A DNA stretch of 64,000 nucleotides from positions 23,257-87,256 of the forward strand of contig CAMIYC010000011.1 of assembly GCA_946402905.1 (NCBI GenBank), in the 5' to 3' direction. Both the position numbers and the translations under genes were made by a program. This stretch comes from an uncultured Prevotellaceae bacterium (GTDB taxonomy: Bacteria > Bacteroidota > Bacteroidia > Bacteroidales > Bacteroidaceae). Position 1 is the stretch's first letter. Every line of letters starts with the position of its first letter. The notes below the pieces were generated by a model. The model was not told the origin of the DNA and did no database searches. It saw nothing but the letters and a program-made list of their open reading frames with translations. Positions 1-64,000 of this stretch are shown piece after piece.

Positions 1-2
1 GC

Positions 3-111
3 TCCCCCTCTAAGTTAGAGGGGCCAGGGGGAGTGTGTCATCTTTACAACCTCCATTTGCAGTTGTAGCCAATTCCCCCTCTAAGTTAGAGGGGGCCAGG
101 GGGAGTGTGTC
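3..111. repeat. Two direct copies (3-39 and 74-111) of tccccctctaagttagagggg(g)ccagggggagtgtgtc, each containing the inverted repeat cccctctaa-g-ttagagggg
   Basis: Read directly; copies differ by a single g insertion. Confidence 0.85.
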
Positions 112-550
112 GCTCAAGGAGACGTCCCATTGCGGCGTCTCTACTTCGCCTGATAATGACATAAGCAGGTATTTGATGAAAGTCCTTCACATCAAACACC
201 TGCCCATGTCATTACTTGCATAAATTTAAGGAGGAATTCTCTAATAAGTCAACTTTCGACGTAGAAGAAGAAACCATTCCCGACGTGGAAGGCAGTACGC
301 TTTGGGACGAATAAAATGAACCATAATTGTATAAAATCCCTTTTAATTTTTTAACAGATCTCTATTGGAAGTCGGGGCGGTGTGAATCGCCCCGACTTTT
401 TCGCTTGATGAGAGCCAGGTTTCAGCCCGCTCAGTGCTGTGATGCGACAGCTACGACACGTTTTCTCCATTTTGTCGCAAAAGTGGTGGTCGTGTCGCAA
501 TCATCGGTGCGAAAAAATTCACAAACCGTTCATCCCATTCTTTTTTTTAT

Positions 551-558
551 TACTTTTG
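551..558 (+). promoter_or_regulatory. Bacteroidetes -7 like motif TACTTTTG upstream of the 620..1303 ORF
   Basis: Matches TAnnTTTG; no clear -33 TTG seen. Confidence 0.4.
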
Positions 559-619
559 CAATGTCAAAGAGACAGACACCAGACAAAAATCAAATAAAAA
601 ATCTATAAAACTTAGAAAG

Positions 620-1303
620 ATGAAGACAATGAAAAAAATCATGATCGCCGCTTTGTTCGTTTGCGGCTTCGGAGTGAATGCACAGGCACAGGATTATTAC
701 GAGACAAAGCATGACGTGGCTATCACGGTAGGTACGGGTACTACTTCACAAATTTTCAACGGTCTCTCCGATTTTTCCAGTGTCATGGGTTCGATGATGA
801 TCACTGGCATCCTCTCGGGAGGAGAACTTATAGGTTACACCTCCTACGACATCAAGATGGAGACACCTACTATCACTGCAGAATATTTCTATCATATTAA
901 CAAGGTCGTGAGCTTGGGCGGTATCGTGGGATTCAATGCAAGAATCGACGATATGTATGGAAACATCCGTTATGGCAACGATACCGAGAAAAAAGAAAAA
1001 ATCGGTGAAGGCAAAAGAATCAATCTCACCATTTTGCCCGCCGCAAAGTTTGACTGGCTCCGGAAGAAACATTTCGGCCTTTACTCCAAAGTAGCAGCCG
1101 GCATCACGCTCAACATCGATAAGCAGACTGTGGATGGAGGTGATGGCAAGGAGCATGAGGTGGCAAAAGACACCGAGACTTTCTTCAACTTCCAGGCCTC
1201 GGTCCTCGGTGTGGAGGCTGGCTCGCAGAGAGTACGCGGATTTGCAGAGCTGGGCTTTGGTGAGCAGGGTATTATCTTGGCTGGTATCCGCTGCAAGTTC
1301 TGA
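620..1303 (+). CDS. Putative outer-membrane beta-barrel protein (hypothetical)
   Basis: Signal peptide MKKIMIAALFVCGFGVNAQAQ, alternating beta-strand pattern, ends in GIRCKF (terminal aromatic). Confidence 0.7.
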   Translation: MKTMKKIMIAALFVCGFGVNAQAQDYYETKHDVAITVGTGTTSQIFNGLSDFSSVMGSMMITGILSGGELIGYTSYDIKMETPTITAEYFYHINKVVSLGGIVGFNARIDDMYGNIRYGNDTEKKEKIGEGKRINLTILPAAKFDWLRKKHFGLYSKVAAGITLNIDKQTVDGGDGKEHEVAKDTETFFNFQASVLGVEAGSQRVRGFAELGFGEQGIILAGIRCKF

Positions 1304-1360
1304 TATCAACCATTGATTGTCACGACAGCCAGGATTCTTGATTGGGTGACAACAAATCAT

Positions 1361-1391
1361 CACGGGGGCAGGTTTAAAACCTGCCCCCGTG
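1361..1391. terminator. Perfect 15-bp inverted repeat, likely bidirectional terminator between convergent genes
   Basis: cacgggggcaggttt-a-aaacctgcccccgtg followed by attttggt. Confidence 0.7.
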
Positions 1392-1423
1392 ATTTTGGTA
1401 CGTCCGATTTTGGCCTACGTGTG

Positions 1424-4400
1424 TCAGGCGTTCTTTACTTGTCCGTCTTCTATGACGAGCGTCTTGGCTTCCACCAGGCTGTTGACGGCGCGCATGATAG
1501 CTTCGTCGAGTTTTGGCGTACGCCGGCTGTAGCCCAATATTTTTACGATCTGGCGCTTCAGATCCTCGGTGGGTACAGACAATTGCTGGCGTACGGCCAG
1601 GCGCACGGCATTCTTGATCTCTATCATCGGTATCTCGTCGATGTCGCGTCCACTGCCCTTGCGGTATTTGTCGTAGTCCCGGGCCGCGTCAGCGGTATCC
1701 CAGTAGTAGGGGTTGGCTTCTGGCGATGACGGGTCGCGGTAGGCGACACTGTCGGCCACCTCTTTCACTTCCTGCTGGATGTGGAGTGCACGGCTCTGTG
1801 AGAAGAGCTCGGCGATGCGCTTGCATATCGTGTTGAGCGTGACGGGTTGCTCCTGCTTGATCACCGCCTTGATGCTGTTGGTCATGGTGCGCCGCGCCGT
1901 CTGGAAGAGGCGGGGCCAGTAGTAGTCATAGCAGGGACTGAAATGCTTGGCCACGTATTCCTCTTCGTTGTCGTTGGTCATCTCGATGATGATTTCGTCT
2001 TCTTTCACGTCGAAGGGCACGGCATCGGCCAGCAGTTTCGCTTCGGAGGGCTTCGCCGGTTCAGCGGCCTTGGCCCGGGGTGCCCCTTTCAGCAGGGAGG
2101 ACTGGGGCTTTTTCTCTTCCTGCGCTTTGCTCTTGCGTGCGTTCTGAATGCCCTCTATGCGGTGCAGGATGCGCTCCATCACGGTGTCGCGGTTCATAAA
2201 CCAGTCGATGGTCCATATACGCATCAGGTTCCATCCCAGCCCTTTGAGTACGCCAGGCTGACAGATTTCGCGGTCGCGCTCTGTGCGGGTGTTGAAATAG
2301 TTCTTGCCGTCACAGATGATGCCGAGCAGATAGCCATTCTGGTCGTCGGGGTCGACAACGGCCAGGTCGATCTTGAAGCGTGAACGCCCCACCTGGGTGT
2401 CTACCTGGAATCCACGGCTGCGCAGCTCGGTGGCTATCGAGTCGATGAGGGCGGTCTCTGTCTGTTCCTCTACCTGGCTCGACGCAATCGACATCCGGCC
2501 GTTCTTGGCAAACTCCAGAAAGCGCTTCAGGCCTTCCACGCCACGCGCACGGCTGCGGTTCAGGTCGATCTGCTCGGGGCGGAGGGTGGAGAACACCACC
2601 ATCTCATAGCGGGCGCGGCTCACGGCCACGTTCAGGCGCCGCTCTCCGCCCTGGTTGTTGAGCGGGCCGAAGTTCATCGATACCTTGCCACTCTTGTCGG
2701 GGCCGTAGCCTACGGAGAAGAGGATGACGTCGCGCTCGTCGCCCTGCACATTCTCCAGATTTTTGATGAAGATGGGCTCTTCGCAGTCGTAGGCGCGTTT
2801 TTCCAGTTCGGGATGCTTGCTCAGCTCGTCTACGAGGATATCCTCGATCAGGTCTTGCTGCACCTTGCTGAAAGATACCACGCCGATGCTTTGTCTTGAC
2901 AGTTGGTCGTCGCTCAGACGGCGCACCACTTCTTTGACGATGGCTTCTGCCTCGGCGCGGTTGCTGCGTGTCTTACCCATGTCGTAGGTGCCGTCGATAG
3001 GCACGAAACTCACCTTCGAGGCCCGGTCGTCGACAGAAGGGAAGGTATACAACTTGCCGTCGTAATATTGAGAGTTGCTGAAGGCAATCAGACTCTCATG
3101 GCGGGAACGGTAGTGCCAAGTGAGATAGTGGTGGGGGAACGACAGGGTGATGCAGTCGTCGAGGATGCTCTCCATGTCGTCGTTGTCGGCCTCATTCTCG
3201 TCCACCTGTGTGCTGGTGAAGAAACTCGTGGGAGGCATCTGCTTCGGGTCGCCCACCACGATGAGGGCCTTGCCGCGGGCAATGGCTCCCACGGCTTCAC
3301 TCGTAGGCATCTGCGAGGCTTCGTCGAAGACCACCAGGTCAAACTTCTCCTGGTTGAGGTCGATAAATTGTGCCACGGAGATGGGACTCATCAGCATGCA
3401 GGGACACAGTTTGGGCAGCAGGGTGGGTATTTGGTCTATGATATGGCGGATGGTGGCTCCGCGGCCTCCCGAGGCGATATAGCGCTTCAGAATGCCCACC
3501 TCGGAACCGCTGGCGGCCTCAATGGTGAGCGAGGGGATGCTGGAGGCCAGCTTGCAGTAAAGTGCTTTCTTGGTCAGCTCCTGGAATTGCCGTGCCATGT
3601 CGCGGTACTTCTCTATCATGTCCTCAAAGATCATGCCGTTGAACATCTGCAGCTCCTGACGGCCGTCGATCACATCCATCGACAATTTCTTATAAAGACC
3701 TCGCTGCATGGCCTGGAGCGCCTCGCCCACGGAATGACCGCTCTCGATATAATCGACCACGGAGGCGAGGTGAGACTTTTGCAGCTGTTGCTTGCGGATG
3801 CACCACTGGGCCCAGTCTCTCGACTTGTCGATGTGCGAGATCCATTCGGGCAGACGCTCCTGGATGGACTCGAGTGTAAGTGACGGGTCGAAAATGACGG
3901 CCGATGCGCCTTCGCGCACCAGGGCGGTCAGCTGGCTCACTGCGCTCATGTCGGTGCTGAGAGTGGCGTTGGCGTCGATGGCGGGAATGTAGGCTGCCGG
4001 AGTGCCCGTGTCGCGCACCATCTCCTGCAACTGGCGGGATTTCTCCAGATAGGTCGCTATCTGTGCCCACTGCTCCTTGCCGCTCACACCCATCGAGCCG
4101 AATAGCCTCTGAGTCTCGTCTTTGCTCTCAGCCACCTGGGCTGCTTTGCGGTGGTAATCCTGCAGCTGGGCGATCAGTGGGTCGATGTGTTCCTCACTGA
4201 TGTCGGCGCGATAGCCCTTCAGGCTGTTCACCACCTTTTTCTTGGCGAAGATCCTGGCCAACGCCCATTTCTCGCAGGCTACTGTCCAGTCGGCCTTGAG
4301 TTTCATTACGTCGGCCTGCAGGATCTCAGGGGCATACGACTGGGTGATGGCTGCACTCAGCTGGTCGCGCTCTCGGCCAAGGGCGATAAGTGCCTGCCAC

Positions 4401-7195
4401 CTCTTCTGCTGCTCGGGGTCGCAGGCGGTCTTGACCATGTCGGCGTTGACCAGGGGAATCTCTCTCACCAGGTTGACAAAACGCTCAGCCCATGCCGCGC
4501 CACGCAGCGTGGAGGCTATCGAAAGCCCGTTGGCATTGGCCAGCCGTTTGATGGTGTCGGCGGCCTGTGATACCAGTGCCGGCATTTTCTGCAGCGTCTG
4601 GCCGATGACCTGTTGGGTGTCGTAAGAAGGGTTGGTGATGCGCAGGCCGTTGAGGGGGTGCGTACTGGGATGGCCGGTGATGCCGAAGACGGCGTCAAGC
4701 TCTTTCACCTGACTCTCCGCTGCGGAGATGCCGGCGCTGTCGATGCCTTTGACCAACTCGGCGTCGGGGGCTATCGACTCGTCGTAGTCGATGGCTACAT
4801 AGCGCGTGATATAGTCATAGAGCGACAGGCCCGATGGCTGCGGCCGGTGGAGCAGGTCGACCTGATGGATGAGCTTCTGCCGGTGGTCGAAGAGAGTCTT
4901 CGATTCCTGGGCGTATTCCTCGGGTGTCTTGATGCGGGTGATGTCGAGGGCTTTCTGCAGTTGTTGCAGCAGATGGCTCTTGGTCATCTTGTTGGAGTGC
5001 ATCTCCAGGCAGAATGGCTCCAGCCCGATCTTCGCCAGACGGCGTTGCACCACCTCCAGGGCAGCCATCTTCTCGGCCACAAAAAGCACACGGCGGTTGT
5101 GGTAGAGGGCATTGGCGATCATGTTGGTGATGGTCTGGCTCTTGCCTGTGCCCGGAGGGCCGTAAAGGATGAAGCTGCGACCCTCGCCCGACTCAATGAC
5201 GGCCTCAAGCTGCGAAGAGTCTACGTCCACGGGGATGGCATAGCTGCCCGGCTCTATGGTGCTGTCGATGGCGCGGGTGTCGGTCTCGTCGCTCTCGGCG
5301 ATGTCTACAAGCCGCTTCTGGATCAGACTCTCAATGATGGGATTCTGCCGCATCTTGTCCGAGTTGTTGTGGATGTCGTTCCACATCACAAACTTGTTGA
5401 ATGAGAAGATGCCAAGCATGCACTCTTCGACCACATCCCACCGGGGGTGGTCCTTGACGGCGGCGCGCACGATGGAGAACACCTGGCGCACATCGGCACC
5501 GGAGTCGTCGAGGGGCAGCGGGTTCACACCGCTGATGGTCACGCCATATTGTTGCTGCATCATCTCCACAAGGGTGGTGTTGAAGGTGAGGTCTTCCTCC
5601 CGCACGCGCAGTACATAGTTTTTGCCGCTCTTCTTGATGATGTCTACAGGCTCCAGGAGAAGCGGAGCATAGCGTGGCTTCACGCTCTTCTCGGTCTCAT
5701 ACCATTTCAGCATGCCAAGTGTGAGGAAGAGCGTGTTGGCTCCGTTTTCCTCCAGGGCAGTGCGTGAGGTGCGGAAGAAGCTCGTCAGGGCGGTGAGCAG
5801 GTCGTCGCTGTCCCAGTAGGAGTATATCTGGTTGTGCTTCATCGCCTCCTTGACGATGGGCTCCAGTGTCTCGGCGTAGGCTTTTGAGTTGTAGATACCG
5901 GTCTCGTCGGGCAGTATCTTTTGGTCCGAAGGCATGGGTAGGATATGGAAGTCTTCTTTTGCCTGAAGATGGTCTTCCATCAGGTCGATGTCGAAGGAGA
6001 TGAAAGGCACGAGCTTCTTGCCGATACGGGCGTTGAGCAGGTTGTTGCGCAACGAGAAGTCAAGCAGCTTGCGCTCCCAGATCTGCTGGCGTGTCAGCTT
6101 GCGGCCGTCCTCCGTCTGCAGGTCGTAGCTCTTCTGCTCCTTGATGCTGTCGGTGGCGTGATCGAGGGCAATACCCTCCGCCGACTGACCGCTGCTCTTG
6201 AGCGGCAGGGGGCGGATGCCGTCCAGGCGGCATCGGTATATGTCGACGGCCATGATAAACTGGTCGGGCGACTGATATAGGTGCTTCTCGGCCTCGCTTA
6301 CGGCTTTTTCGAAAGGTACGTTCTTCTCTGTCAGGCAGGTGGCCTCCACCACGACAATCTCATTGATGCCGTCGGCGATGGACTTGGACAGGAAACTCAG
6401 GTCATCGCAGATAATCTGCGGATAGTATTTGTCAACCAGCCAGCAACCCACATACATGTGACCCTCGTGAATGATGAGCAGCGGGTGTAGGCCCACTGAT
6501 TCCAGACAGGTGGCAAAGCTGAGGGAGAGGTCGGCGCAGGTGCCGAGCTTCTGGCTGAGCAACTGGCCGATCAGACGGATGCGCTGGCCGTTTTTCTCAA
6601 AACTGGCGGGCGGGGCGCAATATACCAGACTCTCTCCGCGCAGGGCCTCGTAGATAGAAGCCACCTGGGCGCGCACACGGTTGGGATCCTGTGTCTGATA
6701 CTCGTCGAGTGACGACGAACCGGTGAGACGCTCCAGCTGTTTGGCGGCGTTGATCCTCACTTGGGAGGCTTCGGGGGCATTGGGGGTGACAAAGGTGGCC
6801 AGCAACTCAGGCATGACATTGATGCCGGGCCACTCGTCGATGGCCATCAGGCGGATGGGGTGAGTGGTGCGCGACAGCGTATGGTCGCCGGATGCGATAG
6901 TCAGACTGAATGTGGTGTCGACACTTTCGGTCAGCTGCCGCAGCTTTTCCACATCGGGCTTGATGCTGAGACCACCGACGCTCACGGTCTGTCCCCGGGG
7001 AATGAGGTCGATGACCGACTCACTCGTCTCTAAGAACTCACCCGACAGACTGACGGTCAGTTCGCGCCAGTCGCTCTCGTCATCATTGGTCAGTTCGCAG
7101 GTGCCTAAATATTTCGAGCCATTGACCGACATCGCATAGTTGATACAGGGCAGATATTCCAGTCGGATGTTCTTGTCGGTGAGTTGTTCTTTCAT
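1424..7195 (-). CDS. DUF4011 / superfamily I helicase / Vsr-like (MTES_1575) nuclease / DUF3320 protein; resembles single-protein Hhe-type antiphage architecture
   Basis: WERKLLDFSLRNNLLNARIG (DUF4011), GPPGTGKSQT Walker A, VVFDEASQMPTSEA Walker B, helicase C-terminal motifs, nuclease-like RSRGFQVDTQVGRSRFKIDLAVVDP..CDG. Start set at MKEQLTDKN, downstream of the upstream SSR. Confidence 0.8.
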   Translation of the reverse strand: MKEQLTDKNIRLEYLPCINYAMSVNGSKYLGTCELTNDDESDWRELTVSLSGEFLETSESVIDLIPRGQTVSVGGLSIKPDVEKLRQLTESVDTTFSLTIASGDHTLSRTTHPIRLMAIDEWPGINVMPELLATFVTPNAPEASQVRINAAKQLERLTGSSSLDEYQTQDPNRVRAQVASIYEALRGESLVYCAPPASFEKNGQRIRLIGQLLSQKLGTCADLSLSFATCLESVGLHPLLIIHEGHMYVGCWLVDKYYPQIICDDLSFLSKSIADGINEIVVVEATCLTEKNVPFEKAVSEAEKHLYQSPDQFIMAVDIYRCRLDGIRPLPLKSSGQSAEGIALDHATDSIKEQKSYDLQTEDGRKLTRQQIWERKLLDFSLRNNLLNARIGKKLVPFISFDIDLMEDHLQAKEDFHILPMPSDQKILPDETGIYNSKAYAETLEPIVKEAMKHNQIYSYWDSDDLLTALTSFFRTSRTALEENGANTLFLTLGMLKWYETEKSVKPRYAPLLLEPVDIIKKSGKNYVLRVREEDLTFNTTLVEMMQQQYGVTISGVNPLPLDDSGADVRQVFSIVRAAVKDHPRWDVVEECMLGIFSFNKFVMWNDIHNNSDKMRQNPIIESLIQKRLVDIAESDETDTRAIDSTIEPGSYAIPVDVDSSQLEAVIESGEGRSFILYGPPGTGKSQTITNMIANALYHNRRVLFVAEKMAALEVVQRRLAKIGLEPFCLEMHSNKMTKSHLLQQLQKALDITRIKTPEEYAQESKTLFDHRQKLIHQVDLLHRPQPSGLSLYDYITRYVAIDYDESIAPDAELVKGIDSAGISAAESQVKELDAVFGITGHPSTHPLNGLRITNPSYDTQQVIGQTLQKMPALVSQAADTIKRLANANGLSIASTLRGAAWAERFVNLVREIPLVNADMVKTACDPEQQKRWQALIALGRERDQLSAAITQSYAPEILQADVMKLKADWTVACEKWALARIFAKKKVVNSLKGYRADISEEHIDPLIAQLQDYHRKAAQVAESKDETQRLFGSMGVSGKEQWAQIATYLEKSRQLQEMVRDTGTPAAYIPAIDANATLSTDMSAVSQLTALVREGASAVIFDPSLTLESIQERLPEWISHIDKSRDWAQWCIRKQQLQKSHLASVVDYIESGHSVGEALQAMQRGLYKKLSMDVIDGRQELQMFNGMIFEDMIEKYRDMARQFQELTKKALYCKLASSIPSLTIEAASGSEVGILKRYIASGGRGATIRHIIDQIPTLLPKLCPCMLMSPISVAQFIDLNQEKFDLVVFDEASQMPTSEAVGAIARGKALIVVGDPKQMPPTSFFTSTQVDENEADNDDMESILDDCITLSFPHHYLTWHYRSRHESLIAFSNSQYYDGKLYTFPSVDDRASKVSFVPIDGTYDMGKTRSNRAEAEAIVKEVVRRLSDDQLSRQSIGVVSFSKVQQDLIEDILVDELSKHPELEKRAYDCEEPIFIKNLENVQGDERDVILFSVGYGPDKSGKVSMNFGPLNNQGGERRLNVAVSRARYEMVVFSTLRPEQIDLNRSRARGVEGLKRFLEFAKNGRMSIASSQVEEQTETALIDSIATELRSRGFQVDTQVGRSRFKIDLAVVDPDDQNGYLLGIICDGKNYFNTRTERDREICQPGVLKGLGWNLMRIWTIDWFMNRDTVMERILHRIEGIQNARKSKAQEEKKPQSSLLKGAPRAKAAEPAKPSEAKLLADAVPFDVKEDEIIIEMTNDNEEEYVAKHFSPCYDYYWPRLFQTARRTMTNSIKAVIKQEQPVTLNTICKRIAELFSQSRALHIQQEVKEVADSVAYRDPSSPEANPYYWDTADAARDYDKYRKGSGRDIDEIPMIEIKNAVRLAVRQQLSVPTEDLKRQIVKILGYSRRTPKLDEAIMRAVNSLVEAKTLVIEDGQVKNA

Positions 7196-7221
7196 GATCG
7201 CTTGTGTTTGAAGGATTATTG

Positions 7222-7284
7222 TTCCGAGTGTTCCGAGTATTCTGAGTATTCTGAGTATTCTGAGTATTCTGAGTAATCCGAGTG
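7222..7284. repeat. 9-bp short tandem repeat, 7 units (consensus ttctgagta)
   Basis: Units at 7222, 7231, 7240, 7249, 7258, 7267, 7276; four exact ttctgagta copies flanked by variants. Confidence 0.9.
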
Positions 7285-7299
7285 CTATGAGCACTCGGA
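7278..7299. other. Small hairpin ccgagtgc-tatga-gcactcgg next to the SSR
   Basis: 8-bp perfect inverted repeat, 5-nt loop; no U-tract on either side. Confidence 0.6.
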
Positions 7300-7303
7300 T
7301 TTA

Positions 7304-8083
7304 TTAATAAGAGGCAGTACAGGAGATGCCCTCGGCTATCACCTTGTCGCGGATGGCGTCCAGTTCCTGGCGGGTGGCTTTCTCAAGACCACGGGTGGGC
7401 GTCTCGCGGTCGATCGTGTAGATCATGACCTCACGCGGGGTGATCAGGCGCAGTGCATGAAGCCACGGCTGCACGTATCGGTCGGACGTGTTGTCGTAGT
7501 CGATGCCGTCTGCCACGCCTTTCATAAACATAGTCTGGATGATCACGCGGCCTTGGAAAAGCTGTAGGTTGGCGATTACCTCGTCTACGTCGTAGGTCCT
7601 GCCTATGGGGCGGTCTGTCTTTCGGATGTAGTCGATGTCCACCGTGTCGAGTTTCTGAATGTTGTTGTCTACTCTCATCAGGGCGGCTCTTACCAAGGGG
7701 TGATGGATGAAGGTGGCATTGCTCAGCACAGAAACCTTGGCAGTGGGAGCATACCGGTCGCGCAGGCGTAGGGTGTCGTCGATAATCTCGGCAAAGTGGG
7801 GGTGACCGGTGGGCTCGCCATTGCCGGCGAAAGTCAGCACATCGGGCACCTGACCCTCTTCAGCCATCTTGATGAGCGTCTGCTCCAGACTCGTGGCCAC
7901 CTCTTCACGGGTGGGGCGGGGGGAATGTGGACGGTGGTCGGCGTTGAAGCCGCATTCGCAGTATACACAGTCGAATGTGCACATCTTGCCGTCTCCGGGT
8001 TGCAGGTTGATGCCAAGGGATAATCCCAGACGGCGGCTGTGTACCGGGCCGAATATGGGTGATGGATAAATGATAGTGCTCAT
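7304..8083 (-). CDS. Radical SAM protein
   Basis: CTFDCVYCECG (CxxxCxxC), FAGNGEPTGHP motif. Confidence 0.85.
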   Translation of the reverse strand: MSTIIYPSPIFGPVHSRRLGLSLGINLQPGDGKMCTFDCVYCECGFNADHRPHSPRPTREEVATSLEQTLIKMAEEGQVPDVLTFAGNGEPTGHPHFAEIIDDTLRLRDRYAPTAKVSVLSNATFIHHPLVRAALMRVDNNIQKLDTVDIDYIRKTDRPIGRTYDVDEVIANLQLFQGRVIIQTMFMKGVADGIDYDNTSDRYVQPWLHALRLITPREVMIYTIDRETPTRGLEKATRQELDAIRDKVIAEGISCTASY

Positions 8084-8176
8084 TATTTTCTTATGTTTAA
8101 GTCAGTATCCAGATGTCATAACTCATGCAAAGATAGCGATTTTTTCAGTCAATATGCGTTAATAGTAGTTAAAGTG

Positions 8177-8207
8177 TTGCTATGACCAATAAAAATTTGT
8201 ACTTTTG
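8177..8207 (+). promoter_or_regulatory. Bacteroidetes-type promoter upstream of ftsX (TTG, 20 bp, TACTTTTG)
   Basis: TTG at 8177-8179, TACTTTTG at 8200-8207. Confidence 0.65.
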
Positions 8208-8237
8208 TACCAAAATTGGTGTATTATAGCCTAAAAA

Positions 8238-9116
8238 ATGGGAAAAAACAAGAGTAAAGCCCGCAGCCGCCAAGGCTTGCAGGTCGTGACGTTATGCATC
8301 AGCACCTCCATGGTGCTTATCTTATTGGGAATGGTTGTTTTCACGGTATTCACTGCCAGGAATCTTTCTTCGTATGTCAAGGAGACACTTACTGTCACCA
8401 TGCTGCTCAGCGAGGATATTACAGACTCCGAGGCTCAACAACTGTGCAACGATCTTGGCAACAGGCCGTATATCAATAAGTTGGAGTTCATCGGAAAAGA
8501 AGAGGTGCTCAAAGAGCAAACCAAGGTGCTGGGCACCAACCCGGCAGATTTCGCAGGTACCAATCCGTTCCTCTCTTCCATCGAGTTTCAGCTCAATGCC
8601 GATTATGCCAATAACGATTCGCTCAAATGGATCTCTGACGAATTGACCAAATTGCCGAAAGTGGCAGAAATTACTTATCCGGAAGACTTGATTGACAGCG
8701 TGAACAAGACCCTGCGCAAAGTGAGTCTTGTGTTGCTGGTGTTGGCGGCCCTCTTGCTGGTGGTCTCTTTTGCACTCATCAACAACACGGTCAAGCTCGG
8801 CATCTACTCACGGCGCTTCAATATACATACGATGAAGTTGGTAGGGGCTTCCTGGAATTTCATCCGTAAGCCTTTCATCAGGCAGGCGGTGGTCCTTGGT
8901 CTCGTAGCGGGCATCATAGCCAATATCGTGCTCGCCATCGGCATGTATTCCCTCTATCAGTATCAACCAGATGTCATGACGGTCATCACATGGCAAGTGT
9001 TGGCAGTCACAGCCGTGGCCGTGTTGCTTTTCGGTGTGATCATCACCACTTTCTGCTCATGGCTCTCTGTCAACAACTTCCTCCGCATGAAAGCCGGTGA
9101 GTTGTATAAGATTTAA
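8238..9116 (+). CDS. ftsX: Cell division permease FtsX
   Basis: N-terminal TM, extracellular domain, three C-terminal TMs; FtsX-like RRFNIHTMKLVGASWNFIRKPF. Confidence 0.88.
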   Translation: MGKNKSKARSRQGLQVVTLCISTSMVLILLGMVVFTVFTARNLSSYVKETLTVTMLLSEDITDSEAQQLCNDLGNRPYINKLEFIGKEEVLKEQTKVLGTNPADFAGTNPFLSSIEFQLNADYANNDSLKWISDELTKLPKVAEITYPEDLIDSVNKTLRKVSLVLLVLAALLLVVSFALINNTVKLGIYSRRFNIHTMKLVGASWNFIRKPFIRQAVVLGLVAGIIANIVLAIGMYSLYQYQPDVMTVITWQVLAVTAVAVLLFGVIITTFCSWLSVNNFLRMKAGELYKI

Positions 9117-9153
9117 TTCATCCATTCATTAACCCAGAAATCAAAACACAAAA

Positions 9154-9393
9154 ATGGATAAACGCAACCTGGCCTTCGGCCGTGTCAATTTCATTCTTTT
9201 AGCCGTGAGCATGATCATCATCATCGTGGGCTTCATCCTGATGGGCAGCAAAGGCTCTGACGAGACCGCTTTCAATCCGGAAATCTTCAACACCATGCAC
9301 ATCAAAGTGGCACCGGTGGTATGTTTCATCGGATTTGTGATGATGATTTATGCGGTAGTACATAAGACCAAGGACGAGGAGGATAAGAAATGA
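9154..9393 (+). CDS. DUF3098 family two-TM membrane protein
   Basis: Two TM helices; lies between ftsX and uppP. Confidence 0.75.
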   Translation: MDKRNLAFGRVNFILLAVSMIIIIVGFILMGSKGSDETAFNPEIFNTMHIKVAPVVCFIGFVMMIYAVVHKTKDEEDKK

Positions 9394-10247
9394 CCTGGAT
9401 AGAGACTATCATCATTTCCATCGTCGAGGGACTGACCGAGTTTCTCCCCGTATCCTCTACGGGCCACATGATCATCACGCAGAATCTGCTGGGCATCCCT
9501 CAGGGAGATCCTTTCGTGCACGCCTTCACTTTTATCATACAGTTCGGGGCTATCCTGTCAGTGGTCTGTCTCTATTGGAAAAAGTTCTTCCAACTCAATC
9601 ATACACCGGTGCCCGAGGGGAGCAACCTGTTTCAGCGGCTGAAGCACCGCTATCACTTCTATTGGATCCTCTTCGTGGGTGTCGTGCCTGCCGTGGTCAT
9701 CGGACTGCTTGCCAAGAAGTCGGGAGTGCTCGACTGGCTCCTCGACAGTGTGGAGGTGGTGGCTGTCATGCTGGTGCTTGGAGGTGTCTTCATGCTCTAT
9801 TGCGACAGACTGTTCAATAAAGGATCTGACAAAAACCTGGTCACAGAGCGGCGCGCGTTCAACATCGGTCTCTATCAGTGCATCTCGGTCATACCCGGAG
9901 TGTCACGGTCGATGGCTACCATTGTGGGTGGAATGACTCAGGGACTCACACGCAAGAAGGCAGCAGAGTTCTCATTCTTCCTTGCAGTGCCCACCATGGC
10001 CGGGGCCACTTTGCTCGACCTGCTCGACCTCTTCAAGGAGGAGACGGCGTGGGCCACCACGCACAATATCACCATGCTGGTGCTGGGATGCGTCGTGGCA
10101 TTCATTGTCGCATTGCTGGCCATGAAATGGTTCGTCGCCTTCCTCACCAAATATGGCTTCAAGGCCTTCGGGATATATCGCATCATCGTGGGGGGCATCA
10201 TCATCGTGCTGCTGCTCACGGGGCATTCATTAGCCATGGTCGACTGA
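9390..10247 (+). CDS. uppP: Undecaprenyl-diphosphatase
   Basis: EGLTEFLPVSSTGHMI and PGVSRSMATI signatures; 4-nt overlap with the preceding gene. Confidence 0.95.
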   Translation: MTWIETIIISIVEGLTEFLPVSSTGHMIITQNLLGIPQGDPFVHAFTFIIQFGAILSVVCLYWKKFFQLNHTPVPEGSNLFQRLKHRYHFYWILFVGVVPAVVIGLLAKKSGVLDWLLDSVEVVAVMLVLGGVFMLYCDRLFNKGSDKNLVTERRAFNIGLYQCISVIPGVSRSMATIVGGMTQGLTRKKAAEFSFFLAVPTMAGATLLDLLDLFKEETAWATTHNITMLVLGCVVAFIVALLAMKWFVAFLTKYGFKAFGIYRIIVGGIIIVLLLTGHSLAMVD

Positions 10248-10963
10248 TGGTAGACTTTCAGGAAGGTGTCGTCATAGGAATAGATAAACCCTACCGCATG
10301 TCAAGCTTCGGGGCTTTGGCGCATCTGCGTTATCTCATCTCGCAAAAGCTGGGCGTGAAAAGGATAAAGACAGGGCATGCCGGCACACTCGACCCGCTCG
10401 CCACCGGGGTGCTCATCATCTGCACCGGAAGGGCCACCAAGCAGATAGAGTCGCTACAGGCGCATTCCAAGGAATACCTGGCCACGCTGCAGTTCGGAGC
10501 CACCACACCCAGCTACGACCGGGAGCATACGGTCAATTTCACTTACCCCACCAAGCACATCACGCGTGAGCTGGTGGAGAAGACGCTCCCCCGATTCCTG
10601 GGCGACGTCATGCAGGTGCCGCCAGCCTATTCGGCCTGTAAGGTCGACGGAAAAAGAGCCTACAGCCTCATGCGTAAAGGCAAGGAGGTGGAACTGAAGG
10701 CCAAGCTCCTGAGAATTGATGAGATAGAGCTGCTCGGATTCGACTGCCGGCGGATGACAGCCGACATCAGGGTGGCCTGTGGCAAAGGCACCTATATCAG
10801 GGCTCTGGCACGTGATATCGGCGAGGCCCTCGGAAGCGGGGCTTTCCTTACGGCATTGCGACGCACCAGGGTGGGCGATGTCAGGGTAGAGGACTGTCTC
10901 ACGCTCGACGATTTCCCACAATGGCTGGATGACAATACAGCATCTTCCAAAAACGACGTTTAG
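10247..10963 (+). CDS. truB: tRNA pseudouridine(55) synthase TruB
   Basis: GHAGTLDPLATGVLIICTGRATK; start trimmed from the 9878 ORF to the ATG at 10247, overlapping the uppP stop. Confidence 0.93.
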   Translation: MVDFQEGVVIGIDKPYRMSSFGALAHLRYLISQKLGVKRIKTGHAGTLDPLATGVLIICTGRATKQIESLQAHSKEYLATLQFGATTPSYDREHTVNFTYPTKHITRELVEKTLPRFLGDVMQVPPAYSACKVDGKRAYSLMRKGKEVELKAKLLRIDEIELLGFDCRRMTADIRVACGKGTYIRALARDIGEALGSGAFLTALRRTRVGDVRVEDCLTLDDFPQWLDDNTASSKNDV

Positions 10964-10985
10964 GTACCATCTATAAAAACAAAAT

Positions 10986-12104
10986 ATGAAATTATCGCAA
11001 TTTAAGTTTAAACTTCCTGAGGAGCAGATCGCACTCTATCCTGCTTACCACCGTGACGAATGCCGGCTGATGGTCATACACCGCAAGTCGGGACGCATCG
11101 ACATGCATCTCACCGATGGGGAGGGGAAAGTACTGCAGAATGAAGACGGCACTCCTCAGTTTATCGAGTTTAGGCATCTCGTCAACTATTTCGACGAGGG
11201 CGATGCCTTCATCTTTAATGACACCAAGGTCTTTCCGGCACGCCTCTATGGCACCAAGGAGAAGACCGATGCTAAGATAGAAGTGTTCTTGCTCCGTGAG
11301 CTCAATGAGACCATGCGCCTGTGGGATGTGCTCGTAGAGCCTGCCCGCAAGATTCGTATCGGCAATAAACTGTTTTTCGACGAGAGTGGTACCATGGTGG
11401 CCGAGGTCATAGACAATACCACCAGCCGCGGACGCACCCTGCGTTTCCTCTACGACTGTCCTCACGACAAGTTCAAGCGCGAGCTCTTCGAACTTGGTTC
11501 TTCGCCGCTGCCGCATTATATCGTCGACAAAAGGCCGGCCACCGAGGAGGATATGACCGATTTCCAGTGCATCTTCGCCAAAAACGAGGGTGCCGTCACA
11601 GCACCGGCCTCCGGACTGCATTTCAGCCGAGAGCTGATGAAACGTATGGAAATCAAGGGTATCGAGTTTGCTTTCATCACATTGCACTGTGCCCTTGGCT
11701 GTTTCCACAATATCGAGGTGGAAGACCTGACCAAGCATAAAATGGACTCAGAGCAGATGTTTGTCGAGAAGGAGGCTTGTGATGTGGTCAACAAGGCCAA
11801 ATTGTCGGGAAAGCATATCTGTGCCGTCGGCACCAGCGTGGCAAAAGCCACGGAGACAGCAGTGGGCACAGACGGTCTGCTCAAAGAGTATGAGGGATGG
11901 ACCAATAAGTTCATCTTCCCCCCATACGAGTTCGGACTGGCCGACTCTATGGTGTGCAATTTCTATCATCCTCAGTCTACGCTGATGATGTCGGCATGTG
12001 CTTTCGGCGGCTATGATCTTGTCATGAAAGCTTATGACCTGGCACTGGAGAATGGCTATCGGTTTGGATGCTATGGCGATGCAATGCTCATGCTCGATGA
12101 CTGA
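10986..12104 (+). CDS. queA: S-adenosylmethionine:tRNA ribosyltransferase-isomerase
   Basis: FNDTKVFPARL, GAVTAPASGLHFS, VGTSVAKATET motifs. Confidence 0.92.
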   Translation: MKLSQFKFKLPEEQIALYPAYHRDECRLMVIHRKSGRIDMHLTDGEGKVLQNEDGTPQFIEFRHLVNYFDEGDAFIFNDTKVFPARLYGTKEKTDAKIEVFLLRELNETMRLWDVLVEPARKIRIGNKLFFDESGTMVAEVIDNTTSRGRTLRFLYDCPHDKFKRELFELGSSPLPHYIVDKRPATEEDMTDFQCIFAKNEGAVTAPASGLHFSRELMKRMEIKGIEFAFITLHCALGCFHNIEVEDLTKHKMDSEQMFVEKEACDVVNKAKLSGKHICAVGTSVAKATETAVGTDGLLKEYEGWTNKFIFPPYEFGLADSMVCNFYHPQSTLMMSACAFGGYDLVMKAYDLALENGYRFGCYGDAMLMLDD

Positions 12105-12513
12105 CACACATACCGTGTATCTCGGCCTGGGCTCCAACCTGGGCGACAAGCAGGAGAATATCCTGAAAGCTATCGATATAATCAACCTGCTGATTGGCGA
12201 CGTCGTGCGCCAGTCAGTTTTTTATGTCTCTGAGCCTTGGGGATTCGTTTCCCACAACCATTTCGTCAACGCATGCGTGTGCTGTGTGACCACGATGACA
12301 CCCAGGGAGGTGCTCCGTGCCACTCAGCAGATAGAACGTGACCTGGGACGCACCCGAAAGTCGCACGACGGGAGGTATCACGACCGCATCATCGACATCG
12401 ATATCTTGCTCTACGACCAGCTGACGGTCGACGAGCCCGACCTCGTCATACCTCATCCCCTCATGGAGCAGCGTGATTTTGTCATGATACCGCTGCGCTC
12501 TATCCTGAAATGA
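12097..12513 (+). CDS. folK: 2-amino-4-hydroxy-6-hydroxymethyldihydropteridine pyrophosphokinase
   Basis: VYLGLGSNLGDKQENI, RYHDRIIDIDILLYD; start ATG at 12097 overlaps the queA 3' end. Confidence 0.92.
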   Translation: MTDTHTVYLGLGSNLGDKQENILKAIDIINLLIGDVVRQSVFYVSEPWGFVSHNHFVNACVCCVTTMTPREVLRATQQIERDLGRTRKSHDGRYHDRIIDIDILLYDQLTVDEPDLVIPHPLMEQRDFVMIPLRSILK

Positions 12514-12515
12514 AA

Positions 12516-12550
12516 AATCCCCGTTCATACCGGTGTATGAAGCGGGGATT
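12516..12550. terminator. Stem-loop aatccccg(c)ttcatac/gtatgaagcggggatt between convergent folK and rpsO
   Basis: Inverted repeat with one bulge. Confidence 0.7.
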
Positions 12551-12573
12551 CAAGATCTTTTTTGCCTCTCTGA

Positions 12574-12843
12574 TTATCTGCGCAGACCAAGGGCCTTGAT
12601 GATGGCACGATAGCGAGTGATGTCGCGGTCGTACAGATAGTTGAGCAGGGCGCGGCGTTTTCCTACCAGCTGAGTCAGTGACCGTGCGGTAGTATAATCT
12701 TTACGGTTCTTTTTCAAATGTTCCGTCAAATGGGATATACGGTAGGAGAACAATGCTATCTGGCTCTCAGCGGAACCAGTATCAGAGTTGGACTTTCCGT
12801 ATTTTCCAAAGATCTCTTCTTTTTTTGCCTTGTCTAAATACAT
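12574..12843 (-). CDS. rpsO: 30S ribosomal protein S15
   Basis: GSAESQIALFSYRISHLTEHLKKNRKD...GKRRALLNYLY. Confidence 0.97.
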   Translation of the reverse strand: MYLDKAKKEEIFGKYGKSNSDTGSAESQIALFSYRISHLTEHLKKNRKDYTTARSLTQLVGKRRALLNYLYDRDITRYRAIIKALGLRR

Positions 12844-12954
12844 CTTGAAAGTGTTAAATGGTTATGATATAGTATGCTGCATTTGAAATGCGGGTGCAAA
12901 GGTACTGCTTTTTTACCAATGCCACAAACTTTAAAACCCTTTTTTTTCTTTTCT

Positions 12955-12986
12955 TTTGTTTGTTACACATATTATTTGTAATTTTG
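12955..12986 (+). promoter_or_regulatory. Bacteroidetes-type promoter upstream of typA (TTTG, 20 bp, TAATTTTG)
   Basis: TTTG at 12955-12958, TAATTTTG at 12979-12986. Confidence 0.6.
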
Positions 12987-13043
12987 CAGCGATTTTGTAA
13001 CAGGGTGGTCTGTCAGGATACACCATAAGGTAAAAAAGATTAT

Positions 13044-14846
13044 ATGCAAGACATCAGAAACATCGCGATCATCGCACACGTAGACCACGGAAAAACCACC
13101 TTGGTCGACAAGATGATGCTCGCAGGCAATCTTTTCCGTGAGGGAAAAGATATGGGGCAACAGGTGCTCGACAGCAATGACCTGGAGAGGGAAAGAGGTA
13201 TCACCATCCTCTCCAAGAATGTATCCATCAATTATAAAGGCACGAAAATCAATATCATCGACACTCCGGGTCACTCCGATTTTGGTGGCGAGGTGGAGCG
13301 TGTGCTCAATATGGCCGACGGCTGCCTGCTGCTCGTCGATGCCTTCGAAGGTCCCATGCCGCAAACCAGGTTCGTGCTCCAGAAAGCACTTCAGATCGGA
13401 CTGAAACCTATCGTAGTAGTCAATAAGGTGGATAAGCCCAACTGCCGTCCGGAAGAAGTATACGAGATGGTATTCGACCTGATGTTCTCGCTCAATGCCA
13501 CCGAAGACCAACTGGATTTCCCCGTTGTATATGGCAGCGCCAAGAATGGATGGATGGGCGAAGACTATAAGACTCCTACTACAGACATCACTTACCTCCT
13601 CGACAAGATCGTGGAGGTAATACCGGCACCGAAGGTGTTGGAGGGTACCCCTCAGATGCTTATCACCTCGCTCGACTATTCCAGTTATACGGGACGTATA
13701 GCAGTGGGGCGTGTGCATCGTGGCACTCTCACTGAGGGTATGGGTGTCACCATCTCACATCGCGACGGTAGCCTGGAAAAGACCAAAATCAAGGAACTGC
13801 ATACCTTTGAAGGCATGGGGCATGTGCGCACCCATGAGGTGGGAAGTGGAGATATCTGTGCCATCATCGGTCTCGACCACTTTGAGATCGGCGACACGAT
13901 ATGCGATGCAGAGAACCCCGAACCGTTGCCGCCCATCTCTATCGACGAGCCTACGATGAGTATGCTGTTCACCATCAACGACTCGCCCTTCTTCGGTCGC
14001 GAGGGCAAGTGGTGCACATCAAGGCATATTTATGAGCGGCTGCGTAAGGAACTGGAGAAAAACCTCGCCCTCCGTGTGGAGGAGATGGAGGGATATACAG
14101 ACCGCTGGATTGTCAGCGGGCGCGGAGTGCTTCATCTCTCGGTGCTCATAGAGACCATGCGCCGCGAGGGATACGAGCTGCAGGTGGGACAACCACAGGT
14201 AATCTACAAGGAGATTGACGGCATGAAGTGTGAGCCTGTCGAAGAACTGACCATCAATGTGCCCGAGGAGTTTGCCAGCAAGATGATTGATATGGTGACC
14301 AGGCGCAAGGGAGAAATGGTCTCCATGGAAAGCCAGGCCGACCGCGTGAATATCGAGTTCGACATCCCGTCAAGGGGCATCATCGGATTGCGCACCAACG
14401 TGCTCACAGCCAGCCAGGGAGAGGCCATCATGGCGCATCGCTATAAGGAATATCAGCCATTCAAAGGCGAGATCTCACGGCGTGTCAACGGCTCTATGGT
14501 GGCCATGGAGACAGGCACGGCATTCGCTTACTCCATCGACAAACTGCAAGACCGTGGCAAGTTCTTCATCGATCCGGGTGAGGAGGTCTACGCCGGACAG
14601 GTCGTAGGCGAGCATGTGCACGACAATGACTTGGTGGTCAATGTCACCAAGGCCAAGCAGCTCACCAACGTACGTGCCAGCGGCAGCGACGAGAAAGCAC
14701 GCATCATCCCCAAAGTCGTCATGAGCCTCGAGGAATGCCTGGAATATATCAAAGCCGACGAACTGGTGGAGGTGACTCCCAAGAGCATGCGCATGCGCAA
14801 GGCGGTGCTCGACCATCTGGAGCGCAAGCGATTGAACAAAGACTGA
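13044..14846 (+). CDS. typA: Translational GTPase TypA/BipA
   Basis: [41 protein letters not shown], BipA C-terminal domain. Confidence 0.96.
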
Positions 14847-14859
14847 GTCCGGCTCATCT

Positions 14860-14882
14860 GTGCCGAGACAGTGTCTCGGCAC
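14860..14882. terminator. Perfect inverted repeat gtgccgagac-agt-gtctcggcac between convergent typA and luxS
   Basis: 10-bp stem, 3-nt loop. Confidence 0.65.
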
Positions 14883-14885
14883 TCA

Positions 14886-15365
14886 TCACCCCGGATACAC
14901 CATATTTTCCTCACCGATGTTTTCAAGCACCTCGGTGAGGAATTTTTTAGCCTCGTAGCGGGCCATGGGCAGGTCATGGAGCAGCCAGTTGCCGCAGTCT
15001 TTAGGGGCTGCGCCGGGTATCTCTCCCTCAAAGTCGGAGATGAAACGGAAGGTGCACCTCATCAGGTCGACAATATCCGCCGGGGTCCAGTCGCCAGAGA
15101 GCAACAGGTAGTTGCCCGTCAGGCAGCCCATCGGTCCCCAGTAGACGATGCGGCTGCCCCATACAGGGTCGTTGCGCAAGTAGGTGGCGGCCAGGTGCTC
15201 TATGCTGTGAAGGGCACCCGGATGAAGGGCAGGCTCACGGTTGGGCTCTTTCATCCGGATGTCGAAGGTCGTGACCACAGCACCGCCGATGGTGTCTTTG
15301 CGCGATACGTAGATGCCTCTTTTCAGGCGCTCGTGGTCGATGGTGAAACTTGGTATCTTCTTCAT
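14886..15365 (-). CDS. luxS: S-ribosylhomocysteine lyase LuxS
   Basis: HSIEHLAATYLRND (HxxEH), GPMGCLTGNYLLL; start set at MKKIPSFTIDH within the longer ORF. Confidence 0.94.
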   Translation of the reverse strand: MKKIPSFTIDHERLKRGIYVSRKDTIGGAVVTTFDIRMKEPNREPALHPGALHSIEHLAATYLRNDPVWGSRIVYWGPMGCLTGNYLLLSGDWTPADIVDLMRCTFRFISDFEGEIPGAAPKDCGNWLLHDLPMARYEAKKFLTEVLENIGEENMVYPG

Positions 15366-16045
15366 AGCTGTGAGATAAATGATTGTGTGACTTGAAATGA
15401 GCCGTCGGCCATGCGGTCCCAGAAATCGTAATACTGCGACGCGTCGGTGTCGAGTAGGGGGATGTCGCTGATGATGCGGAATGACACAAAGGGCACCCCG
15501 TACAGGTGACAGGTCTGGGCGATGGCACAGCTCTCCATGTCTACCGCCAGCGCATCGGGGAAATGGCTGAGAATCTCGCCCATCTTCTCCTTGCTGGTGA
15601 CAAACCAGTCGCCGCTCACAATCAGACCGCTGTGCACCGACACGCCGCAGTCGAGCGAGAGGGCCTTTTCTACAAGAGAGCCAGGAGCCGAATAGATGGC
15701 CGGCAACCCCAGCAGCTGGCCATATGCCACGTCTTTGCCGCAATATACGTCATGGTAGGCATACTGCGTGCCCACCACAACATCGGTGACGCGAAGCCGG
15801 GTACTGGCACCGCCGGCACAACCGCTCGAAACCACCAGGTCGGGGTGGTAGGCGTTGATCATCTCCACCGCACCGATGGTGGCATTCACTTTGCCGATGC
15901 CACACTGCTGCAGGATGACCTCATGCTCATGTATGCGACCTTTGTAAAACTCCTTGCCATGCTGTCGTTCTGTGACAGGGCTGCTGAGCAGCGTTTTCAA
16001 CTGCCGCAGCTCTTTCTCCATTGCTACTATGATACCTATTCTCAT
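15362..16045 (-). CDS. mtnN: 5'-methylthioadenosine/S-adenosylhomocysteine nucleosidase
   Basis: MRIGIIVAMEKELRQL, VSSGCAGG, VDMESCAIAQTC; 4-nt overlap with luxS. Confidence 0.92.
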   Translation of the reverse strand: MRIGIIVAMEKELRQLKTLLSSPVTERQHGKEFYKGRIHEHEVILQQCGIGKVNATIGAVEMINAYHPDLVVSSGCAGGASTRLRVTDVVVGTQYAYHDVYCGKDVAYGQLLGLPAIYSAPGSLVEKALSLDCGVSVHSGLIVSGDWFVTSKEKMGEILSHFPDALAVDMESCAIAQTCHLYGVPFVSFRIISDIPLLDTDASQYYDFWDRMADGSFQVTQSFISQL

Positions 16046-16074
16046 GAGTTGATGATGATTCGTTGTGGTAAATT

Positions 16075-18642
16075 TTAGAATGTTTTTTGTTCTATCAGCT
16101 TCACCGTCGAGGCGAGACCGCTCTTCACAGGTTCCCATGCCTCGTAGGTGGTGCGTTTGTAGTTGATGTCTACGACATTGATTTCCTTCATCTTGCGCCA
16201 CTTTACGCCTTGGCGGTCGAGTTCGGCGATGCGGTTGGCAGGCAGGTTGGTCACTTCTATACGTATCTCGTTCTTGCCTTTACGGAGCATGCTGCCGCAG
16301 TCGAGTGTGAAGGGTACGCTCCAGGCGCAGCCTGCAAACTGGCCGTTGATATACACGCGGGCACTCTCACGTACGTCGCCGAGGTCGATGGCCCATCGCT
16401 TGGATGCCTGGCGCTTGCTGAGCTTGACGGTGGTCGTATATACGCCGGTGCCCATAGTCACACGGGCTGCATCGCTCAGGGTCTCCCAGGTCTGGAGGCT
16501 CTTCAGGTTGAAGGTCTCGGCTACGTCGGGAGCTTCTTCTGTAAACGACAGCGTCCACGGCAGGTGGGTCAGATCGATGACCTCTTTCTCATGGGGCTGA
16601 GCCTGGTGCAGGCATGTCTTGACAGGCTGTGGCTGGCTGAGTTCTTCGCCGTCGGCATAGGTCTGCAGGATCATCGACTCTCCCGAGCGCAGGCTGATCT
16701 TCAGTCGGTGTCCTTCGGTCTCTGCCAGACGGATATCGCCGTTGAGCGGGTTGAACCAATAGGCCCGGCGGCAGGGCACGATCAGCGGCACGGTGTCGTC
16801 GATGTCGTTGGGGGTCAGGTTGGCGATGAAATAATGATGCCCGGTGGCGTTGCTGCGGCGGATGGCACGCAGGCCCAACTGGCTTTTCATCGGCTCGGCC
16901 TGGGCCAGGCGCGACAGCTGTCCGTCATCTTCGCCGTAGACCACCAGCTGGCCCCATTGGGCGAACATGGCTTTCAGCTCCGGGGTCAGAGAGGCACCGG
17001 TGGGGATGATAAGCCCCTTGTAGCGTGTGCCGCCTTCGGTCACCAGCATACCGCCGCTCACCTTCACTTTTGCCAGCTGTCGGTCGGAGATGTAGTCGCA
17101 GTCGTATCCCAGAGAGTCAATTGTCAGTATGCTGCGGATGAATTCCGGGGCTTTCTTGTCCATGGCATGGATGTCAAATTGCATCAGCAGGCCCTTGTCG
17201 CCCTCGGAGTGACGCTTCGACCACATGTCGCGCACAGGCAGATAGACCAGGAAGTCGTTGTCGGGCTGTCCCATCTGCAGGAAACTTTGGCAGCGCTCGA
17301 TATATTTCATCAGGTAGGGCGCGTCACGCCAGATGCTGTTGTTGGGAGTCATGTCGACCGAGGCGTAGAAGCGCCATCCGGGCCAGGGGTCGTCCTTGGG
17401 AGAGTAGCAGGAACCATGGAAGAAGGCATGGTTCACACCGCAGGTGAACATCAGGTCAAGATCGGGCTTCATCTGGGAGAGGGAGGTGCGGAAATGCTCT
17501 GTCAGCCAGGTGAACGTCTCGCTCGAAGTGTATTTCTTGCCTGTTACATGGGCGGCCGAAGAGGCATATTTCAGCATCGACACGTCGCTGAAATTCTTGC
17601 GGGTGAAACCGGCGTCGGTGCGCAGCCCTTTGATGCCGAACTCCGACAGGCCGAAGCCTTCTATCTCAGGGATGTCGACGGTGGCATAGAGGTCGAGCAG
17701 GTTGGCAGGCGAACCATGGGCCTGGTTGCGCACTTCCACACCGTGGGAGTGAGCCCATGACACCCATTGCTGGGTGAAGTTCTCGTAGAGCAGGTCGCTC
17801 AGCGTCTCGCGATAGTCGGACAACACCTTGTTGCCGTCGTCCACATAGCCAAGCAGTTCAGGCAGATGGTCTTCAAGGGCGTAACCGCGGCGTGACTTGA
17901 ACTCCTCAAAGATGGTGGGGGTCCAGTTGGCACCATATACCTCATAGCTGTCATTGAAGAAGGTGTGAGGGTAGGGCACTCCGCTCTGGGCAAAGGCTTT
18001 GTCAAAACGCTCCAGGTAGTGGCGCACCGCATCGCGGTCGAAATGGTCGATCACGTAGCCCTCGCCGCCGGGGGCGGCACGCTTCACTTGCTGGCGTGTG
18101 CGGCTGGCATAGACGGCAATCACGCGCCAGGTGTCAGGTTCGCCCGTGGCAAAAGCTTTCACGCATTGCAGGCGGGCATATTTACGCTCTTTCTCCGGAG
18201 CAGGAAGGTCTATCTTGCTGACGTCTATTTTCTTGCCGTGGATGATGGTGTCGACAAACACGGCTTTGCATGCGGCCTCTTCTACCGGCACCTCCGGACC
18301 GCCGAAGGGCCAGCCGGTGCCGTTGTTCATGTCTACTTCGATGCCGTCAGCGGCAGCTATCTGCTCTACGTCGCGCAGGGCTTGCATCCACTGAGGTGAG
18401 AGGAAGGGGATCTCGTTGCGCTCATTGCCCTGCACGCCATAGAGTGGGGTGATTTCTACCGCGCCGATGCCGGCACGGGCATATTCGTCGAGATTCCATT
18501 TCAGGTTGTCCTTGTCTACGGCGGAGCCCAGCCACCACCAGCGGGTGCCGGCTTTGGCTTCTTGTGTCACTTGGGGCCATGTCTGTGCCTCGGCGGTCAG
18601 GCCGCAGGCCATCAAGGCGAGGCTGATGATAATCGTTCTCAT
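16075..18642 (-). CDS. GH106-like glycoside hydrolase (alpha-L-rhamnosidase family)
   Basis: Signal peptide; RWWWLGSAVDKDNLKWNLDEYARAGIGAVEITPLYG, NNGTGWPFGGP; C-terminal beta-sandwich. Confidence 0.8.
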   Translation of the reverse strand: MRTIIISLALMACGLTAEAQTWPQVTQEAKAGTRWWWLGSAVDKDNLKWNLDEYARAGIGAVEITPLYGVQGNERNEIPFLSPQWMQALRDVEQIAAADGIEVDMNNGTGWPFGGPEVPVEEAACKAVFVDTIIHGKKIDVSKIDLPAPEKERKYARLQCVKAFATGEPDTWRVIAVYASRTRQQVKRAAPGGEGYVIDHFDRDAVRHYLERFDKAFAQSGVPYPHTFFNDSYEVYGANWTPTIFEEFKSRRGYALEDHLPELLGYVDDGNKVLSDYRETLSDLLYENFTQQWVSWAHSHGVEVRNQAHGSPANLLDLYATVDIPEIEGFGLSEFGIKGLRTDAGFTRKNFSDVSMLKYASSAAHVTGKKYTSSETFTWLTEHFRTSLSQMKPDLDLMFTCGVNHAFFHGSCYSPKDDPWPGWRFYASVDMTPNNSIWRDAPYLMKYIERCQSFLQMGQPDNDFLVYLPVRDMWSKRHSEGDKGLLMQFDIHAMDKKAPEFIRSILTIDSLGYDCDYISDRQLAKVKVSGGMLVTEGGTRYKGLIIPTGASLTPELKAMFAQWGQLVVYGEDDGQLSRLAQAEPMKSQLGLRAIRRSNATGHHYFIANLTPNDIDDTVPLIVPCRRAYWFNPLNGDIRLAETEGHRLKISLRSGESMILQTYADGEELSQPQPVKTCLHQAQPHEKEVIDLTHLPWTLSFTEEAPDVAETFNLKSLQTWETLSDAARVTMGTGVYTTTVKLSKRQASKRWAIDLGDVRESARVYINGQFAGCAWSVPFTLDCGSMLRKGKNEIRIEVTNLPANRIAELDRQGVKWRKMKEINVVDINYKRTTYEAWEPVKSGLASTVKLIEQKTF

Positions 18643-18657
18643 TGTTTGCGTGATTGG

Positions 18658-21102
18658 CTATTGTAATTTGAGTTTGAGGGTCGTTTTCAGTCGGTTGGAG
18701 TCCTTGCTCGTCACTTTCAGTACCACGTTGCCGCCTGTCTGGCCAGCGCGCAGGATTACCAGGGCACTGCCGTTGTAGAGATGGCGGTGGTCGGTCACGT
18801 TGAGCTCGTCGCTGTTGTGGTTGCCGTTGCTCACAGCCACGATACGGGCATCGCCCTCGACGCTGAAGAGCAGCTCGTCCTGGGCATTGCGTGCCAGGCG
18901 GCCTTTCTTGTCCACGGCTTCTATGCGGATGTGTTGCAGGTCGGTGCCGTCGGCTTTCCATGTAGCATTGTCGGGGGTGGCTGTCAGTTTCACGGCGTCG
19001 CCCGTGGTCTCAATGCGGTGACGGCACACTTCCTTGCCGGAGTTGTAGCCCACGGCCTCGATATATCCAGGCTCATACACTACGCCGTCCCATTTGATCT
19101 GGTTGCGCCGTTTCGGGTCGTCGGTGGGGTTCTTTTGCCGTCCGATGAGTTGGCGGTTGACGTAGAGGGCCACTTCGTCTGCATTAGTGTAGGTGTAGAG
19201 CGACAACTTCTCGCCGGGCTTGCGGTTCCAGTGGTCGCTCATGCCGTCGTTGCCGGTCTGGATGCCGTTCCACATCATGTCGCCTTTGCTGTCGATCACG
19301 GCGATGTGCACCAGGGGCTCTTCCGGCTTGAAGAAGCTTCTCAGGAAGTAGGCTTTGGGCTTGGGGGCGAGCGTGATGTCAAACACGCCTTGTGCCCAGC
19401 CTTTGGCTGGCCAACCCTGACTCTCGCCCAGATAGTCGATGGCACCCCAATAGGCCAGGCCGATCACTTTGTCAAGATCCATCTCGAAATAGTTGGGACC
19501 CATCGCGGAGATAGAGGCCTCACTCTGATAGAAGTTCATCCATGGGAATCGACGGCCGTCGCCAGGGAAGTACATGTACCGGTAGTTGTAGGCCTGGATG
19601 TCGGTCACCTTGGCCAGCGGTGCCGGCAGAGAGTCGGTCTGATGGTCACGGCCGCGCGGGTGCATGGCTACGGTCACCAGACGCGTCGTGTCGTATCGCA
19701 GGAGAAGCTCTTTCTGCATCTTGTAGGGGGTCACACCCCAATCGTTAAAAGGCAGGTTGGTGTAGGTCTGCAGCTCATTTCCAAGGCTCCAGAGCACCAC
19801 GGAGGGATGATTGCGGTCGCGCTTGATAAACTCGGGAATGTCTTGCTGCCAGAGATTTACCCATTTCTCGCGGCCGCCGCAGTACTGGTCGAGCCACTTG
19901 TCATATAGCTCGTCGACCACCAGGATGCCGTATTCGTCGCAGAGGTCGAGCATCGACTCGCTGTAGGGATTGTGTGAAGTGCGGATGTGGTTGAAACCAT
20001 AGTCTCTGAGGAGCTGGATGCGCTTCTCGATAGCCCGGGGATAGGCAGCGGCGCCCAGTGCACCGAGGGTGTGGTGGTTGGCGATGCCCTTGAGCAGCAT
20101 CTTGCGGCCATTCAGCTTCATTCCGAAAGCAGGGTCAAACTCCACCTGCCGGATGCCGAAGCGCTGACGCACGCAGTCACTGGCCTGGCCGTCTTTGTCA
20201 TACAGGGTCAGCTCCAGGGTATACAGGGCAGGGCGGGCTGCCTCGCAGTCCCAGAGTGTAGGTGTGCTGATGGTGATGGGGGTGAGGTCGACTTCCTGCA
20301 CACGCAGCTTGCGGTTACGGCGCACGTCTTGCTTCTGGTCGATGATGGTCTGGCCGTTCATGTCGCTCACACGAAGGCCGATGCATACGGTCTCGGGGTT
20401 GTCTTTCAGGAAGCAGGCATGCTCTGCCTGGATATTGACCGTGGCCGAGGCGGCGGAAGTGGGAGAGGTGATGCCACTCACTTCGGTGGTGATGTATAGC
20501 GGGTGACGGGTGAAGTAGAGCACCGGGTCGGTCACGATGAGCTTCACGTCTCTGAACAGGCCGCCGCCGGTATACCACCTTGAGTTGCCGGGTTCACGGG
20601 TGTCTGCCATCACGGCGATCACATTCCTCTCACCCCATTTCACCAGTTTGGTGATGTCGATGTCAAATCCTACATAGCCGTAGTCGGTGCCTCCTATACG
20701 CTGCCCGTTAAGATAGACGTCGCCCACATACATGATGCCCTCAAAATCGAGCAGTAGGCGCCGGCCGCGTAGGTCATCGCTGATGTTCAGCTCGCGGCGG
20801 TACCAGCCTTTGCCCATCTCCTTGAAGCCTCTTGACGACAGGCGGCTCTTGATGTTGGCGCCGACGTCGCTGTTGTCGGCTTTCTCGTCGGCAGAGGGGG
20901 CTACCCATGGCTGCTCGATCTGGAAGTCGTGGGGCAGGTCCACTTGCCGCCACTGACTGTCGTCAAAAGCGGGTTGTGCGGCACCGGCCACGTCGCCTTC
21001 GTGGAACTTCCAGCCGAAATTGAGGCTTTTCACCATCCGTGTCTGGGCGCTCAAGGTCAGTGTGACGATGGTCAGCAAAAGAATGAAGCAGTTTCTTTTC
21101 AT
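18658..21102 (-). CDS. GH2 family beta-galactosidase-like glycoside hydrolase, DUF4982-like C-terminus
   Basis: FGWKFHEGDVAGAAQPAFDDSQWRQVDLPHD, NHIRTSHNPYSESMLDLCDEYGILVVDE, VVLWSLGNE. Confidence 0.88.
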   Translation of the reverse strand: MKRNCFILLLTIVTLTLSAQTRMVKSLNFGWKFHEGDVAGAAQPAFDDSQWRQVDLPHDFQIEQPWVAPSADEKADNSDVGANIKSRLSSRGFKEMGKGWYRRELNISDDLRGRRLLLDFEGIMYVGDVYLNGQRIGGTDYGYVGFDIDITKLVKWGERNVIAVMADTREPGNSRWYTGGGLFRDVKLIVTDPVLYFTRHPLYITTEVSGITSPTSAASATVNIQAEHACFLKDNPETVCIGLRVSDMNGQTIIDQKQDVRRNRKLRVQEVDLTPITISTPTLWDCEAARPALYTLELTLYDKDGQASDCVRQRFGIRQVEFDPAFGMKLNGRKMLLKGIANHHTLGALGAAAYPRAIEKRIQLLRDYGFNHIRTSHNPYSESMLDLCDEYGILVVDELYDKWLDQYCGGREKWVNLWQQDIPEFIKRDRNHPSVVLWSLGNELQTYTNLPFNDWGVTPYKMQKELLLRYDTTRLVTVAMHPRGRDHQTDSLPAPLAKVTDIQAYNYRYMYFPGDGRRFPWMNFYQSEASISAMGPNYFEMDLDKVIGLAYWGAIDYLGESQGWPAKGWAQGVFDITLAPKPKAYFLRSFFKPEEPLVHIAVIDSKGDMMWNGIQTGNDGMSDHWNRKPGEKLSLYTYTNADEVALYVNRQLIGRQKNPTDDPKRRNQIKWDGVVYEPGYIEAVGYNSGKEVCRHRIETTGDAVKLTATPDNATWKADGTDLQHIRIEAVDKKGRLARNAQDELLFSVEGDARIVAVSNGNHNSDELNVTDHRHLYNGSALVILRAGQTGGNVVLKVTSKDSNRLKTTLKLKLQ

Positions 21103-21144
21103 TGTATAGTAGATTGGTTGATTCGTTGATGTACACTCTGTCTG

Positions 21145-21152
21145 CAAAAATA
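21145..21152 (-). promoter_or_regulatory. -7 like motif TATTTTTG for the GH2/GH106 pair
   Basis: Reverse complement of caaaaata matches TAnnTTTG. Confidence 0.4.
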
Positions 21153-21245
21153 CGGATTAATTTTCGAAAAGGACATGGAATTTTGTCCGGATTACATAAA
21201 AAAGTATTAATTTTGTCTGCCAGAAAGACAAAACAACTATTATCA

Positions 21246-23765
21246 ATGGAAAAACTGAAAAAATGTCTGCCCGATTTGTTGGCAGTGGTATTGTTTGCAG
21301 TCATTGCGTTCGCATATTTCTTCCCGGCTGATTTTGAGGGGAGGATCCTCTATCAGCACGACACTTCTGCCGGCCGCGGGGCAGGACAGGAGGCCCTGGA
21401 GTATTACCAGAGCACCGGAGAGCGCACCAGATGGACCAACTCGACATTCAGCGGGATGCCTACTTATCAGACCGCTCCCTCGTACGACAGTACGGATATA
21501 CTCAGCCAGGCCGTCGACGCATGGCATCTCTGGCTGCCCGACAATGTGTGGTATGTCTTTGCCTATCTGCTCGGCTTTTATGTCTTGCTCAGGGCTTTCA
21601 ATTTCAGACAGACTCTCGCCGTGCTCGGAGCTATAGCATGGGCGTTTTCCAGCTATTTCTTTATTATCATAGGTGCAGGACATATCTGGAAGGTGTGGGC
21701 ACTGGCCTACCTGCCTCCTATGATAGCTGGTGTCGTGCTGGCCTACAGGGGTAAGTATTTTTGGGGATTTGTCGTCACTGCCGTCTTCGCCGCATTCGAG
21801 GTGAATGCCAACCATGTGCAGATGACTTACTATTATCTTTTCATCATCTTCTTCATGATTGTGGCTTTCCTTGTCGAGGCCATACGCGAGCACCAGATGT
21901 CCAGGTTTCTCAAGGCTTCGGCAGTGTGTGCTGTCGCAGCGGCGATAGGCATCTGTGCCAACCTCTCCAATCTGTTTCATACATGGCAGTATCAGAAAGA
22001 GTCGATGAGGGGAAAAAGCGAACTGGTCAAGGCCGACAGTGCCAATCAGACCGACAGTGGACTGGAGCGCGACTATATCACACAATGGAGCTATGGCATC
22101 GGAGAGACATGGACACTGCTCGTGCCCAATGTGAAAGGTGGTGCTTCCGTGCCCCTGGCGGCCAATCAGAGTGCGATGCAGAAAGCCGACCCTAACTACT
22201 ATCAGCTCTATGGACAGATAGGACAGTATTGGGGTGAGCAACCAGGCACCAGCGGACCGGTTTATGTGGGGGCTTTCGTGCTCATGCTTTTTGTGCTGGC
22301 GCTCTTCGTCGTCAAAGGACCCATGAAGTGGGCATTGCTGGCGGTCACTATATTGTCCGTACTCTTGTCATGGGGGCGCAACTTCATGGGGTTTACAGAT
22401 TTCTTTATCGACCACTTCCCCATGTACTCGAAGTTCCGCACGGTGGCTTCTATCTTGGTCATCGCTGAATTTACCATACCTCTGCTTGCCCTGATGGGAC
22501 TGAAAGAGGTGATGGACAATCCTAAGGTGGCTCTCGAGAAGGTCAGCGTGGGTAAGCTGAAGCTGCCCCTGAATCCTCTCGTTCTCTCATGGTGCCTCAC
22601 AGGACTGGTGGCCTTGCTCTTCGCCGTGATGCCGGGTGTCTTCTTCAGCGACTATGTGTCCTCTTCCGAGATGCAGGCCCTCAGCCAGTTCCCCGCCGAC
22701 CAACTGGGGCCGTTCCTCTCCAACCTGCGCGCCGTGAGAGAGTCTATCCTCACAGCCGACGCCTGGCGCTCCTTCCTGGTCATTCTTATCGGTACGGTGC
22801 TGTTGGTGCTCTTCCTCACCAAGAAGATGAAAGCCTCGTATATGATAGCGGGAGTCACGCTCCTGTGCCTCACCGACATGTGGATGGTCAACAAACGCTA
22901 TCTCAATGACGAGATGTTCGTCTCCAGTACCGTGAAGGAACTGCCGCAGGAGAAAACGGCTACGGATGAGGCCATCTTACAGGACAAGACGCTTGACTAC
23001 CGTGTGCTCAATTTCGCGTCGAATACGTTCAATGAAAACGAAACATCGTTCTATCATAAGAGCATCGGAGGATATCATGCTGCCAAACTGCGCCGCTATC
23101 AGGAAATGATAGAAGCATATATCGCTCCGGAGATGCAAAAGGCTATGCAAGCCGTGGTCAGCGCCAATGGCGATTTCAGCCAGATCAACGGCGACAGCAT
23201 CTTCCCTGTCATCAATATGCTCAACACCAAATATTTTATCTTGCCTTTGCAGGGAGGAGCCACGACACCGCTGGAGAATCCTTTCGCCCAGGGTAACGCA
23301 TGGTATGTAGACAAGGTGACGTATGCCGACAATGCCAATGCTGAAATCGACGGGGTGGGGAAGGCCAACCTGCGTCGGGAAGCTGTAGCTGACTCCAAAT
23401 TCCGTGAGACCTTGGGCGACGGCACGGCACAGGACAGCACGGCACAGGTGAAAATGACTGCTTATCAGCCCAATCATCTCGTCTATACGGCGGAGTCGGG
23501 AAAGGGCGGTGTCATCGTCTTCTCTGAGATTTATTATCCCGGTTGGACCGCCACTGTCGACGGACAGCCGGCGGAGATAGGCCGGGTGAATTATATCCTC
23601 CGAGCGCTCCGGGTGGCTCCTGGCAAGCATGAGATCGTGCTTGACTTCCATCCTAAGTCTGTGGCCACCACTGAGACCGTGGCATATATCGCCTTGGCGC
23701 TGCTCCTGCTCTCCGTTATTGGTGGAGTGGTGTTCAGTTTCAGGAAAAGCAAATCATCATTATGA
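21246..23765 (+). CDS. YfhO family multi-pass membrane protein
   Basis: Many TMs, PADFEGRILYQHDTSAGRGAGQEALEYYQSTGERTRWTNSTFSGMPTYQ; start at ATG 21246. Confidence 0.8.
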   Translation: MEKLKKCLPDLLAVVLFAVIAFAYFFPADFEGRILYQHDTSAGRGAGQEALEYYQSTGERTRWTNSTFSGMPTYQTAPSYDSTDILSQAVDAWHLWLPDNVWYVFAYLLGFYVLLRAFNFRQTLAVLGAIAWAFSSYFFIIIGAGHIWKVWALAYLPPMIAGVVLAYRGKYFWGFVVTAVFAAFEVNANHVQMTYYYLFIIFFMIVAFLVEAIREHQMSRFLKASAVCAVAAAIGICANLSNLFHTWQYQKESMRGKSELVKADSANQTDSGLERDYITQWSYGIGETWTLLVPNVKGGASVPLAANQSAMQKADPNYYQLYGQIGQYWGEQPGTSGPVYVGAFVLMLFVLALFVVKGPMKWALLAVTILSVLLSWGRNFMGFTDFFIDHFPMYSKFRTVASILVIAEFTIPLLALMGLKEVMDNPKVALEKVSVGKLKLPLNPLVLSWCLTGLVALLFAVMPGVFFSDYVSSSEMQALSQFPADQLGPFLSNLRAVRESILTADAWRSFLVILIGTVLLVLFLTKKMKASYMIAGVTLLCLTDMWMVNKRYLNDEMFVSSTVKELPQEKTATDEAILQDKTLDYRVLNFASNTFNENETSFYHKSIGGYHAAKLRRYQEMIEAYIAPEMQKAMQAVVSANGDFSQINGDSIFPVINMLNTKYFILPLQGGATTPLENPFAQGNAWYVDKVTYADNANAEIDGVGKANLRREAVADSKFRETLGDGTAQDSTAQVKMTAYQPNHLVYTAESGKGGVIVFSEIYYPGWTATVDGQPAEIGRVNYILRALRVAPGKHEIVLDFHPKSVATTETVAYIALALLLLSVIGGVVFSFRKSKSSL

Positions 23766-26602
23766 AAAAACTACTCTCTCTACCTCCCAATCTGGTGGGG
23801 TGTTTTCATCATATCACTGGATATAGCCATGACGAATGGTTCTGCACCAATGACCCGGTAGACCGTAAACTGGGCAGTGGGGGTGGCACTGCTTGGCTCC
23901 TGACGGAATGCCATCGTCAGGAACAGACCGGCAGGACATTCGATGAGTGGCTCGCCGACGAAAAGCGCATCCTGCTCCATGCCGGAGGACAGGGCAGGCG
24001 TCTGCCGTCTTATGCGCCGTCGGGCAAAGTGCTCACACCCCTGCCCGTGTTCAGGTGGGAACGTGGCCAGAGACTCTCGCAGGATCTGCTCTCTCTGCAA
24101 ATGCCGCTTTATGAGCAGATGATGCAAAGTGCCCCGGACAACATGCACACCATGATCGTGAGCGGCGACGTGATGATACGTTCCGCCAAGCCTCTGCAGC
24201 CCATACCTGAGGCTGATGTGGTGTGTTATGGCCTGTGGCTCGACGACCAGACCGCATCTACTCATGGAGTGTTCGTGGCTGACAGGAAGACTCCCTCACA
24301 GCTGAAATGTATGCTGCAGAAGCCTTCGGTGTCCACCCTTACCGACTTGCGCAAGGATCATTTCTATCTGACGGATATAGGTATATGGCTGCTTAGCGAC
24401 AGGGCCGTAGAGACACTCATGAGGCGATGCGTTCACGACGGGAATGTAGACTGCTACGACCTCTACGGCGAGTTCGGATGTGCGTTGGGCTCTTGCCCGA
24501 CGATGCCCGATGATGAGGTGAGCAGACTGTCGGTGGTGGTATTGCCCCTTCCAGGTGGAGAATTCTATCACTATGGCACCACTCCTGAACTCATATCCTC
24601 CACACTCGCTATCCAGAATGTAGTCAATGACCAGCGTGAGATTATGCACCATTCGCGCAAACCCCACCCTTCGATGTTTATACAGAACTCTGAAACGTGG
24701 GTGAAGGTCACCGAGTATAACAAGAACCTGTGGATAGAAAACAGTTGTATCAGTGAAAAATGGTTGCTCTCTTCGGAGAATGTCATAACGGGTGTGCCCG
24801 ACAATAACTGGCAGATCACACTGCGGCAAGGGCAATGTGTCGATATCGTACCCATTGGCGAGACACAATGGGTGGTCAGACCCTATGGATATCAGGACGC
24901 TTTCAGGGGCGACCTGAGACAACCCTCTACAACGTTTCTCGGCAAGACGTTTGCTTCGTGGTCACAGGAAAGATGCCTGTCCATGGAGGAGATAGAAGGG
25001 CTGGAGGATCTGCAGTCGGCCAGGATATTCCCCGTGGTCTCCAATATCGACGATATGGGGCTCGTCTTGAGATGGATGCTCAATGAACCGGACAAGGATG
25101 GAGGACGTATCGTATGGAGACAGGCGAGGCGGATGAGCGCCGACGAAATTTCGGCTGAGGCCAATCTCAGTCGGCTGGTTGGACAGCGGGAGGATTTCAG
25201 GAAAAGAAACTGGCCTTTCCTGTCGGCCAATTATCAGCATAGCATTTTCTATCAGGTCGACCTCGACCATGCGGCAGCTGAGTTTGCAAGGTTTCATATC
25301 GCAGAGCCACATCCCCTGTCCGAGGAGGAACCACTGCTCACACGGATACATGATGCGATGTTCAGGGCCAGGCTCCGCACGCTGAAAGGCCTCGACGGCA
25401 GCGACCAGGAGGCAAGGGCGTTCAGCCTGCTCAGGGAGGGGCTCACCGAGAGCGCACTCTCCGCAAGGCAACAGCCGTTGATGTCGGTTTATAGCGACCA
25501 GATCGTATGGGGAAGGAGCCCGGTGCGCATCGACCTTGCGGGAGGATGGACCGACACGCCGCCTTATTGTCTGATGGAGGGCGGAAATGTGGTAAACATC
25601 GCTATCGAACTCAATGGCCAGCCGCCCATACAGGCGTATATCAGGCCGTGCCGGCAGCCGCATATCATACTCAGAAGCATCGATCTGGGGGCATCGGAAC
25701 AAGTGGAGACGTTTGAACAACTGGCTGACTTCCATCACGTGGGGAGCCCGTTCTCCATTCCAAAGGCCGCACTGGCGCTGGCTGGATTCTTACCTGGCTT
25801 CTCGGCCACGCAATATGACTCGTTGCGCAGTCAGTTGCAGGATTTCGGATGTGGCATCGAACTGACCCTCCTGTCTGCTATTCCGGCAGGCAGCGGACTG
25901 GGCACCAGCAGCATTCTCGCAGCTACGGTGCTGGGCGCGGTCAACGACTTCTGCAGCCTCGCATGGGACCGTAATGAGATAGGGCACCGTACGCTGGTCC
26001 TTGAACAGTTGCTCACTTCCGGAGGCGGATGGCAGGATCAGTTTGGAGGATTGCTGCAGGGGGCGAAACTGTTGCAGACCGAAAAGGGATTTGCGCAAAA
26101 TCCCGTTATCCGCTGGTTGCCTTCCGAACTGTATACCCAGCCCGACTATGCCGCTTGTCATCTGTTGTATTATACCGGCATCACCCGTACGGCCAAGAAC
26201 ATCCTCTCTGAAATCGTCAGGAAGATGTTTCTCAACCACCATGAACAACTGCAGCTCCTACGCATGATGAAAGGTCATGCGATGGACTTGTATGAGGCAA
26301 TACAGCGCAACGACTTTGTCAAGATGGGGCAACTCATCAGGAAGACATGGCAGCAGAACCAGCTGCTCGACAGTGGCACCAATCCTCCAGAGGTGAAGAG
26401 GCTTACCGATATGGTCGATGACTTGTGCCTGGGATATAAGTTGCCGGGGGCAGGTGGAGGCGGTTACCTCTATATGGTGGCCAAAGACCCGGAGGCCGCC
26501 GCAAGAATACGCCAGGTGCTCACGGTCAACAGGGTCAATGCCAACGCACGTTTCGTCAACATGTCTCTCAGTGCCAAGGGACTTCAGGTAAGCAGAAGCT
26601 GA
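23762..26602 (+). CDS. fkp: Bifunctional fucokinase / L-fucose-1-phosphate guanylyltransferase
   Basis: N-terminal LGSGGGTAWLL...HAGGQGRRLPSYAPSGKVLTPLP; C-terminal GHMP kinase RSPVRIDLAGGWTDTPPYCLMEGG and SAIPAGSGLGTSSILAA. Confidence 0.92.
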   Translation: MKKLLSLPPNLVGCFHHITGYSHDEWFCTNDPVDRKLGSGGGTAWLLTECHRQEQTGRTFDEWLADEKRILLHAGGQGRRLPSYAPSGKVLTPLPVFRWERGQRLSQDLLSLQMPLYEQMMQSAPDNMHTMIVSGDVMIRSAKPLQPIPEADVVCYGLWLDDQTASTHGVFVADRKTPSQLKCMLQKPSVSTLTDLRKDHFYLTDIGIWLLSDRAVETLMRRCVHDGNVDCYDLYGEFGCALGSCPTMPDDEVSRLSVVVLPLPGGEFYHYGTTPELISSTLAIQNVVNDQREIMHHSRKPHPSMFIQNSETWVKVTEYNKNLWIENSCISEKWLLSSENVITGVPDNNWQITLRQGQCVDIVPIGETQWVVRPYGYQDAFRGDLRQPSTTFLGKTFASWSQERCLSMEEIEGLEDLQSARIFPVVSNIDDMGLVLRWMLNEPDKDGGRIVWRQARRMSADEISAEANLSRLVGQREDFRKRNWPFLSANYQHSIFYQVDLDHAAAEFARFHIAEPHPLSEEEPLLTRIHDAMFRARLRTLKGLDGSDQEARAFSLLREGLTESALSARQQPLMSVYSDQIVWGRSPVRIDLAGGWTDTPPYCLMEGGNVVNIAIELNGQPPIQAYIRPCRQPHIILRSIDLGASEQVETFEQLADFHHVGSPFSIPKAALALAGFLPGFSATQYDSLRSQLQDFGCGIELTLLSAIPAGSGLGTSSILAATVLGAVNDFCSLAWDRNEIGHRTLVLEQLLTSGGGWQDQFGGLLQGAKLLQTEKGFAQNPVIRWLPSELYTQPDYAACHLLYYTGITRTAKNILSEIVRKMFLNHHEQLQLLRMMKGHAMDLYEAIQRNDFVKMGQLIRKTWQQNQLLDSGTNPPEVKRLTDMVDDLCLGYKLPGAGGGGYLYMVAKDPEAAARIRQVLTVNRVNANARFVNMSLSAKGLQVSRS

Positions 26603-26603
26603 T

Positions 26604-27407
26604 ATGCAATTCCGTACAATCATAGATATACCACAACCGTCGTTTGCCATCGCACCTTGTGAACGGATGCTTTTCGTGGGGTCTTGTTTTGCCGACCGCA
26701 TCGGGCACAGGGCACAGCAGGAGAAATTCCGGGCTGTGGTCAATCCCTATGGAGTGATGTACAACCCCGCCAGTATCCTGCATACGGTAGAAAAGGTCGA
26801 GGTCGTCCCGCGGGTTGCATTCCTCACTCTGGGCACCAACCATGTATATATCCTCAGGGAGACAGGAGAGATCGTTGACAACTGCCGGAAAATGCCGCAA
26901 TGCCTTTTCGAGGAGCGACAACTCACTCTTGAAGAGTGCGTGGATTTCCTGTCTCAGGTGGTGGAGACTTTATTGGACAGGGATCGTAAGACAAAGGTCG
27001 TCATCACGGTCAGCCCTATTCGCTATGCCAAATATGGATTTCATGGCAGCGCACTCTCCAAAGCGGTACTCTTGCTCGCTGCCGACGAAATCTGCAGGAA
27101 ATATCCTGACGTGGCAGGCTATTTCCCGGCGTATGAAATCGTGCTCGACGAATTACGTGACTATCGTTTTTATCAGCCTGATATGATTCACCCCTCCGAC
27201 CAGGCCGTTGAATATATCTGGCAACGGTTTTCCGAGGCTTATTTCAGTACAGAGACCCTGCAGTTCCTCAAGTTGTGGCGCCCCGTCAAGGAGGCTCTCG
27301 CACATCGTCCGTTCCATCCTGAGTCGGAGGAATATCAGCGCTTCCTTCAACGCACGATGCAAGAGGCAAGACGATTAGCGGAAAAATATCCAGGATTGGA
27401 GTTGTGA
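26604..27407 (+). CDS. GSCFA domain-containing protein
   Basis: FVGSCFADRIG...VNPYGVMYNPASI, PDMIHPSDQAVEYIW. Confidence 0.88.
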   Translation: MQFRTIIDIPQPSFAIAPCERMLFVGSCFADRIGHRAQQEKFRAVVNPYGVMYNPASILHTVEKVEVVPRVAFLTLGTNHVYILRETGEIVDNCRKMPQCLFEERQLTLEECVDFLSQVVETLLDRDRKTKVVITVSPIRYAKYGFHGSALSKAVLLLAADEICRKYPDVAGYFPAYEIVLDELRDYRFYQPDMIHPSDQAVEYIWQRFSEAYFSTETLQFLKLWRPVKEALAHRPFHPESEEYQRFLQRTMQEARRLAEKYPGLEL

Positions 27408-27429
27408 TAAGACAAAAGAAATGGGATGG

Positions 27430-27460
27430 TCAGGGTGAGATGGATTTCATCTCACCCTGA
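27430..27460. terminator. Stem-loop tcagggtgagatg/catctcaccctga between convergent genes
   Basis: 13-bp perfect inverted repeat. Confidence 0.65.
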
Positions 27461-29537
27461 TCATTGTAGAACCTGTCGTGCGGCGGTCGCCGGTGTTGAG
27501 CTGGACAATGTACACTCCCCGGCTCAAATCGCTGAGTGAGACATGGTCCGTGCCCGGTGTCATGATGTGCTGGCGTATCAGCCTGCCGTCGGTCGTATAG
27601 ACGGTGACGGTATAACGGGGAGGTGGCGTACCCTCAAAACTCACCTCCAGCTTCCCATGGCCGTCGTAGGCCATCCTGCTGTCTGCTGGTTGGTGGGAAG
27701 AAATCCCTTCAATACCCAGGACACCATGGATATAGAGCAGACCTTCATAGGCGTCAATCAGCCCATTGCCGTATTCATCGTTGGGAAGGGGCTCTTTGCC
27801 TACTGACGATGAGGTGTGACGGAGTATGTCGACCACGTCCTCTGGGGTGAGGTCGGGCTTGGCCTCTAACCACAGGGCAATCACCCCAGATACCACAGGG
27901 GTGGCCATCGAGGTGCCCGACATGGCTATCCAGTAGTAGGTGCTGTCGGCAGTGGAGGTCGTGGCCACGACATCTTTTTTCTCGATGCTGAAATCCTTTG
28001 TCAAGTGATTGAAAGCTGACTTGATGGCGACGCCCGGAGCCACGACATCGGGCTTGGGCGTACGGTAGATGGAGGGACCGACGGAAGAAAAGTCAGCCTT
28101 GCTGCCGATGCCGCCGGGCAGGTAATTCTGATAATTGCGGTATTCGCCGTCGACATTGACAAACTGGGCCGTCAGGCCAATGGCGCCCACACCCACCACT
28201 CTTTCCATACAGGCAGGCCATCCCACCGTATATCGTTGCTGGGCATGGGTATAGCCGAATGGCGACGACACATTGGTGAAGACCGTGCCCTGCTGATCGC
28301 CGAAAACCTCGGCTTCGGCATCACCCGACACCTGCACGGCATTGTATATCTCTGAATAGACTCCTTTGTTCAGGCGTTTCATCATGAAGTGGTAGGTGTT
28401 GCCAGGCACGGTCGACTCGGGATCCGTAAAGCGCCACGCCCTGATCTCTGTGCGTGAGCTGGTGGTGGTGACGGTGTCGACGTATTCCTGCCCATCAAGG
28501 GTGTCGAGGGTATCGGTGCTGATGTTCACCTCCGCGGCAAAGGCCTTGTTGGAGGTGAGCACCGACAGTTTCACACCGATGCTGCCAAGGGCTCGTACGT
28601 CGAAGTGAGTCTCCTCGCAGAGAGACGGCGTAGTGGCCAGGACGGCTCCGGCGCGACTCTTGCCGGCGGCTTTCAGAATGTAGTTGTAGTCACGCCCGTC
28701 GTTGCCGCTACCGGCACACAGGATATGACCCGGACCGAGCAACAGGTTGAGGGCTTCGCTGTCGAGATGATAGGGCTTGAATAGTGACGACGGACCCTTG
28801 CTGCTGAAGTTGATCACACAGGGCTTGCCCTGGGCGTCTGCATAGTCGAAGATACGCTTCACACCCAGCACCACATCGCCGGTGGTCAGCCCGTCGGGGT
28901 CGGTGAAGTCTTTCAGCTCTGCCGAGTATTCCACAGCACAGATATCGCTCCCGTAGGCAATGCCGGGGTAGCTGACGTCTTCGCTTTTACCAGCCATGAT
29001 GCCCATCACATGGGTGCCATGTGAATAGCCCGTGGCCAAGGATGAGTGGTTGGCCTCGCGGATGGATTCCGCGGTGTCGTATACCACGTCGTTGACCAGA
29101 TCGTAGTAATATTTCACCCGTAACGTGCCGTCGTTCATCACAAAGGCCGGATGGCTGAAAAGATACCCCAGGTCGAGTACGCCGGAGACCACCCCTTCGC
29201 CAGTGTAGGCCTGGGGCAGCTGCATGCCGCCATAGACCTGGTCGGCATGGATGGCACCGGGGGTGGTGTCCATGACGGGGCGGGGCAGGGGGTTGGCCTC
29301 GATGTGGAGCACCGAGGACTCCCTCGCCAGGTTCGATACCCGGTCGGCGGGCATCCTCACGATGGCTATCGTGCCCACCTGGTCGAGCCAACGGCCACCA
29401 TGGCGGCGGGCCGCCTCCACGATGCTGCTCTTGGGGCCAGTGGTGCGCACCAGAAGGGTGATGTGGCGCTGGGCCGACACCATCTGGACGCTCCAGAGGA
29501 TAATCGCCATCCAGGTAAGAAATTGTCTCTTGGCCAT
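27447..29537 (-). CDS. S8 subtilisin-like serine protease, probable T9SS-type C-terminus
   Basis: GVLDLG (Asp), HGTHVMGIMAG (His), MSGTSMATPVVSG (Ser); C-terminal YTTDGRLIRQ...LSRGVYIVQL. Confidence 0.88.
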   Translation of the reverse strand: MAKRQFLTWMAIILWSVQMVSAQRHITLLVRTTGPKSSIVEAARRHGGRWLDQVGTIAIVRMPADRVSNLARESSVLHIEANPLPRPVMDTTPGAIHADQVYGGMQLPQAYTGEGVVSGVLDLGYLFSHPAFVMNDGTLRVKYYYDLVNDVVYDTAESIREANHSSLATGYSHGTHVMGIMAGKSEDVSYPGIAYGSDICAVEYSAELKDFTDPDGLTTGDVVLGVKRIFDYADAQGKPCVINFSSKGPSSLFKPYHLDSEALNLLLGPGHILCAGSGNDGRDYNYILKAAGKSRAGAVLATTPSLCEETHFDVRALGSIGVKLSVLTSNKAFAAEVNISTDTLDTLDGQEYVDTVTTTSSRTEIRAWRFTDPESTVPGNTYHFMMKRLNKGVYSEIYNAVQVSGDAEAEVFGDQQGTVFTNVSSPFGYTHAQQRYTVGWPACMERVVGVGAIGLTAQFVNVDGEYRNYQNYLPGGIGSKADFSSVGPSIYRTPKPDVVAPGVAIKSAFNHLTKDFSIEKKDVVATTSTADSTYYWIAMSGTSMATPVVSGVIALWLEAKPDLTPEDVVDILRHTSSSVGKEPLPNDEYGNGLIDAYEGLLYIHGVLGIEGISSHQPADSRMAYDGHGKLEVSFEGTPPPRYTVTVYTTDGRLIRQHIMTPGTDHVSLSDLSRGVYIVQLNTGDRRTTGSTMIRVR

Positions 29538-29541
29538 CTTG

Positions 29542-32500
29542 CTATTTGATTATCACAGAGCGTACTTGCCCAGTCTCTTTTACTTTCACAAGGTAGACGC
29601 CTTTCTGCAGCTGACCGATAGCATGGGCGCCCTCGGCTATGACGGCTCCACTGGGACTGTATACCGTGACTGACATGCCGTCGAGCTCCTGGGCCGTAAT
29701 GGTCTGGATGCCTGTCGTGACGGAGGCTGGATTGCTAAGTGCAGATTCTATCTGGTCTGTGCTGTAGAGGGCTGTCACGTAGATGGTGTGCGCACCGTCG
29801 CTCAGCGGGCCGATCTCGCATTGGCGCAGGTCGCCTTCGACTGTCTGGTATAACTGGCCGTCGACGTAGATGTTATAGCCTGTGACTGCCAGGCCGATCT
29901 CTGTCACCGCGGTATACGACACGTCGTCTATCATCATCATGAAGGTGTCGTCTTTGGGCGTGATGTCGCGGATGGCAAAGTGGGTGGTGCCCGCAGGCAG
30001 GTTGACTGTGATGGGGGTCCAGTTGGTATAGTCGTAGATGTGGTGGATGTCGCCGAGTCTTGTGAAACTGTCTGTCGAACTGTCAGTGGTGGAGTAGAGC
30101 ACCTCCACAGCGGCATGGGGATAACCTTCGCTCATCGTCTTAATATAGAAGGTAATCGTCTGCGGCAGACCTGGCAATTCGGGCGAGATGAGCCAGTTGT
30201 CCTGGTCGAGCGCGTCGGTCTGAGTGTCGTTGATGGAATACAGAGTGGCGGCATACTGATTGCCGGAGCGTGGCTTGAGAGTGGGCACCTGTTGGGTGGC
30301 GTTGCTCACGATGTTGTTGGGGTTGAAGATGATATAGGCGAACGGCAAGCCCTGGTTGGGATAATTGATGCCGTCGAAGATGCCTCCCGTCTCACCCATG
30401 TCACCGTCGTAGGTCTCCCACTCGCCGAAGTCCACCGACCAGGGAGCGTAGCGCTCAAAGTCGTCGGTCACGTGTTCCAGGCGCATGGCGTCGCCTTCCG
30501 GCTGACTCCACTGCAGTTTTACAAACGGACCGTTCTCAGTGTTGGCGGTGAGGTCGGTAATGGAAGGTACGAGATTGCCATAGACGGACAGGGTCGTCTG
30601 TGCCGTGTTGTTGGAGGTGTCGTGGTCGTCGTCGTTCAGCACTTCTGCTTTCAACGTGATGTCGCCGGAGAAGAATGGGGTGGCGTCAAACGTGAAGGGA
30701 TAGCTTCTTTGCCCGCCGTCGGCTGCCAAAGCCTCATCTTCCACCTCATGGCTCAGCAGCGACTGGCCGTCGACGATGGCATCCAATTTCACTTTGTAGG
30801 CTCCAGAAACCTCATTGCTCTGGTTGACCACGGTCAGTACGATTTCGCCTTGCTGGCCGGTCTGAAGGTTCGATGGGGCTGATATGTTGACAGCCAGGTC
30901 GTTGGCCTCCATGTTCTGTATCTTGATGTTGTCAATGCTGATAGAGGTGTTGGCCATACCGTTGGAGGCCAGGAAGCGGACGATGATATAAGGCTCGTCA
31001 AGGTAGGCGGAGAGGTCGATCGACACTTTCTTCCAGTCTCCGTCGGAGGTGGCGGAGGCCATGTCGTAGTCGGCTACGGTGTCGACCTGACCGCGCTGAC
31101 CACGGTCTACCTGGACCTTCAGTCTGGCTTTGCTGCCGGCGTTGCTGCTATATTGGAAGCTGAGGTAGGGATGGGGTGAGCCGGCCAGGGTCAGTTTGCG
31201 CGAGCCGAAATAGCCCTCGTCGGTGCTCCTCTGGCTGGTGAAGGTCACGCAGCCGTTGTCACCGTCGGCGCTCTTGGAGCTGAAACCCCAGTTGGTGTTG
31301 CCCACGGCGGGTGTCGCCCACCAGAATCTTGACTCATGAATCATGCGGTTGGCAAACGATTCCGTCAGTGGCAGTGCGACAGGAGTGCCTTTGATGAGAT
31401 GGGCGGTGACAGCCTCGCTCTCGCTGTCGTCGTCATAGGCGGTGACGGCACGGTAATACCATCCTGGATCGCCGGTCAAGTCGGCGGAACTGGTGTGTGT
31501 GGTGGTTCCCGATACGCGGGCTATCTCATTGCCCAGGCTGTTGTCGCGTACCTCATAGAGTGCGTTGCCTACGCGTGAAAGGTCCACATAACCGCCGTGC
31601 TGGCCGGTCAGGGAGTTCTCCCAGTTCACGGTCACTGTGCCGTCGCCATTGTCGGTCATCATGGCATAATTGGGCGCGTCGGGGTCGTCGATACCGATGT
31701 AGGCCACCTTGGTGGCGGGCATGCCAAGACCACTCTCGTTGGATACCCTCACGCTATAGGTGTGGGAGCCGTCCGCAGGCACTTGGTCGTCGTTGTAGGT
31801 CACCGTGCCACCGGGTGTGAGGCCGCTGGTCAGCGTGCCGATGAGCAGATCGTCGCGGTAGAAGTTGACGGCGTTCAGCGTGGAAATGGGGTGGTCGTCT
31901 ACGGTGGCGGTGGGAAGCTTGCAGGTGATGGTGGCCTTCAGCGCACCTTGCTCAGCAGGCGTGACACGCAGGTTGGAGGGGGCGACAGGTGCCGAGAGGT
32001 TCACGCCTTCTTGTATGCAGAAGCGGGTCAGGTCGGTATAGATACCGCCGGTGGCGTATTCGTGCAGACCGAAGTGGTAGGTGCCTGTCTCCTCGACAGT
32101 CAGCGTGGTCTCATAGGTCATAGGGATGTCTTGTTGGAGCTGACTCTCCTGGAGGAGGGTGGTAAACGACGACACGTCATCCACGGCGGCAGGGGCATAG
32201 GCCAGCTCCAACTTGCCGCCCATGGAGGTGTAGGCATCAAACTGCAGGGTGTATAGTTTGCCTTTCTCCAGGTAGACGGGCGAGGAGACCAGCCAGTCGT
32301 TGCTGCCGTTGTCGGGGTTGATGGGCAGGCGCAGCAGGTGGTAGATGTCGTTGTACGTCCAGGTGTCCTGGTCATGGTTGGCATTGATGACAGACCAGTA
32401 GTTGTTGAACTTGTTGATATCATCAAACACCACTTCGTATTTGGGTACCAGATATTCGCCCACCTTCACCGTGTTGGAATAGGATTTTTCCGACTCCAGA

Positions 32501-34062
32501 CCGGTGGTCTTCTCGTGAGCGGTGACGGCATAGAGCGCATATCTCAGTCGGGCGGGGTCCAACTGGGTGGTGCAGGTGGTGCCGTCGACGGTGGCCACCA
32601 GTGTCTTCTCGGGTTCCAGGTACACACGGTATTCGATGTCGTTCAGGTCTACATAACCTCCGTGCGTGCCGCCACGGCAGGCGTCCCAAGCGAGGGTCAC
32701 TTGGCCGTTCCCGTCTACGTTCAGACCTACGTTTTCAGGCGCGGCAGGAGTGTCTTGCCCGGCCCAGGTTTCGATAAATGTGACGTTGCCGCGCCCGGTT
32801 TCATTCTCGGCGCAGACGCCGATATGCAGGTACTTCCCGGTGGAAAGGCCACTCAGAGTGACTGTGACACGCTCGCCGGGCATGGCTTCGCCCGTAGAGA
32901 TGTCGTCGTCGTCGAGGGTGATGACATAGCGGAGCTGGCCGCTGAGGGTCGTCTCACCGTCGTCGGTGGCAGACGGCATGGTGAATGTGATGTCGATGTC
33001 GTCGTTGTTGCTTGCGCTGGGATGCCACACGATGTCGGCCACTTCGCCGGGCGCGCCGGATGTGACACCGGAAGAGAGCAGGTGGAGGTCGCCGAACTGC
33101 ACGACACCGTCAAACTCAAAACATCTCCTGGTCTCGGCGGTCTGCAGGTCTACTTCGGCAAAACCGGCCGTCTGGTCTTCTTCGATGAAGTTCCAGTAGA
33201 GCTTTTTGTTCTTGCTGTCAATAGCGGCGGCCTGGTGGTTGATACTCACTGGCAGCCCCGTGTCGCCCACGTAGGTCTCGGTGCCGTCGGTCTTGTCGAT
33301 CTTGTAGAGAAGGCCGTCCTGGTTGATGGCATACAACTGTCCGTCGCTCTCGTCGATGGCCATGACCATGAATAGTGCGCTGGGATTAGATATTTTCTTC
33401 CGTTGAAAAGTCTTATAGTCCATGGAGCAGAACTCGGTCTTCTCGGCCTTGGAGTCGAAGAAACAGCCGTAGGAAAGTTGGGTCTCCTTGTCATAGGGAG
33501 TGTTGGTCCAGGCCAGGTAGGTGACGCTTTGGTTGGGCACTATCTCAGAGAGCCCGGCTTCCCATGACATGGTCTCAAGGTTGAAAACATATTTGATGAA
33601 GATGGTGCCAAAGCCACCAAAATCATAACCGATGACGAGGTAGTAGAGATGGTCGATCACTGCACCGCCATACTGGGCATACATGATGCCCTCCGAGTCG
33701 CTATACACCTTGGTCAGTTCTGGAGACGTGGTCTGGATGGTGTAGAGACCGTACTGCGGACTGCCGGCTGCCCAACTGGTGTTGGACAGTATGCTGCCTC
33801 GGAGCGTGGCACCCGTCGAGGCTCCGGCGATGTGTTTCGGCCGGGCTGACAAACGGGATATCGGGCTCTGGATGCCCTGGCCCATAAGGCGTGTCTGAAG
33901 TTGTCGGGCATGGCTTTCACGTTGTTGGAGCAACGTCTGGCCTGCCGTCACAGCGTCTGTAGAGCGCTGGTGCATGAGTCCTAAAGGCAGTTGTGCCCAG
34001 CCGGGCAAAGCGCATGCCATCAGCAGGATCATGCTGAGTAAGTGAGTGGTCCTTTTTCTCAT
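29542..34062 (-). CDS. Large secreted protein with FnIII repeats and choice-of-anchor-J-like modules, T9SS-type C-terminus
   Basis: Repeated VTLAWDA../VTVNWENSLTGQHGGYVDL modules, DNWLISP, C-terminal YSPSGAVIAEGAH...QKGVYLVKVKETGQVRSVIIK. Confidence 0.75.
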   Translation of the reverse strand: MRKRTTHLLSMILLMACALPGWAQLPLGLMHQRSTDAVTAGQTLLQQRESHARQLQTRLMGQGIQSPISRLSARPKHIAGASTGATLRGSILSNTSWAAGSPQYGLYTIQTTSPELTKVYSDSEGIMYAQYGGAVIDHLYYLVIGYDFGGFGTIFIKYVFNLETMSWEAGLSEIVPNQSVTYLAWTNTPYDKETQLSYGCFFDSKAEKTEFCSMDYKTFQRKKISNPSALFMVMAIDESDGQLYAINQDGLLYKIDKTDGTETYVGDTGLPVSINHQAAAIDSKNKKLYWNFIEEDQTAGFAEVDLQTAETRRCFEFDGVVQFGDLHLLSSGVTSGAPGEVADIVWHPSASNNDDIDITFTMPSATDDGETTLSGQLRYVITLDDDDISTGEAMPGERVTVTLSGLSTGKYLHIGVCAENETGRGNVTFIETWAGQDTPAAPENVGLNVDGNGQVTLAWDACRGGTHGGYVDLNDIEYRVYLEPEKTLVATVDGTTCTTQLDPARLRYALYAVTAHEKTTGLESEKSYSNTVKVGEYLVPKYEVVFDDINKFNNYWSVINANHDQDTWTYNDIYHLLRLPINPDNGSNDWLVSSPVYLEKGKLYTLQFDAYTSMGGKLELAYAPAAVDDVSSFTTLLQESQLQQDIPMTYETTLTVEETGTYHFGLHEYATGGIYTDLTRFCIQEGVNLSAPVAPSNLRVTPAEQGALKATITCKLPTATVDDHPISTLNAVNFYRDDLLIGTLTSGLTPGGTVTYNDDQVPADGSHTYSVRVSNESGLGMPATKVAYIGIDDPDAPNYAMMTDNGDGTVTVNWENSLTGQHGGYVDLSRVGNALYEVRDNSLGNEIARVSGTTTHTSSADLTGDPGWYYRAVTAYDDDSESEAVTAHLIKGTPVALPLTESFANRMIHESRFWWATPAVGNTNWGFSSKSADGDNGCVTFTSQRSTDEGYFGSRKLTLAGSPHPYLSFQYSSNAGSKARLKVQVDRGQRGQVDTVADYDMASATSDGDWKKVSIDLSAYLDEPYIIVRFLASNGMANTSISIDNIKIQNMEANDLAVNISAPSNLQTGQQGEIVLTVVNQSNEVSGAYKVKLDAIVDGQSLLSHEVEDEALAADGGQRSYPFTFDATPFFSGDITLKAEVLNDDDHDTSNNTAQTTLSVYGNLVPSITDLTANTENGPFVKLQWSQPEGDAMRLEHVTDDFERYAPWSVDFGEWETYDGDMGETGGIFDGINYPNQGLPFAYIIFNPNNIVSNATQQVPTLKPRSGNQYAATLYSINDTQTDALDQDNWLISPELPGLPQTITFYIKTMSEGYPHAAVEVLYSTTDSSTDSFTRLGDIHHIYDYTNWTPITVNLPAGTTHFAIRDITPKDDTFMMMIDDVSYTAVTEIGLAVTGYNIYVDGQLYQTVEGDLRQCEIGPLSDGAHTIYVTALYSTDQIESALSNPASVTTGIQTITAQELDGMSVTVYSPSGAVIAEGAHAIGQLQKGVYLVKVKETGQVRSVIIK

Positions 34063-34103
34063 AATTCTAAATATATTGTTATTGTTTCTTCGGAATGTGT
34101 ATG

Positions 34104-35498
34104 TCATTTCCTGGTTTTTAATACTTTTTTCCACTTGCCGTCGCTGGTGCGGATGATGTTCAGCCCGCGCCGCAATGTGTTGATCTTCATGCCATGGGTG
34201 GTGTATATCTCTGTGCCGCCTGATGTGGCATGCATTGTCGTCGGCTGCGCGGGAGTGGTCGAGTCGGTGCCGACTTCGGCCATGGCGGCATTGACGATCA
34301 CGCCGGTGTTGTAGTTGAGCAGCAGGGCGGCGACACGCAACCGCCTATGGGCATTGCTGATGTTGCCGATGCTGATTTCGTAGTCGTGGGTGATCTCCTC
34401 GTCGGCATGGATGGTCTGGGGCAGCGAGTTGTTGACACCATGTGCTATGCCATAGGCGGCCAGGGCCACACGCATGCAGGGGTAGGAGGGGAGATAGTAG
34501 TCGTCGCCGTATTTCACAATGTTTTCTGAGTCGAAATACTCATCCATATAGGGGTCATTGGCCAGCAAGGAACGCCAGTTGTCGTTGTGGTAGTAGTAGT
34601 TGCTTTGCGCTCCGCTCTTGCCGCTGCCTCCGATGACGCTGTCGGCCAAAAGCACGTAGGCGATGGCATAGCGGGCCTTGGAACTGTTCAGACGGAATGT
34701 CACCCGTGTGTGGGTGCTGATCTTTTGCCGGCTTTCGTCTGTCCATTCTGGAGACAATTCGATGGCTGCCTCCACAGGGCGGGAGATGATACGATCCAGG
34801 TCGTTTCTCACCGGGCAGATTTTGTAATAAATCTCTTCAGAACCGATATAGGGGTCAATGCCCTTTATTTCCCGGTTGAGAGAGGATTTGGGAAATGAGT
34901 TGGGTATCAACTGTGCCGAGCGGTAGTCGCTGCATTCCAACACGTCGTCACCGTGGATGGAGATGCCGATAACCCTGCCTCCGTATTCATCTTCCAGACG
35001 GTTGAGGGCAGCCTCTCCGCGGGGACAAAAACCGCACCAAAGGCCTGTGTATTCTTCCATCACTGCTTTACGGTCTTCCAGACGGGTCACGGTCATAAAC
35101 GTGAAGTCGGCAGTATTCTCTGTGGAGAGGTTGGCTGCGCCGTTCACCTTGGTGATGGTGAGTCGTTTGGTCAGACTGCCGGTCTCTTCGTCAGCGGCTA
35201 TGGGAAGTGTGATGACACCTGTCTGTCTGGCACCGAGGCCGTCGCCGTCGAGGTCGACAGAGGTCTCCTCCGACCTCACTTTGTTGGTGATGACAGTGTA
35301 ACTGATGGCGTGGATGGTCTCGTCTGACTCATTCACCACTGCCACCTTGACCGGACACGATGTCCCCTGGGCGGCTATCGCACTTTCTGCAGCAGTCACT
35401 TTGAGCTTGATACCTTGTCCGAAGAGAGGGGTGGAGAGAAGTATGGCCCACAACAGGATGGGGTAATGTAATAATTGAATCTTTTTGCTTCGAAGCAT
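34104..35498 (-). CDS. Omp28-related / thioredoxin-fold secreted protein
   Basis: EEYTGLWCGFCPRGEAALNRLEDEYGGRVIGISIHGDD; T9SS-like C-terminus. Confidence 0.72.
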   Translation of the reverse strand: MLRSKKIQLLHYPILLWAILLSTPLFGQGIKLKVTAAESAIAAQGTSCPVKVAVVNESDETIHAISYTVITNKVRSEETSVDLDGDGLGARQTGVITLPIAADEETGSLTKRLTITKVNGAANLSTENTADFTFMTVTRLEDRKAVMEEYTGLWCGFCPRGEAALNRLEDEYGGRVIGISIHGDDVLECSDYRSAQLIPNSFPKSSLNREIKGIDPYIGSEEIYYKICPVRNDLDRIISRPVEAAIELSPEWTDESRQKISTHTRVTFRLNSSKARYAIAYVLLADSVIGGSGKSGAQSNYYYHNDNWRSLLANDPYMDEYFDSENIVKYGDDYYLPSYPCMRVALAAYGIAHGVNNSLPQTIHADEEITHDYEISIGNISNAHRRLRVAALLLNYNTGVIVNAAMAEVGTDSTTPAQPTTMHATSGGTEIYTTHGMKINTLRRGLNIIRTSDGKWKKVLKTRK

Positions 35499-35534
35499 AT
35501 ACTTGAAATACTTGAATGATTGAAATATATGATG

Positions 35535-35565
35535 CAAATATACTCAATTATTCGTTTTTACCCAA
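35535..35565 (-). promoter_or_regulatory. Bacteroidetes-type promoter (TTG, 20 bp, TATATTTG) for the 35498 gene
   Basis: Read on minus strand. Confidence 0.6.
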
Positions 35566-35647
35566 TATTTCTTTCATTTATTTACAAAAACGTCTTTATT
35601 TGTTCGCGTTCACAATTATTCCTCGCTGCCTCGGTTCTGCTCCATAC

Positions 35648-35685
35648 ACAGCGGGCCCGTCTGGATATTCAGACGGGCCCGCTGT
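35648..35685. terminator. Strong GC-rich stem-loop acagcgggcccgtctg-gatatt-cagacgggcccgctgt
   Basis: 16-bp perfect inverted repeat next to an A7 tract; 3' of the OmpA-like gene. Confidence 0.7.
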
Positions 35686-35703
35686 AAAAAAATGAATCGC
35701 CGG

Positions 35704-36873
35704 TTATTCTGTCACGGTGCGTTTTACGGTGCGCTGCACTTTCTTCATCACTTGCTTCTGTACCTCCACTTCCTCATAGTCGGTATAGGTGCGGGTACCT
35801 TCGGAGTCGATGATCACACAGCGGTTCTTGTCGTTCTCAGCGAAAGGCTGCACGGTGTCGCCCTTGGAGTCGATGATCACACGGTCGGCATCCACCTGGT
35901 GGCGGCTCACAAGGTCACGCTTGAAAGTCTCGGCACGACGCTTGGCATACATCTCGTTCAGACGGGCATTGCCGGTGCCTTTGTCGGCATAGCCCACCAC
36001 GTAGACTTTGCTCTCCGGATTTTCTGACATGAATTTGGCCACCTGCTCCATAATGGCACTGGGCTTGTCGTTGTCGCTCACGCGGATAGCGTAGAACACT
36101 TCTTTGTGCAGGTTCACTTTCTCGGTCTTAGTCACTGGGCGCTTTTCTTTCACGGTCACCATCTCCGGCACCTCTTCCTCGATCACTTCCTCTATCTCGC
36201 GTGCCACGGGCAGTACCGCTGCTTTCTTGGGTGCATGATGGCCGAAGCGGAAACTCACACCCAGCATGGCGGTGAACATCCAGTCGTCGCTGTCGTTGGT
36301 CTTCATGTTGAAACGGTCGTCCAGGGAGTTGGCGTTCACTTCAAGGCTGATGCCGAGCGGCTTGCTCATGTTGGTCTCCAGGCGAAGGCCGGCGCGGATG
36401 TTATGGCTCAGGCGATTGTCTTTCCAGGCCAGGGGAGCGGAGGTGACAGGCAGGTTGAGCGCGGTGAACTCGTCGCTGTCCCAGGCGTAGTTGAGACCCA
36501 CACCACCCAGCAGGATGAGATTGAGGGCGCGGTTGGTGTTCGTGCCGAAGATGTTGCTCAGGTTGAGCAGCAGGTCTACATTCGGAGTGATGTAGTTCCA
36601 CTTGTAATACTGGTCTGTAGCGCTGAAGCCGCTCTTCGACTGCCATCCGTTCACATGCAGACGCGCACCCACCACGGGCGAGAAGTAATGGCCGAAAGAA
36701 AGGGCTGCGGTGGGGGTGATCAGTTGGTCTTTGGGCGCATTGGTGGTGGTCAGTTGCACACCGCCTTGTGCTTCAAGGTAGGAGTAGGATTTCCAGCCAG
36801 ACGTCTGGGCCATGGTGGTGCCGGTCATCAGCAGGATTCCTGCCGCCGCCGTGAGAAGTCGCTTCGTTTTCAT
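35704..36873 (-). CDS. OmpA family outer membrane protein
   Basis: N-terminal beta-barrel; C-terminal YVVGYADKGTGNARLNEMYAKRRAETFKRDLV. Confidence 0.87.
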   Translation of the reverse strand: MKTKRLLTAAAGILLMTGTTMAQTSGWKSYSYLEAQGGVQLTTTNAPKDQLITPTAALSFGHYFSPVVGARLHVNGWQSKSGFSATDQYYKWNYITPNVDLLLNLSNIFGTNTNRALNLILLGGVGLNYAWDSDEFTALNLPVTSAPLAWKDNRLSHNIRAGLRLETNMSKPLGISLEVNANSLDDRFNMKTNDSDDWMFTAMLGVSFRFGHHAPKKAAVLPVAREIEEVIEEEVPEMVTVKEKRPVTKTEKVNLHKEVFYAIRVSDNDKPSAIMEQVAKFMSENPESKVYVVGYADKGTGNARLNEMYAKRRAETFKRDLVSRHQVDADRVIIDSKGDTVQPFAENDKNRCVIIDSEGTRTYTDYEEVEVQKQVMKKVQRTVKRTVTE

Positions 36874-37182
36874 TGGGTATAATTTTTTTGATTTTTTGAT
36901 ATTGTTTTTTGCTTTTTTGTCCTTCCATTCACCCAAAATAAGGGCTTACATGCTGAATTCAGCAAAGATAATGGTTTTTTCTTTAAAAGACAAGAAAAAT
37001 TGCAAATAAATGTTACGACCCGGAGAAGTTTGTCACGGCTTAGTGCATATCTCCATGTCTTCAGCTTCCGCTATGCTGTCTTTGGGCTCTTGAGTTCAAA
37101 CCGGGCATGGGTGGCATGGTGGAGTGCGAAGTCACCTTACCACCTTTTCACCTTATCACCTCACCACCTTTTCACCTCCAGC

Positions 37183-40008
37183 TTATTTCTTCGGTGCCCT
37201 GGCCAGTTTATAGGCACAGCTGAGCATGATGTAGCGGGGGATACAGTTGGTCCATGTCTCAGTCCTGCCTTGGGCGTTCACGTTATATCGCTTGTTGGAG
37301 AGCTGGTGCAGCAGGTCGAATGCCGTGATTTTCAGCGTCATCTTCTCTTTACAGAGCGTGCGTGAGAGTTCGGCGTTCCACACCAGGTCGTCGGTGTTCA
37401 TCATGCTGCTGTCGTATCCGCGGCGGCTGAACATCTTGATGTCGGTGCCCAGTGAGACTTTCACCCATGGAATGAAATACATCAGGCGCGCACCATAGTT
37501 GTAGTCGAAAGCGCTGATGCGCTCGAAGTCCGTGCGGTCGCTGGTGGCACTGCGCCAGCTCACCTCCCCCGACACCGAGGCGGTCAGCTTGTCTTTCTGA
37601 TATTCCAGTTCAAGCTTCTCGTGCAGCATCCAGTTGTTCACCGTGCTCTTGGCGGCTCCCTTGGTGTCGCTCTCAGCACGGATATACTGGATGGGGAAAT
37701 CTACCGAGTGGGTGTAGTCTGCGTCGGCACGCTGTTTGAGCGTCAGCCGTTTCTTATGGTCGATGGGCTGCTGATAACTGCTGCCCACGGCCCACTGCCA
37801 GTTGCCGTTGATGTTGTCGTTCTCGTAGGTGTAGGCACCGGTCGTGCTGTTGTAGGTGGTGCGGGTGCCCCATGAGCGTTGGGTCAGGTTGCCGTTGGTC
37901 CAGATGCTGGCATATCGTTTCGTGCTGTCGTTGTTGAAAACGAAAGAGAGGGCCGCCGAGTGTGTGATGCGTGATTTCAGACGTGGATTGTTCACCCAGG
38001 TGGCCAGCGTACTGGTGGTGTTGAGGTGGGGCATTAGCGACGAAAATCCCGGCTCACTCATGTTCATGGTGTAGTAGGCATATTGCAATCCTTTCTTCAC
38101 TCCCCATCGATAGAGGTAGATGCGGGGTGAGAAGGTGTTATAGTGCCGGTGGGCCATCGTGTCGAGAGGCAGGGCGGTGTAGTGCATGCGCTCGCGGTGG
38201 TGGCTGAAGGGCAGGGTCAGCTCCATATATCCGTTGTCGTTGGAGCGTTGTATGCTCAGACCGCCTGCGTAGGAGCGGGCCAGCTGACTCTCGCTGCTGC
38301 TGTTGGATGCGTCGAGGGCTTGTGCCATCAGGTCACGGCTGCTGGGCAGCCATCCAATCTCGTGGCGGTCCTCAGCGGCGCTTTCCAGCCAGTCCAGGCG
38401 GTAGTGGTCGTTGTGGCTGCCGTTCCATGTCTGTGTATAGCCGACAAACGGCTCCAGTCTCCAGTCGTGGAGCATTTGTAGGGAATACCTACCTTCGATG
38501 CTGTAATTGTAACCGCGCTGCCGCGTGTCGGTATAGTTGTTGCGCAGGTCGTTGGCTCCGCCTTGCGCAAAGTAGGTGTCGTCCAGAGAGAAATTGTCGC
38601 TGGGCTTCATCTGGTTGTAGCCGTAAGAGCAGGAGAGGGAGATATTGTCGCCCCAGTCAAATTTCTTGTAGGTCACGAGATGCCCCGAAAGGTTGAGGCT
38701 GCGGTAGTGGTTCAGGCCGCTGCTGAGCGTGCGGTTGATGATGCGCTCGCGCCAGGTGGAGTCCTGGCTGTGGGTGTTGCGGTCGCCGTTGCTGTAGTTC
38801 AGGGTCACATAGCCGTACATCGTTATGGGCTTCTTGGCGGTGAACTGGTTGCTCATGCTGAGGCTGAAGTCTTTCTGGCGGCTCCACGACTCGGTGCCGC
38901 CGAGGATGTTTCCGTCGGAGGAAAAACGCTCGGTCGAGTGGCGGGTCCAGTCGTCGGCGTCGTTCCAGCCGATGGTGGCGTCAAGCTCCTCTTCCCAGTT
39001 TTTGTCCTGGTCTTCCGTGCTGATGTGGATGCCCGCTTGTTTGGTGGCTCTCAGACCCTGTGGCATGTCCGAGGGGCGCCATTCTCCCTCACTGCCGGGC
39101 TTGCGGTTCTCGTTGATGTTGTTGGTGTTGCCGAAGACGGAGATGCGTGAGTGGTCACTGTAGTACAGGCCGAAGAGGCGGGCCATGTAGCGGTCGTCGG
39201 TGCCTGCGCCGGCTTCGACGTTGCCCATGTAGCCCCTGTTGTATTCGCGCTTGAGCTGTACGTCCATCACATAGTCTTTCTTCTCCACGTCATGCCCGGC
39301 CAGCTCGCTCTGCTTGGTCGTCTTGTTGTACACTTTGATGTCGCGCACGGTGAAGTAGGGCAGGTTGTCGAGCATCACTTTGTTCTGACCCTTGAAGAAG
39401 TCCTTGCCGTTGAGGGTCAGATAGTCCACTTTCTTGCCGTTGATGTAGATGTCGCCGTTGTCTTTCAGCTCCGCGCCGGGCATCTGCCGGATCAGGCCGT
39501 CGAGCATCGAGCCTTCGGGCAGGTTGAAGGCCGAGGCGTTGTATACAATGGTGTCGCCACGGTAGGCGATTTTCACACGCGTGCCCGTCACCGTCACGCC
39601 CTCCAGGTCGTTCTCGCGCCAGATGTCGTCTTGCTTTTTCTTCATCAGCAGGCGGGGCAACTCAAAATACGAGTTGCGCGCGATATGGCGGAGTGGATAG
39701 TTCATGTAGGTGTCTTCGTAGCCGTCGGCGGTGGCTTTGATGATGAAGTCGGTAGGTTGGGCTGCCACTTTGAAACTATAATACGACGACGTGCCCCAGG
39801 TCATGCATGTCGTGGTATCTACCGTCGTCGAGTCTGTGTGCATCAGTGTCATGAAGGCCTTGATCTTGGCTTTCGTAAAAGAGTCGTATACCTCTCCGTA
39901 TAGGTCTATCTTACGCTCTTTCTTCTTCGTGGCTGTCGTGTCGTTTTGTGCCTTGGCAGGGATAAGTGTCAATAGGCAAATCCCAATCAGCCATATTCGG
40001 ATGTTCAT
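37183..40008 (-). CDS. Outer-membrane beta-barrel (TonB-dependent-receptor-like) protein with carboxypeptidase-regulatory-like N-terminus
   Basis: MNIRIWLIGICLLTLIPAKAQ signal peptide, YGEVYDSFTKAKIKAFMTL, plug-like LPEGSMLDGLIRQMPGAELKDNGDIYINGKKVDYLTLNGKDFFKG. Confidence 0.82.
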   Translation of the reverse strand: MNIRIWLIGICLLTLIPAKAQNDTTATKKKERKIDLYGEVYDSFTKAKIKAFMTLMHTDSTTVDTTTCMTWGTSSYYSFKVAAQPTDFIIKATADGYEDTYMNYPLRHIARNSYFELPRLLMKKKQDDIWRENDLEGVTVTGTRVKIAYRGDTIVYNASAFNLPEGSMLDGLIRQMPGAELKDNGDIYINGKKVDYLTLNGKDFFKGQNKVMLDNLPYFTVRDIKVYNKTTKQSELAGHDVEKKDYVMDVQLKREYNRGYMGNVEAGAGTDDRYMARLFGLYYSDHSRISVFGNTNNINENRKPGSEGEWRPSDMPQGLRATKQAGIHISTEDQDKNWEEELDATIGWNDADDWTRHSTERFSSDGNILGGTESWSRQKDFSLSMSNQFTAKKPITMYGYVTLNYSNGDRNTHSQDSTWRERIINRTLSSGLNHYRSLNLSGHLVTYKKFDWGDNISLSCSYGYNQMKPSDNFSLDDTYFAQGGANDLRNNYTDTRQRGYNYSIEGRYSLQMLHDWRLEPFVGYTQTWNGSHNDHYRLDWLESAAEDRHEIGWLPSSRDLMAQALDASNSSSESQLARSYAGGLSIQRSNDNGYMELTLPFSHHRERMHYTALPLDTMAHRHYNTFSPRIYLYRWGVKKGLQYAYYTMNMSEPGFSSLMPHLNTTSTLATWVNNPRLKSRITHSAALSFVFNNDSTKRYASIWTNGNLTQRSWGTRTTYNSTTGAYTYENDNINGNWQWAVGSSYQQPIDHKKRLTLKQRADADYTHSVDFPIQYIRAESDTKGAAKSTVNNWMLHEKLELEYQKDKLTASVSGEVSWRSATSDRTDFERISAFDYNYGARLMYFIPWVKVSLGTDIKMFSRRGYDSSMMNTDDLVWNAELSRTLCKEKMTLKITAFDLLHQLSNKRYNVNAQGRTETWTNCIPRYIMLSCAYKLARAPKK

Positions 40009-40108
40009 GTCAGTGAATGATGTCTTTCTGATTGGCGTTTTTAACCGGATAGATATAGTCGTTGGACTTATATCAAGGAGTGGGTAGCTGTTTAGAATAG
40101 ATGGAATT

Positions 40109-41686
40109 CTATATTTCCTCCAAGATCTTACCATACTTGTCATACCAAGTGCCGTCTGCAGGATTGCCGTTTTTGAAAGTGCCTTTGAAAAATTCACCCG
40201 TTTCCTTTACATAGTAGGTACCCTCGCTGAAATAGTTGTTTTTAAACGAACCAACGAAAATGTCACCATTGTCGAATGTGAAGGAGCCGTCTTTGCCGTC
40301 TAAGTTACCATTTTTGAATAGTCCTTCATAGTAGTTGCCATTTTTGAAAGAAGCCATACCTTTACCTTGAGGTATCTGATCCTCATTGACTTCACCCGTA
40401 TAAGTGAAATCACCAAGAGCGTTGTGGAAGGGCATGGCTGAAACGTCTACTCTAAACGAGTCGACTACTTCCGCTACAGAGTCGACGACAGCCTCAATAG
40501 TGTCAGTTGTAACAGTTGTTTCCGAATTGCCAATATGGCTAATATAGGCGGCAGTTATCATAATTATTACAAAAAGGAGAGATCCTAAGACTGTAAAAAT
40601 CATTTTCTTCTTCCACAGAGGTTTGCTCGTTTTATTTTGTGAATGAAAACCGGTGCCCTGAGAATTTTCAATCTTAGTCTTTTTCTCAAAAGAATGAACC
40701 TCTTTTTGGGGGTCTTTCCCAAACACCAAAGTATGATCATCTTCCTCTTCAGCCTCTCTAATTATAGGCGTTGCTGTTACAACATCACTTTTTTTCATCA
40801 TTTTACTAACATCCTCCACAGATTGTGGCCTCTCAAATCGGTTTGTCTTCATCAGCCACAGGATAAGATGTCTTGTTGATTGCGACACATTGGCAGGTAG
40901 AGGCAGAGCGAGATGTTTGTCCACTGAGCGATCATCGTCGATATCCGAAGGCAGAGGTGGCCTCTGGTTGGCTAACAGGTTGTAGAGGGTAGCCCCAAGA
41001 GCATATAAATCTGTCCATGGCCCAAATTTCTCAAGATTTTGCTCCATTTGCTCGCGTGGCGCAAAACCATTGGTGAAACTCACTGCTGTGGATGTGGTAG
41101 CCCCACCTCTGTTATCTCGTTGTTTGCTGGCTCCAAAATCAATGAGAGTGACATTCCCCTGCCTGTCTACCATGATGTTTGCTGGTTTCAAGTCAAGATG
41201 CCACAGCCCTTCATTATGAACACATTTCAAAGCGTCAAGTATTTGTGGCAGATATACTTTCACTTCTTTCTCACTGAGTGCTCGCTGTATACGTCGGAGC
41301 CTGACGGAGAGGTTCTCGCCATCAATATAGTCCATCACGTAATATGCTGTGCCGTTTTCCTCAAAGAGGTCATGTACCGACACAATATGCGAATTCCTTA
41401 ACCTACGTAGTCGCCGTGCCTCTTTCTTGAACTTTTGCATTTGTCCTTGAAAGAAGACTTCGTTCTCTGCATTGCTCACGCTCACCGTGGTGTTGTTGGC
41501 ATTACGCTGAGTCACCCCTTTGATGAAAAACTCCTTGATGGCCACCACCTCATCAAATTCTACATTGGTAGCTACATAGGTATTGCCGAAGCCACCAGAA
41601 GAGAGGTAACGTTCGATACGATAAACACCATGAAGGATGGCGCCAACTTTAAGCATAGAGCTTTGATTGATACTATGTTCGCTCAT
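40109..41686 (-). CDS. Serine/threonine protein kinase with TM segment and C-terminal MORN repeats
   Basis: LSSGGFGNTYVA, VAIKEFF, HLDLKPANIMV, LIDFGAS; TM TVLGSLLFVIIMITAAYI; GNYYEGLFKNGNLDG, GDIFVGSFKNN, GEFFKGTFKNG. Confidence 0.92.
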   Translation of the reverse strand: MSEHSINQSSMLKVGAILHGVYRIERYLSSGGFGNTYVATNVEFDEVVAIKEFFIKGVTQRNANNTTVSVSNAENEVFFQGQMQKFKKEARRLRRLRNSHIVSVHDLFEENGTAYYVMDYIDGENLSVRLRRIQRALSEKEVKVYLPQILDALKCVHNEGLWHLDLKPANIMVDRQGNVTLIDFGASKQRDNRGGATTSTAVSFTNGFAPREQMEQNLEKFGPWTDLYALGATLYNLLANQRPPLPSDIDDDRSVDKHLALPLPANVSQSTRHLILWLMKTNRFERPQSVEDVSKMMKKSDVVTATPIIREAEEEDDHTLVFGKDPQKEVHSFEKKTKIENSQGTGFHSQNKTSKPLWKKKMIFTVLGSLLFVIIMITAAYISHIGNSETTVTTDTIEAVVDSVAEVVDSFRVDVSAMPFHNALGDFTYTGEVNEDQIPQGKGMASFKNGNYYEGLFKNGNLDGKDGSFTFDNGDIFVGSFKNNYFSEGTYYVKETGEFFKGTFKNGNPADGTWYDKYGKILEEI

Positions 41687-42735
41687 CGTCTAATCGGTTT
41701 AATTTCAATGCTCTGTTGTGTTGAGTCTTGCTGTTTAGCTTCATTTTCGCCCTTATTCAAGCTCATCCAAAAAATGATGGCAAATGCTGTTAAAGCAAGC
41801 GGAATCAGCCAAATCCATTGGCGACCACCTTTGGTGATCGGAGGAATGACGGCAGATTGATGCTCAGGTATATTTGATCGGATGTCCATTTCCACAGCAT
41901 CTACCACCTTGGGTCGGATATTGAGCAAGTTGCAGCGCGATATACCTTCATCGTCAATAATCATCTCGCTCTTATCTCTCATCACTTTCTTAATGTGTAT
42001 CAGTTGTGCAGAGTGGTTGTCGTTATTATGGGCAGTTGCTTCTATAAGCTGTAGCTTCTTGTCTTCATCACTGACCTTATCGTAAAGGATGTCTATCAAC
42101 TGCCTGTCATCCATCTGCTCCATCATCCCGTCACTGCACATATACAAATAATCACCTGCTCGTAGGTCTCCGATATGCACAATGTCTGGTTTCACACGAT
42201 TGTCCTTACCAGGCTGTATCGCCTTTGTGATAATGTTCTTCTGAGGCGATGTGCGCATCTCTTCGTATGAGATTTCTCCCGCTTGGTATAAATCAGCCAC
42301 CAATGAGTGGTCACGGCTTCGATAGAGCAATTGGCGTTCGGATGTCCGAATATGATAGATTCGGCTATCACCAATATGGGCGGCTACACATCCACCTTTG
42401 TGAAATACCACCAATGCAAGTGTGGTGCCCATTTTTTTGTTAGAATCGTCGTCCAAGACATCGAGAGACCTAAAAGCTACTTCAATGGTATCAAGAATGA
42501 ACGAGTCACTTACTCTGTCATCAGCAGGCCAATGGTTCTTCATATAAGTAGAGATTGCTCGGCACACGGTTTGGCTGGCTAACTCCCCATTTTCGTGCCC
42601 CCCCATTCCGTCGCAAAGAATGAACACCCTGTCATCCGTAGTGGCTTTTCCCATGGCAGGATATATCGTGTCTTCCTGTTTGTCGCGATTTCCTATTTCA
42701 TATATGCCTTGTGGCAACTCTATCTTGATTTCCAT
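41683..42735 (-). CDS. PP2C-family Ser/Thr phosphatase with C-terminal TM
   Basis: NRDKQEDTI, LCDGMGGHENGELAS, AHIGDSRIYHIR, YMCSDGMMEQM; 4-nt overlap with the kinase. Confidence 0.92.
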   Translation of the reverse strand: MEIKIELPQGIYEIGNRDKQEDTIYPAMGKATTDDRVFILCDGMGGHENGELASQTVCRAISTYMKNHWPADDRVSDSFILDTIEVAFRSLDVLDDDSNKKMGTTLALVVFHKGGCVAAHIGDSRIYHIRTSERQLLYRSRDHSLVADLYQAGEISYEEMRTSPQKNIITKAIQPGKDNRVKPDIVHIGDLRAGDYLYMCSDGMMEQMDDRQLIDILYDKVSDEDKKLQLIEATAHNNDNHSAQLIHIKKVMRDKSEMIIDDEGISRCNLLNIRPKVVDAVEMDIRSNIPEHQSAVIPPITKGGRQWIWLIPLALTAFAIIFWMSLNKGENEAKQQDSTQQSIEIKPIRR

Positions 42736-42736
42736 A

Positions 42737-43267
42737 TCATTCTTTCTTAAGAGTCATTTTCGTCAGTCCCATGGTTATTATATCGCCGTTTTCAAGCATC
42801 ACTTCATCATTGTTAAGCAAAGTCAAAGAACGTATTTTTATGGGATTGGGATTTTTGTAGTTGGCTATGGTGACCAACAAATGACCATCTGTTTTCTTCA
42901 CCTTGACGATGGCGTTTTGTCGACTGATATAACGGTCAGTCACTTCAAGCTGGACATCTGCCGACGATTGATTTGACTTGCGCCCAACAATGTTAATCCC
43001 TTCTTGCAATTCATATCTTCTACCCTCGCAAACAATGAAGACTTTGTCCGCCTTATTGGCTAATCCAGCTATCTCTGTATCATTACCATCGCCATATCCA
43101 GGGATAAACGTGTCTGCATCCATCATCTCTTTGCCTTGCTGTTGAAATCTTACCCTCAACCCCATGCCACACTGGGGGCAATTAATGATTTTCACCTCCT
43201 CGTTTTGGGAGTTTCTCACTTCGAGCACCACGCCACACGACGGGCATTTCACTGTCTTGGTTTGCAT
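42737..43267 (-). CDS. Zn-ribbon plus FHA domain protein
   Basis: CPSCGVVLE..NCPQCGMGLRV, INIVGRKSNQSSADVQLEVTDRYISRQNAIV. Confidence 0.85.
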   Translation of the reverse strand: MQTKTVKCPSCGVVLEVRNSQNEEVKIINCPQCGMGLRVRFQQQGKEMMDADTFIPGYGDGNDTEIAGLANKADKVFIVCEGRRYELQEGINIVGRKSNQSSADVQLEVTDRYISRQNAIVKVKKTDGHLLVTIANYKNPNPIKIRSLTLLNNDEVMLENGDIITMGLTKMTLKKE

Positions 43268-43277
43268 CTTTTTTTAT

Positions 43278-44138
43278 TTATAAAAAAACAGAACCATCGT
43301 CTATGTAATCCGGCATATCTGTTGCGGCATCAGGATCCCCCATTCCTGCTTGATATTCATCCTCTACAAGTGATACAGGTGGATTGCCTTCCGCGATATC
43401 GCCGATGGTGGTAGCCATTCCTTCACGGAATACAACCACGTCAGGATCCGTGAGTGATTGCGAATCGTCTACGTCGATAATCACAACATCAGCTTGGTCA
43501 TTTCCAGTCATGTCAAGGGCGATAGCATTGTGCCCTTGCACTGTTCCTTGTCCCACGAGATGAACATCTTCATCCTCTGTAGGATATGTGTCGTTGGCAA
43601 TCTCGGAGCTTTGCCTATCAGTATGGGGTTGTACGTCGGGCTTGTTAACCTCCCAGGCTTCCACGACTACCTCTGGATGTGCCTCGTTGATCATGCTGAC
43701 TTCAACATGTTCCGGAGCCACTGGGGCATGCACGGATTGTGCATAATCCATTTTCTGGACATCACTCATTGCATCCCATTCAGTTTCATAGTAGGTGCCA
43801 TAGATTCCACCATGCCAAGCAAACACTCCGCCAGGACCGACTTGTGCCCGTGCAGCGGCGAAAGCCTCATCGAACGACATCCCATTATCTACATGAGCCA
43901 TAGGGGCATCACTATAGACAGGGACATTACCCTTTTCATTAGTATCCGTAATGGCGTTTTCACTCATGCCTTCTTCGTGGCGACTTTCATTGAAATGATT
44001 GACAGCATGCATTCCCATCGCACCGAGTAAAATGCCTGTAGTCGAGCCGAAAGTTACTTTCTTCCAAAGATTGCCATTGCCTTTCTGTTGCCCTACGTTT
44101 GAGGACTTGCTGAATTGTAAGGTGTTTTCGTCATTCAT
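43278..44138 (-). CDS. Hypothetical acidic protein with one hydrophobic segment
   Basis: Intact ORF in tight operon spacing; VTFGSTTGILLGAMGMHAVNHF segment, then FDEAFAAARAQVGPGGVFAWHGGIYGTYYETEWDAMS. Confidence 0.7.
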   Translation of the reverse strand: MNDENTLQFSKSSNVGQQKGNGNLWKKVTFGSTTGILLGAMGMHAVNHFNESRHEEGMSENAITDTNEKGNVPVYSDAPMAHVDNGMSFDEAFAAARAQVGPGGVFAWHGGIYGTYYETEWDAMSDVQKMDYAQSVHAPVAPEHVEVSMINEAHPEVVVEAWEVNKPDVQPHTDRQSSEIANDTYPTEDEDVHLVGQGTVQGHNAIALDMTGNDQADVVIIDVDDSQSLTDPDVVVFREGMATTIGDIAEGNPPVSLVEDEYQAGMGDPDAATDMPDYIDDGSVFL

Positions 44139-44272
44139 AATTGTGATTCTTAATTTTACAAACTTTTAAGGCAAAGTTAGCTCAATTTATAGTTTTTTTC
44201 CTTTCTTCTAAGGACATTTTCCATGAAATAGTGGAGTTTGATGATGAAATACCTTTTTTTCGTGAAAAAATG

Positions 44273-44965
44273 TCATTTTTTCAATTTGGATTTACATTTA
44301 GGACAACTATCCAAGTTTTTAGTCAAAATGGCGTAATCGGTAAATCCGAAGAAATACCCACATTCCGGACATGGACAACTGTAATCCTTGATGAAACGAT
44401 ACTTGATAGTCTTCAAGTAGTCGTCATCCTTCCGGATATCCTTCCATGTCTTTAATACAAAGAAAATGGTGAGAACGATGATTAGTGCATAGGCGAGAAT
44501 GAATGTTAAACCTCTTCCACCTGAAAAGTAGCTTATGAGAACACCACTCATCGTGATGGCGGGCGTAATACCTCTGATGGCTTGGAATCGTTGTTTTCTC
44601 TGTGTTACCGCTTTGGTGTCTCTGTTGTATGTTTCCCAAACGTCCTTTAAGGGGCGAATGTCGACTTCTTTGGGCATAAATTTGTCTATCACTTCCCATT
44701 TTAGTAGATAGTGGTTGCCACCGAGTTCCACTTTGTCACCGTGCGTCACGATTTTGCTCATCACCGCTACACCGTTGACATACGTTTTGTTTTGAGGATT
44801 GAGGTTATTGATGCGCATCGTTCCGTCATCCTCTATCATTAGCTTACAGTGTTGTCGGCTGATACTCTTTGGTACTGTGCTAAGCGAACTGACTATATGT
44901 GGGGTGTTGTCAACCATCACATAAAGCCAAGAAGTTGTTGCATCACGTCCTATAATGATTTCCAT
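44273..44965 (-). CDS. FHA domain, two TMs and C-terminal Zn-ribbon protein
   Basis: IIGRDA..SISRQHCKLMIEDDGTMRINNLNPQNKTYVNGV; TM pair; CPCPECGYFFGFTDYAILTKNLDSCPKCKSKLKK. Confidence 0.85.
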   Translation of the reverse strand: MEIIIGRDATTSWLYVMVDNTPHIVSSLSTVPKSISRQHCKLMIEDDGTMRINNLNPQNKTYVNGVAVMSKIVTHGDKVELGGNHYLLKWEVIDKFMPKEVDIRPLKDVWETYNRDTKAVTQRKQRFQAIRGITPAITMSGVLISYFSGGRGLTFILAYALIIVLTIFFVLKTWKDIRKDDDYLKTIKYRFIKDYSCPCPECGYFFGFTDYAILTKNLDSCPKCKSKLKK

Positions 44966-44977
44966 ATCCTTGCGTTT

Positions 44978-45337
44978 TTATTCTTTTGAATATGTCATAA
45001 ATTCCTTAACACTTTTGACAGCTGCCTTTGATATGGGCAGCTGATAGGCAAAGAGTGAAAAGTCGGATAGGATCACACATTGTTTGGCGAGGCTTACTTC
45101 GTAAATGTATTTCCGATTGATGATGAATCGTTTACCCACCCTCATGAATATGGTCGCTTGTTCTTTCATTTGGACGGCAAGGGCATTCTCCACTTGCCCA
45201 AGACTGAGTGCCACCAAAGCCTTTAGTTTGTTGGCCATAACTACTTTCGTATAATTGCCATCCGCCTCAAAATACACAATCTTATTGATTTCGAATCGAA
45301 GCAGCCGGTCGCGGGAGTTAATGATGATGTAGTTCAT
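44978..45337 (-). CDS. Stand-alone LytTR DNA-binding domain protein
   Basis: IVYFEADGNYTKVVMANK, FMRVGKRFIINRKYI. Confidence 0.85.
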   Translation of the reverse strand: MNYIIINSRDRLLRFEINKIVYFEADGNYTKVVMANKLKALVALSLGQVENALAVQMKEQATIFMRVGKRFIINRKYIYEVSLAKQCVILSDFSLFAYQLPISKAAVKSVKEFMTYSKE

Positions 45338-45681
45338 ATGTCAGTTTTTAAGCTAACCTAAAATATGTTTGGCTGTAAAGTCCATAACAGTGTAGCATCT
45401 GATACACTTTGCAAAAATAGGAAAAAAGTAGAAAAAACAATGCTTCTTTTTAGAATAGTTCTAAAAAATAATGTATAATTCAATAATTATTATTATCGCC
45501 ACATCGAGATTGACGGCATGAAGATGGTTGCGTTCAATAATTCTCATACTATGGCCTGTTTTTGTGGCAGCTTTGGTATCAAGGCCTCTACCATTCTTCC
45601 CAATTATATCAGCAAGGCTGGCTGTCCGAAGCGTTTCTGATATTTCGCGTAAGAGGAAATGAGAAAAAATTTGATTTCTTT

Positions 45682-45713
45682 TTTGCAATATCCATTCTAA
45701 AGTATTACCTTTG
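45682..45713 (+). promoter_or_regulatory. Bacteroidetes-type promoter (TTTG, 20 bp, TACCTTTG) for the lectin/FSMP-like gene
   Basis: TTTG ending 45685, TACCTTTG at 45706-45713. Confidence 0.65.
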
Positions 45714-45770
45714 CTAGAAGAATGACCTCAAAGTCATGTCTCTCATTTCAATAATCAAATCATCCATTCC

Positions 45771-46547
45771 ATGAATATGAAAAGACTGATCATCTTCCTC
45801 GCCTATTTGCTCATGACGACGACTGTCCCGGCGCAGGATCACCACGTCCGCCGGCAGCCGAAGTCTGTGCAGCAGACAAAAACGAAGCCTGTCGCCAAGC
45901 CTCAATCAAAGCCAGTCACCAAACCCTCATCCCGACCAGTTTCGAAAGCCAGGTCGTCTCAACCATCAAATGTGCCCCTCTGTCCCGACAACCACCATCC
46001 TCACATGATTGATCTTGGCCTTCCCTCTGGCACAAAGTGGGCCTGCTGCAACGTCGGAGCCGACAAACCAGAAGCCTATGGCGGTTATTACGCTTGGGGT
46101 GAGACCGAGACGAAATACGAATATAGTTGGAAAACTTACAAATATTGTGACGGAACATCTAACTGTAAGAGCCTTGGATGGGATATCGCTGATACGAGTT
46201 ACGACGTTGCTCATGTGAAATGGGGCGATAGATGGGTGCTACCGTTACATGATCAACAGGAAGAATTGATGAATAATTGCACTTGTAAATGGATGACCAT
46301 GAATGGTGTCGCGGGAGAAAAGTTCACCAGTAAGAGGAACGGTGCGAGCATCTTCTTGCCTGCAGCGGGCTATCGTGACGATTCCGGCCTCGACTATGTC
46401 GGCTCTTACGGATTTTACTGGTCGTCGACGCAGAATCCGTCATACTCGCACTACGCCTACTACTTGGACTTCAATTCGGCCAACGTGGACTGGTACGGAA
46501 TCAGCTGCTACCTTGGTCAGAGCGTACGCCCCGTCTCCAGTAATTAA
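45771..46547 (+). CDS. Secreted protein with Fibrobacter-succinogenes-major-paralogous/C-type-lectin-like domain
   Basis: Signal peptide; HMIDLGLPSGTKWACCNVGADKPEAYGGYYAWGET; FLPAAGYRDDSGLDYVGSYGFYWSST...YLGQSVRPV. Confidence 0.85.
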   Translation: MNMKRLIIFLAYLLMTTTVPAQDHHVRRQPKSVQQTKTKPVAKPQSKPVTKPSSRPVSKARSSQPSNVPLCPDNHHPHMIDLGLPSGTKWACCNVGADKPEAYGGYYAWGETETKYEYSWKTYKYCDGTSNCKSLGWDIADTSYDVAHVKWGDRWVLPLHDQQEELMNNCTCKWMTMNGVAGEKFTSKRNGASIFLPAAGYRDDSGLDYVGSYGFYWSSTQNPSYSHYAYYLDFNSANVDWYGISCYLGQSVRPVSSN

Positions 46548-46595
46548 TGCTTTTTTCCAGCCAATCCCCTATCATGTAGTATGCCCTAAGCCCAC

Positions 46596-48455
46596 TTAGT
46601 TATTATTGATAAACATGCTGGTAAAACCTACTCCCAATAAAAATATCCATAATATGATATAGAATAGAAACAATTTCAAAGTTCTTAACTTGATTTGTTG
46701 AAATTTTGAATCATATATTTGAAAAGCATACTCTTTTGTCGTCCAAATGTTTGTGTCAGAATTATAGATCAACTGTCTATTTCTTTTCCAATATAAAAAA
46801 ATAAAATAACCAACACACATTCCTCCAAGTTCAATGACGGTAACTATCGAGTTTCCTAATGCAGAGATAAATAATAATAATATTATTAATGGAGCTAACC
46901 ACTTTATTTTGAAATTCCAAATTTTTTCTTTAGGGAACGACAGTAAGAAAGCTAGTATTATAGCATAGATTGCCCCAGATGCTCCTACGGTGGTCCATGA
47001 GTTGAGTGTATTGGCCAGCGAGATGTCGTGCATGGCCTGTCTAAAGGGAGTGAAGAAACCGATATCAGGCAATTGTCCTGACATGATATAGAAAAGGGAG
47101 CAGTATTGAAATATTTCTTGGATGACTCCTGCCCCCACACTGCACAAAATGTAATAAAAAAGGAATTTTTTGGGTCCCCATACTCTCTCTACTATGCACC
47201 CGAACATCCACAGTGCGAACATATTGAAGAAAAGATGATCCCATCCACCATGCATGAACATGTAGGTAAACAACTGATACAACTTGAAATCGGAAGCCAG
47301 GAAAAAATGCAATCCGAAAATATCGTTCAGGTCGATGCCTCTCATTATGAGCACATAATATGTCAGAAAAGCCAGAATATTTATTATCATCAGAATCTTA
47401 GTAATGCTAAATAAGCGCCTCTTACTAGATGCAACTTCTTTTTGGGAATCATGTGTATTTTGTTCCTGATCCTGTACATTAAAAATTTGAGTTTTTTCAT
47501 ATATCTCTTCATTCTCAAAATCGTTACTGTCACTCTCCTCGGGGCTGCATTTTGCAAAAAGAAGATTTTGTTGCTCTATAAGTGCATGAATGTTTTGTGG
47601 TCTGTCCATCCTATCAGTCTTCATCAACCAAAGAATGAGTTTCTTCATCTCATAACTGACAAAAGACATCGGCAAAGCAATGTGCTTGTCTGCTGAGCGG
47701 TCATCGTCGATATCAGATGGTAACGGCGGTTTTTTGTTCGTCAATAGATTATAAATGGTCGCGCCGAGCGCATAAATATCAGTCCATGGCCCGAACTTCT
47801 CTAAGTTCTGCTCCATCTGTTCGCGTGGAGCAAAACCATTGGTGTAACCAACTGATGTGGAGGTGGTTGCGCCTCCAGTTGCACTGCGCTGTTTGCTTGC
47901 GCCGAAGTCGATGAGCGTGATATTCCCCTGTCTGTCGACCATAATATTGGCGGGCTTCAAGTCAAGGTGCCATAGATTCTCTTGGTGCACACATGCCAAT
48001 GCATCAAGTATCTGGGGCAAGTATTTCATCACCTCTTTCTCAGAAAACGGTTTTCGTAAACGTTTCAACTTATCTGACAGGTTCTCACCATCAATATAGT
48101 CCATCACATAATATGCCGTGCCATTCTCCTCAAAAAGGTCGTGAACTCGAACGATATGCTCATTCTTTAGTTTGCGAAGCCGTCGTGCCTCTTTTTTGAA
48201 TTTCTGCAATTGTTCATTAAAGAGGTCCTTGTTCTCAATGTTACTAACACTCACGGTGGTATTGTTGGCATCGCGTTGTGTCACTCCACGGATGAAAAAC
48301 TCTTTGATGGCCACTACCTCATCAAACTCGATATTTGTGGCTAAATATGTGTTGCCAAAACCACCCGAAGAGAGATAGCTATCTATGCGGTATACATTCC
48401 TCAAGATACATCCTACAGGAAGCATAACTCCTCTATTTACATGATGTTCGTTCAT
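46596..48455 (-). CDS. Serine/threonine protein kinase fused to a rhomboid-like integral membrane domain
   Basis: N-terminal kinase (VAIKEFF, HLDLKPANIMV, LIDFGAS); C-terminal LFTYMFMHGGWDHLFFNMFALWMFG and VGASGAIYAIILAF; TM6-equivalent reads VTVIELGGMCVGYF. Confidence 0.9.
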   Translation of the reverse strand: MNEHHVNRGVMLPVGCILRNVYRIDSYLSSGGFGNTYLATNIEFDEVVAIKEFFIRGVTQRDANNTTVSVSNIENKDLFNEQLQKFKKEARRLRKLKNEHIVRVHDLFEENGTAYYVMDYIDGENLSDKLKRLRKPFSEKEVMKYLPQILDALACVHQENLWHLDLKPANIMVDRQGNITLIDFGASKQRSATGGATTSTSVGYTNGFAPREQMEQNLEKFGPWTDIYALGATIYNLLTNKKPPLPSDIDDDRSADKHIALPMSFVSYEMKKLILWLMKTDRMDRPQNIHALIEQQNLLFAKCSPEESDSNDFENEEIYEKTQIFNVQDQEQNTHDSQKEVASSKRRLFSITKILMIINILAFLTYYVLIMRGIDLNDIFGLHFFLASDFKLYQLFTYMFMHGGWDHLFFNMFALWMFGCIVERVWGPKKFLFYYILCSVGAGVIQEIFQYCSLFYIMSGQLPDIGFFTPFRQAMHDISLANTLNSWTTVGASGAIYAIILAFLLSFPKEKIWNFKIKWLAPLIILLLFISALGNSIVTVIELGGMCVGYFIFLYWKRNRQLIYNSDTNIWTTKEYAFQIYDSKFQQIKLRTLKLFLFYIILWIFLLGVGFTSMFINNN

Positions 48456-48570
48456 ACAAGTTTCTTGATTTAGTATTTCCTATGTGAATTCTGCTGAAAG
48501 GTCATCATTTTGGGGCCAGTCTTTTTTGTATAACGCACCATCTTACTTTATTTGTTGGAAATTAAATAAT

Positions 48571-49008
48571 TTACTCTGATAAAACGACTTTAAGAGTGGT
48601 GGCACCAGAAGTGGCAGAACCTCTCCATTCCTTAGATGATGTGCGAGATAACGACAAATACAACGTTCGACCTGGGTCATACAACTCAATAGAACCGTTA
48701 GAATGATACGTTCCTACAATTTCCAGACTTACTTTTTGACTGATGTTTTTATAAACACCATTAATACCACCATCGTTTTCAATCTGTATAGAGAATTCAA
48801 CAGGCCATGAATGTTTGTTGTTGTAAAATGAACCTTTCAGAAGATGATGATTTGTTAAAATATTTTTTCTTGGCATACTATTCTTTTCAGCATTCGTTCT
48901 TGTTTGAGAAGATGCGGCATTTCGCCTGACAGTGTGGGTCTGAGCAGACATATCAAGACTTGTCAATATCATCACAAAGAAGAGCGTAACGAATAATATT
49001 GGTCTCAT
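48571..49008 (-). CDS. Small secreted hypothetical protein
   Basis: Signal peptide MRPILFVTLFFVMILTSLDMSAQ; upstream of and collinear with the kinase-rhomboid gene. Confidence 0.65.
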   Translation of the reverse strand: MRPILFVTLFFVMILTSLDMSAQTHTVRRNAASSQTRTNAEKNSMPRKNILTNHHLLKGSFYNNKHSWPVEFSIQIENDGGINGVYKNISQKVSLEIVGTYHSNGSIELYDPGRTLYLSLSRTSSKEWRGSATSGATTLKVVLSE

Positions 49009-49372
49009 GGATTGTTAAGTCGTATTATAGATGAAAATGTAATTGTTTTAGCCTGAATAATTCATATAAAATGAAAAATGTGAGGTTTTTTAACGCTAAC
49101 CATTTGGTAATCAGAGATAAATGTTAATTTGCGGTGTCAAATAAACTTGCAAGTACAAAAATAGTCAATTTTCAGTTTGCTTCCAAGAAAAATCAGAAAA
49201 ATTTCACTCTTCAGCCATAATAATATTCAGTATTGAGGCATTAATCGGTGCTGTGAGTCTTTCCTTGCATAGCGGCCTGCTGTTGCTTCGGCAGGAGGAG
49301 CACCTGGCCCTTGCCTCCCAGTTTTCTGCTTCATACACGACACCCACACTCCCTATAAGGTCCGCCACATTC

Positions 49373-49480
49373 TCATTGAGATTCTCTCAAAAGGTCCTTG
49401 AACTCGTTCAACTCGGCTTCGGATTGTATGGTGTTCAGTGCGTTCATCAGTTCCAGTTGTGCCATTTCAGCGCAACTCAT
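49373..49480 (-). pseudogene. 35-aa ORF MSCAEMAQLELMNALNTIQSEAELNEFKDLLRESQ, probable truncated remnant of a short antitoxin-like family
   Basis: Resembles the N-terminus of a recurrent Prevotella/Bacteroides small-protein family; TATCTTTG -7 motif upstream on the minus strand. Confidence 0.35.
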
Positions 49481-49695
49481 AATTATATCGTTTAATATCC
49501 GTGACAAAGATACAAAAAGTTTTGCAATCATGTGTCGTTTCGCAACAAAATATAATAGGATGCTGGCAGGTGTTATCGTATCAGCGCCTGCCAAGGATGT
49601 CCTACTGTGATACATCACAAAAACTATTTGAGACATACCACATGAAGCATCTTGTCTTTTTTATGTATTTTTGCACAAACAATAATAATACATTA

Positions 49696-52431
49696 ATGAT
49701 GAAGCATTTTTTACGCATGACTGTGGGAGCTGCCGTGGGCATGATGCTCCCGTTCCTCTCCTTAAAGGCACAGAATCCCTTTGTGCAGACCTGGTACACG
49801 AGTGACCCGGCACCGATGGTGCACGACGGCACCATGTATGTCTATACCGGTCATGACGAGGATGGTGCCGACTTCTTCTGGATGCAGGAGTGGCGCGTCT
49901 ATTCCACCACCGATATGGTCAACTGGACCGACCATGGATCGCCCTTGGCGCTGGAGAACTTCTCCTGGGCCGACGACAGAGCATGGGCGAGCCAGTGCAT
50001 CGAGCGCGACGGCCAATTCTTCTGGTACGTCTGCGCCCACTCACGGTTGTCGAAAGGCATGGCCATCGGCGTGGCAGTAAGCGACTCACCAACAGGACCT
50101 TTTCGCGACGCCATCGGCAAGCCGCTCTTCGAGAATGGCAGCTGGGATCATATCGACCCCACCGTCTTCATCGACGACGACGGACAGGCGTGGCTGATGT
50201 GGGGCAATCCGCGTGTCTATTACCTCAAGCTCAATCGCGACATGGCCTCTTATGAGGGCGAGGTGGGCATGCTGCCCATGACCGAGGAGGCCTTCGGAGG
50301 CCCGGTGATGAGCGAGCGCGAGCAGGGCAAGGACTACAAGGACAGTTATGTCGAGGGACCGTGGCTTACCAAGCGCGGCGGGCAGTATCAGCTGCTCTAT
50401 GCAGCGGGTGGTGTGCCCGAACATATATCTTACAGCACGGCACCTGCCCCCACCGGCCCATGGCGTTATGCCGGTCCCATCATGCCGCTCTGTGACACCG
50501 GGTCATTCACCAACCATTGTGGCGTTGCCGACTACAAAGGTCACAGCTACTTCTTCTACCATACAGGTAAGTTGCCGGGTGGGGGAGGATTCGGCAGAAG
50601 CGTGGCGGTAGAGGAATTCAAGTACAACAGCGACGGCTCTTTCCCCACCATCATGCCCACCGACCAGGGCGTGCAGCCCGTGGGTACGCTCTGCCCCTAC
50701 CGCCGTGTAGAGGCCGAGACCATGGCTTTCTCCAAAGGGGTGAAGACCGAGCAAAACGCTGAGACGGGTGTATATGTCTCCGACATCCACAACGGCGACT
50801 ATATCAAGCTCCAGGCCGTCGACTTCTCGCAGCGCATACCTCGCACCTTCACAGCCCGCGTGGCCAGTGCTCTGCGGGGCGGAATCATTGAGGTGCGTAT
50901 CGATAGTCTGGCCGGACAACAGCTGGTGCGCCTGCAGGTGCCCGGCACCGATGGCTGGGAGCAGTGGCAGACCCTCACTGCCGACCTCACCGCCTACACC
51001 ACCGGCGTGCACGATCTCTATCTCGTGTTCACTGGCAGGAAGGGACCCAAGTTGTTCAATCTCGACTGGTGGGAGATGCGAGGCTTGGAGCAGTGCAACA
51101 TGCCGCTCTTCCAGACCAAATACACCGCCGACCCTTCACCTCTGGTGGTGGGCGACACCTTATTTTTATATACTTCTCACGACGCGTCGCCTGAGGATAT
51201 TCCCGATCCCAATGAGAAAAGCTCCGCGGGATTCTTCATGTATGACTGGCTCCTGTGGTCGACTACCGATATGGTCAACTGGACGGAGCACGGCGCCGTG
51301 GCATCGCTCAAAGACTTCTCCTGGCGCAGCCGTGAGAATGGGGGATGGGCCATACAGTGTGTGGAGCGTAATGGCAAGTACTATCTCTACGCACCACTCC
51401 ATGGCCATGGCATCGGCGTGCTCGTGGCCGACTCCCCCTACGGACCTTTCAAAGATCCGTTGGGCAAGCCGCTGGTGTGGCAGAAGGAGCACTGGGATGA
51501 CATCGACCCCACGGTATACACCGACGACGACGGACAGGCTTACATGTACTGGGGCAACCCCAATACTTACTATGCCCTTCTCAACGACGACATGATCTCG
51601 CTCAAGAGCGACATCGTGAAGCTCGACTATCATATTGACCACTATCAGGAAGGTCCGTGGTTCTATAAACGTAATGGCAAGTATTATCTGGGTTATGCCA
51701 CCACCTGCTGTCCCGAGGCGTTAGGCTATGCGATGAGCGACAGTCCCACCGGGCCGTGGAAGAGCCAGGGGTATATCATGCGGCCCACCGAGCGCGACCG
51801 TGGCAACCATCCCGGCATCGTCGACTACAAGGGACATTCCTATATCTTCGGACAGAACTACGACCTCATGCACCTCGACACCTTCGTACACCACGAGCGA
51901 CGCTCCGTGTCGGCCACCGAGATGACCTACCTGCCCGACGGCACCATCGCTGAAGTGCCCTACTGGCTCGACCAGGAGCCGATACGACAGTTGCACGCTC
52001 TCAATCCCTATCGGCGGGTCGAGGCTGAAACCATGGCTTGGGGCAAGGGACTGAAGTCGGCCAAGATGGGCATACCCAATACGGGGGTTGTGGCCGATAT
52101 GCCGTATTCCACGGGCCGTCGCAATATGTATGTCACTGATATCGACGATGGCGAGTACATCCGCCTGCGCGGTGTCGACTTCGGCGACAGCGGAGCCAAG
52201 AAATTCCTGTTGTGTGCTGCTGCCGAAGGCTCCTGCGTGGTGACACTTCGTCTTGACGCCGTCGACGGTCCTGCCGTCGGTATGATGACCATCAGCCCCA
52301 CTGGTTCGGTGGAGAAATACAAACTCCTCTCAGCCAAGGTCAACCAGGCGCAGGGCGTGCACGATTTGTATCTTTGCTTTGACCGGTCGAAGGGAGACGT
52401 GCGGCTTGACTACTGGATGTTTAAGAAATAA
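49696..52431 (+). CDS. Tandem GH43-CBM6-GH43-CBM6 protein
   Basis: Two GH43 modules (QTWYTSDPAPMVHDGTMYVYTGHDE; QTKYTADPSPLVVGDTLFLYTSHD), each followed by RRVEAETMA..-type CBM6. Confidence 0.87.
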   Translation: MMKHFLRMTVGAAVGMMLPFLSLKAQNPFVQTWYTSDPAPMVHDGTMYVYTGHDEDGADFFWMQEWRVYSTTDMVNWTDHGSPLALENFSWADDRAWASQCIERDGQFFWYVCAHSRLSKGMAIGVAVSDSPTGPFRDAIGKPLFENGSWDHIDPTVFIDDDGQAWLMWGNPRVYYLKLNRDMASYEGEVGMLPMTEEAFGGPVMSEREQGKDYKDSYVEGPWLTKRGGQYQLLYAAGGVPEHISYSTAPAPTGPWRYAGPIMPLCDTGSFTNHCGVADYKGHSYFFYHTGKLPGGGGFGRSVAVEEFKYNSDGSFPTIMPTDQGVQPVGTLCPYRRVEAETMAFSKGVKTEQNAETGVYVSDIHNGDYIKLQAVDFSQRIPRTFTARVASALRGGIIEVRIDSLAGQQLVRLQVPGTDGWEQWQTLTADLTAYTTGVHDLYLVFTGRKGPKLFNLDWWEMRGLEQCNMPLFQTKYTADPSPLVVGDTLFLYTSHDASPEDIPDPNEKSSAGFFMYDWLLWSTTDMVNWTEHGAVASLKDFSWRSRENGGWAIQCVERNGKYYLYAPLHGHGIGVLVADSPYGPFKDPLGKPLVWQKEHWDDIDPTVYTDDDGQAYMYWGNPNTYYALLNDDMISLKSDIVKLDYHIDHYQEGPWFYKRNGKYYLGYATTCCPEALGYAMSDSPTGPWKSQGYIMRPTERDRGNHPGIVDYKGHSYIFGQNYDLMHLDTFVHHERRSVSATEMTYLPDGTIAEVPYWLDQEPIRQLHALNPYRRVEAETMAWGKGLKSAKMGIPNTGVVADMPYSTGRRNMYVTDIDDGEYIRLRGVDFGDSGAKKFLLCAAAEGSCVVTLRLDAVDGPAVGMMTISPTGSVEKYKLLSAKVNQAQGVHDLYLCFDRSKGDVRLDYWMFKK

Positions 52432-52446
52432 AGACAGAGAATAATA

Positions 52447-55026
52447 ATGAAGAACATAAGATCTTTGACTATTCTTTTGGCGGTATGCCTTGTATGCGCA
52501 GAGAGTCGTGCTCTTGTGTTGTCGGCCGATGGTGTCCATGACACTTTGGACATCAGCGGCAACAATACTTCGTCGAGCTACGTTAGCTACGAGCAGAGCA
52601 TTTCCTTGCCCGCCGGCAAGACGCTCGACGTACTGATGGCGCGATATGTCTATTTCAACTCCAGAATCTCCGGCGGCGGCACCCTCTGCCTGTATGCCGG
52701 TGGTGAGCGGTGCTATCTTGGCACAGCCAAGGGTGCGAAATATCCCGACTGGAAAAGCTTCACAGGCGAGGTCCACGTCTATCCGCTGAAGACCAACTCA
52801 CCCTCCGCGGGCTATTATGGCATCATCATGGCGCATGGCGGAAAGACTTTCTCGGCAGAAGACGTCGAGGGCAGTCTCAAGTCGGGCAAGGTGAACATCA
52901 TGATGGAGAACAACCGCGTCATCCTGCATGAAGGTGCCACGCTGGCCTGCGAGTCGGGCACAAGGGGCTTCCGTTTCGGACAGTTGGACACCGAGCCGGG
53001 GTCGGTCATACAGGGATATATGAAGAAAGGTTCCTACAATTCTTATTTCCTCCTGGGTTGCCTCAATACGGATGCCACGTTGGCGGGCGAGATTGCACCC
53101 CCCGATTTCAGCGACCAGCATCGCATCGGTATCATCAAGGAAGGTACTGGCACTTACCGTATTACCGGCAATAACAATTATATCAGCGGTGCCCTGCGCG
53201 TCATGGACGGGCGTGTGATGGTGATGAACGACCGCCAGGAGGCTGAATCCAATCATTGGCGTGGCGCCACGGGTGCCATGGCCGGCAGTCAGGAGGCTGT
53301 GGCCTACGTCTTTGAGCAGGGTGTTCTCGGCGGTACTGGCAATGTGGCCGGCACGGTAGACAATTACGGTGTCATCGAGCCGGGCGAGGATGGCTCCGGT
53401 ACATTGTACCTGAAAAACTATGCGGCCAGCCGCGATGCCCATCTCTATGTCAGGCCGCGCTCGGTGTTGCGCTTTCATATTGGCTCAGCGACCGATTACA
53501 CCCAGTTGGAGGTGGATGGCCACGTGAAATACTACGACCTGTGCCAGGACTTCTCGCAGAGCGACGAGATGCCGGTGGTGGAGCTGTGCCTGGCAGAGGA
53601 TGCCCGGTTGCAAGTCGGCGATGAATTCCGGCTGCTCCATGCCAAAGGCAAGACCTCACAGGCGGGAGCGTGGAGCTTTCGTGCCAAGATGCCCGACCGC
53701 TATACATGGCAGTTGGTGGAGCGCGAGACCGACGATGCTTATGAGGTGTTGGTGCGCCTCGTCTCCCTCGACGATGCCCAGCCGGGCGACGACCCTCATC
53801 CCGGCGACGACCCTGAAGATCCCACGGAGCACATGGGGGCCTATTACGATGATGGCATCGACGACCAGGCGGACACTACACCGCTGCGCGACTATGCCGA
53901 CCGGAATGGGAAAAAGATCGGCACGGCCATCTCCACCTGGAAAAACGACGTGAGCAACGAGAGCCTCGCTGAGACCAAGGAGATAGGCCGCCAGTTCAAC
54001 ATGCTGGTGGCGGAGAACGAAATGAAATTCGACGCTCTGGAGCCCAGCCGCAACCAGTTCTCCTATGGCGCTGCCGACCGTCTGGTCAATTTCGCGCGCC
54101 GTCACGATATGACGTTGCGAGGACATTGTCTGGCCTGGCATTCGCAACTGCCGGAGTGGGTGTCTTCAGACGGAAAGAAAAATGACAAGAACTGGACTCG
54201 TGACGAGGCCCTTGACATTCTCAAGAACCATATCACGCAGGTGGTGAGACACTACAAGGGGAAAGTGACGGAGTGGGATGTCGTCAACGAATGCCTTGAC
54301 GACGATCAGACATCTATCCGCTCCAACCCCGATGGCTACGACCTGCGCACTACCGTGTGGACTCGTGCCATCGGCGAGGATTTCATCGACTCTGCCTTCG
54401 TCTATGCCCATCGGGCTGATCCCGAAGCCCTGCTCTATCTCAACGACTACGGCGTGGAACTGCAGGGCAAGGCGAAGACCACCGCCTTTTACAACCTGGC
54501 CGTGCGTCTGAAAAACAGCGGCATCCCCATCCATGGCGTGGGCTTGCAGTGCCATTTCTCCATCGGCGATGTCGACTCGGTGAAGTTGGAGAACACCATC
54601 CGTCGGTTTGGTGAGGTGGGGCTGAAATGTATCATTACCGAGCTCGACATGGGCATCTCTTCCACCACGGCAGAGAATCTGGAGGAACAGGCGCGCAACT
54701 ACCGCGTCATCACCGATATCGTGCTCAACAACGACCATTGTCCGCACTTCGTCATTTGGGGGCTGAAAGACAACGATAGTTGGCGCAGCGACTCCAGTCC
54801 GTTGCTATACAACTCCGGGCTGGGCAAGAAACCGGCCTACTTTGCCGTGCGCTCCGCGTTGCGACACCGGGTGCTGCAGGCGGAGAAAGAGAGCGTCGAC
54901 CCACCGGTTTCGGCATCCTATCCTGCCGACCGTTCATACTACGACCTTTTCGGACGGCGACTGAGCGGATGCCCGGCTATTCCTGGTATCTATATTCAGG
55001 ATGGAAGAAAAGTGGTGGTGAGATGA
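52447..55026 (+). CDS. GH10 endo-1,4-beta-xylanase with a long beta-helix-like N-terminal region
   Basis: GH10: LRGHCLAWHSQLPEW, TEWDVVNECLDD, IITELDMGIS; linker GDDPHPGDDPEDPTE. Confidence 0.9.
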   Translation: MKNIRSLTILLAVCLVCAESRALVLSADGVHDTLDISGNNTSSSYVSYEQSISLPAGKTLDVLMARYVYFNSRISGGGTLCLYAGGERCYLGTAKGAKYPDWKSFTGEVHVYPLKTNSPSAGYYGIIMAHGGKTFSAEDVEGSLKSGKVNIMMENNRVILHEGATLACESGTRGFRFGQLDTEPGSVIQGYMKKGSYNSYFLLGCLNTDATLAGEIAPPDFSDQHRIGIIKEGTGTYRITGNNNYISGALRVMDGRVMVMNDRQEAESNHWRGATGAMAGSQEAVAYVFEQGVLGGTGNVAGTVDNYGVIEPGEDGSGTLYLKNYAASRDAHLYVRPRSVLRFHIGSATDYTQLEVDGHVKYYDLCQDFSQSDEMPVVELCLAEDARLQVGDEFRLLHAKGKTSQAGAWSFRAKMPDRYTWQLVERETDDAYEVLVRLVSLDDAQPGDDPHPGDDPEDPTEHMGAYYDDGIDDQADTTPLRDYADRNGKKIGTAISTWKNDVSNESLAETKEIGRQFNMLVAENEMKFDALEPSRNQFSYGAADRLVNFARRHDMTLRGHCLAWHSQLPEWVSSDGKKNDKNWTRDEALDILKNHITQVVRHYKGKVTEWDVVNECLDDDQTSIRSNPDGYDLRTTVWTRAIGEDFIDSAFVYAHRADPEALLYLNDYGVELQGKAKTTAFYNLAVRLKNSGIPIHGVGLQCHFSIGDVDSVKLENTIRRFGEVGLKCIITELDMGISSTTAENLEEQARNYRVITDIVLNNDHCPHFVIWGLKDNDSWRSDSSPLLYNSGLGKKPAYFAVRSALRHRVLQAEKESVDPPVSASYPADRSYYDLFGRRLSGCPAIPGIYIQDGRKVVVR

Positions 55027-55057
55027 CGGGTCACTTGTTGAATAATAATGTTAGAGT

Positions 55058-56893
55058 ATGCGGAAAACGGTTTTGACATGGATATTGACGGCACTGGCTC
55101 TTTCGGCCATGTCGCGACAAGTCTCTTCTCCTGATGGCAAAATCTCCATCAGGACGGAGGGCAGTGGATATGCCATCGCTTATGACGGACAGCCTGTACT
55201 TAGGTTGTCTGAGGTTGGTGTACTAACCTCTGGCAGCAGCGGCCGGCCCTCTTTTGGCAAGATGCGCAAGAATGGACGGGTGAATGTCGACTATCACATG
55301 CTGAGTGGCAAGCGGCTGCATTGTACCAACCGCGCCAATGAGTATTGTTGTGAGGCCCGGGATGCCCAGGGGCGTCGCCAGTGTCTTGTGTTCCGCCTCT
55401 TCGACGATGGCATCGCCTTCCGATACGAGTTGGACGGCTTGCGTGGAGAGACCTTTAAGGAAGAACTGACCACCTGGCACATCGCCGAGGGTACGCGTCG
55501 CTGGATGCAACGGTGGTCGGATGCGTATGAGGGATTCTTCCCTCTGACGACGACCGGCGGTGGAAACAACCACCGGTGGGGGTATCCGGCACTGCTTGAA
55601 CCGTCGGAGGGTGTGTTTGCCTTGCTCACCGAGGCCAACATAGAGCGTCGCCAGAGTGCCTCCTGTCTCTACAACGACCGTCGGGACGATTCCTACAGAG
55701 TGTGCCCCGACGCTGACAGTGTCTCACTGCAGGGAGAGTGGCATACCCCGTGGCGGGTGGCCATCATCGGCCATCTGTCTGATGTGGTGGAGTCGACGCT
55801 CGTCACCGACCTCTCAGAGCCTTGCCGGCTCAAGGATGTCAGTTGGATACACCCCGGCGTCGTGTCATGGGTCTATTGGGCTTACAATCATGGGTCCAAC
55901 GACTACGATATCATCTGCCGTTATGTCGACCTCGCCGTGGCCCTGCATCTGCCCTACGTGCTTATCGATGCCGAGTGGGATGAGATGAAAGACGGCAAGA
56001 CCGTGGAGGATGCGGTGAGATACGCCCTGGAGCATGGTGTAAAGCCGATGATCTGGTACAACTCGTCGGTGGGTTGGATCAACGGCGCACCGGGGCCGAA
56101 GTTCCGTCTCAACCAGCCTGAGGACCGTGAGCGGGAGTTTGCTTGGTGTGAGCGTATCGGCGTGGCGGGAGTGAAGATCGACTTCTTCTCTGGCGACAAC
56201 CAGATGAACATGGAATACTGTATCGACTTGATGGAGAGTGCCGCGAAGCATCATCTGCTGGTCAATTTCCATGGTGCCACCATCCCGCGTGGATGGCAGC
56301 GCACTTATCCTCATCTGCTCACCACGGAGGCGGTGTATGGTGCCGAGTGGTATAACAATGTGCCGACGTTCACCGACAGGGCAGCAGCCCATAACGCCAC
56401 GCTTCCCTTCACGCGCAATGTGATCGGCCCGATGGACTACACCCCGTGTGCTTTCAGCGATTCGCAGCACCCACATATCACCACCCACGCCCACGAACTG
56501 GCACTGACCGTGCTGTTTGAGTCGGGCCTGCAACATCTGGCCGACCGTCCGGAAAGTTTCCTCGCACAACCCGCCCAGGTGAGGCAGTTGCTGTCGGCAC
56601 TGCCCGTGGCATGGGACGAGACACGTCTTGTCTGCGGCTATCCTGGCGACGTGGCCGTGCTGGCCCGGCGCAGTGGCGACACCTGGTATGTAGCAGGGGT
56701 CAATGGCAACGACGAGGAGCGAGAGTTGTCTCTTCCGATGCCTTTCCTCGACGGCAAGTCTGTCTCGGTGCAGACTTTTGCCGATAGCCGGCAGAAAGAC
56801 TCGCCATGGCTCATCACTACCACATCCGTGCTTCCATCTACCATTACCTGCCAGCCCCGTGGCGGTTTCGTGATGCGTGTCAAGTGTCAGTAA
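55058..56893 (+). CDS. GH97 family glycoside hydrolase
   Basis: SSPDGKISIRTEGSGYAIAYDGQPVLR, FRLFDDGIAFRYEL, VSWVYWAYNHGSNDYDIICRYVDLA, GVAGVKIDFFSGDNQ. Confidence 0.88.
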   Translation: MRKTVLTWILTALALSAMSRQVSSPDGKISIRTEGSGYAIAYDGQPVLRLSEVGVLTSGSSGRPSFGKMRKNGRVNVDYHMLSGKRLHCTNRANEYCCEARDAQGRRQCLVFRLFDDGIAFRYELDGLRGETFKEELTTWHIAEGTRRWMQRWSDAYEGFFPLTTTGGGNNHRWGYPALLEPSEGVFALLTEANIERRQSASCLYNDRRDDSYRVCPDADSVSLQGEWHTPWRVAIIGHLSDVVESTLVTDLSEPCRLKDVSWIHPGVVSWVYWAYNHGSNDYDIICRYVDLAVALHLPYVLIDAEWDEMKDGKTVEDAVRYALEHGVKPMIWYNSSVGWINGAPGPKFRLNQPEDREREFAWCERIGVAGVKIDFFSGDNQMNMEYCIDLMESAAKHHLLVNFHGATIPRGWQRTYPHLLTTEAVYGAEWYNNVPTFTDRAAAHNATLPFTRNVIGPMDYTPCAFSDSQHPHITTHAHELALTVLFESGLQHLADRPESFLAQPAQVRQLLSALPVAWDETRLVCGYPGDVAVLARRSGDTWYVAGVNGNDEERELSLPMPFLDGKSVSVQTFADSRQKDSPWLITTTSVLPSTITCQPRGGFVMRVKCQ

Positions 56894-56911
56894 AAACCAA
56901 ACATATCTGTT

Positions 56912-58960
56912 ATGAAAAAAATCTTATCACAGTTCCTCTTCCTGTTTGCCGTGATGGCGGCTGGTGCTCAGAATCCATATCTGCCTCTCTGGGAACATCT
57001 GCCCGACGGTGAGCCGCGCGTGTTTGAAGACCCCGATCATCCCGGGAAGTTCAGGGCATATATCATCGGTTCGCACGACCTTACTTATACTGCCTATTGT
57101 GGCAACGACGTGCGCATGTGGTCGGCGCCGGTGGAAGACCTGAGCCAGTGGCGCGACGAAGGGCCGCTCTTCACGCATTATGTCGACGGACAGTGGGACA
57201 CCATGTACGCCCCCGACCTGGTAGAGGTCAGGGATAAGTCTACCGGCAAGAAGACCTATTACCTCTATCCTCACTCGCGTGGATGGGGCAGGGTGGCCAT
57301 GGTCTGCAAGGGCGATCGCCCCGACGGACCCTTCACTCCCGTCAATCTCACTCCCGACCGGCGCCGATGCCTGCCAGGGTCGCTCATCGACTTCGACCCC
57401 TCGGTGTTTGTTGAGCAAGTCACTGATCCTAAGGATCCTGATTACAGCCGTGGATACCGGGCTTATGTGTTCTATGGCTTCCAGCATTCCACCGCTTGCG
57501 AGCTGGATCCCGACAATATGTATGCCATGCGACCGGGCACACAGCTCCACGACTATTTCATACCGGCCAGCTCCCGTTACGGTGTGGTGCGCGACCCTGA
57601 AGGCACGCAGTATCCCGCTCTCTACAAGGGACAGAATCCCGGCGACTTCAACTTTTTCGAGGCGTCGTCCATACGTCAGGTGGGCAATAAGTATGTGATG
57701 GTGTTCTCGGGTTATTCCGGACCCGACTACGGACTGGGTTCCACCAACTCCGCGCTGCGATATGCCTATGGCGACTCTCCCTTGGGGCCATGGCGTTCGG
57801 GAGGCGTGCTGGTCGACTCTCGCGGTGTCGTGCTCAATGAGGACGGATCGCATCTCACCACCACCAACGCGGCGCACAACACGCACGGGTCGCTACAGGA
57901 GATCAACGGACAGTGGTATGTCTTCTACCATCGTCCACCCCGCGGCTTCGGCAATGCGAGACAGGCCATGGTGGCTCCGGTCAAGATCGTGTGTGACAAA
58001 AAGCCGGTCGCAGAGGGTGGACAGGTGCGTATCACTGCCTACGACCCTTATGCCAAAAACAACGAATGGACTGCATCCGCAGCCGACGGGATGACCTACA
58101 CCGGTGCGGAGGTCACGTCAGAGGGCTTCCAGATTTTCGGACTTCCACCTTATCAATATTATTCTGCCGGCATCGCCTGCTATTTGTCTGACAACAACTG
58201 GATGCAAGACAATCACGACGTATGGAACAACAGCATGGACCTCGCCGGACTGACCAATCATGGCATCGTGGGGTTCAAATATTTCGGTTTTGGAGGCCTG
58301 ACCAAGGATACTAAGGGCGTGAAAGCCTTTGCGGGTGTCAGGAAGGGCGATGCGCCTATGCTTCATCTACGTCTGACGCCAGGCGGCAAAGGGGCTTTCA
58401 AAATACATGTGATGCTCGACGGCCCCTATGCCAATGAGGTATGGAAAGGTCGGGAGATAGGTGTTATCGAGGTGCCGGAGAATGCACCAGGGGTGGCTTC
58501 CGACTATCAGGTGGCCGTGCCGGCGGTTGAGGGGCTGAAAGGCAAGCATGCCATCTATCTCGTCGTCGAAGGTCCCGAAATAGAGCAACCTCAAAACGAC
58601 CGTCCGCGATTCGGAGGCTTCTCCCGGCAACCGCAGCGGCCACAGGGACTCTTCGATCTCCATGGCATTGGCTTTGCTCGGCAGAGCACAACCTGTGAGT
58701 GGCCGGCCGTTCCCAAAGTGACCATCACCGTCGATGGACAAGAATTGCGCATCCCCACCTCTCCTGTCTATGCCACCAATGCCAATGGATATACCGACTT
58801 GTCTCATTATCAGGTCTACGCACCCCTCTCTTCAAGGTCTCTCATCAAGGCCAGTGCGTCCGATCCTTCTGTCTCTATAGAGGTCAGCCCCATAGTGGCA
58901 GGACGTGCCTCCGTAAAATGCACCTACAGGGGGCAGGACAAGATCTTCTTGGTCAACTGA
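56912..58960 (+). CDS. GH43 family glycoside hydrolase with C-terminal carbohydrate-binding-like region
   Basis: NPYLPLWEHLPDGEPRVFEDPDHPGKFRAYIIGSHD, TMYAPDLVEVRDK, FFEASSIRQVGNKYVMVFS. Confidence 0.87.
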   Translation: MKKILSQFLFLFAVMAAGAQNPYLPLWEHLPDGEPRVFEDPDHPGKFRAYIIGSHDLTYTAYCGNDVRMWSAPVEDLSQWRDEGPLFTHYVDGQWDTMYAPDLVEVRDKSTGKKTYYLYPHSRGWGRVAMVCKGDRPDGPFTPVNLTPDRRRCLPGSLIDFDPSVFVEQVTDPKDPDYSRGYRAYVFYGFQHSTACELDPDNMYAMRPGTQLHDYFIPASSRYGVVRDPEGTQYPALYKGQNPGDFNFFEASSIRQVGNKYVMVFSGYSGPDYGLGSTNSALRYAYGDSPLGPWRSGGVLVDSRGVVLNEDGSHLTTTNAAHNTHGSLQEINGQWYVFYHRPPRGFGNARQAMVAPVKIVCDKKPVAEGGQVRITAYDPYAKNNEWTASAADGMTYTGAEVTSEGFQIFGLPPYQYYSAGIACYLSDNNWMQDNHDVWNNSMDLAGLTNHGIVGFKYFGFGGLTKDTKGVKAFAGVRKGDAPMLHLRLTPGGKGAFKIHVMLDGPYANEVWKGREIGVIEVPENAPGVASDYQVAVPAVEGLKGKHAIYLVVEGPEIEQPQNDRPRFGGFSRQPQRPQGLFDLHGIGFARQSTTCEWPAVPKVTITVDGQELRIPTSPVYATNANGYTDLSHYQVYAPLSSRSLIKASASDPSVSIEVSPIVAGRASVKCTYRGQDKIFLVN

Positions 58961-58991
58961 GCAATAGTGTCATTGCGAAGGACCCAAGGGC

Positions 58992-59761
58992 TTTTTATCA
59001 AGAATTAAAGAATTAAAGAATTCTCCTTACAAGCAACTACTTAGGTAACTACAATTCTTTAATTCTTTAATTCTTGATAAAAAGATATTTGACAGTCTTA
59101 TCACGAATTATAGAATTAAAGAATTCTCTTTACAAGCAATTCCTTAGGTAACTATAATTCTTTAATTCTATAATTCTTGATAAAAAGATATTTGACAGTC
59201 TTATCATGAATTATAGAATTAAAGAATTCTCTTTTCAAGCAGCTACTTAGGTAACTAAAATTCTTAAATTCTATAATTCTTGATAAAAAGATATTTGACA
59301 GTCTTATCAAGAATTATAGAATTAAAGGATTCTCCTTGAGAGCAGCCACTTTAGTAACTACAATTCTTTAATTCTTTAATTCTTGATAAAAAGATATTTG
59401 TCAGTCTTATCAAGAATTATAGAATTATAGAATTCTCTTTACAAGCAACTCTTAGGTAACTAAAATTCTTTAATTCTATAATTCTTGATAAAAGATATTT
59501 GACAGTCTTATCAAGAATTATAGAATTATAGAATTCTCCTTACAAGCAACTACTTAGGTAACTACAATTCTTAAATTCTTTAATTCTTGATAAAAAGATA
59601 TTTGACAGTCTTATCACGAATTATAGAATTAAAGAATTCTCCTTACAAGTATCCACTTAGGTAACTACAATTCTATAATTCTTGATAAAAAGAATTCTCC
59701 TTGAGAGCAGCCACTTTAGTAACTAAAATTCTTAAATTCTATAATTCTTGATAAAAAGATA
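58992..59761. repeat. Tandem array of about 7.5 AT-rich palindromic units, ~103-bp period, between convergent genes
   Basis: gacagtc/gtcagtc loop motif at 59091, 59194, 59297, 59400, 59501, 59604; arms ttatcaagaattatagaattaaagaatt and aattctttaattctataattcttgataa. Confidence 0.92.
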
Positions 59762-59775
59762 ATGAACCCTGCTTA

Positions 59776-61458
59776 TCACCGATACGTAAAGCTGGAGCCT
59801 CCTACGAACTCTCTCATGATGCTTGTGGGAGGAATCTCCTTGTCGCTCACGGGGATGAAATAGTGGATGAACTTCAGCAGACGGTGGGCCTCCGAGTATT
59901 CAGGACAGTTCTTGGGCACCGACGCAAGGATGATTTCGGCGTGTGTGCGCAGAACGGCAAACTCGATGTTGAGCGCAGAGTTGAACATGGCATCGGCATT
60001 CTCCTGGAACGGTAGGATCCATTGCTCCTCGGCTTCACATACGTTGGGCCACATCCTGATGGTCTCTTGCGCCGTGTAGGCTCCCTTGTTGTAGTCGCGG
60101 ATGATGCGACGCAGCAGGCGGTTGTCATGGGTCGGGATCCAGTTGTGGTCGTCGAGTGAAATGCTCGTCAGGGCAGAGACGAAAATCTTGTATTTCAGCG
60201 TGTCGGAGATTTCTTTTGTCAACTCGGGATTCAGGGCGTGGATGCCCTCAATGATTAGCACGCAGTCATTCTGCAACTTGAGCTTCTTGCCGTTGTACTC
60301 ACGTTTGCCGGTCACGAAATTGTATTCCGGCACCTCCACTCGCTCGCCGTTCATCAGTCGTTGCAGGTGGTTCTCAAGCAGGGCGCAGTCTACCGTTTTG
60401 ATGTTGTCGAAGTCATACTGGCCGTTGGGAAGCAGGGGCGTGTCCACACGGTTCACAAAGTAGTCGTCGGTGGAGAAAGAGATGGGGTGAAGGCCGCAGG
60501 CCATCAGCTGTACAGAGAGACGCTTGCAAAACGTCGTCTTACCCGAACTCGACGGACCCGTGATGAGCACGATGCGTATCGGGTCTTTTTCCGCACGGAA
60601 ACGGGCATCGATGTCTTCGGCTATCTTCACGATCTTCTTCTCCTGCAGTGCCTCGCTCACCTGTATCAGTTTGGAGGCCTGGCCGCGCAGCACCGCCTTG
60701 TTCACGTCGCCGGCGTTGGACAGACGCATGATCACATCCCAATGCACCTTCTCGGCAAACATCTCATAGGTCTTGGGCTGGTCGATCTTTTCGGCCAGGC
60801 GCAGCGGGTCTTTCTTGTCGGGAACACGCAGCAGCAGACCGTCGCCGAAGCGCTCCAGCCCCCACACTTTCAGATAGCCCGCAGAAGGCACGAGCGGACC
60901 GTAGTAATAGTCTACCGTGTCACCCAGCATGTAGTAGTCGGTGTAGATCTGTCCGCTGGTCTCCGTCAGTTTCACCTTGTCGCTGAAACCGCGCTCAGAG
61001 AAGATGCGCAGCGCCTCCTCCGTGGTGGCTTCAAAGCGGCGGAAGGGCATGTCGAGGTTGATGATCTGTTGCATACGCTCTTTGATGCGGTCGATGTCGC
61101 TGTCGGTGAAAGCGTCATTGCCGCGTCGCTTCAGGTTGCAGTAGTAGCCGCGAGAGAGCGGGTGCTCGATGAAGAGTTTACTTCCAGGGAATACGTCGCA
61201 AACGGCTTTATAGAGCACAAAGCACAGTGAGCGTACATACACACGGTGCCCGGACCCTTCGCGGGCATCGAGAAATTCCACGTCACGGTTTTGGAAGAGT
61301 CTGAATTTCAAGCCTTGTGAGGCGTTGTTGACTTTTGCTGAGACGACGGGGTAGGGGAGGTGGATATCCTCGGCAAACTCCTGATAGACGTCAAGCAGTG
61401 AGCACCCTTCTGGGAAGCTCTTGGTCACATTGTTGTTCTTGCAGCGGATTTGTAGCAT
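59776..61458 (-). CDS. Uridine kinase-like nucleoside kinase with N-terminal TGS/ThrRS-like domains
   Basis: LITGPSSSGKTTFCKRLSVQL, FSTDDYFVNR, IIEGIHALNPEL; N-terminal HPLSRGYYCNLK-type region. Confidence 0.87.
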   Translation of the reverse strand: MLQIRCKNNNVTKSFPEGCSLLDVYQEFAEDIHLPYPVVSAKVNNASQGLKFRLFQNRDVEFLDAREGSGHRVYVRSLCFVLYKAVCDVFPGSKLFIEHPLSRGYYCNLKRRGNDAFTDSDIDRIKERMQQIINLDMPFRRFEATTEEALRIFSERGFSDKVKLTETSGQIYTDYYMLGDTVDYYYGPLVPSAGYLKVWGLERFGDGLLLRVPDKKDPLRLAEKIDQPKTYEMFAEKVHWDVIMRLSNAGDVNKAVLRGQASKLIQVSEALQEKKIVKIAEDIDARFRAEKDPIRIVLITGPSSSGKTTFCKRLSVQLMACGLHPISFSTDDYFVNRVDTPLLPNGQYDFDNIKTVDCALLENHLQRLMNGERVEVPEYNFVTGKREYNGKKLKLQNDCVLIIEGIHALNPELTKEISDTLKYKIFVSALTSISLDDHNWIPTHDNRLLRRIIRDYNKGAYTAQETIRMWPNVCEAEEQWILPFQENADAMFNSALNIEFAVLRTHAEIILASVPKNCPEYSEAHRLLKFIHYFIPVSDKEIPPTSIMREFVGGSSFTYR

Positions 61459-61479
61459 AATAAGCTTTTTTTGTGTGGG

Positions 61480-61735
61480 CAAAGTTACGAAAAGTCGAGC
61501 GAAAAACCAAACTTGTTTGAGTTTTTCCGAGACGAAGTAACTTCGCCACGAAGTGGCAAAGTTTACGAAAAGTCGAGCGAAAAACCAAACTTGTTTGAGC
61601 TTTTCCGAGACGGAGTAACTTCACCATGTCATGGTAAAGTTACGAAAAGTCGAGAGGAGAACAAAATGAATTTATTCATTTTTTATCCCGAGACGGAGTA
61701 ACTTCGCCACAAAGTGGCAAAGTTACGATAAGTTT
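61480..61735. repeat. Three tandem ~76-84 bp units plus a partial unit of g(c/t)aaagtt(t)acgaaaagtcgag...ccgagacggagtaacttc
   Basis: Unit starts at 61480, 61556, 61634, partial at 61718. Confidence 0.88.
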
Positions 61736-61799
61736 TGTCGATTTCCTAAAAAAGAGCTATCTTTGTCGATTGAAAATGCCAACTTATTTAGAAATATCT

Positions 61800-62579
61800 A
61801 TGAAGAAATTATTATTCGCTACGCTGGCTGCTGTCCTGATTGTAAGCACCGTCGTGTTTTTGACCTGTTGTCATGACGACGACACACCGGTGGTGTCGCC
61901 CACTGAAGACTCCAGCCAGTTTGTCACCCTTACCGATGTCGTGCCCGACGCCATCCTCGAGATTCGTTATTACAGTTCCTATAATTTTGTGGGTGAACGT
62001 ATTGATGGCTATTTACAGCCTACCGCTCTTCTGACGAAACGGGCAGCCGACAGCCTGCGTGCAGTCAGCGACGATGTAAGCGCACAAGGATACCGGTTGA
62101 AAATCTTTGATGCTTATCGCCCCCAAAAGGCCGTTGACCATTTCGTGCGATGGGCATCCGACCTCAGCGACACCCGCATGAAACCCTATTTCTATCCCGA
62201 CCTTGACAAGTCGGTGCTCTTCGAACAGGAATATATTATGGAGAAGAGCGGACACACCCGCGGCTCCACCGTCGATCTCACCCTTTTCGACATGCAGACC
62301 GAGAAAGAACTCGATATGGGAGGCACTTTCGACTGGTTTGGCCCGGAGAGTCATCCCGATTTCTGTGGTCGTCCCGACACAGGAGAGTATACGGGCGACA
62401 ATCATGAAAGTCCCGTCGGACGGACCATCACCACAGAGCAGTTCGCCCACCGTATGATACTACGCCGTGCCATGTTGCGTCATGGATTCAAACCTTTAGA
62501 CTCCGAGTGGTGGCATTTCACCTTGCGTGACGAACCTTTCCCCGACACCTATTTCACCTTCCCCGTGAGGCAGATTTAA
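61800..62579 (+). CDS. D-alanyl-D-alanine dipeptidase-like (M15D, VanX/DdpX family) lipoprotein
   Basis: Lipobox-like VFLTCCHDDD; FDAYRPQKAVDHFVRWA, SGHTRGSTVDLTLFD, EWWHFTL. Confidence 0.88.
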   Translation: MKKLLFATLAAVLIVSTVVFLTCCHDDDTPVVSPTEDSSQFVTLTDVVPDAILEIRYYSSYNFVGERIDGYLQPTALLTKRAADSLRAVSDDVSAQGYRLKIFDAYRPQKAVDHFVRWASDLSDTRMKPYFYPDLDKSVLFEQEYIMEKSGHTRGSTVDLTLFDMQTEKELDMGGTFDWFGPESHPDFCGRPDTGEYTGDNHESPVGRTITTEQFAHRMILRRAMLRHGFKPLDSEWWHFTLRDEPFPDTYFTFPVRQI

Positions 62580-62583
62580 CCGG

Positions 62584-62624
62584 CTCACAACCTCACAACC
62601 TAAAAACCTCACAACCTCACAACC
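62584..62624. repeat. Low-complexity cctcacaac repeats
   Basis: ctcacaacctcacaacctaaaaacctcacaacctcacaacc. Confidence 0.7.
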
Positions 62625-62645
62625 AACGAAGTTAATTATTAGTCA

Positions 62646-63701
62646 ATGAAATCATTTAGATGCTTAGCCATACTCGTTTTCTCTTTTGGCCTGATGGCCT
62701 TGATTCCAAACGATCAGTATCGCGTCCGGGGGCAGAATACCACCGCTCGCTCGTCTGATGCCCTCCGTTGCGTCACACCACCTTATCTCCGTCCGGGTGA
62801 TAAAATAGCCTTGATATCACCCTCCTATTTCACACCGATGGAGAATGTCAGCAAGACGGCTAAGGTACTCAAAGGGTGGGGATTTGTGCCGGTCATAGGA
62901 CCGAATGTGGGAAAGACCCACGCAGGAAAATATGCCGGAACACTCGAAGAGCGCCTTTCTGATCTCAGATGGGCTTTGCAAGACCCGTCTGTCAAGGCCG
63001 TCATCTGCAATCGTGGAGGCTATGGAGCCCTGCATCTGGTCGACCAGATCAGGCCGGAGGAGTGGACCGCCCACCCCAAGTGGCTCGTCGGCTTCAGCGA
63101 CATCACCACGCTGCATGGCATGGAGACCTGTGCTGGGGTGATGAGCATCCATGGCACGATGAGCTCTTTTCTCGCCAAAGGCGCCACCGACAGGTCCAGC
63201 ACCCTGATGCGTGGCATCCTCACGGGCGAGATACCCAGCTATGAGGTGCCGGCACATCCCTCCAACATTTTAGGTAAGGCCAGCGGCGTACTGGTAGGGG
63301 GCAACATCTGTACTTTTGTGCCCATGGTCAACACCTGGGCCGACGCTACGTCACATGATGGTATCATCTTATTTATAGAGGAAGTGGAGGAGTCGCTGCA
63401 CAACCTCGACCGTCTGATCAATGTGCTTCGTCTACAAGGGGTGTTAGACCGCTGCAGGGGGGTCGTCCTGGGAGAGTTTACCGGGTGCAGGGCCGACCTT
63501 GACTATGAGAGCGCCGAGGCGATGTATCGCCAGTATCTGTTGCCTTATCACATCCCGGTGCTCTGTGGATTCCCTGCCGGACACGGCGACGTCAACCTGC
63601 CGCTCATCATGGGAGCACCCGTCACCATCGAAGTGCGTGCCGACGGAGCCACTCTCTCCTTCGATATTCAGGGAGAGCGGAAGACCGTTAATACCGACTG
63701 A
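62646..63701 (+). CDS. LD-carboxypeptidase (S66 family)
   Basis: LRPGDKIALISPSYF, VICNRGGYGALHLVD, GFSDITTLHGMETCAGVMSIHG, EEVEESLHNLDRLINVLRLQG. Confidence 0.9.
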   Translation: MKSFRCLAILVFSFGLMALIPNDQYRVRGQNTTARSSDALRCVTPPYLRPGDKIALISPSYFTPMENVSKTAKVLKGWGFVPVIGPNVGKTHAGKYAGTLEERLSDLRWALQDPSVKAVICNRGGYGALHLVDQIRPEEWTAHPKWLVGFSDITTLHGMETCAGVMSIHGTMSSFLAKGATDRSSTLMRGILTGEIPSYEVPAHPSNILGKASGVLVGGNICTFVPMVNTWADATSHDGIILFIEEVEESLHNLDRLINVLRLQGVLDRCRGVVLGEFTGCRADLDYESAEAMYRQYLLPYHIPVLCGFPAGHGDVNLPLIMGAPVTIEVRADGATLSFDIQGERKTVNTD

Positions 63702-63714
63702 TCGAAATCCCACA

Positions 63715-64000
63715 TGCGCTCGGGCGGATTTTGCGCTCGGGCGGATTTGCAATCCGCCCGTATTGAGTATAAGCATTTGCAATGCGCTTGATCGGATTAC
63801 AATGCGTTTGATCGGATTGCAATGCGCTTGATTGGATTGCAATGCGCTTGATCGGATTGCAAATCCTGATATTCAGGGCGTCGGGATTACAAATCCCGAC
63901 GAGCATCACTCAATTTTGCGCTCGGGCGGATTTTGCGCTCGGGCGGATTTGCAATCCGCCCGTATTGAGTATAAGCATTTGCAATGCGCTTGATCGGATT
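63715..64000. repeat. Nested repeat: 84-bp block at 63715-63798 recurs at 63917-64000; four 20-bp units (aatgcgcttgatcggattgc) at 63781-63860; several hairpins
   Basis: Read directly; inverted repeats at 63738-63760 and 63879-63901; array runs off the window edge. Confidence 0.9.

Follow-up and report, generated by a model that had tools for sequence, protein, structure and literature searches.

The locus and its genes

The window, a stretch of 64,000 nucleotides from an uncultured Prevotellaceae bacterium, had been described in an earlier reading made without database searches (hereafter the sequence-only reading) as carrying six packed minus-strand genes. All six ORFs were recovered at 40109-45337 from the ORF list and the sequence, with Pfam matches for LytTR, both FHA domains, PP2C and the kinase. 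The genes and features of the locus are the following.

39953..49767, no strand: low-GC island (GC contrast and blastn junction with the sister-species genome G801)
40109..41686, minus strand: KinMORN, Hanks-type kinase (HLDLKPAN, DFG), linker, transmembrane (TM) helix and C-terminal MORN-like repeats; Pkinase E 1.1e-37
41683..42735, minus strand: PP2C, Ser/Thr phosphatase with a C-terminal TM helix; PP2C_2 E 2.2e-13
42737..43267, minus strand: ZnFHA, soluble protein with a Cys4 Zn ribbon, a Thr-rich linker and then an FHA domain
43278..44138, minus strand: ACID, with a Thr-bearing N-tail, Gly-zipper TM helix, small domain and Asp-rich EF-hand-like C-terminus (alignments A1/A2)
44172..44179, minus strand: TAnnTTTG, probable second promoter in the FHA1-ACID gap
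44273..44965, minus strand: FHA1, cytosolic FHA domain, two TM helices and C-terminal Cys4 Zn ribbon; Pfam FHA E 1.1e-10
44978..45337, minus strand: LytTR, stand-alone DNA-binding protein of 119 aa without a receiver; Pfam LytTR E 3.5e-12
45412..45419, minus strand: TAnnTTTG, promoter -7-like element before LytTR
45771..46547, plus strand: FISUMP/Lcl_C-like secreted protein; Lcl_C E 0.0025 and TIGR02145 E 0.0048, both under the curated cut-offs
46596..48455, minus strand: KinRhom, second kinase, rhomboid-fused; Pkinase E 7.6e-40, Rhomboid E 4e-21
48571..49008, minus strand: secreted 145-aa protein upstream of KinRhom, with an N-terminal hydrophobic helix

By hydropathy, TM helices were placed at residues 142-158 and 161-177 of FHA1, at 308-324 of PP2C and, as a single helix, at 362-378 of KinMORN. 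The Zn ribbon of FHA1 is read in the sequence as CPxC...CPKC, the FHA domain of ZnFHA passes its Pfam cut-off (23.4 bits vs 20.7), and PP2C matches the Stp1 structure 2pk0 with an E value of 1.8e-29. With catalytic motifs in the kinase and PP2C, plus an FHA reader (motifs, Pfam), the row forms a general Hanks-type kinase/PP2C/FHA module. The protein at 48571..49008 had no significant family in Pfam or NCBIfam, and Rfam and tRNA scans gave no matches.

The tight packing described in the sequence-only reading was confirmed: kinase and PP2C overlap by 4 nt, ZnFHA and ACID are separated by 10 nt, FHA1 and LytTR by 12 nt, and the wide spacing in the row is the 134 nt between ACID and FHA1, while the PP2C/FHA gap given there as 2 nt measures 1 nt. 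The proposal of one single operon fared less well, being weakened by a conserved promoter-like element before ACID. This is the Bacteroidetes -7 element TAnnTTTG, which lies inside the 134-nt gap (44179-44172) and occurs <=150 nt upstream of ACID in 40/77 relatives, vs 3.9 expected from shuffling; it precedes PP2C in just 7/69 relatives, and of 45 loci 24 have it <=250 nt ahead of LytTR (6.2 when shuffled). As the element is kept upstream of ACID, two units are more likely than one, and the genes are probably transcribed, judged from these elements, as two co-regulated units, LytTR-FHA1 and ACID-ZnFHA-PP2C-kinase. A sigma-70 promoter and terminator scan gave no clear excess vs shuffles, and a search for a LytTR binding motif by k-mer enrichment upstream of LytTR yielded promoter-like sequences only.

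Conservation, mobility and distribution

Conserved synteny had been proposed as the check on the six-gene cluster, and it was found. The gene set and its order, (LytTR-)FHA-…-ACID-(caspase)-ZnFHA-PP2C-kinase, are kept in 81 distinct loci across Bacteroidales, and the order is also kept in five more distant Bacteroidia lineages and on a Runella plasmid. In the window it reads LytTR-FHA1-ACID-ZnFHA-PP2C-kinase, with ACID between FHA1 and ZnFHA and then PP2C. ZnFHA is followed by PP2C in 62/71 loci, LytTR stands directly upstream of FHA1 in 40 of the 43 orthologous loci, caspase and ZnFHA are adjacent in 45/56, and ACID lies next to caspase in 46/84 and next to ZnFHA in 21/84. LytTR is absent in 35 of 81 loci, some contigs being incomplete. 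Among the distant Bacteroidia, all ACID loci inspected (6/6) adjoin both FHA genes, and most also PP2C and kinase; the independent annotation of the Runella rosea plasmid gives vWA, FHA, a hypothetical protein (ACID), FHA, PP2C and caspase. Catalytic motifs are kept too: DG[MVI]GG and GDSR in 77/77 PP2C relatives, DFG in 138/149 kinases and SGHG in 58/60 caspases. One match, L146 in genome G390, was discarded as false, and record MT838606.1, a candidate phage homologue, is actually a bacterial cassette contig. No description of the cassette was found in the literature searched, and this gene set of gut and environmental Bacteroidota is apparently undescribed so far.

The island spans about 9.7 kb, with a GC content of 41-46% inside vs about 54-59% on the flanks. 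It reaches about 49.7 kb and thus also holds KinRhom, the FISUMP protein and the secreted 145-aa protein. In G801 about 320 nt stand at the island position, which makes it an empty site, and the blastn junction places the island between window positions 39952 and 49768. Neither a flanking tRNA nor a long flanking repeat was found at its edges. The island carrying the window copy looks mobile. The cassette as a whole is patchy, being found in 41 of 400 family genomes (in some by the Asp-rich half only), the PP2C tree mixes families, and one copy resides on the Runella plasmid. The C48 copy, by comparison, is vertical.

A predicted secreted caspase accompanies the cassette in 56/81 loci and is missing from 25/81, again with some contigs incomplete. 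Its frequent but not universal place is between ACID and ZnFHA, where none is present in the window copy. The same genome carries a second, older cassette with a caspase, the only one of this genome, upstream of that cassette's LytTR. In one fusion case (L142:7371-8936) a single ORF comprises PP2C, a TM helix and caspase. The sequence-only reading had suggested a self-contained envelope-linked circuit; the membrane linkage is borne out by predicted TM helices in FHA1, PP2C and the kinase, whereas the missing caspase gene makes self-containment doubtful for the window copy.

Kinase tails, ACID and the Thr motif

The kinase tails are highly variable across relatives and include MORN, FISUMP, WG, PEGA/FGE, Sel1, TonB and rhomboid types. 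An HMM built from the KinMORN tail matches 26 kinases, and one built from the FISUMP protein at 45771..46547 matches kinase tails of relatives, the FISUMP protein being of the same domain type as many of these tails. The kinase half of KinRhom is 64% identical to KinMORN, and the genome also encodes, at another place, a stand-alone rhomboid to which the rhomboid half is 75% identical; by these identities KinRhom is a recent chimera.

ACID combines a cytosolic-type tail with a small b-a-b-b-a domain (residues ~79-138; AlphaFold2 pLDDT ~95). The charge around its helix is biased, positive before and acidic after, which fits an N-terminus inside; on charge bias and hydropathy only, the N-tail is predicted to be cytosolic and the C-terminal part outside, with the window ACID falling under the simple hydropathy threshold used for TM helices. 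An EF-hand-like loop was found in 59 of 82 ACID proteins vs 0.5 when shuffled; in the window ACID it is degenerate. The structure search with the ACID model returned no PDB match at E <= 0.001, and among viral proteins the top match, at E 0.13, was the small phage protein A0A516LAI5, with 35% identity across 40 columns. The small domain also occurs in phage contigs, in some of them adjoining structural or packaging-type genes, and PHROGs has no family for ACID or for seven phage carriers. The domain offers a marker for finding the system without leaning on common kinase matches.

The N-tails of ACID and the linkers of the kinases and of ZnFHA share an acidic-Thr-x-hydrophobic motif, which there takes up 28%, 15% and 13% of Thr, respectively, against a background of 1.7% that holds for unlabelled ORFs as well as for ACID's outer part. 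The ACID N-tails hold 112 motifs vs 10.2 +/- 3.0 when shuffled, a contrast whose significance the shuffles overstate since the sequences share descent. Ser has no comparable context. On this enrichment the Thr motif is a likely FHA ligand. The roles assigned earlier to the kinase (writer), PP2C (eraser), FHA proteins (readers) and LytTR (output) agree with the intact catalytic motifs and this shared motif.

Proposed mechanism

We consider it somewhat probable (roughly 0.6) that the six genes are a copy of a conserved Ser/Thr phospho-signalling cassette that spans the envelope and works from kinase to ACID to caspase. The kinases would be receptor-like, with a cytosolic kinase domain, one TM helix and a fast-changing outer domain (here MORN, or a rhomboid fusion). 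They would phosphorylate [D/E/N]-x-T-x-[hydrophobic] threonines in the cytosolic N-tail of single-pass ACID and in the linkers of both ZnFHA and the kinases themselves; membrane-bound FHA1 and soluble ZnFHA would bind the marked motifs, by which the complex is assembled or switched, and the membrane-tethered PP2C would remove the mark. LytTR would set transcription of the system. The signal may pass outward through ACID, by its conserved small outer domain and EF-hand-like loops, to the periplasmic caspase-type protease. As the window copy has neither a caspase gene nor an intact EF-hand-like loop, this protease step may not apply to it, or it might use the caspase of the second cassette in trans.

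Ser/Thr phospho-signalling in Bacteroidota appears little studied, judged from the limited literature searched. The cassette would give a concrete route from an outside signal through phosphorylation to a protease, which could be tested in Segatella copri and other gut species. Should the caspase prove to be the output, bacteria would have their own equivalent of signalling from receptor kinase to protease.

Comparison with known systems and alternative explanations

The pairing of a Stp1-like PP2C with a single-TM kinase recalls the PASTA kinase/Stp systems (PknB-Stp1), but the outer domains of the cassette kinases are not PASTA: the NF033483 score is 154 bits vs a cut-off of 450, and Pfam finds no PASTA. 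In the T6SS threonine phosphorylation pathway, PpkA and PppA act as writer and eraser. The cassette resembles that pathway (PpkA/PppA/Fha; PMC5995506) in having a membrane kinase, a PP2C and an FHA protein as writer, eraser and reader, while FHA1 differs in its FHA-2TM-Zn ribbon layout, and neither ACID nor the caspase belongs to a T6SS; no T6SS-like genes were noted among the window ORFs on inspection by eye.

A plausible alternative, towards which we do not lean, is an ordinary envelope-sensing or development-type regulator that reads envelope or nutrient state, with LytTR tuning a small regulon, no killing, and the caspase as a processing protease. It draws on the tight LytTR-FHA1 linkage, on outer tails (FISUMP, FGE, WG, TonB_C) suited to ligand or envelope contact, and on the precedent of Sulfolobus ArnA/ArnB with kinase ArnC and phosphatase PP2A, a ZnF-FHA/kinase/phosphatase circuit that controls gene expression (PMC12852372). 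There, a Zn finger-linker-FHA protein binds phospho-Thr motifs that a Hanks-type kinase writes and a phosphatase erases (PMC12852372), and its Thr motif, SIETT, is close to the E-E-T context of the cassette motif; the Arn system, however, is archaeal, has a vWA protein partner and is without membrane relay or caspase. For a housekeeping regulator, the patchiness and mobility of the cassette would be odd, as would a caspase kept beside ACID and ZnFHA in most loci.

A rather unlikely reading is anti-phage or anti-competitor defence or self-destruction, in which the variable outer kinase domains sense attack, the kinases set off a periplasmic caspase or another toxic output, and PP2C restrains it. 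The patchy spread, the empty-site island, the family-mixing PP2C tree, the plasmid copy, the variable sensor domains and the small ACID domain of phage contigs all suit it, and caspases are known from conflict systems (PMC7159879, PMC8195603). Prokaryotic caspase homologues likewise have a His-Cys dyad and often an N-terminal signal or TM helix (PMC3501461, PMC7159879), but that of the cassette is predicted to be secreted, has the protease domain only and is linked to FHA, PP2C and kinase genes; neither "FHA" nor "phosphatase" appears as a word in PMC3501461. A kinase-phosphatase precedent is KKP, the kinase-kinase-PP2C module of Pf and other prophages (PMC11341870), similar in its small cluster of Ser/Thr kinases, PP2C and FHA, in divergent kinase C-termini and in the link to mobile DNA. 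Its kinases, however, carry a cold-shock domain (PfkA) or a fused FHA (PfkB) (PMC11341870), neither of which Pfam finds in the window kinases, nor does the cassette follow the arrangement of PP2C then two such kinases; KKP in turn lacks membrane relay, LytTR, stand-alone FHA pair and caspase, and the cassette's sensors are trans-membrane. Against defence, no defence genes were recognised near the window copy, and two copies in one genome and the vertical C48 copy equally fit a resident function. In PADLOC-DB 2.0 the kinases match only generic mad6 and PD-T4-6 models (MADS6, 116 bits vs a cut-off of 460), ZnFHA has a weak Zn-ribbon match only, and FHA1, ACID, PP2C and LytTR have none, so that no known defence system was recognised. 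Only tentatively, then, would we extend the kinase-to-ACID-to-caspase model to a Bacteroidota receptor-kinase-to-caspase pathway of interchangeable TM kinases, phospho-Thr/FHA, relay and periplasmic caspase, serving as a mobile polymorphic system of immunity or controlled death.

It is very doubtful that the cassette derives from a TerY-P system by loss of vWA, with the kinase/PP2C half remaining. The TerY-P triad of vWA, PP2C and kinase-Zn ribbon has been described generally (PMC7159879), and the kinase/PP2C pairing and Zn ribbons are shared, but the cassette core is without vWA and adds two FHA readers, ACID, LytTR and caspase, FHA1 and ACID not being TerY-P parts. The earlier statement that no vWA/TerY gene accompanies the window copy holds at window 34-54 kb (HMM from a single seed), which places this copy outside the triad; yet vWA adjoins the cassette on the Runella plasmid and in L030, the latter as a vWA/PP2C/kinase-Zn ribbon triad. 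That separate triad, the only labelled vWA in 89 loci, brings its own PP2C and kinase besides the cassette's PP2C and is thus a neighbour, not the source of the cassette. Finally, a chance cluster of unrelated signalling genes, though the domain families are individually common, is ruled out by synteny, the order being conserved in the 81 loci and across distant families.

The gene set and its promoters

An ORF check recovered the six minus-strand genes (40109-45337) where a sequence-only reading had placed them, and the domains it had assigned were borne out by Pfam. These genes encode a LytTR protein, a first FHA protein (FHA1), an acidic single-TM protein (ACID), a Zn ribbon-FHA protein (ZnFHA), a PP2C phosphatase and a kinase. 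From the kinase end to the LytTR end, they are spaced by a 4-nt overlap and by 1, 10, 134 and 12 nt. At sequence level, the kinase carries HLDLKPAN and DFG, PP2C carries DGMGG and GDSR, and FHA1 carries the GR, SxxH and N motifs. The C-terminus of the kinase consists of MORN-like repeats, that of FHA1 of a Cys4 ribbon. By hydropathy, FHA1 has two TM helices, PP2C one at its C-terminus and the kinase one. TAnnTTTG -7 elements precede both LytTR and ACID, and since the element before ACID recurs in 40 of 77 relatives (3.9 in shuffled sequence), the cassette likely comprises two transcription units. The element precedes PP2C in just 7 of 69 relatives, and no LytTR binding site was found.

The cassette was tested against TerY-P, KKP, PASTA and the PADLOC systems, and it matched none of them; nor was the gene set found described in searches of open-access full text, a scope in which absence is no proof. 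We therefore call it an apparently undescribed variant of the kinase/PP2C/FHA kind.

Distribution and gene order

ACID relatives were found in 10/151 family genomes by single-sequence search, in 41/400 by profile search (some matched through the Asp-rich half only) and in 7/398 genomes across the phylum, one of the seven proving false when inspected. A scan of named genomes gave 204 relatives, of which 78 loci were kept, in Bacteroides, Prevotella/Segatella, Muribaculaceae, Alistipes, Odoribacter, Parabacteroides and others. Neighbourhood HMMs trained on the window copies recovered the order LytTR, FHA1, variable genes, ACID, caspase, ZnFHA, PP2C, kinases; across 81 distinct loci, PP2C follows ZnFHA in 62/71, ZnFHA follows the caspase in 45/56 and FHA1 follows LytTR in 40/43. 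As the search bait, ACID is present in every locus by construction, which holds for no other gene. The core is kept in five other Bacteroidia lineages (six loci). In one of these six, from a distant Bacteroidia genome, a single ORF (L142:7371-8936) fuses PP2C to a caspase through a TM helix, and the independent annotation of a Runella rosea plasmid (DR864_RS28255-28280) reads vWA, FHA, hypothetical (ACID), FHA, PP2C, caspase.

Elsewhere, a complete TerY-P-like triad (vWA, PP2C, kinase-Zn ribbon) directly adjoins a cassette (L030:5884-9766). At a larger locus in the same genus (L152:3326-17940), two PP2Cs and two kinases sit with several FHA proteins, one caspase and an ACID-like protein that has no small domain; this is possibly a sister system.

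A candidate phospho-threonine circuit

ACID consists of an N-tail, a Gly-zipper helix, a small domain (predicted, pLDDT ~95) and an Asp-rich end. Positive charge before the helix and acidic residues after it argue for an N-terminus inside and an outer part outside. EF-hand-like loops occur in the Asp-rich end of 59/82 proteins against 0.5 expected; the loop of the window ACID is degenerate. Across 100 distinct ACID N-tails, [DEN][DEANKSQ]Tx[YFVILM] matches 112 times against 10.2 ± 3.0 after shuffling. The share of Thr that fits this pattern is 28% in the ACID N-tails, 15% in the linkers of the kinases and 13% in those of ZnFHA; in the ACID outer part and in unlabelled ORFs of the neighbourhood it is 1.7%. 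These figures are descriptive, because the pattern was picked after the sequences had been viewed and the set contains related proteins. Even so, the pattern turns up in three segments that are not homologous to one another. Ser shows no comparable context. The window versions, close though not always exact, are DENTLQF (ACID), NDTEIAG (ZnFHA), DDHTLVF (cassette kinase) and YEKTQIF (a second kinase, described below).

In Sulfolobus, the Zn finger-FHA protein ArnA recognises a SIETT motif whose Thr has been phosphorylated by a Hanks kinase, a working precedent for FHA reading of a kinase-written Thr motif (PMC12852372). By this proposal, the kinases would write the Thr mark, the FHA proteins read it and PP2C erase it. 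The 59 kinase tails that have neither MORN nor FISUMP make up 49 mutually dissimilar groups, with FGE-sulfatase, PEGA, Sel1, WG, TonB_C, FHA and GH26-like domains among them, and the tails may act as changeable sensors. Not all kinases need be receptors, since 33/137 lack a TM in a simple scan. The caspases carry SGHG in 58/60 and, by a loose pattern, an N-terminal hydrophobic stretch in 58/60; from this stretch, and from the TM helix separating caspase from PP2C in the L142 fusion, we infer a periplasmic protease.

Two cassettes and a low-GC island

Contig C48 of the same genome carries a second cassette: LytTR and FHA1, then three secreted proteins, then ACID, ZnFHA, PP2C and kinase-MORN. 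The one caspase that Pfam detects in the genome lies immediately upstream of this cassette. This copy also occurs, in the same surroundings, in a sister genome (G801). In the PP2C tree, the C48 and G801 copies pair (100/99) with the window copy outside; the caspase-bearing C48 copy is thus the older of the two, and the window copy, without caspase, was apparently acquired. Several starred clades of the tree mix families, the pattern expected from transfer. The three secreted proteins (L019:10189-13270) are unfamiliar and 69-88% identical to those of G801.

The window cassette is part of a larger block (~40.0-49.7 kb, GC 0.41-0.46; flanks roughly 0.54-0.59), which also contains:

FISUMP protein
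46596-48455, second kinase (kinase-rhomboid)
48571-49008, secreted 145-aa protein of no known family

The flanking genes have G801 counterparts (outer-membrane protein, 77% identical; glycosidase-like gene, 89%) that lie only ~320 nt apart, so G801 represents the empty site. The kinase half of the second kinase is 64% identical to the cassette kinase, and the rhomboid half shares 75% identity with a free-standing rhomboid on contig C99 of the same genome, a protein present in some form in all sampled genus members. Judged by these identities, the protein is a recent chimera and its gene looks like a recent domain capture; no rhomboid fusion was seen in other cassette loci. The genes for the 145-aa protein and the kinase-rhomboid probably share a transcript, with a TAnnTTTG element at 49163-49156.

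The ACID domain in viral contigs

The ACID small domain was found in 20 viral contigs; by gene order and sequence, its neighbours in several of them look like genes for packaging or structure. Its best structural match is a small phage protein model (E 0.13), and no PHROGs family covers it. What phage proteins of the IMG/VR contigs (L120-L139) have in common with the ACID membrane protein is a ~35-residue domain, [D/N]D[ML]SFxxAF...FxWxGxxYxT. A phage origin was rejected for MT838606.1 (L153), labelled 'Bacteriophage sp.'; it carries a Segatella-like LytTR-FHA1-ACID-ZnFHA-PP2C and is apparently a mislabelled bacterial contig.

Follow-up and report, generated by a model that had tools for sequence, protein, structure and literature searches.

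The closest published case to the array presented here is that of BrickBuilt and MITE464/PgRS in Porphyromonas gingivalis, MITEs with 23- and 41-bp tandem repeats that reach about 10-20 copies per genome, the ends of BrickBuilt being related to IS5-family elements (PMC4596501). A MITE with a tandem core is already known. Like the family analysed here, these are intergenic Bacteroidales MITEs combining terminal inverted repeats with an internal tandem array, whereas in our case the 103-bp repeat is composed of a palindromic core plus one element end, as would result from self-insertion, with ends reading TAGRSTGTCC and 9-bp target duplications. A second point of comparison is given by REP, BIME and REPIN sequences (PMC3733652, PMC3116915), which are also high-copy extragenic palindromes located downstream of genes, sometimes clustered, in convergent or unidirectional gaps; our elements differ from them by much longer units, DDE-type target duplications and the lack of a palindrome-flanked RAYT. 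Among the open papers searched, no publication on the element family of the array was found.

The window, i.e. the whole 64,000-nucleotide stretch of DNA that was analysed, belongs to a rumen-type species of the Prevotella group, the closest named relatives in a scan of the kinase protein flanking the array being uncultured Prevotellaceae MAGs, mostly rumen-derived. The original prediction of an AT-rich array of ~103-bp palindromic units between two convergent genes was borne out by TRF, by repeat search and by gene positions. To the left lies a 682-aa gene (56912-58960, + strand) without Pfam match, whose product we infer to resemble a GH43-type secreted glycosidase, and the convergent gene (59776-61482, - strand) belongs to the uridine-kinase/phosphoribulokinase family (PF00485). 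As announced, the array (58991-59760, no strand assigned) nearly fills the 815-bp gap between them (58961-59775), extending from the left subterminal sequence CTTTTTATC to the last AAAAAGATA with a GC content of 24%, the flanks being at about 55% (0.23-0.25 and 0.52-0.60 by region). TRF detected a 103-bp period at 58995-59682 (6.7 copies, 90% matches, score 1124) and a further 58-bp register reaching 59740, while the repeat search placed seven direct copies in register, with successive spacings of 103/103/103/103/101/103.

Eight loops were counted instead of the roughly 7.5 units initially proposed, units 7 and 8 being joined by a deletion. All units read on the + strand. Unit 1 (58995-59097), with fully paired arms, comprises a core palindrome (58995-59080) plus linker, and it alone is preceded by CTTTTTATC, a class-A left subterminal sequence (see below). 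It is followed by unit 2 (59098-59200), whose outer arm TTATCACG is common to unit 7, unit 3 (59201-59303), unit 4 (59304-59406), unit 5 (59407-59507, 101 bp) and unit 6 (59508-59610). Unit 7 (59611-59686) lost its right side to the deletion and unit 8 (59687-59760) is devoid of a left arm. The loop CTCCTTGAGAGCAGCCACTTTAGTAACTA of unit 4, common to unit 8, is close to the form frequent in single copies elsewhere in the genome. The highest identities were found between units 1 and 6 (0.97), 2 and 7 (0.96), 4 and 8 (0.95), and 5 and several others (0.96), the remaining pairs being mostly at 0.84-0.96. Inverted arms of 36-40 nt with 86-93% complementarity can pair inside a unit, enclosing a 13-14 nt loop, and also across the linker, enclosing 16-17 nt; the two alternative foldings that had been proposed therefore both exist. 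The linker itself measures 17-21 nt, its length varying with the point at which the palindrome is taken to end (TTATC...GATAA plus AAAGATATTTGACAGTC). Single-strand folding of the array was far more stable than that of shuffled sequences (z = -10.1 as RNA and -11.8 as DNA; 0 of 200 shuffles as good). A CRISPR array was ruled out, since linker and loop both recur in every unit.

A whole-genome search for the unit, as originally suggested, recovered both single copies and arrays, revealing a dispersed family with 184 BLAST matches at dozens of sites on many contigs. When up to 3 mismatches were allowed, the arm motif TTTATCAAGAATTnnAGAATTnnAGAATT yielded 212 matches in the 3.66-Mb genome and none for the reversed control. 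Sites of the family hold either single copies or arrays, of which there are at least six besides that of the window: an independent array on contig C34 (locus L058), with the same build and a 103-bp period, and further ones on C1, C34 (L057), C42, C105 and C71. Many contigs terminate in family sequence; the family breaks assemblies and, in rumen Prevotella, will be a source of confusion when regulatory RNAs are searched for. No match to the family was found in phage and plasmid records, and an origin from either was therefore dropped.

Element structure, taken from about 100 stretches around the matches, revealed that single array-type copies lie inside MITE-like elements of two classes that have the same arms. 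These elements are short (130-280 bp), non-coding and AT-rich, with high copy number, terminal inverted repeats and a target-site duplication of fixed length, which are traits of MITEs; of the origins initially listed for the array, MITE-like expansion is thus the one supported. Class-A elements, about 130-150 bp long, are organised as TAGRSTGTCC(AAT/TTT)...arms, a ~27-nt centre (GTTACCAAAGTGGCTGnTCTCAAGGA), and arms...(ATT/AAA)GGACAGYCTA, and their ends (TAGRSTGTCC/GGACAGYCTA) gave 83 matches against 2 in the control. Seven of 30 candidate end pairs displayed a perfect duplication at 9 bp (TTTTGGTAG, ATTCTGAAG, TTTCGTAAT, AATTGGGAG, TAATCATAA and, twice, ATTCTTTAA), and none did at k = 5-7 or 10-12. 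A related, arm-less MITE (TAGGGTGTCCTTTTGTTTTCTTACACATCC...) also has class-A ends. Class-B elements have terminal repeats CTGAAGTTTC... and the organisation CTRAA(C/G)TTTCYCACC...arms, with 7-bp target duplications (TTAATAC, TTAACAA, AGACTTA, TTTTTAA), and arms of the same sequence surround a wholly different centre, CGTCGCAAGCGACGGGAATCCC. Both classes are also present in other Prevotella genomes, and a hybrid with a class-B left end, a class-A-like right end and an arm core between them was observed at L031:1480-1620 (G009:C1). A ~34-nt insert, AGATTTGTCG(A/T)AGACCCAC...GTAATT, was also observed in about 34 copies at loci L057-L176 of the genome (e.g. L064:2299, L125:473 and L176:2248), always in outer arm octamers and in the same inward orientation in class-A and class-B elements alike; it may represent a mobile cassette or an arm allele spread by gene conversion, and none occurs in the window array.

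The window array connects directly to class A. Its linker AAAAAGATATTTGACAGTC is identical to the class-A right end; the first linker, (GAT)AAAAAGATATTTGACAGTC at 59077-59097 (+ strand), corresponds to the class-A right terminal repeat of consensus AAAAAGATATTGGACAGTCTA. Since the same sequence, ending in CTA, adjoins unique DNA at four other loci (L085, L142, L147 and L170), the array unit consists of core plus right end. Intact terminal repeats and a target duplication of its own were looked for around the window array and neither was present, its outer terminal repeats having decayed (ends at 58991 and 59760); the array is hence MITE-derived and is not an intact MITE.

The arms consist of repeated octamers GAATTnnA, and class-A targets located outside arms read nTTnnnAAn, a pattern that the octamers supply as ATTCTnnAA, TTnnAGAAT and ATCAAGAAT. 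Among 88 class-A ends, 29 adjoin an arm octamer, whereas such 9-mers have a background frequency of 0.2%, which was drawn from the genome stretches around matches and makes the fold-enrichment approximate. The C34 array (L058) has three nested junctions of the form ...CTA|ATCAAGAATT, which also occur at L074 and L080; the reciprocal junction ATCAAGAAT|TAGRSTG is present at L141 and L166. The window junction CTTATCAAG is one base off the expected CTAATCAAG, and needs one substitution or a microhomology join. Besides class-A elements, a common IS-like tail ending in GGGATTTTATAG starts contigs C112 and C63 (L063:1-55 and L066:1-55) and adjoins the arm at two different positions, which indicates that another insertion sequence also lands in arms.

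With a probability of about 0.78, we consider the array to be a transposon-derived satellite, neutral or selfish, tolerated at a safe place. Its starting material would be the class-A MITE-like family, with its 9-bp duplications and its palindromic core of GAATTnnA octamer arms, a step that is well supported. The preference for nTTnnnAAn, well supported statistically, would make each octamer a target (ATTCTnnAA or ATCAAGAAT), so that the arms of existing copies would often receive further insertions. As the junctions suggest, the left outer arm of one copy would have received a second copy at ATCAAGAAT, producing a succession of core, right end and ATCAAGAATT core that corresponds to the 103-bp repeat junction. 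Unequal crossing-over may then have multiplied the core-plus-right-end unit, and the identities among the eight units of this one strain suggest that a block of about five units was duplicated before the deletion that fused units 7 and 8 and the decay of the outermost terminal repeats. The site was presumably tolerated owing to its position between the 3' ends of two genes, where no promoter or reading frame is disrupted. No sequence-specific function of the array is needed.

The high copy number of the palindromes and their 3' bias could also be explained by a family of the REP/BIME type that a RAYT (Y1 transposase) mobilises, all the more as the genome contains one Y1_Tnp gene of 270 aa. This RAYT-like gene (L355:1102-1911, - strand; G000:C3) is nevertheless flanked by its own inverted repeats, inverted copies of GGAATCAGAGGGACAGGTTTTTGATTC, and not by palindromes of the array family, whose long terminal inverted repeats and 7- or 9-bp duplications are furthermore unlike those of RAYT-mobilised REPs, making this explanation very improbable. 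A candidate for mobilisation of class B was found in a Prevotella relative, in the form of a 1,675-bp IS4-family element (L359:1126-2800, G034:C66) bounded by perfect 23-bp ends CTAAAGTTTCCCACCTTTTGAAA and coding for an IS4 family transposase of 500 aa (NF049925, 355 bits). These ends match those of class-B MITEs (CTRAACTTTCCCACC), and judging from this sequence match the element is the likely class-B parent; no 7-bp duplication was present in its flanks. It is a likely parent for class B only; the window array carries a class-A end. No class-A transposase was detected with PF00872 or PF01609 in this genome or seven relatives, and we therefore infer class-A mobilisation from ends and duplications. 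The IS256-type parent (PF00872) was accordingly dropped, as were the PF01609 copies of the genome itself, which have neither class-A nor class-B ends.

A structured RNA had been considered initially; tandem copies of a conserved RNA of this type, or of a riboregulator, would account for the long stable hairpins and for the ~27-nt loop segment recognisable in most copies. The proposal that some arm variants co-vary (units 1 and 2) and others do not is correct for the window array. Genome-wide, no significant coupling was found among variable arm positions, none exceeding shuffles: outer arm dinucleotides paired in 12 cases against 9.6 in shuffled data (p = 0.16), and inner ones in 9 against 7.8 (p = 0.30). 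Given that no Rfam family matches and that identical arms enclose wholly different centres in class B, we regard this RNA as highly implausible, the lack of covariation having largely refuted it.

The position of the family relative to genes is far from random. Gaps with cores were convergent in 18 cases, tandem in 26 and divergent in 1 (n = 45), against 5, 25 and 19 for repeat-free gaps (n = 49), cores being rarer in divergent gaps (Fisher p = 7e-6) and commoner in convergent ones (p = 0.0014), with effect sizes that are approximate as they derive from simple-script gene calls and repeat-chosen sites. Within tandem gaps, the median distance separating elements from the stop codon upstream is 45 bp, against 234 bp for the start codon downstream (p = 6e-4). 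Among relatives, two loci, L247 (MAG RUG12596) and L186 (G009), have kept the gene pair with kinases 90-92% identical. The array is missing from the syntenic gap of these nearest relatives, where a small additional gene is present together with a ~95-bp class-B-type hairpin MITE that immediately follows the stop codon of the kinase; the other relatives examined have mostly unrelated genes downstream.

This strong bias to convergent gaps and upstream stop codons, the folding of the array (z = -10) and the recurrence of a hairpin MITE after the kinase stop in the same gap of two close relatives would fit palindromes acting as 3'-end elements, i.e. transcribed hairpins that shield mRNA from exonucleases or insulate convergent genes, arrays of several copies working better and MITEs perhaps coming first and being co-opted later. 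Purifying selection against promoter or coding hits nevertheless yields an equal bias, as known for REPs, which show the same gene-end placement (PMC3733652), and selection against promoter hits may be the cause of the bias observed here. The variable arm positions are, moreover, uncoupled. The termination element that had been suggested does not hold in its intrinsic form: the terminator scan found no GC-rich stem with U-tract in the array, where the succession of U-run, stem and A-run on both strands is the reverse of what is needed, an A-run and not a U-run following the stem. Because no intrinsic termination is indicated and arm dinucleotides pair no better than shuffled ones, the transposon-derived satellite is preferred and a 3'-end function appears unlikely. 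Sigma-70-like promoter matches in the array (19 vs 4.2 expected) were set aside, since the motif belongs to the repeat itself and Bacteroidetes promoters differ.

Beyond the origin of this satellite, we tentatively propose, at somewhat less than even odds, that the MITE is self-targeting. Its arms would be tandem copies of its own preferred landing site, so that incoming copies land inside older ones at the 3' ends of genes, building bacterial satellites with higher-order structure along with a safe landing zone, and the arm module would be common to other Prevotella species and to two classes that differ in their transposases and are unrelated in their ends. Such a process would provide a concrete, sequence-level route from bacterial transposable element to tandem satellite, in which elements carry repeats of their own target site, insert into themselves and are then multiplied through unequal exchange. 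Genes would also be spared when self-insertion takes place at their 3' ends, which could be why a genome of 3.66 Mb tolerates more than 100 copies.

Other tandem repeats were observed in the window, one of about 78 bp (GGCAAAGTTACGAAAAGTCGAGCGAAAAACC...) at 61475-61749, upstream of the kinase gene, and others of 17 and 20 bp (TGCGCTCGGGCGGATTT and TTGCAATGCGCTTGATCGGA) after an LD-carboxypeptidase gene (63715-63950).
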